IMG/VR virus record: IMGVR_UViG_3300010354_000189
Span: 1-42,015 of that record
Direction: 5' to 3' (one strand)
DNA from: a virus
DNA length: 42,015 bases
Part shown: positions 1 to 42,015 of the stretch, one piece after another
Layout of the letters: the number at the start of each line of letters is the position of its first letter
Numbering within the stretch: position 1 is the stretch's first letter
Program-made: the position numbers and the translations under genes
Notes under the pieces: generated by a model
The model's database searches: none
What the model saw: only the letters and a program-made list of their open reading frames with translations
What the model was told of the DNA's origin: nothing

Positions 1-123
1 GGATCTCTAGTATCTAGGATCTCTAGTATCTAGGATCTCTAGTATCTAGGATCTCTAGTATCTAGGATCTCTAGTATCTAGGATCTCTAGTATCTAGGAT
101 CTCTAGTATCTAGGATCTCTAGT
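1..123. repeat. 16-bp tandem repeat array (about 7.7 copies)
   Basis: The unit GGATCTCTAGTATCTA is repeated head to tail without a mismatch from position 1 and breaks off inside the eighth copy at 123/124. Each unit contributes two CTAG tetramers, spaced alternately 7 and 9 bases apart. The array touches the window edge, so its true length is unknown. It lies just beyond the 3' end of the minus-strand endonuclease gene. No spacers and no coding sense are seen. It could be an iteron-like site, a genome-end or packaging repeat, or an assembly-collapsed satellite; the sequence does not decide. Confidence 0.95.
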
Positions 124-161
124 GCAAATATATATAATATATTTTTAATTTTCAAGTTAAT

Positions 162-1772
162 TTAAAATATTTTTTTAAATACAAAATTACCAACATCATA
201 TATTTTTAATATACCTCTTTCTTCCATAATTTCAGATTCTGATTTATTAGGATCAAAACCATTTTTTATTAAAATATCTTTTCTAAATTCAAACCTATGT
301 TTTCTTTTTTTATTGATAATATAATAATAATTTGGATCTGTTATTCTGATTTCAACAAAATCTAATTTTTTATATAAATTACCATTACTCCATCTTTTAT
401 CAGCATAACTAGTAATTTCAATCGGATTATAATTTTTAACAAAATAATTTAATAATTTTGATGCACCTCCAACAACTGATAAATTTAATTTATTACAAAA
501 TCTAATAAGTTCATATTCACCTTTTTTCATTACCTTACTTCCAAGAGCAATTCTTTTTTTACCAAATGTCATTAATGACACTAATTCATTTTTATAAAAT
601 AATCCAATGTTAACAGAACTTCCGGCACTACCCTGTATATGGTTTTCATTTAAAAAATTAGATTTTTCTTTTCTTTTTATAATTTTTATATCACATTTTC
701 TTGCATATATTTTATTTTCGATTTTATTTAATTTATTTAATAAAATACTTTTAACTATTTCTTTTTTATTATCCCATTCATCTTCGAATATATGAATTAA
801 TTGAATATTTTTTGAATCACAAATATTTGTTTTATTTAAATGATATTTGTCATCTTTAAATAAATTTGAATGAAAATAAATTCCATTAAATTCTATTGCT
901 ATATTATGTGAAGGAATAAATATATCAATTTCTTTTCCATTCAATATGTTTCTATCATTCTTAATAAAATTAATATTATTTTCATTTAAAAATTCACATA
1001 AATCATTTTCTTTTATTGATGAAAATTCACTAATTGGATTACATATTGTACATGGATATATTTTATTTTCATTTCTATAATATAATAAACTTCTATCAAT
1101 AAAATAGTTTTTATTACATATTTCACAAAATATTTCAATTTTATTACCAGTTGAATTTATAATATTTAAATCACTATACTTTTTTTCAAATTTAATTGAT
1201 GATAAATTGTTTTTTATATCTCTATTTTTTTTTAGTAAAATAGGAGTTGTTACACCATATTTTTTAATATTTGTTTCTTTTATTTTATCTTTTACTTTAT
1301 TTAATTTCGAAATGTGTTCAACACCATATTTTTCTATTGTTTTTTCTTTAATTAATTCTTTATCTGAAAAAATATTTGAAACACCATATTTCAATATATT
1401 AGTATTGTTTATTTTATTTTTTATTTCTTTTGAATTAATAGGAGAATTACCACCATATTTTTTATTATTTGTTATCTTAATTTTATTAATATGGTCAATA
1501 TCAGAATTTGTACAATTCAATGAACAATATATACCATAACCTTCGTTTATTGATTTTTTAAATTTTAATTTAGTTCCACATTTTTTACATGTTGGAATTT
1601 CTTTAAATTTATGTATATAATGCCATATTTTATTTTTAAATGACATAGATTCAAAATGTGATGTATAATCAATTATTTCTTGATATAAATCACTATAATT
1701 TTTTTTAACAAAAGATTCTTTACTTTTATAACCTGATTTATTATTTTCAGTAAATAAATTTATTAAATCCAT
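162..1772 (-). CDS. Free-standing homing endonuclease (Vsr/EDxHD-like nuclease with zinc fingers and KYG repeats)
   Basis: This 536-aa protein has the layout of large phage homing endonucleases. Residues 62-87 form a zinc-finger-like Cys4 site (C62, C65, C83, C87). Four repeats centred on KYG follow near residues 105, 129, 149 and 172, as in DNA-recognition repeats of this group. A second Cys4 site is C216, C219, C241, C244. The nuclease core is around 281-333: E281-I-D283, then IAIEFNG (E294), H301 and the FEDEW segment, resembling Vsr-like/PD-(D/E)XK enzymes. The C-terminal ~180 residues (from about 355) are the domain usually found behind this core; it looks GNAT-like but its role is unknown to me. 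It is the only minus-strand gene here, lies beside the tail tube gene and probably cuts a related phage lacking it. Start is the ATG at 1770-1772. The family is fairly sure, the target unknown. Confidence 0.85.
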   Translation of the reverse strand: MDLINLFTENNKSGYKSKESFVKKNYSDLYQEIIDYTSHFESMSFKNKIWHYIHKFKEIPTCKKCGTKLKFKKSINEGYGIYCSLNCTNSDIDHINKIKITNNKKYGGNSPINSKEIKNKINNTNILKYGVSNIFSDKELIKEKTIEKYGVEHISKLNKVKDKIKETNIKKYGVTTPILLKKNRDIKNNLSSIKFEKKYSDLNIINSTGNKIEIFCEICNKNYFIDRSLLYYRNENKIYPCTICNPISEFSSIKENDLCEFLNENNINFIKNDRNILNGKEIDIFIPSHNIAIEFNGIYFHSNLFKDDKYHLNKTNICDSKNIQLIHIFEDEWDNKKEIVKSILLNKLNKIENKIYARKCDIKIIKRKEKSNFLNENHIQGSAGSSVNIGLFYKNELVSLMTFGKKRIALGSKVMKKGEYELIRFCNKLNLSVVGGASKLLNYFVKNYNPIEITSYADKRWSNGNLYKKLDFVEIRITDPNYYYIINKKRKHRFEFRKDILIKNGFDPNKSESEIMEERGILKIYDVGNFVFKKIF

Positions 1773-1792
1773 ATATTTTTCTATTTACATGA

Positions 1793-1800
1793 TATTTATA
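1793..1800 (-). promoter_or_regulatory. Possible T4-late-type promoter element for the endonuclease
   Basis: On the minus strand this reads TATAAATA, identical to the T4 late -10 element, and ends about 20 bases upstream of the endonuclease ATG. That spacing would leave a very short leader. The region is A+T-rich, so a chance match is possible. No late sigma factor gene lies in the window to support it. Confidence 0.25.
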
Positions 1801-1869
1801 CAATGTATGATAATAAACTCATAACAAAGATAACAATAAATATTATAAAAAAAATTAAAAAAAGATAAT

Positions 1870-2358
1870 ATGGCGGATTTATTAATGAAAATGCCGGTTC
1901 CTTACGAACCGAAAAGACAAAATAGATTTATTCTTCGCTTCCCTTCAAGTTTAGGAATAAACGAATGGTATGTATCTTCAACATCTAGACCTAGTGCAAA
2001 AATAAATTCTGTTGAAATACCATTTTTAAATACTTCAACATATGTTGCCGGCAGATTTACTTGGAATGAAATTAGAGTTACTTTTAGAGATCCTATAGGT
2101 CCGTCAGCATCTCAGGCTTTAATGGAATGGTTTCGTTTGCACGCTGAATCTGTAACTGGACGTATGGGTTATGCTGCTGGTTATAAACAACCAGTTGAAT
2201 TAGAAATGTTAGACCCAACCGGAGTAGTAGTTGAAAAATGGTTACTAGAAGGATGTTTTATTACAGATTTAAATTTTGGTGATCTTGATTATTCAAGAGA
2301 TGAAATTGCAAATATTACATGTTCATTAAGAATGGATAGATGTATACAAATATTTTAA
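1870..2358 (+). CDS. gp19: Tail tube protein (T4 gp19-like)
   Basis: This 162-aa protein is the size of T4 gp19 (163 aa) and has the same pattern: an N-terminal FILRFPS strand, a central segment VAGRFTWNEIRVTFRDPIG resembling the gp19 AGDRTFDDWTVTV strand, a DARQ-like helix (ASQALMEWFRLHAES), then ELEMLDPTG...VVEKWLLEGCFITDLNFGDLDYSRDEIANITCSL, matching the strand-turn-strand end of the family. Hexamers of this fold stack to form the inner tube through which DNA passes. It is followed directly by a strong terminator, as expected for a structural gene made in large amounts. The sheath gene is not in the window and probably lies to the left. The start ATG has an A-rich leader with no Shine-Dalgarno. 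Confidence 0.88.
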   Translation: MADLLMKMPVPYEPKRQNRFILRFPSSLGINEWYVSSTSRPSAKINSVEIPFLNTSTYVAGRFTWNEIRVTFRDPIGPSASQALMEWFRLHAESVTGRMGYAAGYKQPVELEMLDPTGVVVEKWLLEGCFITDLNFGDLDYSRDEIANITCSLRMDRCIQIF

Positions 2359-2389
2359 TTTTAAAAAAAAATATTTAAAATTTATACTA

Positions 2390-2422
2390 ATTCCCATAAA
2401 ATCATTTATGGGAATTTTTTTT
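2390..2422 (+). terminator. Intrinsic terminator after the tail tube gene
   Basis: An 11-bp perfect stem (ATTCCCATAAA / TTTATGGGAAT) with a 4-base ATCA loop is followed by a run of eight T. It begins 31 bases after the tube stop codon. It would separate tube transcription from the next gene. Confidence 0.9.
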
Positions 2423-2482
2423 ATTATAATTTACATAGTTAATGTTATTTTATATTTTTTAGTAATTATAAAATAAAAAAAT

Positions 2483-3232
2483 ATGGAAGAATTTAAAATT
2501 GATCCCACTATTGCGTATGATGTTGTTGAATTACCTTCAAGAGGTATTCATTATGTAAATAAAAAAAAGTCTTTAAGAGTATCTTATTTGACAGCATCCG
2601 ATGAAAATATTTTATCTGCACAAAATTTAATATCAACTAATATGGTTGTTGATGAACTTTTAAAAAGAAAAATATTAGATAAAGATATTTCAATTGATGA
2701 ATTAGTAGATGAGGATAGACAAGCGGTTTTATTATTTTTAAGAAATACCGCTTTCGGATCTGAATATACTTTTTACTCAACTGATCCTAAAACAAATGAA
2801 GAATTTAAATCAACTGTTGATATTAGTGAAATTAAATTTAAAGATTTTAATTTAGAACCTGATTCAAATGGTGAATTTAATTATCATATGGAAAAATGTA
2901 ATGTTGATATAACTTTTAAATTTTTAACAAAAAAACAATTAACTCAAATTAGTGAAATAGAAAAAAGTTGGAATGGAGTTGGTATTGCACCAATAGTAAC
3001 AAAACAACTTGAAATGATGATAAAATCAGTTGCAGGTAATAGAGAAATGATGAATATACATCAATTTGTTGAAAGATTACCAATTAAAGATTCACAAGAT
3101 TTTAAAAAATATGTGAAAGATAATACTCCAGGTTTAGACCTGAAAAGAAGTGTAAAATCCCCATCAGGAGAGTCCGTACAAGTTGAAGTTGGATTTGGGG
3201 TTGAGTTTTTTCGCCCTTTCTACGGATTATAA
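2483..3232 (+). CDS. Tail/baseplate assembly factor, T4 gp26/gp51 type (PF12322-like)
   Basis: This 249-aa soluble protein starts with a segment containing ELPSRGIHY, followed by a region (about 30-60) of the type 'YLTASDENIL', then a helical part ending in DEDRQAVLLFLRNTAFGSEY and a beta part (TNEEFKSTVDISEIKF) where relatives carry a zinc-binding 'CP.C'-type turn. This arrangement matches the T4-type baseplate hub assembly family. The C-terminus ends VEFFRPFYGL, like the FF-W/R-P endings I associate with gp26 relatives. It sits between tail tube and tape measure, exactly where lambda-type phages encode the G/GT tail chaperones. Its 3' end overlaps an out-of-frame extension, described separately. 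The family is likely; the exact role as chaperone or hub catalyst is inferred. Confidence 0.7.
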   Translation: MEEFKIDPTIAYDVVELPSRGIHYVNKKKSLRVSYLTASDENILSAQNLISTNMVVDELLKRKILDKDISIDELVDEDRQAVLLFLRNTAFGSEYTFYSTDPKTNEEFKSTVDISEIKFKDFNLEPDSNGEFNYHMEKCNVDITFKFLTKKQLTQISEIEKSWNGVGIAPIVTKQLEMMIKSVAGNREMMNIHQFVERLPIKDSQDFKKYVKDNTPGLDLKRSVKSPSGESVQVEVGFGVEFFRPFYGL

Positions 3233-3365
3233 AAAAGGACAATTAGACGAAATTTTATTCTTAGTTAAGAAAGGTTTTTCATATGGTGATATTCTTAATA
3301 TGCCAATTTATGTAAGAAGATATTATATTAATTATATTATTGAGATAGAAAATAATATAAAATAG
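3183..3365 (+). CDS. C-terminal extension of the gp26-like protein, probably made by +1 frameshift (gpGT-like)
   Basis: This reading frame overlaps the end of the preceding gene by 50 bases and has only a TTG as possible start, without a leader. It is open from 3156. Read through by a +1 shift at 3211, it adds 50 residues to residue 243, giving a fusion of about 293 aa: ...GVEFF followed by ALSTDYKKGQLDEILFLVKKG, then FSYGDILNMPIYVRRYYINYI. The last part is a well-formed amphipathic helix pair with the 'DIL.MP.Y.R.YY' pattern typical of tail assembly chaperone tails. It ends 24 bases before the tape measure gene. By analogy with lambda G/GT, the long form may bind the tape measure. Independent translation from TTG is the alternative. 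Confidence 0.6.
   Translation: MKLDLGLSFFALSTDYKKGQLDEILFLVKKGFSYGDILNMPIYVRRYYINYIIEIENNIK
3206..3215 (+). promoter_or_regulatory. Putative +1 programmed frameshift site
   Basis: In the gp26-like frame the codons are TTT TTT CGC CCT. A Phe-tRNA on the second TTT (3209-3211) can slip one base forward onto TTC (3210-3212). CGC would then be a slow A-site codon, since most Arg codons here are AGA. The new frame continues GCC CTT TCT for 50 codons to 3362. The local sequence is noticeably richer in G and C than its surroundings, which suggests constraint. Confidence 0.5.
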
Positions 3366-3389
3366 TATTTATTGTTATAAATTAAAATA

Positions 3390-5237
3390 ATGGCAAATAA
3401 AACAAAAGATTTTTATTTACAAGAAATTAGAAGATATAAAGGAGACGTTGGAAAATACAATCAAGCTATTAGTACTTTTACAAAGAATAGCACAGATGAC
3501 CAAGATTTAGCAATGAATGCTTTGCTTGAATATAATAATGAAGAAAGAAAAAAAAGTAGTTCAAGTAACATCAATTATAAAGGAGTAACAGAAAAAGTAA
3601 CTGGTATTCAAAGTCTTAATTATAGTGTTGCATCAAGTTCATTTATGAGTGAAAAACCTGAAGCATTGGCAGGTGCAATTAACAGTTTGGTTGGAATATT
3701 GTCATCAGAAAAAAAAGATGTTAAAGGAAATGAAATAGGTATATTAAAACAATTAACAAATAGTATAACAGAATCTGCATTTGAAGGTGTTACTGATATT
3801 TTAGATAAAGAAGTTAAATTAAGAAACGATATTAATTCAGCTATTGGAATTTCTGGACAATTATCTAGAGATTTTAGAAATGAAATAATGGAATCTTTAC
3901 CAACTGTAGAATCAATGGGATTTAGTTTTGATGATTTAAGTAGAACTATAATAAAAACAATGGAACAAACGGGTCGTTTTTCTTTAGTTAATAAAGAAAC
4001 GATGGAAAAGATGGCAATAACATCAAGAGCGTTTATTGGTGACATGGAAAATTCAGCAAGATTAATTAGAGACTTTGAATTATTGGGTATTGGTAATGAA
4101 GATGCTCTTGAAAATATAAATAAAATTGGTCAATCATCTTTAAACATTGGTTTAGTTTCTAGAAAAGTGGTATCTGAAGTACAAACTAATTTAGGTAAAA
4201 TAAATGAATATGGTTTTAGAAACGGTATAGAAGGTTTAACTAGAATGGTTCAAAAATCCACAGAATTTAGAATGAGTATGGATGGAGCGTTTAAATTAGC
4301 AGACAAAGTTTTTAGTCCAGAAGGTGCAATAGAATTATCTGCAAATTTACAAGCAATTGGTGGGGCTATTGGTGATTTAAATGACCCATTAAAATTAATG
4401 TATCTAGCGACTAATAATGTAGAAGAATTACAAGATGCCATAATAGGTGTCGCTGGTTCATTAGCAACATATAATACTGAACAAGGTAGATTTGAAATTA
4501 CTGGAATTAATTTGAGACGTGCTAGAGATTTAGCTAATGAATTAGGAATTAGTTATAATGATTTAGCTAATGGTGCAATCGCTGCAGCTGAAAGATCATC
4601 AGCAGCGGTTGATTTATTATCTAGTGGATTAAAATTAGAAGATAAAGAAAAAGAATTCTTAACTAACATATCAAGAATGGAAGGTGGTAAAATGATTATT
4701 GATATTCCAGAATCATTAGCTTCAAAATTAGGTATAAAAGAAACTAGAATCGCTTTAGAAAATTTAGACCAAAATACAGCCACCGCACTTCTTGAGAATC
4801 AAAAATACTTTGAAACATTATCACCTGAAGAAATAGCTAGAGAACAATATACCGCAACGCAACAATTAGAACTTAGTGTTCGTGAAATATTAACAATTTT
4901 AAAAGTTAGATTCGCCTCTATGGCAAGGGTACCTTTAGAAGATGTTGATACTTTAATTAAAGGAATAAGTGATTATATGAATCCTTCAGATAAAAAAAGT
5001 TCGACAAATAGTTATTTAGAATCTATTACAAATTCTGGTATTGAACTTTATAAAAAATATATTAACGATGCTGAAAGTTTATCTTCAGTTAAAAATAAAG
5101 ACAAAAATATTAATATTAATCAGACCATTTCCACTAGAGATGTTGATGGTGATACATTAAAAAGAAAATTATTAAATGACCCAGAAGTTCAACAATATAT
5201 TAAACTTTTCGGTAGTCGTGAATATCTTGGATTTTAA
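3390..5237 (+). CDS. Probable tape measure protein (gp29 position)
   Basis: This 615-aa protein is close in length to the T4 tape measure gp29 (590 aa). It is almost wholly helical in appearance, with few aromatic residues and no Cys. Ala/Gly/Ser-rich stretches include EALAGAINSLVGIL (about 90-103), IELSANLQAIGGAIGD (about 313-328) and NGAIAAAERSSAAVDLL. Such soft helical patches are common in tape measures. It follows the assembly factor and precedes the tube-initiator/hub genes, matching the order chaperone, tape measure, hub. If fully helical, it would set a tail roughly as long as that of T4; this is inference. I see no lytic or peptidase motif. The start ATG is preceded by AAATTAAAATA. 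No clear family motif is present, so the call rests on position, size and composition. Confidence 0.65.
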   Translation: MANKTKDFYLQEIRRYKGDVGKYNQAISTFTKNSTDDQDLAMNALLEYNNEERKKSSSSNINYKGVTEKVTGIQSLNYSVASSSFMSEKPEALAGAINSLVGILSSEKKDVKGNEIGILKQLTNSITESAFEGVTDILDKEVKLRNDINSAIGISGQLSRDFRNEIMESLPTVESMGFSFDDLSRTIIKTMEQTGRFSLVNKETMEKMAITSRAFIGDMENSARLIRDFELLGIGNEDALENINKIGQSSLNIGLVSRKVVSEVQTNLGKINEYGFRNGIEGLTRMVQKSTEFRMSMDGAFKLADKVFSPEGAIELSANLQAIGGAIGDLNDPLKLMYLATNNVEELQDAIIGVAGSLATYNTEQGRFEITGINLRRARDLANELGISYNDLANGAIAAAERSSAAVDLLSSGLKLEDKEKEFLTNISRMEGGKMIIDIPESLASKLGIKETRIALENLDQNTATALLENQKYFETLSPEEIAREQYTATQQLELSVREILTILKVRFASMARVPLEDVDTLIKGISDYMNPSDKKSSTNSYLESITNSGIELYKKYINDAESLSSVKNKDKNININQTISTRDVDGDTLKRKLLNDPEVQQYIKLFGSREYLGF

Positions 5238-5285
5238 TAATTATAGCATGTAGGATAGTTTTTAATAAAGTTAAAAATAAAGAAA

Positions 5286-8200
5286 ATGATAGAAAGTAAA
5301 TTAAATTTTAAAAACACTAAAGAGTTTAGAGACACTTGTATAGACAAAACACTAAAAAGACCTAACGGTCCTCAAACTTTTACAGAGTCAAATTATAGTG
5401 TACGTTCTATCAATATATTATCAAATGTAGATCCTGGTGATGTAAAAACAAATTGGAACAAATTTTTTAAAGATAGTTTTGGTTTGAATTTATTTCAGTA
5501 TGATAAATTTAACGAATATGTAAATTTATCTAATTTAAATTTAAAATTAAATAATAATGGTAAAGTATATTCTGGATATATTGGTTCATTTACAAGAGTT
5601 GATACTGGAATAATAGGAATAATGACAGGAAAAAATTTTGATAATGATTCAAAATTAATGAAATTTGCTGTTAAAAATATTAGAGAATATAAAGAAGGAC
5701 CAGTTTTATCTAGAATAACTCAAAACTTAACTTCATCAACAATAGGTAGAATCAGAATTGCTGATGCAATAAATGGTAATCTTTCAACGGCTTTAGGTAT
5801 TATAACAGGTAAAGAACCTTTAATTGATAAAAATTATAAAATAACAGTTTCAAGTAGTTTAGTTGGTAAAGGTATTGATTTTTTACAAACTGTTGCTGGA
5901 GTCGAACTACCATTCAGTCAAATACCTGGAGACTATTTAACTAACCCAAATAATCCCACACAAAATGGAACTAATTTAGTAAATAGTGGTAATGGATTAA
6001 TACAAGATACTCTTAGTGTCGCGGGTTCAATTTTTAATATTGATAAAAAAAGAAAAATAGCAACAAGACCATCAGATCTTATGATTCAATATATGGGAGA
6101 TGGTCAAAAACAAATACTATTTAATAATTTATCTTATTCAAAATATTCTCCAAATTATACAACTAGAGCCAGATCTCAACAATCATCAAAAGTATTAAAT
6201 TTTGTTGATAATGTTGCGAGAGACATAAAAAACGCTTTAGGGGTAGAAGCACCTAGTGGTATTGCATATATTGGTGACGATAGAAGTGAAGATGTTAAAT
6301 ACGCAACAACGGATTTAAATGGAAATATAGTTAGAAGTAACTATTATCTTAGTTTAATGTTTGATCCTATTTCCGCAAATTTATTTGAACGAGTAAAAAA
6401 TATATCTGAAGGAGGAAATATTAGTGGACCTTTAACATGGATTAGTAAAAATTCTACTAATAAATTAGGTTTACATAATAAAGAATGGAACGAAGAATCT
6501 ACAAATTTAAATGATTCTTTATCTACAAAATATGGATTTAGAGAAGATTCTATTTTAGGAAAAACACAAGAAATTCTAAATAACATGCCTAAAGACGGTT
6601 TATTGTCTAAAACTCATGTTGGTAATGTAATAGACCAAACAACTAGAATTTTTAAAGAGGGTGAAAAAATGATGTCTAAAGGTTCCGCGGTACAATATGT
6701 AGATAAATACACTAAACAACCAACCGGTATAGAATATTGTAGAGTTTGGACTAAAGATAGGTCTTACATGAATTATTCAGATACAATGAAAAGAACTGGC
6801 AATATCCGTAAGTTTGAAGATAGTGTCATTTCAGCACCCTGGAATTTAAATATCGCTCCAATGTCTAATGGTAATAAAGATTTTCGTGGAGTTTCTACCA
6901 ATATAATGGAACAAGGTAGTGGTTTTTATGCTAAAAAATATATGTTTTCTATTGAAAATTTGGCTTGGAAAACTTCAAACACACCTGGTTTCACGTATAA
7001 TGATTTACCCTACTGTGAAAGAGGTCTAAATGGTGGACGTGTTATGTGGTTCCCACCGTATGATTTAAAAATAAATGAAAATAATAGTGCCAGATGGTCA
7101 GATAATACTTTTTTAGGTAGACCAGAACCAATTTATACGTATCAAGATACATCAAGAACTGGTCAATTATCATTCAAAGTAGTTGTTGACCACCCTAGTA
7201 TATTAAATTTATTAGTTAGGGAACATTTTACAAATATGAGTGACGAAGAAAGTGAAAACTATATTAAATCTTTCTTTTCAGGATGTGAAGAATTAAATTT
7301 TTATGACTTAATAAGAAAATATACATATTTAGATACCGATGATATTAAATTAATACAATCATATCTTGAAAAATCAAAAGACTCTCAAGTAATAAAAACA
7401 TTTAAAACAGTAGTTAATCCAATTGAAGTACCACAACAAAGTGGTAATAATAATAACATTTCTAAAAAAATAACAAAAGAATTTAATTTAAAATTTGATA
7501 ACGATTATCCGGGACCAAATAATTCACTTTATACCAATACGGAATATGGAAAATTATTTGAATCATATTATATAAAAAAAGACCAATATTTATTGAAATT
7601 ACAAGAGGACTTAAGAAGTATACCTGGTTTAACTAAAACACAACAATTAAAAAATGAGATTTCATATATATTTGGTTCACCTAATGTTGATATAACTATA
7701 GAAAAAATAAATGAAAAAATAGTTAATACCGATCTTGACTATAAAAAAGCGGAAAATGATTATTTAAATTATATTGATGTATCAGAAGAAATAAAACAAA
7801 AAATATCAGCAAATACAATAAGTAACATTACTTTAACAATTGAATCTTCCGCATCATCAACTGCTAGTGAAACATATAACGAGAAACTTTCATTAAGAAG
7901 GAGTTCAAGTATTATAAACGATTTTTTTCAAAAAATAAAAAATAATAAAACACCAAATTTAGAAAGTAAATGGATTAAAAATATAAGTGAAACTGAATCT
8001 AAACCAGCGGTTCAAAATAATCCAGATTTAACCGTCGTTACAAAAGGTCAACCAATAAAAATAATAAGACAATTTAAATTAAGTGAATTTGGTTATGAAA
8101 ATAATCAAGGTAACTTAATTATAAACACCGTAAATTATGGTGAAAATTTTACAGGAAATTCACCGGAAACTAATTGTATTGGAAAAGATTTTACAATATT

Positions 8201-10049
8201 AAAAGGGTTAAAAATTTATTCCCCAATTGCATTTTTTTGTAGACAATCTAAAGTTAAAATTCAATATGATGAAGTTCAAGTAACACCTGTGGAACCAGTT
8301 ATTATACCTGAACCAGTTACTGTAATAACCCCTGGAGACGATATTATTATTAATTCACCTACCCAAAAACCACCAATTGATTCTCTTAAGAAAATAATAA
8401 TGAAAACTCTTTCTGAGTGTTTTTATTTTAAAAAACTTGAAGAAAATTCTCCGTTAGTTTTTAAATCATTAAAAGAAAAATTGAAATATTTTCATCCCGG
8501 ATTTCATTCAACTACTCCTGAAGGTCTTAATTCTCGTTTAACATTTTTATTACAATGTATTAGACCAGGAGATACTATACCAGTTAAAGGAGTTGCGGAT
8601 GATAATGACTTAAACGCAAGAAATACTTCATTTGGACCACCACCAGTTTGTATTTTAAGAGTAGGTGATTTTTATCATTCAAAAATAATAATACGTGATG
8701 TTAATTTCACATATGATGAAAATATATGGGATATGAATCCTGAAGGTATTGGAATGCAACCAATGATCGCTAATGTAAGTTTAGCGATCGCATTTATTGG
8801 TGGTCAAGGATTAAGTAAACCAATAGAAAGATTACAAAATGCGTTATCTTCAAATTTTTTCGCTAATACTGAAATGTATGATGAAAGATCAATTTCAAGT
8901 ATGGATGAAAAACAAAAAAAAGAATATGAAAAATTCAGTAAAGAATTTTTAACTGAGTTATTGGAATTAAATCCACAACCGAAACAAAAACATCAATCTC
9001 AGAACGTAAATAAAATAACTGAAGGAAAATATATCGGTATTTTAGACACAAAAAATAAAGTTTTAAATTATACAAAATATATTAATGATGTTTTTCTTAA
9101 CACTGAGCAATATGTCAAATCTTATGAAACATTATATAATAAATTAATACCAACATATGGTTTAGAAATAGGTAAATTATTATTTCACCCAACATATAGA
9201 AAAATAAATGAATATGATGTATATACAACAACAAGTAGTTCACCCGGAAAAGTGATAACATTATTTGGTCTTTATAAAAAAGATAAAGATTTGTCTATCT
9301 TGAAAAGAGGATTACTTACCGCTTTAGTTGAAAAAATTAAAACCAAAAATTTATCTGAAATGTTAAATTTGGATAAAGAATTAACACCAGCAAAACTTAC
9401 TAGATCTAATGAATTTATAACACCTTTTATTATAAATTATGTCGAAAAAATAATAAATTATTTAGTAGATAAAAATCCATTCGAAGAATTAGAAACTAAT
9501 AGAAACAATTTAATATCATCATTAGATAAACTTAATTATATAGTTAAGTTTGGTAAGGATAGTAAAATTACAGGAGAAAAAATAACATCAGCAACATTAT
9601 CTGGATTTACTTATGACATTGTATATAATGAGTATTCTTCATGTATTGATTACATAGAAAAAAACACATCAAAATTTTATAGTGATTTAACTACTTCTAT
9701 AGATTTTATAAATCCAATTATTCTGGATAATCAATTCGAAAAAATGATGAAAGTTTTATTATATCAAGCGGTAAACGGTATTATGAAAGAATACGAAAAA
9801 GATACGATTGTTTTTCCTGAAAATTTGAGAATTAAAATTAGAAAAAAAATTGAAGAATTTGTGGAAAGACCAAAAGAAAATAATTTTAAATTTAGTAAGT
9901 TTAACCCAAGAAAAAATACTAAAGAAATAAAGTTCACTATAACAGAATCAATAGATACAAATGAAAACATAAAAGAAGAAATTAAAAAATTAAATTCAGA
10001 TTCTGTTGAAGTATCCAATAAATTAAATTATTATAAAACAAAAAAATAA
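5286..10049 (+). CDS. Giant baseplate protein, probable tail-tube-initiator/hub component with an OmpA-like segment
   Basis: The protein has 1587 aa. Residues about 558-643 (WKTSNTPGFTYNDLPYCERG ... FLGRPEPIYTYQDTSRTGQ ... LSFKVVVDHPS) look like the tube-like fold of gp48/gp54-type initiators. Around 842-881 is an OmpA-C-like motif: NITLTIESSASSTASE, then TYNEKLSLRRSSSIINDFF; the Asn and first Arg of the peptidoglycan-binding signature are kept, the TD aspartate is not. Residues about 1080-1190 contain PPVCILRVGDFYHSKIIIRD, then WDMNPEGIGMQPMIANVSLA and FIGGQGL, a second gp54-like beta domain ending in ALSSNFFANTEMYDERS. The C-terminal ~400 residues are helical and charged. It ends in a TAATG overlap with the next gene. 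T4 uses two smaller proteins here, so this may be a fusion. Domain assignments are by eye. Confidence 0.6.
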   Translation: MIESKLNFKNTKEFRDTCIDKTLKRPNGPQTFTESNYSVRSINILSNVDPGDVKTNWNKFFKDSFGLNLFQYDKFNEYVNLSNLNLKLNNNGKVYSGYIGSFTRVDTGIIGIMTGKNFDNDSKLMKFAVKNIREYKEGPVLSRITQNLTSSTIGRIRIADAINGNLSTALGIITGKEPLIDKNYKITVSSSLVGKGIDFLQTVAGVELPFSQIPGDYLTNPNNPTQNGTNLVNSGNGLIQDTLSVAGSIFNIDKKRKIATRPSDLMIQYMGDGQKQILFNNLSYSKYSPNYTTRARSQQSSKVLNFVDNVARDIKNALGVEAPSGIAYIGDDRSEDVKYATTDLNGNIVRSNYYLSLMFDPISANLFERVKNISEGGNISGPLTWISKNSTNKLGLHNKEWNEESTNLNDSLSTKYGFREDSILGKTQEILNNMPKDGLLSKTHVGNVIDQTTRIFKEGEKMMSKGSAVQYVDKYTKQPTGIEYCRVWTKDRSYMNYSDTMKRTGNIRKFEDSVISAPWNLNIAPMSNGNKDFRGVSTNIMEQGSGFYAKKYMFSIENLAWKTSNTPGFTYNDLPYCERGLNGGRVMWFPPYDLKINENNSARWSDNTFLGRPEPIYTYQDTSRTGQLSFKVVVDHPSILNLLVREHFTNMSDEESENYIKSFFSGCEELNFYDLIRKYTYLDTDDIKLIQSYLEKSKDSQVIKTFKTVVNPIEVPQQSGNNNNISKKITKEFNLKFDNDYPGPNNSLYTNTEYGKLFESYYIKKDQYLLKLQEDLRSIPGLTKTQQLKNEISYIFGSPNVDITIEKINEKIVNTDLDYKKAENDYLNYIDVSEEIKQKISANTISNITLTIESSASSTASETYNEKLSLRRSSSIINDFFQKIKNNKTPNLESKWIKNISETESKPAVQNNPDLTVVTKGQPIKIIRQFKLSEFGYENNQGNLIINTVNYGENFTGNSPETNCIGKDFTILKGLKIYSPIAFFCRQSKVKIQYDEVQVTPVEPVIIPEPVTVITPGDDIIINSPTQKPPIDSLKKIIMKTLSECFYFKKLEENSPLVFKSLKEKLKYFHPGFHSTTPEGLNSRLTFLLQCIRPGDTIPVKGVADDNDLNARNTSFGPPPVCILRVGDFYHSKIIIRDVNFTYDENIWDMNPEGIGMQPMIANVSLAIAFIGGQGLSKPIERLQNALSSNFFANTEMYDERSISSMDEKQKKEYEKFSKEFLTELLELNPQPKQKHQSQNVNKITEGKYIGILDTKNKVLNYTKYINDVFLNTEQYVKSYETLYNKLIPTYGLEIGKLLFHPTYRKINEYDVYTTTSSSPGKVITLFGLYKKDKDLSILKRGLLTALVEKIKTKNLSEMLNLDKELTPAKLTRSNEFITPFIINYVEKIINYLVDKNPFEELETNRNNLISSLDKLNYIVKFGKDSKITGEKITSATLSGFTYDIVYNEYSSCIDYIEKNTSKFYSDLTTSIDFINPIILDNQFEKMMKVLLYQAVNGIMKEYEKDTIVFPENLRIKIRKKIEEFVERPKENNFKFSKFNPRKNTKEIKFTITESIDTNENIKEEIKKLNSDSVEVSNKLNYYKTKK

Positions 10050-10372
10050 TGGCAAGAGATTATTTTAACAGATACCAATTTTTTATTGAAGATAGTGAGT
10101 TTAAAATTGTTCCTGGAATTGAAATACCGATTAAAACAACAGACAAATATTTTTTTTATAAAAAAGGTATAGATAGACTAGATAAAATATCAGAAGAATA
10201 TTATAATAGTCCTACATTCGGATGGTTAATATTATTAGCAAACCCAATAGTTGGTAGTATTGAATTTATGATACCTAATAATTCATTATTAAGAGTACCA
10301 TTTCCATTAATTACTAGTTTACAAGATTATAATAGAAACATAGAATTATATAATTTATATTATGGCGAATAA
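10049..10372 (+). CDS. Small baseplate wedge protein, gp53/LysM-like
   Basis: This 107-aa protein has the segment DRLDKISEEYYNSPTFGWLI followed by LLANPIVGSIEFMIPNNSLLRVPFP. This is the LysM-like pattern (a short helix, a 'PT/PYFGWLIL.AN' core, then an 'IP.G..IRVP' strand) seen in T4 gp53 and its short relatives. In T4, gp53 joins the inner baseplate wedges around the hub. Here it is encoded between two giant hub/baseplate genes: its ATG shares the A of the upstream stop (TAATG), and its last 11 bases overlap the next gene, so the three are probably translationally coupled. T4 gp53 is nearly twice as long, so only the core domain is present. Confidence 0.7.
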   Translation: MARDYFNRYQFFIEDSEFKIVPGIEIPIKTTDKYFFYKKGIDRLDKISEEYYNSPTFGWLILLANPIVGSIEFMIPNNSLLRVPFPLITSLQDYNRNIELYNLYYGE

Positions 10373-13300
10373 TGATTTAAGTAATAGTGAAAATATATTA
10401 GTAAAAGTAGACCAAAATAATCTAATATATATTGACCCTAATAGTATTGTGGATAATGATGGTAATATACAACCAAGAAATTTAAAACAAGAAAATTTGG
10501 TGATGTATGTAAATTTAGAAGCTGATTTAATTCCAAGAAGCATACTTTTATCTAAAGACCAGGGGACAACATTAACAAGTATAGCAAAGGGAAATTTTAA
10601 TTTTTTAAAAAGTCAAACAGGTGATGGTAATTTTGATACAACATACACGGATTCATATGTTGGAAAACCTGAATTAAATAATTCAACAGTAGAAACTGAT
10701 GATTATTTTTTATATGATAAAAGTTCCCAAAATTTTGGTATAGATTCAATAAGTGTAAATATAAAAGGTGCAAATTATATACCTCAAGTGACAATCAATT
10801 TTATTGATGTTAGGGGTAAAGTTTTATTTGAATCTGCATCCGATTCACCATACAAGGCATTTTTTCATTTACCATGGCCAATTTTTTATTTAACAATAAA
10901 AGGATTTTATGGTAAGGCGATACGATATCGTTTACATATGATTAAATTTAATTCTAGATTTAGTGATACAAGCGGTAATTTTGAGATATCCACAATTTTT
11001 GTTGGTTCAACATATGCGTTTTTGAATGATATTACTTTATCTCAAATTATAAATTCACCATACATGTTTTTGAATGAAAAAATTGAAAATAAGAAATTCA
11101 ATGAATCAACAGGTAGGTATGAAAAATATGTTTCAAAAGGTTCAAAGGGTTATTCAATTTTAACTTCAATTTTTAATGAATATAAACAAAAAAATTTAAT
11201 ACCCAAAAATATGCCAGTAAAAACTCTAAAAGAGTTGGGTTATATTTCAGAATCTTTAGATAAAATTTTAGAAAAAGAAATATTCAATAATGTTGTAGAT
11301 ATGAATGTTTTATCAGGAATTAAAGACCTTGAAAAAGATATTGAAAATTTCGAAAATATAATAAAAGCTTGGGCAACTAAAAATTTGACAAAAGATTTCA
11401 TCGTAAAAACAAAAAATTTACAAAATAATACCACAAAAACAGAGTATTGGTATTATATCATAGGTTCAGATAAAACAAAATTAGATACAATAATTAATAA
11501 AGACAATAATGGAACTTTAGAGAAACTAATTGTTAATGGAACAGAACAAATAAAAAAAACTTTAGATTTAGTTAATAAATTTTCAAATAAAACAAATTCA
11601 GATTTTAAAAAAGTAACATTAAAAAGTGTTAAAAATATTAAAGATTATTACGATATACCAGATTCAAGTAAAAAGGTTGTTGTTGGTATTGACAATTTAA
11701 TTAATGACATTTACGAAGTTAGAAAATCTTTTGACGAACAAAAGAAAAGACTTCAAGATGAAGTTGAATTAAAAATGAATAATATTATTAAAGACCCATC
11801 TAAAGGTTTTGGATTTGAACCAACAATCCGTAACATTCTTGCTGTTATTTTAGCAAATGCTGATGTATTTGTTAGACTAATGAAAGATGTACATGTTAGG
11901 TCTTTTGAAAATTCAAATATTAGATCCAATTTATTATCTGGTCTAACTAACGAACAAAGTAAAAATACATTACCAATTTATCCTTGGCCCGAAGTCAAAA
12001 AGAAAAATACGGGTTGTAAACAAAATATAATCGCTTATCCAGGAGAACCTGAATTAATAAATATTTTAAATTCTAATAATAAAAGTATTTGGCCTGAAGT
12101 AGATTTCGTTGAAGAGTACATTAAAATAGTCACTAATAGAGTTGAAACGAACATTAAAAATGAACCAACAACAAATGATATTAATTATGTATTTGAAAGT
12201 GATTTTGATGAAAATAAAATTGATGATATAAGTGGTATTGATGTAGTGAACAAAGATTTACCCTATGTTGATAAAACATTTAGTTCATTTATATATGAAT
12301 TATATGAAAGAGCTAAATACATTACATTATTTGATTCACACAATAATTCTTTTTTAAGATATTTGGTTGATGAAGAATATGAAAATATCGTAGAATCTAT
12401 TGATGGAAATATTGATTTAATTCAAGTATTAAAAAAATTAACGAGCATAGATTCTTTATTATCGATATCTACTGATAGTAAAGTATTAAATGGATATATT
12501 GTTGACTCATCACCAAATGAAAGATTTTTATATTTTAGAGATAGTCTACCTACAGTTCCATATATAAAAGACATCATAGAATATCCATTTTATTTTGAAA
12601 AATATTCTGATGTTTCAAAATCATCTAGCTCATTTAAAAGAGATGAATTAAATTCTGAATTAATAAGATATGTGCCTGAACCATATAGAAAAAATATATA
12701 TCCATTTAGTTCTAGTTTATATCTGGATTATTTAAATGTTTCATCATTTTCAGATGATAATTTTATATTCAATGGTATTTTATCAATTAATCCAGACCAA
12801 GGTTTTGTTTGTTCACCAGTTAATTCAGAATCTTGGGTAAAGACATCATACAAAAAAAATCTGTTTTTACATAATATTAAAATTGGTGATAATTATTTAA
12901 ATATTTTAAACACACCTTATTTTCATAAACAACTTTACTCTGATTTTATTACCAATAAAGAAGTTGGTAAATATAGTGGGTCAGCATATCTTTTGTTAAA
13001 TTCATTACCATTTTTAGATTTAGAAGATAAAATTTCATTTAATGGACAGACAATTTTAATGTCTTCACTATTTAGAGAAATTTCATCAACACACTTTGTC
13101 CCATATCATTTATTATTAAAATGGGGGTCAATCTATCATAGGTATAAGAATAAAATACTTAATAATGTTGATATATTAGATGGTTTTTTAAATTCTAATA
13201 ACATAACTCAACCAATTACAGATACGACATTTTTCGATGGTGATTATACTGGTTCAGTGTATACTTCATTTACAATAAATTCAACATCAGTAACACATAA

Positions 13301-16088
13301 TAAAAACGCCGGTATAAATCCATTTTATCAAGCTGTTTTTCATCAAATTATAAATGGTTATAATCATTATAATGTTAATTCAGGAAACACTTCATACAGT
13401 GCTGAAACGATATCAAATAAAATAATACATAAAAAAGAAACAAAAAATAATAATTATTGGACTGTTTTTGTCGATAATTCACAGTATTATTCGTCTCAAC
13501 AATATTATACTTTACTTCCATCTAATGGATTTAATAATACCGATTTAAAAAACAAAAATAATGAAGAATTTTCTTTTGCAGAACAATATAATTTTAGAAT
13601 TTTTTGGAAAGATGAAATCATAACTTCAGAATTTTCAGGTAGAACATTCGCATCCTATTCAGAATACCCAAGAAATTTTATTTCAAATTCTAGTGTAGAT
13701 AATATTTTTTCTATTGACTCAAATTATAGAAAGGTTATAGATTTAATTGGTACGTTTAGTCCTAAAATTTTAGAATCTTTAGAAGAAATGTTTTTAGATT
13801 TCGCATCCGAAAACGGTAATTTTGAAATTCCATATCAAAGATTTTTAAATGTTAATTATCCTAAGTTTCAAAATATATTAAAAGATTTAACTACAATCGA
13901 ACATGATCCTTTGAATTTAATATTAAATAATGCCAATAATATAGATTCTCAGATTAATTCAATAAAACAAAAACAAATTAATAAATCTGAAATTATAACT
14001 TCAAAAATTCTTAGTAATGAAAATCTAATTAAATTTACTCTTGCAAATCCAAAAGAAATTGACCCATATACTTTTTATGGAACAGCTCAACCAGAATTTT
14101 TTAATTATAGTAAAATATTATCTTTATTTAAAGAATCCTCATATGTATCTTCAGAGAATACATTAACCAATCAAAATTATATAAAATTATATATTGGTGA
14201 AGATATTGATGGACATTATTTAAACTTTTTTGTGGATAATAATATTAGACTGAACGAAGAAAATATTATTAGATATCGACCTATGGTTCAAATATATGCA
14301 GGATATATTAATTCAGGTGGAATAAATAATATTGATAGTTTTAAACAATATTTACAAACATCGATATTCACTAACACAGGTAATGGTATATACGCTGCTG
14401 GTTCAGAAATAAGATTACAATATTTTTTAAATTCACTTTTAAAAAAATTAAGTTCATATAAAAATAATAATTTAAAAACACAAGATTCGTATATAAATTT
14501 ATATAGAGGTTATAATACAGACCAAACAAAGTTAGAATTATATAATTCATTTAAATCGTTTAATGATAAGTGGACTTCAGGTAATTCAATTGGACAAAGA
14601 TTATTATTAGAAGAATTTTTAATTTTAGATAAATCGAATAGAGATATTGGTGATAAATTTTATTTGAATATTGACAAAATTACACAATTACTAAATCCTA
14701 AAAATTCAAATATTAATTTATATTCTGCAATATCTATTTTAATAAAAGAAACTGGATTAGATATGAAGGCGTTACCATCTTATGTTAATTTTTATGGTAT
14801 CAACTCAAAAAATAAAAGTAAAATATTACCTTCTCAAGATGTTGCTAAAAATTTATTTGGTACGTTTTTAGAAGTGGATTATCAAGATTCATCACCAAAA
14901 ATTATATTACAATTAGTTGGAAACACATCTAAAAGACTTGACTTATCTGATAGTAAAGAATATAAATTTGCAGATGATAGTTTTTATATTGGAAGTGTTA
15001 ACAATAATCCATTAATAACCACATGTCTTGAATCTACAAATGATTTAAGTAAATCAAACAAAGTTGTAGGTTTTGAAGTTAGTTTTGGTGACCAAAATCA
15101 AGGAATTTTCAAAGGAGTAACATTAGATCAAACGTCATTAAAAAATTCATCAGAATCATATATTGTTTTAGAGAATTTAGCTAGATCTGAATCCGGTGCA
15201 GGTGCACATAATGTTGATATTGGTCTATTTGATTATTATAAACAAGCATCTTACAAATGTGATGTTTCATGTATGGGTAATGTTATGATTCAACCAACAA
15301 TGTATTTTTATTTAAAAAATATACCACTTTTTAAAGGGTCTTATTATATTACAGAAGTAAACCACAGTATTAAAAATAATGTTATTAATACTAATTTTGT
15401 TGGAACTAGAATACCATATACATCTTTACCTGATCCAAAGGATTCATTTATAGCTAGTTATAGAGTATTATTTGATAAAATCTCAAATAGAGCGAAAGCA
15501 ATATTAAAACAAGAAAATGAATCAAATTTCAAAACGACCACCGTACAATATAATGGATATGCGTATACTACTAATATGGGTGATGTAGTTATTAAGGGAG
15601 AAAGAATTACTGAAACATCACCGAAAGTTGGAGTTACAGAATTTGGTGTACCATATAATGGATACGACAATGATACAACGATACAAAAAGTAGATAATAA
15701 TGGAACGTGGTTGAGAGCTATTGTTGTAAAAATGGGTGGACCTAATTATCCAATAGATGAAAATACTTTAGCAAATATTGCTAATGGTGTCACATGGTCA
15801 GACGTAAGTAATTCAGATATGAAATTTTATAATTTAAAATTCAGACTTAATATTGCTAATCCAGAAAAAATTAGGAGTGCAGTAACGGAATTTAAAAATC
15901 CATTAAACAATAAAACTTTAACTTTAGAACCATATTATCAATTAGATAAATCTATTGGGGATATAAAAGTTCAAGGACCAATTTCTGTTGGACCAAGATT
16001 AAGTCAATATGGTATGGGTATGTCATCAAAATTAATGTCAGATTTAAAAATAGATGATGGTGAAGTTATATATTTTAGAATGACATAA
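10362..16088 (+). CDS. Giant baseplate hub protein (gp27-like ends with a large insert)
   Basis: The protein has 1908 aa. Near residue 124 it has FGIDSISVNIKGANYIPQV, then TINFIDVRGKVLFE, SPYKAFFHLPWPIFYLTIKG and a GNFEISTIFVGSTYAFLNDI segment, the usual N-terminal hub domain. About 1600 residues contain the matching hub end: ARSESGAGAHNVDIG (near 1607), then SCMGNVMIQPTMYFYL and PLFKGSYYITEVNHSI (near 1661) followed by a TNFVGTRIPY strand, the pattern of gp27/gpD-type hubs ('i.PG..v.l.gip.f.G.Y.V..V.H.i...f.T...g.R'). Between them is over 1400 residues of helical and beta sequence without recognised domains. After the hub end, about 200 more residues close with GPRLSQYGMGMSSKLMSDLK, a small beta-barrel-like tail of unknown role. 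It begins inside the gp53-like gene. It should form the central hub under the tube. Confidence 0.65.
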   Translation: MANNDLSNSENILVKVDQNNLIYIDPNSIVDNDGNIQPRNLKQENLVMYVNLEADLIPRSILLSKDQGTTLTSIAKGNFNFLKSQTGDGNFDTTYTDSYVGKPELNNSTVETDDYFLYDKSSQNFGIDSISVNIKGANYIPQVTINFIDVRGKVLFESASDSPYKAFFHLPWPIFYLTIKGFYGKAIRYRLHMIKFNSRFSDTSGNFEISTIFVGSTYAFLNDITLSQIINSPYMFLNEKIENKKFNESTGRYEKYVSKGSKGYSILTSIFNEYKQKNLIPKNMPVKTLKELGYISESLDKILEKEIFNNVVDMNVLSGIKDLEKDIENFENIIKAWATKNLTKDFIVKTKNLQNNTTKTEYWYYIIGSDKTKLDTIINKDNNGTLEKLIVNGTEQIKKTLDLVNKFSNKTNSDFKKVTLKSVKNIKDYYDIPDSSKKVVVGIDNLINDIYEVRKSFDEQKKRLQDEVELKMNNIIKDPSKGFGFEPTIRNILAVILANADVFVRLMKDVHVRSFENSNIRSNLLSGLTNEQSKNTLPIYPWPEVKKKNTGCKQNIIAYPGEPELINILNSNNKSIWPEVDFVEEYIKIVTNRVETNIKNEPTTNDINYVFESDFDENKIDDISGIDVVNKDLPYVDKTFSSFIYELYERAKYITLFDSHNNSFLRYLVDEEYENIVESIDGNIDLIQVLKKLTSIDSLLSISTDSKVLNGYIVDSSPNERFLYFRDSLPTVPYIKDIIEYPFYFEKYSDVSKSSSSFKRDELNSELIRYVPEPYRKNIYPFSSSLYLDYLNVSSFSDDNFIFNGILSINPDQGFVCSPVNSESWVKTSYKKNLFLHNIKIGDNYLNILNTPYFHKQLYSDFITNKEVGKYSGSAYLLLNSLPFLDLEDKISFNGQTILMSSLFREISSTHFVPYHLLLKWGSIYHRYKNKILNNVDILDGFLNSNNITQPITDTTFFDGDYTGSVYTSFTINSTSVTHNKNAGINPFYQAVFHQIINGYNHYNVNSGNTSYSAETISNKIIHKKETKNNNYWTVFVDNSQYYSSQQYYTLLPSNGFNNTDLKNKNNEEFSFAEQYNFRIFWKDEIITSEFSGRTFASYSEYPRNFISNSSVDNIFSIDSNYRKVIDLIGTFSPKILESLEEMFLDFASENGNFEIPYQRFLNVNYPKFQNILKDLTTIEHDPLNLILNNANNIDSQINSIKQKQINKSEIITSKILSNENLIKFTLANPKEIDPYTFYGTAQPEFFNYSKILSLFKESSYVSSENTLTNQNYIKLYIGEDIDGHYLNFFVDNNIRLNEENIIRYRPMVQIYAGYINSGGINNIDSFKQYLQTSIFTNTGNGIYAAGSEIRLQYFLNSLLKKLSSYKNNNLKTQDSYINLYRGYNTDQTKLELYNSFKSFNDKWTSGNSIGQRLLLEEFLILDKSNRDIGDKFYLNIDKITQLLNPKNSNINLYSAISILIKETGLDMKALPSYVNFYGINSKNKSKILPSQDVAKNLFGTFLEVDYQDSSPKIILQLVGNTSKRLDLSDSKEYKFADDSFYIGSVNNNPLITTCLESTNDLSKSNKVVGFEVSFGDQNQGIFKGVTLDQTSLKNSSESYIVLENLARSESGAGAHNVDIGLFDYYKQASYKCDVSCMGNVMIQPTMYFYLKNIPLFKGSYYITEVNHSIKNNVINTNFVGTRIPYTSLPDPKDSFIASYRVLFDKISNRAKAILKQENESNFKTTTVQYNGYAYTTNMGDVVIKGERITETSPKVGVTEFGVPYNGYDNDTTIQKVDNNGTWLRAIVVKMGGPNYPIDENTLANIANGVTWSDVSNSDMKFYNLKFRLNIANPEKIRSAVTEFKNPLNNKTLTLEPYYQLDKSIGDIKVQGPISVGPRLSQYGMGMSSKLMSDLKIDDGEVIYFRMT

Positions 16089-16112
16089 ATTTTATTTTTT
16101 ATTATTATTGGA

Positions 16113-16120
16113 TATTTATA
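16113..16120 (+). promoter_or_regulatory. Recurrent TATTTATA motif upstream of the 66-aa gene
   Basis: TATTTATA lies 13 bases before the ATG at 16134 in a 45-base intergenic gap. The core TATTTAT also occurs in four other gene-upstream gaps (1793, 3366, 26871, 36872). It could be a phage promoter or leader element; strand is uncertain because the reverse complement is the T4 late element TATAAATA. High A+T makes chance matches likely. Confidence 0.2.
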
Positions 16121-16133
16121 TATAAAAAATATC

Positions 16134-16334
16134 ATGAATGAAAAATTAAATAAAACTCTTGATAAATATATGTCAAATAGTATCGTTAAAAAAGTATCTA
16201 AAGACAATATGGAAAGAGAAGAATGTAATCCACAGACTGGTGAGTGTTATGTAATCAGATCTAAAGATGGTATTATTGAAAGAATTGATAAAAAATTCAT
16301 AACCGAAGACGGAAGACAATTATTACAAGATTAA
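16134..16334 (+). CDS. Small hypothetical protein (66 aa)
   Basis: I do not recognise this gene. The N-terminal third is a basic helix (EKLNKTLDKYMSNSIVKKVS). The middle has CNPQTGECYVIRSKDG, two cysteines seven residues apart that could pair or bind metal, flanking a short beta hairpin. The C-terminus is IDKKFITEDGRQLLQD. There is no signal peptide or membrane segment. Its stop is 4 bases before the next ATG, so it is co-translated with the coiled-coil protein behind it and probably belongs to the same late virion or assembly operon. It is accepted as real because it fills the gap exactly and has phage-like codon use. Confidence 0.7.
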   Translation: MNEKLNKTLDKYMSNSIVKKVSKDNMEREECNPQTGECYVIRSKDGIIERIDKKFITEDGRQLLQD

Positions 16335-16338
16335 TATT

Positions 16339-16959
16339 ATGAGATTAGAAAAAAAATTATTAGAAGAAGTTGCTAGATTTAATCAAATCAATAAGTATAC
16401 TAGAAAACTTATGAAAGAGCAAGAATTACCAGCTGAACCGGCAACTGATTTACCTACGGGGGAAACACCTCCAGCAGAAACACCTCCTACAGGTGATATG
16501 TCGGCTCCAACTTTACCACCCCCAGTAGATGATTCAAATACTGAAGAAATAGACATTACAGATTTAGTAAACATGACCAAGTCAATTAAAAATGATATGG
16601 ATGATACTAAAAGTGAACACAAAGGAGTTATCACTAAAATGGATGACCTTTTTTCAAAACTAGATGAATTGGAGAGTAAGCTATCTAGTATGGATAATAT
16701 TATAACAAAAATTGACGAATTAGGGTCTAAAATTGAACAAGTTAAAGAACCTACACCTCAAGAAAGATTACAAATGCGTTCTTTAGATTCATATCCATTT
16801 AATCAAAATCCACAAGAATTTTTTACACAAAAACAAGGTGAAATGCGTTCTTCCGGAAAGAATGAATATATTTTAACAAAAGACGATATAGAAAATTATT
16901 CAAAAGAAACAATAAAAGATACTTTTAATAAACAAGAAGACGATGAATTTAAGTTCTAA
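16339..16959 (+). CDS. Coiled-coil protein with a proline-rich linker
   Basis: The 206-aa protein has three parts. Residues 1-28 are a charged helix (LEKKLLEEVARFNQINKYTR). Residues about 29-65 are a Pro/Thr/Glu-rich flexible linker (GETPPAETPPTGDMSAPTL). Residues about 70-140 form a coiled coil with clear heptads (KMDDLFSKLDELESKLSSMD, then NIITKIDELGSKIEQV). The C-terminal 60 residues are polar and acidic, ending EDDEFKF. The shape suggests a trimeric or dimeric stalk or an assembly scaffold, but there is no specific family match I can name. The gene overlaps the next by 17 bases. A virion or assembly role is inferred from its place behind the hub gene. Confidence 0.75.
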   Translation: MRLEKKLLEEVARFNQINKYTRKLMKEQELPAEPATDLPTGETPPAETPPTGDMSAPTLPPPVDDSNTEEIDITDLVNMTKSIKNDMDDTKSEHKGVITKMDDLFSKLDELESKLSSMDNIITKIDELGSKIEQVKEPTPQERLQMRSLDSYPFNQNPQEFFTQKQGEMRSSGKNEYILTKDDIENYSKETIKDTFNKQEDDEFKF

Positions 16960-17317
16960 AGTAAATTTTTTAATGGGTATGCATGCTCAATTAAAAATAA
17001 ATCATTGGCAAACAAAAGGTTTTGCTAGACATTTAGCTTTTGGGGATACATATGAAAAATTAACTGGTTTGATAGATACTTTTGTTGAGGTGTCTATGGG
17101 AAAATATGGGAGATTCATTTTAGATGATGATACTAATGAAATAAAACTAATTAATTTATCTGAAATGAAACCTAAAGATATGATTTCAGTATGTGTAGAT
17201 GCGTTAATTGAATTCTCGAATGATTTAGATAGTGAAAAAGATACAGATTTATTAAATATAAGGGATGAAATAATGAGTAGTTTAAATCAACTACAATATC
17301 TTCTTACTTTAGAATAA
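16943..17317 (+). CDS. Dps/ferritin-like small helical protein (DUF5856-like)
   Basis: This 124-aa protein opens with MGMHAQLKINHWQTKGFARH, then LAFGDTYEKLTGLIDTFVEV, which strongly resembles the first two helices of Dps/ferritin-like proteins ('lha.lh.fHW.vkG..f..lH..ye.ly...D...E'). The remainder (MKPKDMISVCVDALIEFSND, then a DLLNIRDEIMSSLNQLQYLL helix) completes a four-helix bundle. In Dps the His, Asp and Glu in this pattern form the inter-subunit iron site. Here the His-Trp and the Asp are kept, while the Glu after the Asp is replaced within DTFVEV. Short phage proteins of this type have been grouped as a domain of unknown function. It overlaps the preceding gene and precedes a strong terminator. 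Iron binding is not certain. Confidence 0.6.
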   Translation: MNLSSKVNFLMGMHAQLKINHWQTKGFARHLAFGDTYEKLTGLIDTFVEVSMGKYGRFILDDDTNEIKLINLSEMKPKDMISVCVDALIEFSNDLDSEKDTDLLNIRDEIMSSLNQLQYLLTLE

Positions 17318-17350
17318 AATAAATAAAATATTTTTTTTCAAAAAAAAAAG

Positions 17351-17381
17351 AAAACCAAGTTTGTAATTTGGTTTTTTTTTT
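17351..17381 (+). terminator. Intrinsic terminator closing tail module 1
   Basis: The arms AAAACCAAGT and ATTTGGTTTT pair over ten bases (one G-T) with loop TTGTA, and the 3' arm runs on into nine or more T. A preceding A-run gives partial symmetry, so it may also act from the other strand. It separates the tail operon from the SSB gene. Confidence 0.85.
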
Positions 17382-17423
17382 ATATAATTGCACTATATAT
17401 TTTTTTTAACTAAAATTAGTAAC

Positions 17424-18269
17424 ATGTCAACATTAGAATCCGTACTATTACAGTACGAAAAAAACAACAAAGCCGCAAGCGGCAACACGAACAAAGTTTC
17501 CCAAGAGGAAAGATTACAAAAGTATTTTTCGGCTATCCTGCAAAAAGGAATGACACATGGTGAAAAAAGGATTAGAATTTTACCGGCACAATCAGGTGGG
17601 AGTCCATTTGTTGAAGTTTTTTTCCATGAAGTTTTAGTGGATGGAACTTGGTTAAAAATTTATGACCCAAAACAAGAAGGTAAACGATCACCGTTAAATG
17701 AAGTTCACGAAGCGTTATTAATGTCTGGATTAGAATCCGATAAGACGTTAGCTAAAGAGTATAAGTCTAGAAAATTTTTCATTGTTAAAGTTATAGATAG
17801 AGATAATGAAAGTCATGGACCTAAATTTTGGAGATTTAAAAATAACTACAAAAACGAAGGTGTTTTAGATAAATTAATTCCTCTATTTAAAAATAAAGGA
17901 GATATTACTGACCCTAAATTAGGTAGAGATTTAATTATAACTCTTGGAATTAGTAAATCTGGTAATGGTAAAGAATACACTACAATTACATCAATTATTC
18001 CTGATGATATTAGTCCTTTACATACAGATAACGAGATTAGTGATTCTTGGTTAAACGATGAATTAGTTTGGTCTGATGTTTATTCTAAAAAACCAGAAGA
18101 ATATCTTGAAATGATTGCTAAAGGTGAAACACCTAGATGGGATTCCGTAAATAAAAAATGGACTTCTTCAACTGAAGAAAATGTCGTTGAAACGGGTAAA
18201 AATCATCCTATTGTTGATCTTCAAGAAGATGTGGATACAGAATATGATGACAACGAATTACCGTTCTAA
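17424..18269 (+). CDS. gp32: Single-stranded DNA-binding protein, gp32-like
   Basis: I place the start at the ATG at 17424 (MSTLESVLLQYE), giving 281 aa. An in-frame TTG 36 bases upstream would add an odd hydrophobic leader. The core carries the gp32-type OB-fold pattern: RIRILPAQSGGSPFVEVFFH, then ...FFIVKVIDRDNESHGPKFWRFK..., and a later GRDLIITLGIS strand with KEYTTITSI. The C-terminus is acidic and ends DDNELPF, like the DDxIPF tip of bacterial SSBs, a docking site for replication partners. In T4 gp32 the domain holds zinc through His and three Cys. Here the matching stretch (about 67-92) has no Cys at all. The gene has terminators on both sides, so it is probably a separate, strongly expressed unit. 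Its role is to coat ssDNA for UvsX, helicase and polymerase. Confidence 0.88.
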   Translation: MSTLESVLLQYEKNNKAASGNTNKVSQEERLQKYFSAILQKGMTHGEKRIRILPAQSGGSPFVEVFFHEVLVDGTWLKIYDPKQEGKRSPLNEVHEALLMSGLESDKTLAKEYKSRKFFIVKVIDRDNESHGPKFWRFKNNYKNEGVLDKLIPLFKNKGDITDPKLGRDLIITLGISKSGNGKEYTTITSIIPDDISPLHTDNEISDSWLNDELVWSDVYSKKPEEYLEMIAKGETPRWDSVNKKWTSSTEENVVETGKNHPIVDLQEDVDTEYDDNELPF

Positions 18270-18284
18270 AAAAATAGTTATCAC

Positions 18285-18319
18285 ACTCTCAAGGATAAAA
18301 CATCCTTGAGAGTTTTTTT
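18285..18319 (+). terminator. Intrinsic terminator after the SSB gene
   Basis: A perfect 12-bp stem (ACTCTCAAGGAT / ATCCTTGAGAGT) with loop AAAAC is followed by seven T. It starts 16 bases past the SSB stop. It is the strongest hairpin in the window. Confidence 0.95.
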
Positions 18320-18339
18320 AATTTTTTCAAAAAAATAAT

Positions 18340-19371
18340 ATGGCAATCAAGAAAAAAGATTTTTCTATATCAAACATAAGTAATAAGTATTCTAGTAAAA
18401 TGACCTATAAACCAGATAGGTTTTTAGATTTAGGAGACGCATTTTTAGACGCTACTGGATTACCAGGACCTGCTATTGGACATATAAATATGTTTCTTGG
18501 TCATTCAGACACAGGTAAAACAACGGCATTATTATCAGCTGCAGCTGACGCTATTAAAAAAAATATATTACCCGTTTTTATTATTACTGAACAAAAATTT
18601 GCTTTTGACCATGCCGAAATAATGGGTATCCCTATTAAAGAAGAAGTTGACACAGAAACAGGTGAAATTACCTATTCTGGAGATTTTATTTTTAGAAATG
18701 ATTTTGAGTATATTGAACAAATTACCGATTTTATTAATGAAATGATAGATGACCAAGAAAAGGGTGAAATTCCTTATGATTTATTATTTCTTTGGGATTC
18801 TGTTGGTTCGATTCCTTGCAAAATGACGTGGGAAGGTAAAGGAGGAAAACAACATAATGCGTCTGTATTATCAGATAAAATAGGTATGGGTATTAATCAA
18901 CGCATTTCAGGTTCAAGAAGGTCAGATAAAACACACACAAATACATTGATTATTATTAACCAACCCTGGGTTGAGTTACCAAGTAATCCATATGAACAAC
19001 CTAAAATTAAAGCCAAAGGTGGTGAGTCGGTTTGGTTGAACTCAACATTAGTATTTAGATTTGGTAATGAAAAAAATGCCGGTACAACTAAAATTCCTAT
19101 TACTAGAAATAAGAGAACAATTACGATTGCAACAAGAAGTAAAATCACCGTTATGAAAAATCACGTTAATGGTATTCAATTTGGTGATGGTAAAATTATG
19201 GTAACTCCACATGGTTTTATGAAAATGAAAGAGGCTTCAGAAGAAAAACAATCTAAAGAATCTTATATTAAAGAACATATGGACTATATTAGTCGTTTAT
19301 TTGGAGAGCAAATTACTAGTGTTTCAGACATTAAATTTGAACCTGTAGTAGAAGATGATAGTGAAGATTGA
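18340..19371 (+). CDS. uvsX: RecA-like recombinase UvsX
   Basis: This 343-aa ATPase has Walker A GHSDTGKTT (residues 54-62, K60, T61), a following glutamate in IITEQKF (the usual catalytic Glu position), Walker B DLLFLWDSVGS (D153) and a RecA-type motif KGGESVWLNSTLVFRF where the DNA-binding loop L2 and the filament interface lie. An inserted GGKQHNASVLSDKIGMGINQ segment corresponds to loop L1. The N-terminal ~25 residues are basic and polar, fitting the filament-interaction arm. The C-terminus is acidic (EPVVEDDSED), as in RecA/UvsX. T4 UvsX is 391 aa, so this is a shorter form. It should form filaments on ssDNA with gp32-like help and start recombination-dependent replication. It follows directly after the SSB terminator. 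Confidence 0.92.
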   Translation: MAIKKKDFSISNISNKYSSKMTYKPDRFLDLGDAFLDATGLPGPAIGHINMFLGHSDTGKTTALLSAAADAIKKNILPVFIITEQKFAFDHAEIMGIPIKEEVDTETGEITYSGDFIFRNDFEYIEQITDFINEMIDDQEKGEIPYDLLFLWDSVGSIPCKMTWEGKGGKQHNASVLSDKIGMGINQRISGSRRSDKTHTNTLIIINQPWVELPSNPYEQPKIKAKGGESVWLNSTLVFRFGNEKNAGTTKIPITRNKRTITIATRSKITVMKNHVNGIQFGDGKIMVTPHGFMKMKEASEEKQSKESYIKEHMDYISRLFGEQITSVSDIKFEPVVEDDSED

Positions 19372-19400
19372 TTATTGTTTAATAATATTAATTATGATTA

Positions 19401-20426
19401 ATGATTAATGTATTATTAGTTGATGGAGATAATTTATTAACTATTGGATTTTTTGGTCTTAAAAATCATTTCTATAAGGGGAACCATATAGGTGCTATAT
19501 ACCATTTTGTTAATACTTTACGTAAGGCTATTGAAATATATAAATTAGATAAAATAGTTGTTTTTTGGGATGGTAAAGAAGGTTCATCTTCCAGAAAAAA
19601 ATATTATCATTTATATAAAGAAAATAGAAAAAGTAGAGTCAAAACCGAAGAAGAGATACATTCTTATGAACAACAAAGAAATAGAGTAAAACAGTATCTT
19701 GAAGAACTTTTTGTTCGACAGGGTGAGTATGATTATTGTGAGACAGATGATGCAATTGCATATTATTCCCAAAATTCTCTAAATGAAAAAATAACTATAT
19801 TTTCATCTGATGGGGATTTAACTCAATTGGTTTCAGAAAACACAAGATTATTTAATCCTTCTCATAGTAAAATGTATAATTTAAAAGATACATTTGTTTT
19901 TCACCACGAACAAATTAGGGTCGAAAATATTAAAATAATAAAAATGTTATGTGGTGATCCATCAGACAATATTGCGGGTATAAAAAATCTTGGAATTAAA
20001 AGATTATTATCTGTAGTCCCAGAATTAAAAACAGAAGTAATTAGTTTAGATTTTATTATTAAACGATTTAATGATATTTTTAAATCAAATAAAAGTAATA
20101 ATAATTTCGTAACTAATTTACTTACTGGTGTAACAAAACATGGTGTATTTGGAGAAGAATTTTTTGAAATAAATAAAAAAATTGTTAGTTTAGATGAACC
20201 ATTTTTAACTGAAGACGCAAAAGAAAATATAATGGTACTTGTTGATGATATATTGGACCCTGAAGGTAGGTCATATAAAAATACTATGAAAATGATGATG
20301 GAAGATGGATTACATCTTTTATTATCAAAATCTGATGATGCATGGATTAACTTTTTAAATCCATTTCTAAGATTAATACGTAAAGAAAAAAATAAAAAAA
20401 TAATAAAAATAAAAACACATGAATAA
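19401..20426 (+). CDS. rnh: 5'-3' exonuclease / RNase H (FEN family, T4 Rnh-like)
   Basis: The 341-aa protein shows the acidic metal sites of FEN nucleases in order: VDGDN (D8, D10), VFWDGKEG (D57) followed by the basic YHLYKENRKSR helix, ETDDAIAYY (E114, D116, D117), FSSDGDLTQL (D137, D139) and CGDPSDNIAGIKNLGIKR (D186, D189), the last being the helix-hairpin-helix-type DNA clamp. This enzyme removes RNA primers from Okazaki fragments. The usual TDKD/SDKD is SDGD here. The C-terminus is a basic tail (RKEKNKKIIKIKTHE), probably for DNA or partner binding. The start at 19401 lies within a 7-bp repeat ATGATTA, so an upstream out-of-frame ATG precedes it. It overlaps the next gene by 8 bases. 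Confidence 0.9.
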   Translation: MINVLLVDGDNLLTIGFFGLKNHFYKGNHIGAIYHFVNTLRKAIEIYKLDKIVVFWDGKEGSSSRKKYYHLYKENRKSRVKTEEEIHSYEQQRNRVKQYLEELFVRQGEYDYCETDDAIAYYSQNSLNEKITIFSSDGDLTQLVSENTRLFNPSHSKMYNLKDTFVFHHEQIRVENIKIIKMLCGDPSDNIAGIKNLGIKRLLSVVPELKTEVISLDFIIKRFNDIFKSNKSNNNFVTNLLTGVTKHGVFGEEFFEINKKIVSLDEPFLTEDAKENIMVLVDDILDPEGRSYKNTMKMMMEDGLHLLLSKSDDAWINFLNPFLRLIRKEKNKKIIKIKTHE

Positions 20427-20862
20427 TCAAGATTTAACTAAATTTGAGTTTCTTTTAAGTTTAGAAGGAAATATTGTAGTCCAAAGATATTTTAATGTTA
20501 AAGATTACAATCCAAGGTCACTAAGGTCAATGAATTTACATGAATATGTAAAAAATATTTGTGAAGAAATTTTTGAACATTTAGTAATAAAAAGTTCTGA
20601 TTTTCTATATGAAAATTACGAATATTATGGTGTTTCTGACAATGTGGAAGATAATGAAAATAAAGAAAAAGAAAATTTTTTACTTGAACTTAAGATTAAT
20701 GACGATGTATTTATTCAAAGAATATTTCCCGCATATTTATTTCACCCTAAAATAAGATATTCTGTAGATATTCGTCCATTCTTGAAAAGATATTTGATGG
20801 ATATAACAAACATATTATCTTCTCAAGATTTAGAAACAACATATTTAAATTATAAACTTTAA
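20419..20862 (+). CDS. Unknown 147-aa protein with an internal duplication
   Basis: I do not recognise a family. The protein is built from two similar halves. Residues about 10-55 (EFLLSLEGNIVVQRYFNV ... NPRSLRSMNLHEYVKNICEE) align with about 86-133 (NFLLELKINDDVFIQRIFPA ... HPKIRYSVDIRPFLKRYLMD). Shared are FLL.L, V.xQR.F, a P-(R/K)-x-R, a hydrophobic S-x-(N/D)-(L/I) and a closing helix. A strongly acidic linker (about 74-86, NVEDNENKEKEN) joins the halves. It lies between the 5' nuclease and the replicative helicase, overlapping the former, so a role at the replication fork, such as helicase loading or clamping, is plausible but unproven. T4 has no protein that I can match to it. Confidence 0.75.
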   Translation: MNNQDLTKFEFLLSLEGNIVVQRYFNVKDYNPRSLRSMNLHEYVKNICEEIFEHLVIKSSDFLYENYEYYGVSDNVEDNENKEKENFLLELKINDDVFIQRIFPAYLFHPKIRYSVDIRPFLKRYLMDITNILSSQDLETTYLNYKL

Positions 20863-20872
20863 AAAAAATAAA

Positions 20873-22249
20873 ATGAACGACAAAAATTTCGGAACTCTAG
20901 GAACATCCTTTCAACAATCTCTTTTGAGAGCAATTATTGAAGACAAAAAATATGGAGAACAAATCATTGATGTTATCGAGAGTAGATATTTTGATAATGT
21001 ATCTTTTAGGTTTATTTGTGAAAATATAAAAGAATATTATTTAAAATATTCTAAAATTCCGAACTTTGAATCACTATCCTTAAAGATAACTTCAGAAAGT
21101 GTTTCTACAGATAGTAATAGAGTTCATTTAGATTCATTAGAAGGTATTAAAAATAATGATGGAGAAATTGAATATGTTAAAGACGAAGCTTTAAATTTTT
21201 GTAAACAACAAAATTTAAAGAAAGAATTAAAAAAAATTAATAATATTATTGATAATGGTAAATTTCAAGATTATCCAACAATTGAAAATATTATACAAAA
21301 AGCATTACAAGTTGGTTTACCCATAGAAGAATCAATCGATATATTTGATGATATTGATTCAGCTTTAGATGGGGTTATCAGAGAAACTTTACCAACAGGT
21401 ATCAATGGTGTTGATAATATGTTAAAAGGAGGAATAGGTAGAGGTGAATTAGGTATTGTATTAGCACCAACCGGAACTGGAAAAACAACATTATTAACAC
21501 TTTTTTCTAATACTGCTTATAACAATGATTTCCATGTTTTACAAATATTTTTTGAAGATAACCGTGATAATATAAAGAGGAAACATTTTACTGTTTGGTC
21601 TGGTATTGAACCGGATGAACAATCACATAGAAGAGAAGAAGTAAAACAAATGATTGATGGGGTTAGAAAAAGAAGTAAGGGGTCTTTAAGTTTGTTAAAA
21701 TTACCGAGCGACTCAGTGACTATTTCTGATATTAAGTCTAGAATAAGAAAACATATTTCAGATGGGAAAAAAATTGACTTATTAGTTATAGATTATGTTG
21801 ACTGTATAGTTCCAGAAAAAACAAATTATAACGAAGAATGGAAAGGTGAGGGTTCGGTTATGAGAAGTTTAGAGTCAATGACCAATGAATTTAATATTGC
21901 AATATGGACGGCAACTCAGGGAAATAGAAATTCTATTTCTTCAGAAGTTGTGACCACTAATCAAATGGGTGGATCAATAAAAAAGGCTCAAATAGGTCAT
22001 ATTGTTTTATCAATAGGTAAAACAATGGAGCAAAAAGAACAAAATTTAGCAACAATAACTTTATTGAAGTCTCGTATCGGTCAAGATGGTGTTATATGGA
22101 ATAATTGTAAATTTAATAATAAATTACTTCAGATAGACACAGAAACACAAACAACATTACTTGGACATAAAGAAGAACAAGTAAAAAATAACACAAACAG
22201 AGCAGTAGAAGTCTTTAAAAAAAGACAAGAATTATTAAACCGTAATTAA
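20873..22249 (+). CDS. gp41: Replicative DNA helicase, DnaB/gp41-like
   Basis: This 458-aa protein has a helical N-terminal domain (1-110) and a RecA-like C-terminal ATPase. The joining linker is [20 protein letters not shown], followed by the DnaB motif [20 protein letters not shown]. Walker A is APTGTGKTT (K204, T205). Walker B is [10 protein letters not shown], preceded by motif [16 protein letters not shown]. Motif IWTATQGNR matches the 'TQ.NR' sensor of DnaB/gp41, and [12 protein letters not shown] contains the arginine-finger-type motif near the C-terminus. It unwinds the fork 5' to 3' as a hexamer and binds primase; no primase is in the window. Its length is close to T4 gp41 (475 aa). 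The gene starts 10 bases after the duplicated protein gene. Confidence 0.92.
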
Positions 22250-22269
22250 TTAAAAAAAAATTTACTAAA

Positions 22270-23244
22270 ATGAAAGAAAAGATTTTACAAGAAAATCATG
22301 GCAGATTCGTCCTTTTTCCTATCGAACATAACGATATTTGGAAATTATACAAACAACAAGAAGCTTGTTTTTGGACCGCCGAAGAGATTGATTTATCCCA
22401 AGACATAAATGATTGGGAAAACAAGTTAAACAACGATGAAAAACATTTTATTAAAAATGTATTGGCATTTTTTGCTGCGTCTGATGGTATTGTTAATGAG
22501 AATTTAGCAATGAATTTTGTTAATGAAGTCCAATATACTGAAGCTAAATTCTTTTATGGATTTCAAATAATGATCGAGAACATACATAGCGAAACATATT
22601 CATTATTAATCGATACGTACATAAAAGATAAAACAGAACAAAATCATTTGTTTAACGCAATTGATACAATTCCGGCGATAAAAAAGAAGGCTGATTGGGC
22701 GATAAAATGGATTAATTCAGATTCTTTTGTTGAAAGATTAATCGCCTTTGCTGCTGTTGAAGGTATATTTTTTTCTGGTTCATTTTGTTCTATTTTTTGG
22801 TTAAAAAAGAGAGGATTAATGCCGGGATTAACTTTTTCAAATGAACTTATTTCAAGGGATGAAGGTATGCATTGTGATTTTGCATGTCACTTATACAATA
22901 ATCATATTATGAATAAATTGTCTGATACTGATATTAAAGAAATTATTTGTAGTGCATTGGAAATTGAAAAAGAATTTATTTTAGAGGCTTTACCAGTTAG
23001 TCTTATTGGTATGAATTCTAAATTAATGTTACAATACTTAGAATTTGTAACCGATAGATTGTTGGTTTCTTTAGGTGTTTCTAAAGTATATAATTCCACA
23101 AACCCATTCGATTTCATGGAAAATATTGCAATTCAAGGTAAAACTAATTTTTTTGAAAAAAGAGTTGCGGAATACCAAAAAGCAGGTGTTATGTCTAACA
23201 CATCTATCGAAGATTTAACAAATATTGATGACATTGATTTTTAA
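22270..23244 (+). CDS. nrdB: Ribonucleotide reductase class Ia, small subunit NrdB
   Basis: The 324-aa protein carries all metal ligands and the radical tyrosine: D41 (EEIDL), E103 and H106 in [11 protein letters not shown]110 (radical site), E164 (VEGIFFSG), and E198 with H201 in RDEGMHCDF. The stretch [20 protein letters not shown] plus [10 protein letters not shown] is nearly the same as in eukaryotic R2, placing it in the eukaryote/Bacteroidota-like branch rather than the E. coli branch. The C-terminus is acidic and aromatic, ending DIDDIDF-like (NIDDIDF), the docking tail for NrdA. It is encoded 10 bases upstream of nrdA, the usual pair (here B before A). It supplies the radical for deoxynucleotide synthesis during phage replication. 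Everything needed for activity is present. Confidence 0.96.
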
Positions 23245-23254
23245 TTAAAAAAAA

Positions 23255-26200
23255 ATGAAAGTAAAAAAAAGAGACGGTTCCTTAGAGGAGATGAGATATG
23301 ATAAAATCACAAAAAGAATACAATATTTTTGTGATGATTTAGATAAAAACCATATAGACCCTACATTAATTACATTAAAAGTGACTCAAGGTATATATGA
23401 TGGTATATCAACAAATGAATTAGATATATTAGCGTCAGAAACCGCAGCATCGTTAGTTACAACACATCCAGATTATGCAAAATTAGCGGGAAGACTTACT
23501 GTATCTAATTTACATAAGACTACACCTAAAAAGTTTTCACAATCTATAAAAGAGTTATATTCTTTTATTGAAATTAAAACGGGCAAAGAATCTTCTTTGA
23601 TTTCATCAGAAATATATCAATTTGTAATTCAAAATAAAGATGCATTAGATTCTTATATAAAACAAGAAAGAGATTTTGATTTTGATTATTTTGGTATTAA
23701 AACATTAGAGAGATCTTATCTTTTGAAGAATGGTCAAAAGATAATTGAGAGACCACAATATATGTACATGAGAGTTGCGGTAGGTATATGTAAAGGTGAT
23801 TTGGATATGGCATTTAAAATATATGATGGCCTTTCACAACATTTTTACACACACGCAACACCAACTTTATTCAATGCTGGTACTGTTAGACCTCAAATGT
23901 CATCTTGTTTTTTGATTGGAAATAAAGGGGATGATATTGATGGATTATTCGACACGATAAAAGATGTTGCAAAAATATCTAAATGGGCTGGAGGTATTGG
24001 ATTACATGTTCACGATGTAAGAGGTAAAGGTTCTTACATTAAAGGTACTGGAGGGGAATCTGATGGTCTTGTCCCTATGTTGAAAACATACAATGAGGTT
24101 GCTCGTTGGATTAATCAGTGTTTTTCTCCTGAAACATTATTATACACTAGTGAAGGTATAAAAAGAATAGATGAAATTAAAAGTGGTGATTTAGTTTTAA
24201 CTAAAGAAAGAAAATATTCTGAAGTTGGGGAAGTTTTTTCTTACCAACAAAATGGTGGTATGATTGAAATTGAAACAAAATCATCATTAAAATCATTAAT
24301 TTTAACGGATGGACATCCACTATTTGGGTTTAAAAATACCTATAATAGGATTTCTAGAGAAAATACTGATTACCTTAATCAATTAGAAAAGGGAATAGTA
24401 GTTCCTGATTGGATAGATAGTGGAGAATATAAAGTTGGTGATTTTATTGGTAAACCAATACCAAAAGAAATTATTGATGTTGATGATTTTACAGAAGATG
24501 ACGCATTTATTTATGGGTTATTATTAGGTGACGGACATATTACCAGAAAAGAAGTAGGAATATCATTCAATAAATTAACAAATGATAAAGAAGTTGATTT
24601 TGTTAAAAAATATTTATCTAAAAAAGATATAAATTTTTGGGAATATACTATCGATGATAAACCATATGTTTCTATTAAGTTTTCTTTATCTAAATTATCT
24701 TGGTTATCATATGAACAACTTTATGATGATAAAAAGAAAAAAAGAATAAATAAAAAATATTCACATTTACCATTAAATAAATCTATAAAAATAATTTTAG
24801 GATTAATTAAATCGGACGGTGGTGTTTATAGAAAAAATGAAATTCATTTTTATAATACTAGTGAATCTTTAATTGAAGATATATCCTATCAAATACTTAG
24901 ATTTGGAGTACCAACATATGGTAAGTGGACTAATAGAGAAAATAATAGTGTTTATTTAAAAGAAAATGGTTGTACACAAGAATTTACTATGTCTTGTGAT
25001 TTAAGAATACCTTCATTTAATGAACTTGCAACTTTATTAAATGTTGATGAGGTGACCAAAAAAAATTGGATAGTATGGGATAACATTCTTTATACTAGAA
25101 TTACAAGTGTAAAAATGTTGGATAATTATGATGGTAAAGTTTATGATTTAAAAATAAAAGAAAACGACGAGGATCCCTCATATACTTTAACATCTTGTTT
25201 AGTTCATAATGGTGGGAAGAGAAAGGGTTCATTCGCTATTTACTTAGAACCATGGCATTCTGATATTTTCGATTTTATTGATTTAAGAAAAAATCATGGA
25301 AAAGAAGAAATGAGGGCTAGAGATTTATTTTTAGCTATGTGGACACCTGATTTGTTTATGAAACGTGTAGAAGAAGATGGTGATTGGTCATTATTTTCAC
25401 CTGACGAAGCGCCAGGATTATCTGATGTATATGATGACCCATATAAGTTTACACAAGAATTTACAGAATTGTATGAGAAATATGAAAAACAAGGAATCGC
25501 CAGAAAAGTAGTTAAAGCTAGAAAATTAATGGATGCTATTTTAACTGCTCAGATTGAAACAGGGACTCCATATATGTTATACAAGGATGCTGCAAATTAT
25601 AAATCTAACCAAAAAAATCTTGGTACGATTAAATCTTCAAATTTGTGTTCTGAAATAATTGAATATAGTTCACCCACAGAACAAGCGGTCTGTAACTTAG
25701 CATCAATTGCATTACCGAAATATATTGTAGATGGTGAATTTAATCATCAATTATTATATGAATATACTTATCAAATTGTAAAAAATCTGAATAACGTCAT
25801 TGACTTAAATTTTTATCCCACTGAAGAAACAAAAAGGTCTAATATGAGACATAGACCAATTGGAATTGGAGTACAAGGATTAGCTGACGTGTTTTGTAGT
25901 TTAATGTTACCTTTTGAAAGTGACCAAGCAGATAAATTACAAACTGAAATTTTTGAAACAATTTATTTTGCGTCCTTATCTTCATCAAAAGATTTGGCTA
26001 AAGAAAATGGTCATTATGAAACATTTATTGGTTCTCCATTATCTCAGGGTTTATTCCAATATGAATTATGGAATAAGAAAGATGAGGATAATAGTGGTAG
26101 ATGGGACTGGAAGAAATTAAGAGAGGAAATTTTAAGTTTTGGTGTTAGAAATTCATTATTAGTTGCACCGATGCCAACCGCATCGACTGCACAGATATTA

Positions 26201-26731
26201 GGTAATAATGAGGCATTTGAACCATTTACAACAAATTTATATACAAGAAGAACATTAAGTGGTGAATTTGTAATGATAAATAAACATTTAATAAAAATAT
26301 TATTAGATAAAAACTTATGGTCTGAAGATATAAAAAAGAAATTAATTATTGAAAATGGTTCAGTACAAAACATACCTGAAATCCCGACAGACATAAAAGA
26401 AGTATTTAAAACTGTTTGGGAAATGTCACAGAAAAGAATTCTTATGATGGCGGCTAATCGTTCAGTTTACATTGACCAATCACAATCATTAAATTTATTT
26501 ATTGATAATGTTACAAAACAAAAATTATTAGCTGCACACATTTATGGATGGAAACTTGGTTTAAAAACTGGTATGTACTATTTGAGAACAAGATCAGCAG
26601 TTGATCCATTAAAAGGATTAGGTATTGATACTTCTATTGTTAATAATTTGATAATAAAAAATAATACTGACATAATAGAGTCGATTAAACCAACCGATTC
26701 GTTATTTGATTGTGAAGGATGTGGTTCTTAA
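23255..26731 (+). CDS. nrdA: Ribonucleotide reductase class Ia, large subunit NrdA, with intein
   Basis: The open frame has 1158 residues, of which 289-652 are an intein (separate entry), leaving 794 of NrdA. Residues 1-90 are an ATP cone (VKKRDGSLEEMRYDKITKRI). Active-site residues are C218 (SSCFL), N796, C798 and E800 (NLCSE) and C813 (AVCNL). The radical path tyrosines are in GMYYLRTRSA. The C-terminal swivel pair is C1153 and C1156 (CEGCGS). NrdA proteins end with the same CxxC-type tail. The sequence is closest to the eukaryote-like group, as is NrdB. The extein junction is ...ARWINQ | intein | GGKRKGSFAIY, inside a strongly conserved region, where relatives have DQGG(G/N)KR. The joined product would be one residue shorter there. 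It reduces ribonucleotides using the NrdB radical. Confidence 0.95.
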   Translation: MKVKKRDGSLEEMRYDKITKRIQYFCDDLDKNHIDPTLITLKVTQGIYDGISTNELDILASETAASLVTTHPDYAKLAGRLTVSNLHKTTPKKFSQSIKELYSFIEIKTGKESSLISSEIYQFVIQNKDALDSYIKQERDFDFDYFGIKTLERSYLLKNGQKIIERPQYMYMRVAVGICKGDLDMAFKIYDGLSQHFYTHATPTLFNAGTVRPQMSSCFLIGNKGDDIDGLFDTIKDVAKISKWAGGIGLHVHDVRGKGSYIKGTGGESDGLVPMLKTYNEVARWINQCFSPETLLYTSEGIKRIDEIKSGDLVLTKERKYSEVGEVFSYQQNGGMIEIETKSSLKSLILTDGHPLFGFKNTYNRISRENTDYLNQLEKGIVVPDWIDSGEYKVGDFIGKPIPKEIIDVDDFTEDDAFIYGLLLGDGHITRKEVGISFNKLTNDKEVDFVKKYLSKKDINFWEYTIDDKPYVSIKFSLSKLSWLSYEQLYDDKKKKRINKKYSHLPLNKSIKIILGLIKSDGGVYRKNEIHFYNTSESLIEDISYQILRFGVPTYGKWTNRENNSVYLKENGCTQEFTMSCDLRIPSFNELATLLNVDEVTKKNWIVWDNILYTRITSVKMLDNYDGKVYDLKIKENDEDPSYTLTSCLVHNGGKRKGSFAIYLEPWHSDIFDFIDLRKNHGKEEMRARDLFLAMWTPDLFMKRVEEDGDWSLFSPDEAPGLSDVYDDPYKFTQEFTELYEKYEKQGIARKVVKARKLMDAILTAQIETGTPYMLYKDAANYKSNQKNLGTIKSSNLCSEIIEYSSPTEQAVCNLASIALPKYIVDGEFNHQLLYEYTYQIVKNLNNVIDLNFYPTEETKRSNMRHRPIGIGVQGLADVFCSLMLPFESDQADKLQTEIFETIYFASLSSSKDLAKENGHYETFIGSPLSQGLFQYELWNKKDEDNSGRWDWKKLREEILSFGVRNSLLVAPMPTASTAQILGNNEAFEPFTTNLYTRRTLSGEFVMINKHLIKILLDKNLWSEDIKKKLIIENGSVQNIPEIPTDIKEVFKTVWEMSQKRILMMAANRSVYIDQSQSLNLFIDNVTKQKLLAAHIYGWKLGLKTGMYYLRTRSAVDPLKGLGIDTSIVNNLIIKNNTDIIESIKPTDSLFDCEGCGS
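24119..25210 (+). mobile_element. LAGLIDADG intein in nrdA with glycine at the +1 extein position
   Basis: The element encodes 364 residues (289-652 of the open frame). It starts with Cys1 in CFSPETLLYTSEGIKRIDEI (block A), followed by block B LTDGHPLFGF (TxxH). A two-motif homing endonuclease lies inside: YGLLLGDGHI (D426) and LGLIKSDGGV (D521), both aspartates intact. Blocks F and G are GKVYDLKIKEND and SYTLTSCLVHN, ending with the expected His-Asn. The next residue is Gly (codon GGT at 25211), whereas class 1 inteins require Cys, Ser or Thr there. The domain may therefore cleave without ligating, or splice by an unusual route, as described for some bacterial intein-like domains. The endonuclease should spread the element to intein-free nrdA copies. 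Confidence 0.9.
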
Positions 26732-26743
26732 AAGAAATAGGTG

Positions 26744-26822
26744 ACTCCCTCAAAGTTTACTGTCGTCAAGGCGTACCTTGAGCATCTATGTTTAGAAAAT
26801 ACAGGGGGTGAATATCTAAACA
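26744..26822 (+). ncRNA. Putative pseudoknotted structured RNA between nrdA and gp25
   Basis: This stretch is clearly less A+T-rich than its surroundings. Three helices can be drawn by eye. Hairpin 1 is TCAAGG / CCTTGA (26766-26771 with 26776-26781) with loop CGTA. Hairpin 2 is a perfect 8-bp TGTTTAGA / TCTAAACA (26789-26796 with 26815-26822) with an 18-base loop. Seven bases of that loop, AGGGGGT (26803-26809), can pair with upstream ACTCCCT (26744-26750, one G-U), which makes an H-type pseudoknot enclosing hairpin 1. An alternative helix CTCAA (26749-26753 region) with TTGAG (26778-26782) would compete with hairpin 1, suggesting a switch. A terminator follows at once. It is not a tRNA. I cannot assign it to a known class; it may be a small RNA, riboswitch-like leader or 3' UTR of nrdA. 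Confidence 0.55.
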
Positions 26823-26834
26823 CATTTTATTAAT

Positions 26835-26861
26835 AAAAACCCAACTATGTTGGGTTTTTTT
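26835..26861 (+). terminator. Intrinsic terminator upstream of gp25
   Basis: The stem AAAAACCCAAC / GTTGGGTTTTT with a 3-base loop TAT is followed by T residues. It ends the nrdA transcript and the putative RNA before the second tail module. Confidence 0.9.
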
Positions 26862-26870
26862 ATTTGATAA

Positions 26871-26878
26871 TATTTATA
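26871..26878 (+). promoter_or_regulatory. TATTTATA motif upstream of gp25
   Basis: TATTTATA lies 20 bases before the gp25 ATG and 10 bases after the terminator, where a new transcript would be expected to start. It matches the motif in the gaps at 1793 and 16113. Promoter function is a guess; orientation is unclear. Confidence 0.25.
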
Positions 26879-26898
26879 ATCAAATAATCTCATTTTAT

Positions 26899-27351
26899 AT
26901 GGCGAAAACATACGGTATTGATTTTCCATTTAGAGAAAGTAGAAAAGGTTCTTTCTTTAATATGACTGAGACACCAGGTGCTGAAATTAGGGCGAATTTG
27001 TTACATTTAATTTTAAGTAAAAGAGGAACTAGATATTATTTACCTGATTTTGGTACAAGACTTTATGAATATATTTTTGAACCAAACGATTCGGTTACAT
27101 TTCAAATGATAGAAGATGAAATTAGAACGACAGTTAAAAAATTTATTCCGAATTTAGATATAACTGAAATAAGAATAGTACAAGCTGACCAAGACACGGA
27201 AGAACTTTCAAGTGTTAGTGAGGAAAGTGATAGTAGATTATTTAGAGTATCTAGTAATTCTTCAAAACCTTATACAGCTAAGGTTAGAATTGATTATGAC
27301 ATTAACAACGAACCATTTAGTTCATCAGATTTTATAATTATTAACATATAA
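26899..27351 (+). CDS. gp25: Baseplate wedge protein, gp25/W-like (GPW_gp25)
   Basis: The 150-aa protein has the family hallmarks: AEIRANLLHLILSKRGTRYY, then LPDFGTRLYEYIFEPND (the 'EP.mpdfGs.l..ylFep.d' motif), a helix beginning MIEDEIRTTVKKFIPNLDI and the closing strands YTAKVRIDYDINNEPF. In contractile tails this protein lies at the inner wedge and primes sheath assembly. There is an insert rich in Ser and acidic residues (about 97-118) before the last strands, so it is a little longer than T4 gp25 (132 aa). It starts the second tail module, 37 bases after a terminator. The next gene begins one base after its stop. Confidence 0.9.
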   Translation: MAKTYGIDFPFRESRKGSFFNMTETPGAEIRANLLHLILSKRGTRYYLPDFGTRLYEYIFEPNDSVTFQMIEDEIRTTVKKFIPNLDITEIRIVQADQDTEELSSVSEESDSRLFRVSSNSSKPYTAKVRIDYDINNEPFSSSDFIIINI

Positions 27352-27352
27352 T

Positions 27353-29185
27353 ATGGGAAAAAATATTTCATACGCGACTAGAGATTTCGCCGGACTAAGA
27401 CAAGAATTAGTTAACCTAACTAAACAATATTATCCTGATTTAGTTAAAAATACTAACGACGCTTCTATTTATTCTGTTTTATTAGATTTAAACGCTGCGG
27501 TTGCAGATAACTTACATTTCCATATTGATAGAGTTTGGCAAGAAACCATGTTAGATTTTGCTCAACAAAGACAATCATTGTTTCATATAGCAAAAACATA
27601 TGGATTAAGAATTCCTGGAAATAGACCTTCCGTTGCTTTATGTGATTTTTCAATAAATGTACCAATTAGAGGAGATAAAGAAGATGAAAGATATTTAGGT
27701 TTAATCAAATCTGGTGCTCAGGTTTCCGGTGGTGGACAATCATTTGAAACTATTGAAGATGTAGATTTTTCAAATCCATTTAATAGTAAAGGTGAACCTA
27801 ATAGATTAAAAATACCTAATTTTGATGGAAATAATAGACTAATTTCTTACACTATAGTTAAGAGAGAACCCGTAATAAACGGTGTAACACGAATTTTTAG
27901 AAAAGTCATTACTGAAGTTGACCAAAAACCTTTTCTAAAAATATATTTACCAGAACAAAATATATTAGGTGTCACATCTGTAATTCATAAAGATGGAACA
28001 TCTTTTGGTGGTAATCCCACAAATTCTGAATTTTTAGATATTACAAATAAATGGTATGAAGTAAAGTCATTAATCCAAGATAAAGTTTTTATTCCAGATA
28101 GTACTAATGTATCAGATAGGGATAATTTTAAATCCGGAAAATATATTAGTGTTGCTAATAAATTTATTACAGAATACACACCTGAAAATTATTTTTATCT
28201 CACTTTTGGTAGTGGTAATGTTGATCCTTTAAATAATTTAGACGATTATATGTCTGGTTCAATGAAAGTTAATTTAAGTACATACCTAAATAATATGTCA
28301 TTAGGTACAATACCTAAAGTTGGTACAACATTATTTATAAAATACAGAATAGGTGGTGGTAAAGACACTAATATAGGTGTTAACGTAATAACAAGTATCG
28401 ATGACATTGATTTTGTAATAAATGGACCCAACTCAACAATTAATTCACAAGTTTCTCAGTCTTTAATCGTGACGAATGTAACTTCGGCAGTTGGAGGGGC
28501 AGACATTCCATCAATAGAGGAAATTAGAAATATGATATCATTTAATTTTGCTGCACAAAACAGAGCAGTTACATTAAATGATTATAAAACACTAATTGAA
28601 ACAATGCCATCAACTTTTGGTGCTCCAGCTAAAGTTAACGTTATGGAAGAAGATAATAAGATAAGAATCAAACTATTATCATATGATGAAAATGGAAATT
28701 TATCTGACATAGTTTCAACAACATTAAAAAATAATATATTAAATTATTTATCAGAATATAGAATGATAAATGATTATATAGATATTGAAAGTGGTCAAGT
28801 TATAGATTTACAAATTCAAATAGATTTAGTTATTGATAAAAATGGTAATGCAACAGAAATAATTACAGATACAATTCAAGAAATTATCGAATATTTTAAT
28901 ATTGAAAAACGTAAAATGGGTGACCCCTTATTTGTTGGAGATTTAAATAGGATAATTGGTCAAGTTAGTGGAGTGATTAATGTTGTTAATACTAGAGTTT
29001 TTAATTTAACAGGTGGTGAATATTCTAGCGCTGAAGTTTCTCAAGCATATACCGATAATTCTACAAAAGAAATAAGTCAATCAGATATGACAATTTTTAT
29101 GAAGTCTAATCAAATTTATCAAATTAGATTTCCTAATAAAGATATAAAAATTAGAACTAAAGTTTTAGGAACAACAACTTTTTAA
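27353..29185 (+). CDS. gp6: Baseplate wedge protein, gp6/baseplate J-like
   Basis: This 610-aa protein directly follows gp25, as in many contractile phages. Near the N-terminus, LVNLTKQYYPDLVKNTNDAS, then YSVLLDLNAAVADNLHFHID and QETMLDFAQQRQSLFHIAKT, form the helical bundle typical of gp6/J. The central part is beta-rich. Then EIRNMISFNFAAQNRAVTLN, DYKTLIETMPSTFGAPAKVN, is the characteristic 'R.vT..DYe.l' motif of J-like proteins. The C-terminal section includes DLQIQIDLVIDKNGN and GDPLFVGDLNRIIGQVSGVI, the usual 'l...v..i.gV' end. It is slightly shorter than T4 gp6 (660 aa). Dimers of it connect neighbouring wedges into the iris-like ring. Confidence 0.9.
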   Translation: MGKNISYATRDFAGLRQELVNLTKQYYPDLVKNTNDASIYSVLLDLNAAVADNLHFHIDRVWQETMLDFAQQRQSLFHIAKTYGLRIPGNRPSVALCDFSINVPIRGDKEDERYLGLIKSGAQVSGGGQSFETIEDVDFSNPFNSKGEPNRLKIPNFDGNNRLISYTIVKREPVINGVTRIFRKVITEVDQKPFLKIYLPEQNILGVTSVIHKDGTSFGGNPTNSEFLDITNKWYEVKSLIQDKVFIPDSTNVSDRDNFKSGKYISVANKFITEYTPENYFYLTFGSGNVDPLNNLDDYMSGSMKVNLSTYLNNMSLGTIPKVGTTLFIKYRIGGGKDTNIGVNVITSIDDIDFVINGPNSTINSQVSQSLIVTNVTSAVGGADIPSIEEIRNMISFNFAAQNRAVTLNDYKTLIETMPSTFGAPAKVNVMEEDNKIRIKLLSYDENGNLSDIVSTTLKNNILNYLSEYRMINDYIDIESGQVIDLQIQIDLVIDKNGNATEIITDTIQEIIEYFNIEKRKMGDPLFVGDLNRIIGQVSGVINVVNTRVFNLTGGEYSSAEVSQAYTDNSTKEISQSDMTIFMKSNQIYQIRFPNKDIKIRTKVLGTTTF

Positions 29186-29249
29186 AATAAAATAAAATAA
29201 AAAATTATTTAATAATATAAAAATTATATCTATATTTTAAAAAAATATA

Positions 29250-32200
29250 ATGCAAAAACATAGAATTTCAACAAGAATAGGATTTGACCAAAAAATTATT
29301 GTTGAACTTAAAAATGATTTTGATTTGTTAGAAATTCTTTCATTAAAGTTCACACAATCAGACATATATACATCTATGTGTTCTGATTATGGGGTTGTTG
29401 TTGGAAGAATATCAATAAATAATGGGTTAGGTGTACCAAATGCTAGAGTATCCATATTTACATCAATTAACGAAGAAGATTTAGAAGATTCTGTAATAAA
29501 TACTTTATATCCTTATACAACAGTATTAGATAAAAATGATGATGGTTATAGATACAATTTATTACCTTCAAGAAAACAACATAGTGGTCACACACCAACA
29601 GGTACATTTCCTGACCAAAAAGATATTTTAAATAGAGAAGAAATTTTAGAGGTATATGAGAAGTATTATAAATACACAGTAAAAACAAATGATTCAGGTG
29701 ATTTTATGATATGGGGGGTACCTATAGGTACACAAACCATACATGTTGATGTTGACCTTTCTGATATTGGTTGTTTTTCATTAACACCAGATGATTTCAT
29801 TAATCAGGGATTTGGTATCGATTCTTTTAAAAATGAGTATACATTTAAGTCATCAGAAGATATTGATTCATTACCACAAATAGTAAGTTTCAATCAAACA
29901 ATAGATGTTTATCCATTTTGGGGAAATGAAAATTTATGTGAAATAGGGATAACAAGAACAGATTTTGATTTGTCGAACAAAGGAGTTAGGATTGAACCAA
30001 AGGCATATATTATAGGTGGAACATTTACTGATACGGGAAAAAATTCAGTGAATAAAAATTGTGTTCCTAGATCAAGAATGGGAACTAAATGTGATTTAGT
30101 AACAAAAACTGGAATAGTCGATGCAATTAGATTTACAATAAGAAAGGATGACGAATATAGACCTATACTTGAAAATATTCAATTGAATAAAGATATAGAT
30201 GAAGATGGTTCATTTATGTTTTCTGTCCCTATGAATATGGATTATGTATATACAAATGAATTTGGTGAAAAAGAAATAACAAATGATATAAATAAAGGAA
30301 TACCAACATCCGCATGTTATAGATTTAGATTTTCTTTATCTAAAGAAGGGTTAGAAAGAGTAAGATCTAGTGCCGATTATTTAGTTCCGAATATTAGGGA
30401 ATATAGTAATAGTAAAGATAAATCGTATGCGTTTTCAACTAATTATGATGATTATCCTCAACATGCTATTGAAAATTATATTTTAAATAACAAAGGTGGA
30501 ATTTATTATCCTCAAGATTATTTTTTTAAATTAACATATAATAAAGTTTATACAGTTTCTTCTTTTCATGGATCATATTTCAATACGGCATCTTTTAAGG
30601 ATAAATTTATTGGATTAAAAGACTTAGTACCATCAGAAGAAAATGATTGTACTAATTCAACATTAACACCACCAGTAAATTTCGGATTTAAAAAATATTC
30701 ATTTCAGTTATTAATTTCAGATATTTTATTATTTTTTGAACATTTAAGTAATTTATTAATCTTTTTTTTAACAAATACATTAGCATATTTTTTACATCAA
30801 TTTTCAGATGCCATAGATTTTTGGCCGTTAAGTAAATTATCTAAATTTATTAAAAAAGTCGCATATAGATTTCAAAACAGTTCGCAAAGAAAATTATATT
30901 TAATAAATTATCCTGAATGTGAAGAATGTAATGGTGAAAATGAATTTGGAACAGCACAATCTGAATCTGATGTTAATTATTGTAAAGTTGGTACTATTAA
31001 TATAAGTGGATCTAGTCTTGAAAATAATAGAATTTTAAATGTTAGTAATGATTCGTATAATCAAACAATACAATATGAATCACCCATATGTAGTGGTGCA
31101 ACATTAATTTGGGACGTTAATCAATGCACAAGTGCTGAAAATTTTGTTAACAACCAAAATGATTATGTTTTAACTTATACTGGTGGAACGAGTACTATAA
31201 TAATAGTTGAATTATCAGAAGTTTCTTCTAGCCAAGATACTGGATTCCAAATTACAAAAAATTTAGATATCTATAATGTTTGTACGGGTTATACTTTGAC
31301 ATTTAATGACCCTAAAGGTATTTTTAATAATACAATGTTATATCAATGTGATATAAGAGATAAAAATGCATTAGAAAATGATTCAACTACAACCGAAGAA
31401 GTTGAAAGTGGATGTTCAATATATGATGTACCATATAATGAAGATATAATAGAAACATATTATGTCGGAACAGGTAGAACACCGTATAGTTCAGGTTCTC
31501 TCCCATATGGGTCAAATGTTAGTGCAACTAGATTATCTGATAATGATGATTATGGATTACCAACATCATATGACGGTGAAATATTTTCACCAAATACACC
31601 GGCAGATACTAATGGGAAAGCATATACTGAATTTAGTAATGGTATTTTTAGTTTTATACCTGGAACACAAAGTTCAGGTAGAATTTTTAAAATTTTAAAA
31701 GAATATAGAAGAAGAAAGAGAGTAGGTCTTTTATTTTGTGGTGGTATTGTAAATTATGGATTTATTGATAATTGGTTAAGTGGTTCATTATATTTTTTCC
31801 AATTTAAAGCCAAGGTTAGATGGAAAAATGAATCATCTTTAGAATTAAACGTAAATAGAACAAATTATTGTAAAAATTTATTATATTATAAAGTAAAAGA
31901 AACTGAAAGTGGTGATTCAGTTAAAAGATTTTATTATCGGTCAACAACAGCAAGTTCTAGTGGGGTAATATTTGGAGATACTTATAATTTACCAATACCA
32001 ACTTATCCTTTTTACACTACAGTAAAAAGGATTGGTCATCCCACAACAATGGTTGATTTAGGACCTAGAGATGAATTTATTAAAGAAATTTGTACGGATG
32101 AAACACTTGACCCTTCTTGTTCTATTGTAAGATCAATAGGACCATCTTCATTTCAAAGCTTTGGAGAACTTCTTGGTTTAGCTATAAATTATAGAATGGA

Positions 32201-33158
32201 TACTGAATCAAGTGAGGATTTTAGTATTAATAATTTTTTCGATAATCAAGGTTTTGAAAATAATGGATTCGGAAAACAAGTTTTGGATGGAGATATACTA
32301 CAGCTAATATCTATTAATAACGAAGTTGGTATTGAAGAGTTTAATTTACAAAATCAAAAATATTTTGGATTCTCTTATCAAATATTAGATCCTGAAATAT
32401 ATTATAATGTTTTTAAAAGAAAATCTGATGGTTCTTATATTTCAGGTGTAACAGACAATAGTGGTATTTGGGGACCATTACCTATAACTATGCAATTTGA
32501 TGAGGATGGTACAAAAGTTAGATATTGTTTAAATGATGTTGGTAGATTAACTGAATCATCACAACAAATTCCTTTCTATCTATGGGACAAGAAAGGTGAC
32601 GGATTTGGTCCATATAACAATAATACAAAAGACAACCAATCTTGGGATTATTCAAGTATACAAATTCAACCATTACAAGGGATGACATATGGTTATAATT
32701 TAACAGGTGTTACAGATAATCCGTCAGATAGATATTTATTACCACCTATCACATATACATTTAGTGGTTTAACAATAACAGGAACAACCATATCATCTGA
32801 TGATATTGAAAATTTTTTAGAATTTGATATTATTGAAGATTCAGTTACAGATAATCATACAACATACGATACACAATATCCTGGATTTACTTATTTATGG
32901 GTTACAGGAGGAACTGAATCAAATCCAACATCAGGTATTTTATATACAAGGTACGGAAATGAAGGAAATTGGGACTCAATAAATTGGAATAATTCAATAA
33001 ATTTTATAATAAAAAGAACACAAAATTATTATAATGGAAATAAACAAATATTATCTACACCATTTTTATTTTATTTTGGATTAAGACCGGGTAATACTGG
33101 ATTAGATAAATTTATAAAAAAATTTGGGCCTATAGGTGCGTTCCCATCAATTGAATAA
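29250..33158 (+). CDS. Large virion protein, probable gp7-position baseplate wedge, with transthyretin-like domain
   Basis: The 1302-aa protein follows gp6, where T4 has gp7 (1032 aa). Residues about 45-75 (YGVVVGRISINNGLGVPNAR) and about 140-175 (VKTNDSGDFMIWGVPIGTQT) together form a carboxypeptidase-regulatory/transthyretin-like beta sandwich with a 65-residue insertion between its halves. Around 486-521 is a strongly hydrophobic stretch (ISDILLFFEHLSNLLIFFLT) that would be a membrane-type helix in another protein. Just behind it is a Cys-rich patch (CEECNGE). Two further cysteine clusters occur later (CGGIVNYG; DETLDPSC). The C-terminal half is Gly/Ser/Thr-rich beta sequence. Its stop shares a base with the next start. 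T4 gp7 homology is inferred from position and size only. Confidence 0.6.
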   Translation: MQKHRISTRIGFDQKIIVELKNDFDLLEILSLKFTQSDIYTSMCSDYGVVVGRISINNGLGVPNARVSIFTSINEEDLEDSVINTLYPYTTVLDKNDDGYRYNLLPSRKQHSGHTPTGTFPDQKDILNREEILEVYEKYYKYTVKTNDSGDFMIWGVPIGTQTIHVDVDLSDIGCFSLTPDDFINQGFGIDSFKNEYTFKSSEDIDSLPQIVSFNQTIDVYPFWGNENLCEIGITRTDFDLSNKGVRIEPKAYIIGGTFTDTGKNSVNKNCVPRSRMGTKCDLVTKTGIVDAIRFTIRKDDEYRPILENIQLNKDIDEDGSFMFSVPMNMDYVYTNEFGEKEITNDINKGIPTSACYRFRFSLSKEGLERVRSSADYLVPNIREYSNSKDKSYAFSTNYDDYPQHAIENYILNNKGGIYYPQDYFFKLTYNKVYTVSSFHGSYFNTASFKDKFIGLKDLVPSEENDCTNSTLTPPVNFGFKKYSFQLLISDILLFFEHLSNLLIFFLTNTLAYFLHQFSDAIDFWPLSKLSKFIKKVAYRFQNSSQRKLYLINYPECEECNGENEFGTAQSESDVNYCKVGTINISGSSLENNRILNVSNDSYNQTIQYESPICSGATLIWDVNQCTSAENFVNNQNDYVLTYTGGTSTIIIVELSEVSSSQDTGFQITKNLDIYNVCTGYTLTFNDPKGIFNNTMLYQCDIRDKNALENDSTTTEEVESGCSIYDVPYNEDIIETYYVGTGRTPYSSGSLPYGSNVSATRLSDNDDYGLPTSYDGEIFSPNTPADTNGKAYTEFSNGIFSFIPGTQSSGRIFKILKEYRRRKRVGLLFCGGIVNYGFIDNWLSGSLYFFQFKAKVRWKNESSLELNVNRTNYCKNLLYYKVKETESGDSVKRFYYRSTTASSSGVIFGDTYNLPIPTYPFYTTVKRIGHPTTMVDLGPRDEFIKEICTDETLDPSCSIVRSIGPSSFQSFGELLGLAINYRMDTESSEDFSINNFFDNQGFENNGFGKQVLDGDILQLISINNEVGIEEFNLQNQKYFGFSYQILDPEIYYNVFKRKSDGSYISGVTDNSGIWGPLPITMQFDEDGTKVRYCLNDVGRLTESSQQIPFYLWDKKGDGFGPYNNNTKDNQSWDYSSIQIQPLQGMTYGYNLTGVTDNPSDRYLLPPITYTFSGLTITGTTISSDDIENFLEFDIIEDSVTDNHTTYDTQYPGFTYLWVTGGTESNPTSGILYTRYGNEGNWDSINWNNSINFIIKRTQNYYNGNKQILSTPFLFYFGLRPGNTGLDKFIKKFGPIGAFPSIE

Positions 33159-34900
33159 TGGAAAAGAGAGAAATAATATTACCGTCTAAAAAATTTTTTG
33201 GTGCAATTAATGAAGATCTAAATTTAAAAATTAATTTAGACGAAACTAAAAATTTACTTAGAGAGGGTGAAAGAACTACAATATTAGATACTTCAGTTCT
33301 TTTTTCTAAAGAAAGGAATGAAAGTACGTATTATAAAATTTATGGAAAATTAAAAATGATTTTTCGTAATATATATAGTGGTTCCACATCGTATCAACCA
33401 TTAAAAAATAATTTTTATTACACTACAAATGATGGTGTTAATTTTAATGGATATATGCCGTATAATGAATTTGCTTTCATAAGAAATGATGTAAAAAGAC
33501 AAGTGAATAATTCGGTATCAACATCCGTTTTATCGGCGTTCACACAAAATATTATTGTTAAAGGTCAAACAGATCATATTGAAATAACACAATCTGGTAC
33601 ACCATATCATAATTGGAATATTTGTTTATCTTACGTCTATTCTGGTGATACAAATCATCCTATGAAGTATACTACAAGTGGGAATACCGTATATAATTTC
33701 ACCGCTAAAGATGGTATACCATTTAGAGTTAATGAAACTAAAAATACTTATATTTTCACTAGTGACGTTTATCATGGAATTAGTGAAGGTGAATTTATTG
33801 TCATATCAGGTGGAACATTAGATAGTTCAGTACCACTATCTGGAAGAACATTTTCTGTTATATCAGTTGGAAATGAATTATTTAACTCTGAAAATTATGT
33901 AATAGAAATAAAAAAATCAGAAATACCTATAGGTACTACATTATCGTCCGTGATATTAGGTAAACGATGTATTAATAAAAATAAATTAAATGAAACATTA
34001 TCTGAATATTATGTTCACAAACATAAAGTATTAACTAATGGTGATGGGTTTATTCTTGATAATATAGGTTTCGAATCATCAATCTGGGAAGATGAAAAAA
34101 AATTAATTTTTAAAACTAGTGGAGGTGAAAGTAATAAAATTACATATAAAAACAGAATGGAATGTTTGGTATATGATTTTAAAACACCGTTCTCTTTAAC
34201 AAATTTAACAAATAATTTAGGGTTTTTACCTACAGATGTTTACGTATCAATAATTTTTAAAAACAAAAACGGTTATTTCGATTATCCATATAAAGTTGGT
34301 TATAAGTTTAATTTTCATGATACTTGGGTTGACCAACATTTTAGTGGTAACACGTCCATTGAAAACACCATATCTTACGGTTCGTTTACCAAATCGGGAA
34401 CTACTTTTATTTCCGGTTCCACAATACAAACAGGAACAACTTTAATCGGTGCATTTATTGAATATAATAAATCTGAATTAAAAGAAAGGGTTATTAGTGA
34501 GGCTTTTCATAAAATAACATCACCTTTAGAAATTTTTGACCATAATCAAGATGATACTTCATCATATTCTGGTGTTTCTATAAACAATAAAGTTGGTTTA
34601 TACTATCAACCACATTATAGAGTAAAACTTAGAGAATTATCTCCATATATTGAAACATCTATAACTAATGAAATTTATGGTCTACCACAAAATGCTAAAT
34701 ATTTCGAGAACGAAGGACTATGGAAATGGAGAGATATTTATGATCATGGATTTATTGATTCAGAAGGGTTTGGAACAAATTTTCCATTTATTAATAATAT
34801 CCATTACATCAAAAATGATATAAATTTTTATTTAAGGAATGAAGAACAATATAAAAATAAACAAAACTCTATTAAAAAAGTAATAAGATTTAATTGTTAA
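33158..34900 (+). CDS. Unrecognised virion-type protein (580 aa)
   Basis: I cannot name a family. The protein opens with a charged segment (MEKREIILPSKKFFGAINED) and an acidic helix, then is mainly beta: many alternating Thr/Ser/Gly strands such as GTPYHNWNICLSYVYSGDTN and ISEGEFIVISGGTLDSSVPL, which looks like an SH3/Ig-like fold. The C-terminal 120 residues include DHGFIDSEGFGTNFPFINNI and end in a basic helix. There is no signal peptide, no coiled coil and little Cys. It is coupled by a TAATG overlap to the gp7-position gene and is followed one base later by the next gene. A baseplate or tail-fibre-connector role is inferred from the operon. Confidence 0.7.
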   Translation: MEKREIILPSKKFFGAINEDLNLKINLDETKNLLREGERTTILDTSVLFSKERNESTYYKIYGKLKMIFRNIYSGSTSYQPLKNNFYYTTNDGVNFNGYMPYNEFAFIRNDVKRQVNNSVSTSVLSAFTQNIIVKGQTDHIEITQSGTPYHNWNICLSYVYSGDTNHPMKYTTSGNTVYNFTAKDGIPFRVNETKNTYIFTSDVYHGISEGEFIVISGGTLDSSVPLSGRTFSVISVGNELFNSENYVIEIKKSEIPIGTTLSSVILGKRCINKNKLNETLSEYYVHKHKVLTNGDGFILDNIGFESSIWEDEKKLIFKTSGGESNKITYKNRMECLVYDFKTPFSLTNLTNNLGFLPTDVYVSIIFKNKNGYFDYPYKVGYKFNFHDTWVDQHFSGNTSIENTISYGSFTKSGTTFISGSTIQTGTTLIGAFIEYNKSELKERVISEAFHKITSPLEIFDHNQDDTSSYSGVSINNKVGLYYQPHYRVKLRELSPYIETSITNEIYGLPQNAKYFENEGLWKWRDIYDHGFIDSEGFGTNFPFINNIHYIKNDINFYLRNEEQYKNKQNSIKKVIRFNC

Positions 34901-34901
34901 A

Positions 34902-35753
34902 GTGAAACTAATAAGAAAAAATAGCGATCAGAATTTAATATTAAATACGAATCAATCATTTAAAATTGATTTAGGATGGACAGAGAATGCTGAAAAATTA
35001 GAAAAAGAGGTTTTATATCAAATCATAAATCCATCAGACAATTATGAGACTGTTAGATATTCACACAATTCATATATAAATAATAATGGATTTGAACAGT
35101 CAGATATATGGTATTATTTTTATTTTGGTGATTATTCTTTTCAAACAATAAGTCCTGTAGAGTTAAACATAACTGGTGTTACATATAAACAAGATTATAG
35201 ATTAATGGATATATCATTACAAGAAAATGCATTAATGTTAAAACAATCAACTGAAAGTTTTTTTAGATTAGAATTTTATAAAACACCAAATGATGAAAAA
35301 CCAAATAATCTTAATCGAAGATTAGTTTTTTCAAAAAACTTAGGTATACCTAGTGGAGAAAAAATTTTTTATACAGGAAAAACAGAAAATGGTAACGTAT
35401 CATTAAATGATTATATATATTTTCCTGTTTTTGTTGGTTCTAATTTTAAAAATAAAGAAAATATGTATCTCTTCTGGTTTTCGGACGATACTCCATTTAG
35501 TGAAACAAATTTAACTGGAAATACATTTTATATGACTGCCAAGTTTTATAATTCAAAAACTGGAGATATTTTTGATTTTACAAATAAAACAAAAACACCA
35601 AACGGTTTAATTTTAGAAGAAAATGATTTATATTATAAAGTAATTATAGATAGAGCAAATTATTCATATCAAGTTTTTGAATTTAATGGTTCTTTAGGAT
35701 CTAGAATTGGTCAATCTAATAACCCAATAGTTTTTTATGAACGATTTTTATAA
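34902..35753 (+). CDS. Unrecognised virion-type protein (283 aa), GTG start
   Basis: The start is GTG at 34902, immediately behind the previous stop codon with a single base between, so translation is probably re-initiated. The 283 residues are predominantly beta-structured and aromatic-rich (SDIWYYFYFGDYSFQTISPV; YLFWFSDDTPFSETNLTGNT). The end, NPIVFYERFL, meets the next ATG in a TAATG overlap. There is no signal peptide and no Cys. I see no similarity to a named family; the layout resembles small baseplate-periphery or fibre-adapter proteins. It has no enzyme motif. Confidence 0.7.
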   Translation: MKLIRKNSDQNLILNTNQSFKIDLGWTENAEKLEKEVLYQIINPSDNYETVRYSHNSYINNNGFEQSDIWYYFYFGDYSFQTISPVELNITGVTYKQDYRLMDISLQENALMLKQSTESFFRLEFYKTPNDEKPNNLNRRLVFSKNLGIPSGEKIFYTGKTENGNVSLNDYIYFPVFVGSNFKNKENMYLFWFSDDTPFSETNLTGNTFYMTAKFYNSKTGDIFDFTNKTKTPNGLILEENDLYYKVIIDRANYSYQVFEFNGSLGSRIGQSNNPIVFYERFL

Positions 35754-36865
35754 TGGAAAAGAATAGATATAAATTATTAAAAAAAAATATTCCAAAACTT
35801 AAATTACATTCATTAACTGGACGGTATTGGTACGATTATTTTAATAATTTGATTCCATGGTCGGAATCAACAAATCTTCCACCATCTAATGGTGATATCG
35901 TTTATAATATTTCAAGTAATATCTCTGAAGGATATTATATTTGGTCAGGTTCTACATGGGTTTCAATAAATGAATCTACAGCTTTAGGTGATTTTCAAAT
36001 ACCTATATTCTTAGAATCATCAGTCGATGAGATGGGAATTATGGTTGGTTTTGACGGAAAAATTGAACAAGTAGAACAAATATGTAATTTTTCATATACT
36101 CAAACAGGTAACACATTACAAGTATATAATACTATAGATACAAGTAAAGTTTCTGAATTAAAAGAAATTGTTTTTACGGTTGACTGGGGAGATGGTACTA
36201 CAAGTACATTTGTTGCACATACAGGTAGTACACTTAATTCAGTTACTAAAACATATGGGTCTACCGGTATTAAAATAGTGAGTATATCACTTAAAACACC
36301 TTGGTTAGACTTTAAATTATCTAAAAATATAACAATACCTTCAAATACAACAATTTCAAATCCATTAGGTACATTTAGTGGATTTACAATACCTTATACC
36401 ACGATTACTAATCAAAGTTTGAATTATTTAAATAATTTAGAGTACAGTAGAAACGGTGTTACAGGAAATACAATAATAAATTTCGCATCTATAGGTAGTA
36501 GTAGAATTAATGAAAAAAAACTTTATGGTTCTAATACATATTCTGGTGTAACTATTGGAAATGAATCTGGATTAACTTATAGTGGGTATTCAATAGACGG
36601 TCTTTTTTACAAAGATTTTAGTGATGGTATCACAGTAATTAATGGAGCTACATCAGGTTTTACAAAAGAAGAAGTAATAAATCTTGTGGTTACTAGAAAT
36701 GAACATTTTATTGGTTTTATTGATGAACCAACAATTTTTTCTGATATATTTGTAGAAAGAGGCAAACAGGGTGTTTTAGAAAAAACACTTAGATTATCGG
36801 AAATAGATAATGTTGGAGAATTAAATATATACGGAAATGGTTTTTTTAATATAAAAAAACAATAA
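35753..36865 (+). CDS. Virion-type protein with a PKD-like domain (370 aa)
   Basis: The 370-aa protein has, at about residues 138-183, a PKD-like beta sandwich: EIVFTVDWGDGTTSTFVAHT, then VTKTYGSTGIKIVSISL, with the characteristic WGDG motif and the 'tY...G.y.V.l' ending. PKD domains in phage tails usually act as spacers or as weak carbohydrate-binding modules on exposed proteins. Upstream is a strand-rich 'GDIVYNISSNISEGYYIWSG' segment (an Asp/Trp 'what is displayed' motif often found in fibre proteins). The C-terminal part is Gly/Ser/Thr-rich beta. It overlaps the previous gene by one base. A 52-base non-coding gap follows. A receptor-binding or fibre-adapter role is possible. Confidence 0.7.
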   Translation: MEKNRYKLLKKNIPKLKLHSLTGRYWYDYFNNLIPWSESTNLPPSNGDIVYNISSNISEGYYIWSGSTWVSINESTALGDFQIPIFLESSVDEMGIMVGFDGKIEQVEQICNFSYTQTGNTLQVYNTIDTSKVSELKEIVFTVDWGDGTTSTFVAHTGSTLNSVTKTYGSTGIKIVSISLKTPWLDFKLSKNITIPSNTTISNPLGTFSGFTIPYTTITNQSLNYLNNLEYSRNGVTGNTIINFASIGSSRINEKKLYGSNTYSGVTIGNESGLTYSGYSIDGLFYKDFSDGITVINGATSGFTKEEVINLVVTRNEHFIGFIDEPTIFSDIFVERGKQGVLEKTLRLSEIDNVGELNIYGNGFFNIKKQ

Positions 36866-36917
36866 GAATTATATTTATTAATAATAGAAAAAATAAAAAT
36901 AAAAAAAATAATAAAAA

Positions 36918-37835
36918 GTGAGTGTTGGATCATACGGAATAATTAGACCATCAGATGTTTCACCAGAGGATGTTGAAATATTTTATCATTATGTTTCTGG
37001 AAGAACTAGTGATGTAATCCCAGAATTAAAGAAATTAAATTCTAGTGATATTTTAACACCTGTTTTTCATAATTCTAATACAACAACTGACACTTCTGCA
37101 CCTAATGTTGAAGTATTAGGTGGATTATATAATTTAAAATTATCTTCAGCGGATTTTTCAGAATTAGGTGTTTATACTATACATATTAGACCTAAACAAA
37201 TAAGAACAACAATAACGGATTGTGGTATTTTAGCGTCCCTACCATCAGTTAGAGGTTTAATTATAGATATAAGTAATATACCAACAGCTGATAAAAATAA
37301 ATTTACACCCCAAGGATTAGTTGGTTATAGAATAGAGTATATAAACAGTTCAGATAATAAAAAAATACCAAATTTTTATAGGATTGTAACATCTTCTTTT
37401 TATTGTACCCCTGTTGTTTCAAATTTAACAAGTACTAGTGATAAGTCTTTGAGATATCAATATAGTGAACAAACAACAACTTTTTTATTTTTAACAGTTA
37501 CACCATCATCAGCCCCTTCAAATAAACCTAATACAACACCTTTTATTGGGTTACCATCACAAAAAATTATTTTAACTAATACTTTTTTGAATCCAACAAC
37601 AATTGAGGTTGAAATGGTTGAACATGATACTACTACTTTAGCACATGCGTTATATGGAAATCAGAGTAAGGCGGTATCTCAAGGTATTTATACAATTTAC
37701 GATAATAATAATAATATATACAAACAGTACAATCTTTATGAAGTTAAAGATGAATTTAACGAAACTTTATATGAAGTACGTGAAGAGAGAACTGATATTG
37801 ACGAAACTTTAAATTTTGATACTATTACTGAATAA
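36918..37835 (+). CDS. Unrecognised virion-type protein (305 aa), GTG start
   Basis: The best start is GTG at 36918 (VSVGSYGIIRPSDVSPEDVE), preceded by a 50-base A-rich gap. The 305 residues contain a mixed first domain (DVEIFYHYVSGRTSDVIPEL), a beta segment with YTIHIRPKQIRTTITDCGIL, and a Thr/Ser/Pro-rich middle (TVTPSSAPSNKPNTTPF) of linker type. The C-terminal part, TTLAHALYGNQSKAVSQGIY, then a helix-like EVKDEFNETLYEVREERTDI, is strongly charged. No family is recognised. The stop and the next ATG overlap (TAATG), so it is coupled to the giant gene behind it. Confidence 0.7.
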   Translation: MSVGSYGIIRPSDVSPEDVEIFYHYVSGRTSDVIPELKKLNSSDILTPVFHNSNTTTDTSAPNVEVLGGLYNLKLSSADFSELGVYTIHIRPKQIRTTITDCGILASLPSVRGLIIDISNIPTADKNKFTPQGLVGYRIEYINSSDNKKIPNFYRIVTSSFYCTPVVSNLTSTSDKSLRYQYSEQTTTFLFLTVTPSSAPSNKPNTTPFIGLPSQKIILTNTFLNPTTIEVEMVEHDTTTLAHALYGNQSKAVSQGIYTIYDNNNNIYKQYNLYEVKDEFNETLYEVREERTDIDETLNFDTITE

Positions 37836-40800
37836 TGGCTAAAAGAAAAGTACCAAATCAAGCGTCTAACGGGTCAGAGACTTTTAATGATAATTTAGTT
37901 GGAAGACAAATTACCACTGGTAGTCCTTCTCTTGCAAATACGGTATTTGAACTTGATAAAGTAATACCAGAAAAAGATACTAAATCTTTTAGGTCAAATT
38001 CATTTTCGGATTTCATAACATTAGATGATATTAATAAAAAAGAAAATGTTAGTGAAACAGAAATAACAAGTCAAGTAAAGAAAAAAAAATCAATTCAGTT
38101 TAAAACAAATAAGAGAAATGCTGATAAATCTTTATTTGGTTCATTAAAAGAAAGATTACTAGTTTCAATAACTAAAATAATAAATAAATTTCCTAGCGGT
38201 ATAGAAATAAATGCTTCTGGACCAATTTCAGATAATTCAAATTCAGCATTTAATATCGTATATGATAATAGTTTAAATAGAACAACATTTTATGTAGAAC
38301 AAAATAAAATTTTTAATCCATTTGATGTTTCATTAATAACACCAAATAGTTTATTAAAATCAACAGTAGAAAATGAAATAAGAAATTTTTATTCTTCATA
38401 TACAAATTATGTTGTATCTATTGATGGGGAAAATTATCCTGTTCTTAATTACACTGAACCAAATTCATTTAATCAAATAATATTGGTTGTTAATGGTAAT
38501 CCATTTAATTCATTAACAACATATTCTAAAAATTTTATTATTCGACCAAATAACGGATTGGTTGAAGAATTTTTTTCACAATTAGATGATGTTGAAGAAT
38601 CTCTTTTAAATAGAGAAACTGTACCAATTTATTCATCTAGATTTGAGATCCCTTCCGATAGTAGTGATGGTACAAATATAACATTACAAAACGTTGAATA
38701 TAATTGGCCAATATCTAAAGATGGGTGGAATATATCAATAAATGGTTTAGAATTTGAAACGTATATTGAAAATTTAAAAACCGTTGCTGATGAAATTGAT
38801 AATTATAAATCTAATATTGTAGTTAGATTCTTATCATCACCACAATTATTTGAATTTGATACGGAGGATAAAAGATCACAAAATGTTTTTCAATTATATG
38901 GACAAAGTTTTGATAGTGTAAAAAAATATATTGATAACATAGCTTATATGAGAAATATTAGTTATGATGGTATCAATAATCTACCCGACATTTTATTAAA
39001 AAATTTATCAGAAAATTTAGGATTAAATAGTACGAATTTATTCGATGAAAAAACATTAAATGATGTTTTATATACACGGTCAACATCATCTTATGAAGGA
39101 GTTTCATTAGGGTTAAATTTGGTAGAATCTGAATATGAATTTTATAGAAGGATATTAGTAAATCTAGCATATATTTTTAAATCAAAAGGAACAAGATCTT
39201 CTATTGAATTCTTTTTAAAATTTCTAGGTGCCCCAGAACCTTTAATAAAAATAAACGAACACGTTTATCGAGTAACATCATTTCCAAATAGTTTTGATTT
39301 AGAACAAGATATATACGATGTTATTACTGGAGAAAAAAAATATTATGTTGCTGAATTTAATACAACAAATTATACATATACAAAAACAGAAATTGGTGGT
39401 AGTACTAATTTTAGTAGATTAGGGTATCCTGTTGATGAAACTACTGGATTACCTAGAAAAGCGTTTAGTGAAACTGACGATATTTTTTTTGAGAAGGGTT
39501 CTGGATGGTATGATATAACTTTAGACCATAGGTCTCCAACTGTCATAGATGAAGATAATTCTAATTTAACCGGGAGAATAAAAACTATAAAAACTAAAAA
39601 TAAATCTTATACATACGGTGAGGATTATTTTGATATTTATAGGACTTTACCAGGATTAGACACTGGTTTTGGATTACAATCTGAAATTGACAATATTAAA
39701 TCTAGTAATGTTGATAGTGATTCTCCACTAATTCTTAATAGAAAAAATATTTCAATACATATATCTCCTTCTAATTCTATAAATTATGATATCTATAGAA
39801 AATCTAGAGATTTAGGTATTTCATTTGGTACCGCAACTCTACCACCACAAACTGGTGTGACTTTTGCTCAATTTGTGAATAATTTTATACACACACAAAT
39901 TAAAAATTCGCATGTAATAAAATATAAAAAGAACTATATTGCTCTTGAAGACATATATCGAGATTATATTTCACAAAATGGATTTGAATCATTTACATTT
40001 ATCGATTCAAATGAATTTGTAAATAAAATTAGTCCATATTGGATACAATTAGTTGAACAACTTTTACCATCAACTACATTATGGACCGGAGGTAATTTAA
40101 TTGAAAATAATTTATTCGGTAGATCTAAATATCCATATAAATTAGGTTGCCAACCTAAAGAGTTTGTTGAAGATTTATACCCAGATTTTTATACTGCAAT
40201 TGAAGAAGATTTAGAAACATTACTCGGAGAAGAAGAAAATTTCAGAGGATTAATTAATTTAACTGGTGTTACGTATTATCCCGTAATTGAAATAGATAAT
40301 GTAATTTATGGTGGACCAAATTATGATAATTTAACTAATGATATGTATGTAGTTGTTAGTGGATCAACAACAACTACAAATAGTGCTAAATTATTTGATT
40401 TATTTCCAATGACCGGATGTACTGATTTAGTAAATAATGATCCCGTTAATATTGCGTTAATTTCAGAGTATAAAAATTATATAAATCCAGATATTATTAA
40501 AATAAAAAGTTTATGGTTAAGAAGTGTAATTAATTTAATCAATTCAATTACTTTAACTAGAAATTCTTCTGGATATGAAAATTATACACCGTTTCTTAAT
40601 GCTAGTGGAAAGACATATACCACAGAAACATTACCAATGTTATACTATGATATATTTACTGATGAAAATGGTGTTGAATTAATAAAATTTTCATCATGTA
40701 AGTTTGATATAGAATTTTGTTCAGTAAAAGATTATTTTAATTTTAGATTTGAAACTGATTATCAAACTATAAAATTAACTAATAGATTAAGTGTTGAAGT

Positions 40801-42015
40801 AAGCGGTAATGGTGAACATTATTGTGAAGAACCTGAAAATTGTATATTAACTTCAGATATTTTTATTGATATTGTCGGTACAAAATTTGGTGTTCAAGAC
40901 GGTAATGATTGGCCATTTTTTATATATACCAATTGTACGAGTGGTCATAGTGAAAATAGTAGCATTCTTATTGAAAAAGTTAGTGATTGTAGATTTAAAT
41001 TAACAGGAATTACTCAAAATGATGTTATCGATTTTAATATAATTGACGCGGCAAATAACGAAGTTAAATTTAAATTATTAGGATTAAATCCTAAAATTGA
41101 ATATGATGATTTAACTACGTCAAGTGAAAAAACTCATGTTGAGTTTTTAGAATTTATCGCATATCAAGGTACAACAGGTAATACCATATCTAAAATATCC
41201 GGAACTACTCTATGTGATGATTATTTTTGTTATTCAATTCAACCAAATGTTGAATATGTGTCTAATTTTGATTATGGTTTGAAAGAAGACAGTATTATAT
41301 TAGTAGTTCCACAAAATATAATAATTAATAGCGGTACAACCAAAGAAGAAATTGAATCATATATAACTGGTGGAACAATTTCTAAAAAAACGGTAGGGGA
41401 ATTACAAAATGGTGAATATATTTTATCTGTAAATTATTTACCTATTTCTGGATTTACTAATCAACAATTTATAGAAGCCAATGAAAATGGATATTCATTT
41501 GTGTATGAATACACAAAATTATTAGTAACAAATAAAATATGTTTAGGTTCTGTTAAAAAAAATATTATCACCGGACAAACTAAAAATGGTGATGTAGAAA
41601 TATTTGAAGTTTTGCCTAACACACAGTTACGTGTGTATACTAACAAATATATTGAAAATTTTGGATTAGTAACTAAAAATATTTTTCATTTTGATGATAG
41701 GTTTCCTGAAGAATTACAAATAAAGACGTTAAATATTGATGAAACTTATGATAATGGTGATTATTTAATTGACCAATATGGTAATTTAATAGAAGTTATT
41801 TCTGTTGATTTAAATTATCGTGAAATTAGTTTATATTTTAATTTGAATGTATCAAAAAACAATACCATATTTTCTGAACAACATATGACAATATTTGATG
41901 GTAATATAAACCATCAACTTTTAATGAGACATTCATATAGTAAACATCCTAATATTAGTTTTAAATCAGGACAATATTATATTGATACATTAAATTGTAA
42001 CGTTATTCCATCAAA
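37835..42015 (+). CDS. Giant virion protein, 3' end beyond the window (at least 1393 aa)
   Basis: The reading frame opens with ATG at 37835 (MAKRKVPNQASNGSETFNDN) and stays open to the window edge, so it is partial here. The first ~110 residues are charged and probably disordered. Around residue 450 is YRRILVNLAYIFKSKGTRSS, then IEFFLKFLGAPEPLIKINE, the 'KGT..SIE..l.lLG...p.i.i.E' helix pair found in tail and baseplate connector proteins of this phage type. Next comes a mixed region including WIQLVEQLLPSTTLWTGGN. After about residue 850 the sequence is beta-rich with scattered Cys. It lies at the end of the wedge-gene run, where T4 has gp8-gp12, so a wedge or fibre-base function is likely. 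No named domain is certain. Confidence 0.8.
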   Translation, partial: MAKRKVPNQASNGSETFNDNLVGRQITTGSPSLANTVFELDKVIPEKDTKSFRSNSFSDFITLDDINKKENVSETEITSQVKKKKSIQFKTNKRNADKSLFGSLKERLLVSITKIINKFPSGIEINASGPISDNSNSAFNIVYDNSLNRTTFYVEQNKIFNPFDVSLITPNSLLKSTVENEIRNFYSSYTNYVVSIDGENYPVLNYTEPNSFNQIILVVNGNPFNSLTTYSKNFIIRPNNGLVEEFFSQLDDVEESLLNRETVPIYSSRFEIPSDSSDGTNITLQNVEYNWPISKDGWNISINGLEFETYIENLKTVADEIDNYKSNIVVRFLSSPQLFEFDTEDKRSQNVFQLYGQSFDSVKKYIDNIAYMRNISYDGINNLPDILLKNLSENLGLNSTNLFDEKTLNDVLYTRSTSSYEGVSLGLNLVESEYEFYRRILVNLAYIFKSKGTRSSIEFFLKFLGAPEPLIKINEHVYRVTSFPNSFDLEQDIYDVITGEKKYYVAEFNTTNYTYTKTEIGGSTNFSRLGYPVDETTGLPRKAFSETDDIFFEKGSGWYDITLDHRSPTVIDEDNSNLTGRIKTIKTKNKSYTYGEDYFDIYRTLPGLDTGFGLQSEIDNIKSSNVDSDSPLILNRKNISIHISPSNSINYDIYRKSRDLGISFGTATLPPQTGVTFAQFVNNFIHTQIKNSHVIKYKKNYIALEDIYRDYISQNGFESFTFIDSNEFVNKISPYWIQLVEQLLPSTTLWTGGNLIENNLFGRSKYPYKLGCQPKEFVEDLYPDFYTAIEEDLETLLGEEENFRGLINLTGVTYYPVIEIDNVIYGGPNYDNLTNDMYVVVSGSTTTTNSAKLFDLFPMTGCTDLVNNDPVNIALISEYKNYINPDIIKIKSLWLRSVINLINSITLTRNSSGYENYTPFLNASGKTYTTETLPMLYYDIFTDENGVELIKFSSCKFDIEFCSVKDYFNFRFETDYQTIKLTNRLSVEVSGNGEHYCEEPENCILTSDIFIDIVGTKFGVQDGNDWPFFIYTNCTSGHSENSSILIEKVSDCRFKLTGITQNDVIDFNIIDAANNEVKFKLLGLNPKIEYDDLTTSSEKTHVEFLEFIAYQGTTGNTISKISGTTLCDDYFCYSIQPNVEYVSNFDYGLKEDSIILVVPQNIIINSGTTKEEIESYITGGTISKKTVGELQNGEYILSVNYLPISGFTNQQFIEANENGYSFVYEYTKLLVTNKICLGSVKKNIITGQTKNGDVEIFEVLPNTQLRVYTNKYIENFGLVTKNIFHFDDRFPEELQIKTLNIDETYDNGDYLIDQYGNLIEVISVDLNYREISLYFNLNVSKNNTIFSEQHMTIFDGNINHQLLMRHSYSKHPNISFKSGQYYIDTLNCNVIPS

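Follow-up and report, generated by a model that had tools for sequence, protein, structure and literature searches.

Gene Layout at the Locus

The sequence analyzed here, referred to as the window, is a stretch of 42,015 nucleotides of viral DNA (positions 1 to 42,015 of the IMG/VR record IMGVR_UViG_3300010354_000189). It contains a gene whose frame 0 stops at position 3232, while the +1 frame is open from 3156 to 3365 and overlaps the end of the frame-0 ORF. The overlap reads GAG TTT TTT CGC CCT TTC TAC GGA TTA TAA. The features of the locus are as follows:

1870–2358, + strand: upstream neighbor, tail tube gene (gp19-like); phrog_4542 tail tube, 1.5e-28; PF06841, 3.6e-5, below its cut-off
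2483–3365, + strand: whole gene with a predicted frameshift product of 293 aa (translation with TTTC as one Phe step)
2483–3232, + strand: frame-0 ORF, short product of 249 aa, T4 gp26/gp51 family (PF12322)
3159–3200, + strand: upstream RNA hairpin with outer stem CCCC (3159–3162)/GGGG (3197–3200), inner stem and large 5' bulge; supported by covariation and a synonymous-shuffle fold test
3164–3171, + strand: UCAGGAGA of unknown function, conserved within the 5' bulge of the hairpin; synonymous constraint and alignment
3206–3214, + strand: slip site TTT TTT CGC; TTT_CG invariant in 76 of 76 non-redundant loci
3213–3365, + strand: +1-frame tail of 50 aa plus stop, a putative three-helix extension corresponding to the gp51 C-terminus; pN/pS, phrog_634 and AF2 model
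3390–5237, + strand: next ORF, 615 aa, in the tape measure position; position and length only

The original prediction placed a gp26-like gene with a +1 frameshift at a position equivalent to that of lambda G/GT. The family assignment was confirmed by profile matches of the frame-0 protein to PF12322 (T4_baseplate; 32.1 bits, cut-off 24.5) and phrog_150 (3.3e-8). The position also agrees, with the tube gene upstream and the 615-aa ORF downstream. The latter had no family match in Pfam and PHROG profile searches, and that it is the tape measure gene is inferred from its position and length only. In Flavobacterium phage immuto, the gene downstream of the chaperone-like gene is annotated as tape measure.

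Slip Site and its Conservation

Relatives of the gene were collected in two protein-based scans of viral contigs, using peptide patterns that lie outside the junction. This yielded 118 usable loci including the window, reduced to 76 non-redundant ones after those more than 93% alike were dropped, and reaching down to approximately 39% protein identity. All 118 retain both the TTT_CG core, in frame, and an open +1 frame. As read from the sequence, the Phe-tRNA would move from TTT (3209–3211) to TTC (3210–3212) with the CGC codon in the A site. In 75 of the non-redundant loci the slip TTT is preceded by another TTT, and in the remaining one (L072) by the Phe codon TTC. After the slip TTT comes an Arg codon that is always CGN (CGC, CGT, CGA and CGG in 22, 33, 5 and 16 loci, respectively) and never AGA or AGG. 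CGC is scarce in the other genes of the window (2 of 343 Arg codons), where all CGN codons together make up 11%; over the remainder of the gp26-like genes themselves, the share of CGN is 8%. A single synonymous change would turn CGA into AGA or CGG into AGG, and the C of CGN is therefore apparently held for the slip. Both the C and the G after the T run are invariant across the non-redundant loci. The predicted direction of the shift and the movement of P-site Phe-tRNA from TTT to TTC before a rare Arg codon are thus supported by the invariant TTT_CG and the exclusive use of CGN.

The strongest synonymous constraint was found at the slip codons, at the codons overlapping the tail, at TCA GGA (codons 228–229) and at GGG (codon 239); the constraint on codons 228–229 and 239 is not explained by any overlapping product. 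The original prediction would have been refuted by relatives in which the slip site is lost while both frames persist, or in which the two frames are separated, and no such case was met among the 76 close-to-moderate relatives. A clear separation of the two forms was found in T4 itself, in which the gene is duplicated (26 and 51). The overlap is real and not due to chance, and on the comparative evidence, which is that of sequences alone, it is a programmed +1 ribosomal frameshift; the slippage itself is without experimental proof.

An RNA Hairpin Upstream of the Slip Site

In the sequence preceding the slip site, CCCC (-47 to -44, counted back from the site) can pair with GGGG (-9 to -6), and the inner stem adjoining this outer stem covaries. 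In the alignment of relatives the 5' bulge UCAGGAGA is conserved. The pair -46/-7 links two synonymous third positions and is C-G in 68 loci, A-U in 5 and G-U in 1, with a mismatch in 2. In a covariation test on 36 sequences, 87% of the cells pair, vs. at most 65% when the register is slid, and the covariation score of 0.289 is above all 500 shuffles (mean 0.188). This test leans towards the proposed structure, because the register of the inner stem was chosen on the same sequences. A fold test in which synonymous codons are randomized and each protein is kept is independent of any chosen structure. Here, the 51 nt before the slip site gave -15.5 vs. -9.1 kcal/mol after synonymous shuffling (mean z -2.41, negative in 75 of 76 loci), and nine other gene segments subjected to the same shuffling had mean z values from -0.46 to +0.30. 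The hairpin of the window folds with -11.9 kcal/mol. Two loci (L097 and L132) break one pair of the outer stem, and the register of the inner stem shifts between subclades. Downstream of the slip site there is only a weak structure signal (mean z -0.3 to -0.9), and an Rfam search gave no match at 2900–3500.

It has been reported for an E. coli 70S system that a hairpin re-forming beside the E site stimulates +1 and attenuates -1 slippage; such an upstream hairpin, placed in an engineered reporter and used with a slow A-site codon, mimics an internal Shine-Dalgarno duplex (PMC6321510). By analogy, the hairpin described here most likely stimulates the +1 slip, which is an inference. Its 3' end lies approximately 5 nt from the E-site codon, slightly further than an E-site-juxtaposed duplex.

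It remains possible, though we consider it rather unlikely, that the frameshift is real and the hairpin is a binding site or regulatory element serving another purpose, such as autoregulation or mRNA stability. Conservation of the UCAGGAGA bulge exceeds what a hairpin that merely refolds would require, and in influenza PA-X the shift takes place at a site of the same type with no evident stimulators (PMC5009743). Against this stand the distance between the end of the hairpin and the slip site, which is fixed in all relatives, and the upstream polarity, which matches that of the reported +1-favoring, -1-opposing hairpins (PMC6321510).

Stimulation by an internal Shine-Dalgarno (SD) sequence was considered and rejected: the bases before the slip codons are GGGGTTGAG and are paired in the hairpin. 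SD-like leaders were found at none of the 19 gene starts of the window (1870–36865), vs. 6.7% of random 20-mers, and the leaders are A/T-rich. This suggests a host that does not rely on SD sequences, and with none of the 19 genes having an SD-like leader, an SD-based stimulator would probably be ineffective in it. From the missing SD leaders and the Flavobacterium relatives, our guess is a host belonging to Bacteroidota.

The Tail Encoded in the +1 Frame

After the slip, the +1 frame encodes 50 residues, ALSTDYKK...DILNMPIYVRRYYINYIIEIENNIK, so that the junction would read ...VEFF-ALSTDYKK.... Unless the contig is cut off earlier, the +1 frame of every locus runs 39–60 codons beyond the frame-0 stop. 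The DNA of the tail region has a pooled pN/pS of 0.27 if read in the +1 frame vs. 1.14 and 1.22 if read in the others; as judged from these substitution patterns, the tail is under purifying selection in the +1 frame only. In the AF2 model, for which the frame-0 protein and the tail were modeled separately and not as a fusion, the tail is helical (pLDDT 91.9). Five of 34 tails of the window group matched phrog_634 ("baseplate hub assembly catalyst"; best 4e-5). Weak matches to Pfam DUF6760 were seen for nine of the 34.

The tail could also be a separate small protein with its own start, either at a TTG in the overlap or by re-initiation after the frame-0 stop, in the manner of the "gp51" ORFs that are annotated separately in cyanophage and rhizobiophage records. 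The second frame had been described as lacking a good start. This did not hold strictly for the window, where four TTG codons are found in the +1 frame upstream of the tail; what stood is that none of them is conserved. No start codon is shared among the relatives, and 13 of the 76 loci have no ATG, GTG or TTG between the preceding +1 stop and the fifth tail codon. In twelve loci a +1 stop immediately precedes the slip site. Moreover, conservation of the tail sets in at the slip site, and the TTT_CG bases of frame 0 are held against synonymous drift. A separate tail protein is accordingly very improbable.

The same tail frame would be reached if the RNA polymerase slipped on the six T residues or the ribosome moved by -2 on them, and TTTTTT is present in 75 of the 76 loci, but this is hardly credible, because the T run is only three long in L072 (TTC TTT CGC) and Streptococcus phage GXN1 (TTC TTT CGT), where -2 re-pairing would be mismatched, slippage on T alone does not need the invariant C and G after the run, and six bases are short for polymerase slippage. 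A +1 slip of the ribosome on TTT_CGN remains the preferred explanation of the overlap.

The Same Architecture in Other T4-Type Phages

Several more distant T4-type phages have other +1 sites at the corresponding place: TTT CTT TGG in Flavobacterium phage immuto, TTT_CAC in Bacillus phage SP-15, and TTT_TGG in Microcystis phage Mel-JY01 and Rhodothermus phage RM378, the last with a +1 stop just upstream. Streptococcus phage GXN1 has TTT_CGT, and a 484-kb phage has TTT_CTA.

In ten T4-type phages (L055–L062, L064 and L066), the heptamer T_TTT_TTC, or the same ending in TTT or TTG, is found just before the frame-0 stop of gene 26 and would direct a -1 shift. These are cyanophages syn9, P-SSM2, S-RIM2 and S-CREM2, Sinorhizobium phage phiN3, Aeromonas phage AS-szw, Pseudomonas phage Milchi, Rhizobium phages Y68 and RL38J1 and Vibrio phage PG216, the hosts thus being cyanobacteria, Vibrio, Aeromonas, Pseudomonas and rhizobia. 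Their -1 tail is gp51-like, runs 54–67 codons on and is given as a separate gene, usually named gp51, in most records. A 595-kb phage also looks like a -1 case. The junctions of Stenotrophomonas phage IME-SM1 and Vibrio phage D503 are unclear. In cyanophages and vibriophages, it is probably wrong to treat the short "gp51" ORFs as separate genes.

A look-alike was seen in a Deltaproteobacteria MAG (L267, approximately 1941–2890), where a gp26-like ORF and a tail-like ORF in the -1 frame overlap, with a long tape-measure-like ORF after them. It is a single case, and the genome searches were too thin for a conclusion on bacterial loci.

Relationship to gp26 and gp51 of T4

The AF2 model of the frame-0 protein (pLDDT 88.6) matches gp26-type proteins in BFVD. 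Against the PDB, the highest-probability match among those listed was the HK97 tail assembly chaperone (2ob9_B; probability 0.30, TM 0.45 by target, E 1.6). As this match is not significant, homology of the frame-0 N-terminal domain to lambda/HK97 G is not established. A sequence search of the PDB gave no match.

When 13 records were searched with PF12322, two genes were found in T4, one in each of ten others and none above threshold in immuto and Mel-JY01, both of which do have one PF12322-type gene by tblastn. The gp26 and gp51 of T4 both belong to PF12322 and are paralogs. The PF12322 match of gp51 ends at residue 201 of 249, and the remainder matches the profile of the -1 tails (E 7.8e-6 at Z=1000). 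This direct match of the gp51 tail was obtained only for the -1 group, whose tails are matched only weakly by those of the window group. A fusion profile of the window group gave no match when searched against T4 and Vibrio phage PG216, so that the evidence linking the window to gp51 consists of PF12322, phrog_634 and the profile of the -1 tails. The simplest reading would be that gp26 corresponds to the short and gp51 to the long product, with a single frameshifting gene yielding both in much of the superfamily and a pair of paralogs doing so in T4. That T4, by duplication, has one gene for the short form (26) and another for the long form (51) is in line with both products being needed. gp51 is known as an essential T4 assembly protein of unknown function that is absent from the final particle (PMC3004832).

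Proposed Mechanism and Role

Most ribosomes would translate frame 0 to the stop at 3232 and produce the 249-aa gp26-like protein. A fraction would pause with Phe-tRNA on TTT (3209–3211) and the little-used CGC in the A site, slip +1 onto TTC and produce the 293-aa protein with its 50-aa helical tail. The hairpin at 3159–3200 would re-form behind the ribosome and most likely promote the forward slip. The two products most likely play the parts that gpG and gpGT have in lambda, so that both would bind the tape measure protein and the tail of the long form would recruit the tube protein; in T4 the short form would come from gene 26 and the long form from its paralog 51. For the lambda pair, binding of both proteins to the tape measure protein, recruitment of the tube protein by the T part, absence of both from the virion and a ratio of approximately 30:1 have been described (PMC5009743). 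A G/GT-like role is the best inference because of the gene position, the product pair and the facts known of T4 gp51; as for the slip itself, there are no experimental data on this role or on the ratio of the products, and both are inferred. We hold this explanation as a whole, with two products from a hairpin-promoted +1 slip and a G/GT-like role, to be very likely.

Lambda gpG/gpGT shares with the locus described here the placement between tail tube and tape measure genes (the latter by position here), a short product and a rarer C-terminally extended one, the overlapping frame, the conserved slip site and the absence of an own start in the second frame. The differences are that lambda shifts by -1 and that the window protein belongs to PF12322. 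The T4 hub assembly chaperones gp26/gp51 share the family and the C-terminal extension of gp51, which matches the tails of the relatives, but are two separate genes without a frameshift. In the cyanophages, KVP40-like phages and rhizobial T4-type phages, the same gene is found in the same place with a gp51-like tail in another frame, but the phase is -1, at T_TTT_TTC or similar heptamers, and two genes are usually annotated. UUU_CGN is the +1 motif of plant amalgaviruses (PMC5052127), and these viruses and influenza PA-X share the shift of Phe-tRNA from UUU to UUC before a slow CGN codon, with which the little-used CGN here is in line. They are, however, eukaryotic viruses, and no such upstream hairpin has been reported for them in the literature examined. 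A +1 frameshift in a myovirus tail chaperone gene has been predicted for HSTV-2, which is a haloarchaeal virus (PMC5009743). The engineered +1 hairpins (PMC6321510) also lie 5' of the slip site and act with a slow A-site codon, whereas the hairpin here is natural and conserved and has a structured bulge. Unlike at the prfB-type +1 site with its internal SD, there is no SD by the E-site codon here, and the genes of the window lack SD-like leaders.

Tail-chaperone frameshifts, the +1 prediction for HSTV-2 and the use of UUU_CGN in amalgaviruses and influenza PA-X are thus already known. As far as the literature searched shows, the T4-type case, the mixed +1/-1 evolution, the explanation of the T4 gene pair and the covarying upstream hairpin at a natural +1 site are new; most subscription journals lay outside the search, and priority is not certain. 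The original prediction covered neither the hairpin nor the relationship between the tail and gp51, and it included neither the -1 sites of other T4-type phages nor the precedent of HSTV-2.

The results suggest that phages of the T4 superfamily do have a G/GT-type system, with a +1 or a -1 shift, which T4 has replaced by two genes. In a standard review, the G/GT scheme is said to be shared by phages with long tails "except T4" (PMC5009743); if the suggestion is true, T4 is no longer an exception, and the roles of gp26 and gp51 become open to direct tests. With the hairpin, there would be a natural example of an upstream +1 stimulator, a kind that in the literature examined has been shown with engineered reporters. 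A broader proposal has two parts: that the bulged hairpin with UCAGGAGA represents a natural class of upstream +1-driving cis-elements in phages of non-SD hosts, standing in for the internal-SD duplex, and that the T4 gp26/gp51 pair goes back to a G/GT-type gene with a frameshift in an ancestor, which would end the exceptional status of T4. Taken jointly, we favor these two parts only slightly over their being wrong. For annotation, the short "gp51" ORFs of cyanophages and vibriophages would need correction to probable frameshift tails.

Other Observations in the Window

A 536-aa ORF on the - strand (162–1772), with repeated "KYG" motifs, lies between structural genes and looks like a homing-endonuclease-type insertion, which is untested. 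A 343-aa ORF at 18340–19371 matches UvsX-like recombinase (phrog_97, 4.5e-10), and the replication and recombination genes therefore come after the baseplate genes.

What the first reader, a model, noticed from the sequence alone, without database searches (positions are those of the whole stretch)
26740..26861. Pseudoknotted RNA candidate with own terminator between nrdA and gp25
In a very A+T-rich phage this 80-base stretch is locally G+C-richer and folds well by eye: an 8-bp and a 6-bp perfect hairpin plus a 7-bp loop-to-upstream pairing that makes a pseudoknot, and a competing helix that could switch hairpin 1. A strong terminator follows. It is too structured for a spacer and fits no class I recognise (not tRNA; no hammerhead core). 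Its place behind the ribonucleotide reductase genes invites a metabolite- or replication-linked role, which is speculation.
Basis: partly seen in the sequence, partly recalled or inferred. Interest (0 to 1): 0.7.

Follow-up and report, generated by a model that had tools for sequence, protein, structure and literature searches.

The report
Single-copy pseudoknot RNA of large phages
The stretch is one member of a large, apparently undescribed family of knotted RNAs that big phages carry, usually as a single copy, in their transfer-RNA arrays, behind genes, and even built into other known RNAs, which suggests a portable RNA part with a job of its own that nobody has yet worked out.

Summary
It belongs to a widespread phage RNA family. 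On 44 diverse members 98.2% of 888 pair cells are standard pairs, the pseudoknot is paired in all 44, and 14 of 22 pairs show double-sided changes. A model built without the window finds it. No Rfam 15 family matches the RNA.
It is not tied to ribonucleotide reductase. Relatives sit in tRNA arrays, in front of, behind and inside phage tmRNAs, and inside a phage RNase P RNA. Of 66 phage records with a match at E<=0.01, 65 have exactly one copy, in genomes up to 636 kb, and the site differs between phages. Best reading: a trans-acting RNA, or portable RNA domain, that binds an unknown partner; conservation and distribution are shown, function is inferred. Rivals: a local RNA-stabilising or antitermination element, a single-copy cis element such as an origin, a self-cleaving ribozyme. 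No RNA-level data exist here.

The parts
26738..26743 (+). P1, 5' strand (UAGGUG)
   Evidence: pairs with 26783-26788; (95.8% of cells paired; conserved G.U in 43 of 44)
26744..26750 (+). pseudoknot helix PK, 5' strand (ACUCCCU)
   Evidence: paired in 44 of 44 diverse members, with GC/AU/GU and UG/GU/AU exchanges
26754..26761 (+). small variable hairpin P2 (AGUUUACU), 2-3 bp here
   Evidence: three covarying pairs in the 18 members that have it
26766..26781 (+). P3 hairpin UCAAGG-CGUA-CCUUGA
   Evidence: 98.9% of cells paired, 5 of 6 pairs with double-sided changes
26783..26788 (+). P1, 3' strand (CAUCUA)
   Evidence: as for P1 5' strand
26789..26796 (+). P4, 5' strand (UGUUUAGA)
   Evidence: P4 97.9% paired, 5 of 8 pairs with double-sided changes in the 18 relatives of alignment A2
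26803..26809 (+). PK, 3' strand (AGGGGGU), flanked by conserved AUAC and GAA
   Evidence: invariant and near-invariant columns
26815..26822 (+). P4, 3' strand (UCUAAACA)
26736..26815 (+). core of the RNA as matched by covariance model R2
   Evidence: 77.3 bits, E=2.1e-17 in its own record, the only copy; R2 includes the window, so this is not independent; R1 does not include it: 42.5 bits, E=1.1e-4
26835..26859 (+). intrinsic terminator, of a kind also present in relatives that lack the RNA
23255..26731 (+). nrdA with a LAGLIDADG intein, upstream neighbour of the RNA
   Evidence: Pfam PF02867, PF00317, PF03477, PF14528
26899..27351 (+). gp25 baseplate wedge gene, downstream neighbour
   Evidence: Pfam PF04965

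Best explanation
It is a member of a phage-borne family of compact pseudoknotted RNAs, about 70-110 nt, kept as one copy per phage genome. P1 and the pseudoknot strand are contiguous and should stack into one helix of about 13 bp; the P3 hairpin and conserved loops (UCAA/UUAA, the P3 tetraloop, AUACA, GAA) are held around it, and the 3' side is closed either by P4 (window type) or by an outer stem P0 (leader type). It rides on whatever transcript the phage already makes (3' UTR before a terminator, tRNA array, leader of tmRNA, or inside tmRNA or RNase P RNA) and acts in trans as a folded RNA that binds a partner, most likely a protein shared by these phages or a universal host factor. Shown: structure, conservation, copy number, contexts. 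Inferred: that it is transcribed and excised, that it acts in trans, and that it works by binding.
For: Structure: (0 of 500 shuffles reach the covariation score in each; slid controls fall to 28-58% paired). Held-out recognition: R1, built from 18 sequences without the window, finds the window, the L001 group and others at E 1e-4 to 1e-3. One copy per record: 47 of 49 records and 18 of 19 new records with a match have exactly one match at E<=0.01. Context independence: tRNA arrays, tmRNA spanning the RNA, tmRNA starting 29 nt behind it, RNase P RNA class A with the RNA in the P3 position, 3' UTRs. Relocation: G037 and G026 have gp25 without the RNA beside it, and the RNA elsewhere. Promoter: TAnnTTTG exactly 14 nt before GGUG in 15 of 132 distinct copies, all of the leader kind; any offset 20 of 132 against 2.7% of random positions. 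Removal of tRNA and tmRNA leaders by RNase P is established knowledge and would free such a leader.
Against: No RNA-seq, no partner, no phenotype. Inside tmRNA and RNase P RNA it is not released unless cut out. One record (G461) has two good copies. 14 of 80 gp25 loci lack it at this place and 5 have only its 5' half; whether those phages have it elsewhere is unknown. No match in Flavobacterium phage immuto, Microcystis phage Mel-JY01 or 5 of 7 huge-phage records scanned, so it is not universal among large phages. The tight spacing behind stop codons (69 of 137 distinct cores within 12 nt) could hint at a cis role.
Confidence: 0.52

Rival explanations
1. A cis-acting transcript element: it stabilises an RNA end against exonucleases (in the way of viral exonuclease-resistant RNAs) or lets RNA polymerase or ribosomes behave differently just downstream (put-like antitermination in untranslated operons).
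For: It is the very 5' end of some tmRNA and tRNA transcripts, judged by the promoter box, lies directly before a terminator in the nrdA group, and is common in untranslated RNA operons.
Against: Usually one copy per genome although these phages have many transcripts that could use it; it lies at the 5' end, in the middle or at the 3' end of transcripts; inside RNase P RNA and tmRNA an end-protection or antitermination role is hard to picture.
Confidence: 0.2
2. A single-copy cis element of the phage genome that works through a transcript, such as an RNA-primed replication origin or a packaging signal.
For: One copy per genome. In LR756500 it lies in the sampled 20-kb stretch at the cumulative GC-skew minimum, next to the sign change.
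Against: In LR756504 there is no such relation; position varies among gp25-bearing phages; one record has two copies.
Confidence: 0.09
3. A small self-cleaving ribozyme with HDV-like strand order (P1a-P2a-P3-P1b-P4-P2b).
For: The leader type has this strand order; cuts would be tolerated between tRNAs, behind stop codons and perhaps in tmRNA.
Against: No ribozyme family of Rfam matches at E<=10 in the two stretches searched at that depth. P0, which pairs sequence 5' of P1 with sequence 3' of PK, covaries (5 of 8 pairs), which would be pointless if the RNA cut 5' of P1. It sits within modelled RNase P RNA and tmRNA, which a cut would split.
Confidence: 0.07
4. A metabolite-binding riboswitch for the neighbouring gene (the nrd idea).
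For: Compact, strongly conserved pseudoknot with conserved loops and wobble pairs.
Against: No constant downstream or upstream gene; it lies behind genes or inside ncRNAs, and its helices do not overlap the terminator stem in the window.
Confidence: 0.05
5. A selfish mobile RNA or DNA unit that survives by landing where an extra structured domain does no harm.
For: Different sites in related phages, insertion into peripheral positions of tmRNA and RNase P RNA, truncated remnants (L056-L060).
Against: Nearly always one copy, no shared flanking sequence or terminal repeats seen by eye, and strong conservation of fold and loops across very different phages.
Confidence: 0.07

Closest known systems
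GOLLD and ROOL RNAs (passages read in PMC12286853)
   Same: phage and prophage ncRNAs of unknown function, structured with pseudoknots, often encoded near tRNA islands
   Different: those are very large (GOLLD often above 800 nt) and form multimeric nanocages; this one is about 80 nt, and is also found built into tmRNA and RNase P RNA; no Rfam match to either here
tmRNA pseudoknots (Rfam RF00023, RF01849)
   Same: in L262, L172, L216 and L430 the RNA stands in a tmRNA between tag frame and 3' part, where pseudoknots stand
   Different: alone it does not match tmRNA models (best 7.5 bits), and mostly occurs outside tmRNA; a common origin is not excluded
Type III toxin-antitoxin RNAs such as ToxI (passages read in PMC12373285)
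   Same: small RNA pseudoknot; protein-binding RNAs of this kind matter in phage-host conflict
   Different: ToxI-type antitoxins are tandem repeats of 34-50 nt beside a toxin gene; this is a single unit with no constant neighbour gene
HDV-like ribozymes
   Same: order of helices in the leader type (HDV order recalled)
   Different: no Rfam match, long linker between PK and P3, no sign of the conserved catalytic parts (recalled), covarying outer stem P0
Pistol ribozyme
   Same: window type: the loop of hairpin P1 pairs with a strand enclosed by a second helix (recalled topology)
   Different: no Rfam match at E<=10; extra P3 hairpin; no third helix

Membership tests
HDV-like ribozyme | match to an Rfam HDV model | tested here: not met
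   no hit at E<=10 for the window and one leader-type member; none at gathering in 16 loci
HDV-like ribozyme | nested double pseudoknot strand order | tested here: met
   leader type only, alignment A6; the window type differs because P4 encloses the PK strand
HDV-like ribozyme | self-cleavage 5' of P1 | not testable with these tools
   needs in vitro transcription; covarying P0 across the would-be cut argues against
Pistol ribozyme | match to the Rfam model | tested here: not met
Type III TA antitoxin RNA | tandem repeats of one pseudoknot next to a toxin gene | tested here: not met
   one match per record; window neighbours are nrdA and gp25
GOLLD / ROOL | match to their Rfam models, large size | tested here: not met
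   no hit at gathering; core of 71 model positions
tmRNA pseudoknot | occurs only as part of tmRNA | tested here: not met
   most of 137 distinct cores lie outside tmRNA; 8 inside it by ARAGORN, Rfam or tag reading
Riboswitch | fixed position in front of one kind of gene | tested here: not met
put-type antiterminator RNA | acts in cis on RNA polymerase | not testable with these tools
   no transcription assay; sequence of put not compared

The most novel reading that the evidence does not exclude
A new kind of portable, trans-acting phage RNA: one folded unit per phage genome that can live as a free small RNA cut out of tRNA or tmRNA transcripts, as a 3' UTR, or as an extra domain grafted into the phage's own tmRNA or RNase P RNA, and that disables or recruits a conserved cellular factor in many unrelated hosts.
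Probability: 0.35. Interest if true: 0.9.

Novelty: categorically new. Interest (0 to 1): 0.76.

Why it matters
If the family is what it seems, many large phages, from T4-like ones to a huge phage of 636 kb, carry the same small RNA machine, and it has escaped notice because it sits in intergenic gaps and inside other RNAs. A folded RNA kept once per genome while its address changes is good evidence for an important function in infection, and the family gives a ready alignment, covariance model and set of phages with which to find its partner. It also shows phage tmRNA and RNase P RNA used as carriers for an additional RNA domain.

Tried and rejected
nrd-linked riboswitch: rejected on context. 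Known Rfam class: none; RAGATH-21 at 16.1 bits against a gathering score of 70.3 was treated as chance. Bacterial homologues: the one genome-contig scan gave 2 hits, neither of which continues the fold (L232, L233), and R2 found nothing in 394 genomes of the phylum of G048, a Chlorobiales MAG, under stricter filters and without a positive control, so this is weak. Named phages and plasmids: blastn of four RNA queries against phages found only LR756500 and LR756504 credibly (the window query gave only scattered weak hits), plasmids nothing credible. Origin test by GC skew on two huge phages: no common pattern. A script test of whether each copy is closed by P4 or P0 was badly segmented and only weakly above its control (97 of 123 against 61% in shuffles); it was replaced by the explicit P0 count and I do not use it. 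Scan with GCGCCC/GGGYGC: 23 stretches, of which 7 were new loci (L415-L421); none of these 7 shows the fold by eye. Scan with a longer gap: 13 stretches; 11 were scored with R2 and all 11 matched; L432 and L434 were not scored. Literature: listings and abstract starts only, except passages of PMC10085705, PMC12373285 and PMC12286853; no paper describing this RNA was seen, in a library that lacks most subscription journals.

Counts to read with care: the 137 distinct cores come from a regular expression plus a pairing check, not from a model; 6 candidates were rejected there, of which at least L347, L281 and L149 are real members cut badly or with one mismatch; 23 of the 137 are unclassified. 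The records were chosen because most were known to hold a copy, and some are near-duplicates (for example G014-G016, G017-G019).

Full report
WHAT IS AT THE COORDINATES. The gap between nrdA (23255-26731, ribonucleotide reductase large chain with a LAGLIDADG intein) and the gp25 baseplate gene (26899-27351) holds, in this order: P1 5' strand 26738-26743, PK 5' strand 26744-26750, a small hairpin about 26754-26761, hairpin P3 26766-26781, P1 3' strand 26783-26788, P4 5' strand 26789-26796, PK 3' strand 26803-26809, P4 3' strand 26815-26822, and a terminator 26835-26859. No ORF of 40 aa or more overlaps the RNA. ARAGORN finds no tRNA or tmRNA and Rfam 15 nothing at gathering scores; at E up to 10 only weak matches appear. 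By itself the strand order could be chance in such A+T-rich DNA (19 and 13 descriptor matches on the two strands).

COMPARATIVE EVIDENCE. tblastn-confirmed relatives of gp25 in IMG/VR gave 80 loci. Intact copies of the RNA lie upstream of gp25 in 60 of the 80 (27 distinct sequences with the window), 5 (L056-L060) keep only the 5' half, 14 (L003, L009-L021) lack it, and L032 is too short to tell. RNAalifold on 27 sequences finds P1 unaided. On 18 relatives P1 is 100%, PK 91.5%, P3 77.8% and P4 97.9% paired, with 9 pairs changed on both sides (0 of 500 shuffles for the covariation score, 4 of 500 for the number of such pairs, 381 of 500 for pair types). A covariance model from these 18 (R1), which does not contain the window, finds the window at 42.5 bits and E=1.1e-4 in 690 kb.

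THE FAMILY IS MUCH WIDER. Not all are members: some matches lack the fold (for example L086, L097, L098, L108). An alignment of 44 diverse cores (A4) gives 98.2% of 888 cells paired, PK 100%, 14 of 22 pairs with double-sided change, 115 such cells against 27.7 in shuffles, and slid controls at 31-58% paired. PK changes include GC to AU and U.G to G.U and A-U; a G.U in P1 is kept in 43 of 44 and a wobble in PK in 43 of 44. A second architecture closes the RNA by an outer stem P0 and has a local P4 hairpin: on 27 leader-type sequences 97.6% of 778 cells are paired, P0 has 5 of 8 and P4 3 of 3 pairs with double-sided change. Loci with long inserts and other members never used in the model, 22 besides the window, matched R2 at E<=4.4e-7, except that L147 had been used in it.

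WHERE IT SITS. tRNA arrays: in L093, L094, L105, L106, L124 between tRNA-Gly and tRNA-Val and in L103 between tRNA-Gly and tRNA-Pro. Inside tmRNA: Rfam tmRNA models span it in L172 and L216, L262 (97.2 bits, E=1e-38) and L430 (76.7 bits); ARAGORN tmRNAs span it in L262, L284 and L287; L189, L215 and L343 by reading the end of the tag frame. In front of tmRNA: ARAGORN tmRNAs start 29 nt after it in L297 and L298, L245 by Rfam. Behind tmRNA: L347 of the 636-kb phage LR756504. Inside RNase P RNA: a class A RNase P RNA in L201, 78 bits and E=6e-24 but under the gathering score of 100, has the RNA in the P3 position; L145 looks alike but was not confirmed. Behind genes: 76 of 137 distinct cores lie within 30 nt of a stop codon, 69 of them within 12; these are dominated by nrdA relatives of the window. 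In 15 of 132 distinct copies a TAnnTTTG box, which I recall as the Bacteroidota -7 element, stands exactly 14 nt before GGUG; these 15 are related to each other.

ONE COPY PER GENOME. R2 on 49 records gave exactly one match at E<=0.01 in 47, none in L011's record and only a weak one (0.083) in L009's; one record had an additional weak match of 0.059. On 30 further handles, 22 had a match; 3 of these were already counted; of the 19 new ones 18 had one copy and G461 two. Together 65 of 66 records with a match have one. No match: G443 (which has the truncated copy), G444, G463, LR756501, LR756502, LR756508, LR756511, LR745206, and two named phages. G037 and G026 show relocation: gp25 at 86107 and 24034, the RNA at 255657 and 132991; in G037 the gp25 side has a zinc-finger-like ORF and a terminator without the RNA, and in G026 the RNA leads a tmRNA-like transcript (by eye).

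HOW IT PROBABLY WORKS. A switch for a neighbouring gene would need a constant neighbour, and an operon-wide cis element would be expected in several copies; neither is seen. A single folded unit whose loops are kept while its address changes fits an RNA that acts in trans by binding something. Being a leader or spacer of tRNA and tmRNA transcripts gives it a way to be freed by RNase P and tRNA 3' processing (established enzymes; not shown here). Inside tmRNA and RNase P RNA it would be displayed rather than freed. What it binds is unknown; the spread over phages of differing G+C content suggests either a phage protein that travels with it or a universal host factor. The P1 and PK strands are adjacent without a linker, so a continuous stacked helix is likely (inference).

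STATUS. The existence of the family is close to certain; its absence from print is as far as Rfam 15 and eight library searches reach. The trans-acting reading is moderately supported and untested at the RNA level.

Noticed in passing
window 23255-26731: The phage nrdA carries an intein with a LAGLIDADG domain between the N-terminal and barrel domains of the reductase (Pfam).
   Followed up: partly
L201 3059-3392: A phage contig with 25 tRNAs encodes a class A RNase P RNA (78 bits, E=6e-24, below the gathering score).
   Followed up: partly
L172, L216, L245, L262, L347, L430: Phage-encoded tmRNAs found by Rfam, some with tag-like reading frames ending in AVAA.
   Followed up: partly
L347 2332-2406 (also L383 17045-17120): In the 636-kb phage LR756504 ARAGORN reports a tRNA with a four-base anticodon (tcta) close to the tmRNA.
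   Followed up: no
L424 5661-5784: A Y RNA-like (YrlA) match of 41.2 bits, below the gathering score of 69, in a phage contig with a tRNA array.
   Followed up: no
L056 2082-2138 and L057-L060: Truncated copies of the RNA keep the 5' half and end as the P3 hairpin followed by a T run, as if a remnant had become a terminator.
   Followed up: no
L423 about 1750-1990, L424, L428, L434: Here the RNA is followed by a similar stretch of about 70 nt whose end can pair with sequence upstream of the RNA, as if it were a domain of a larger unknown RNA.
   Followed up: no
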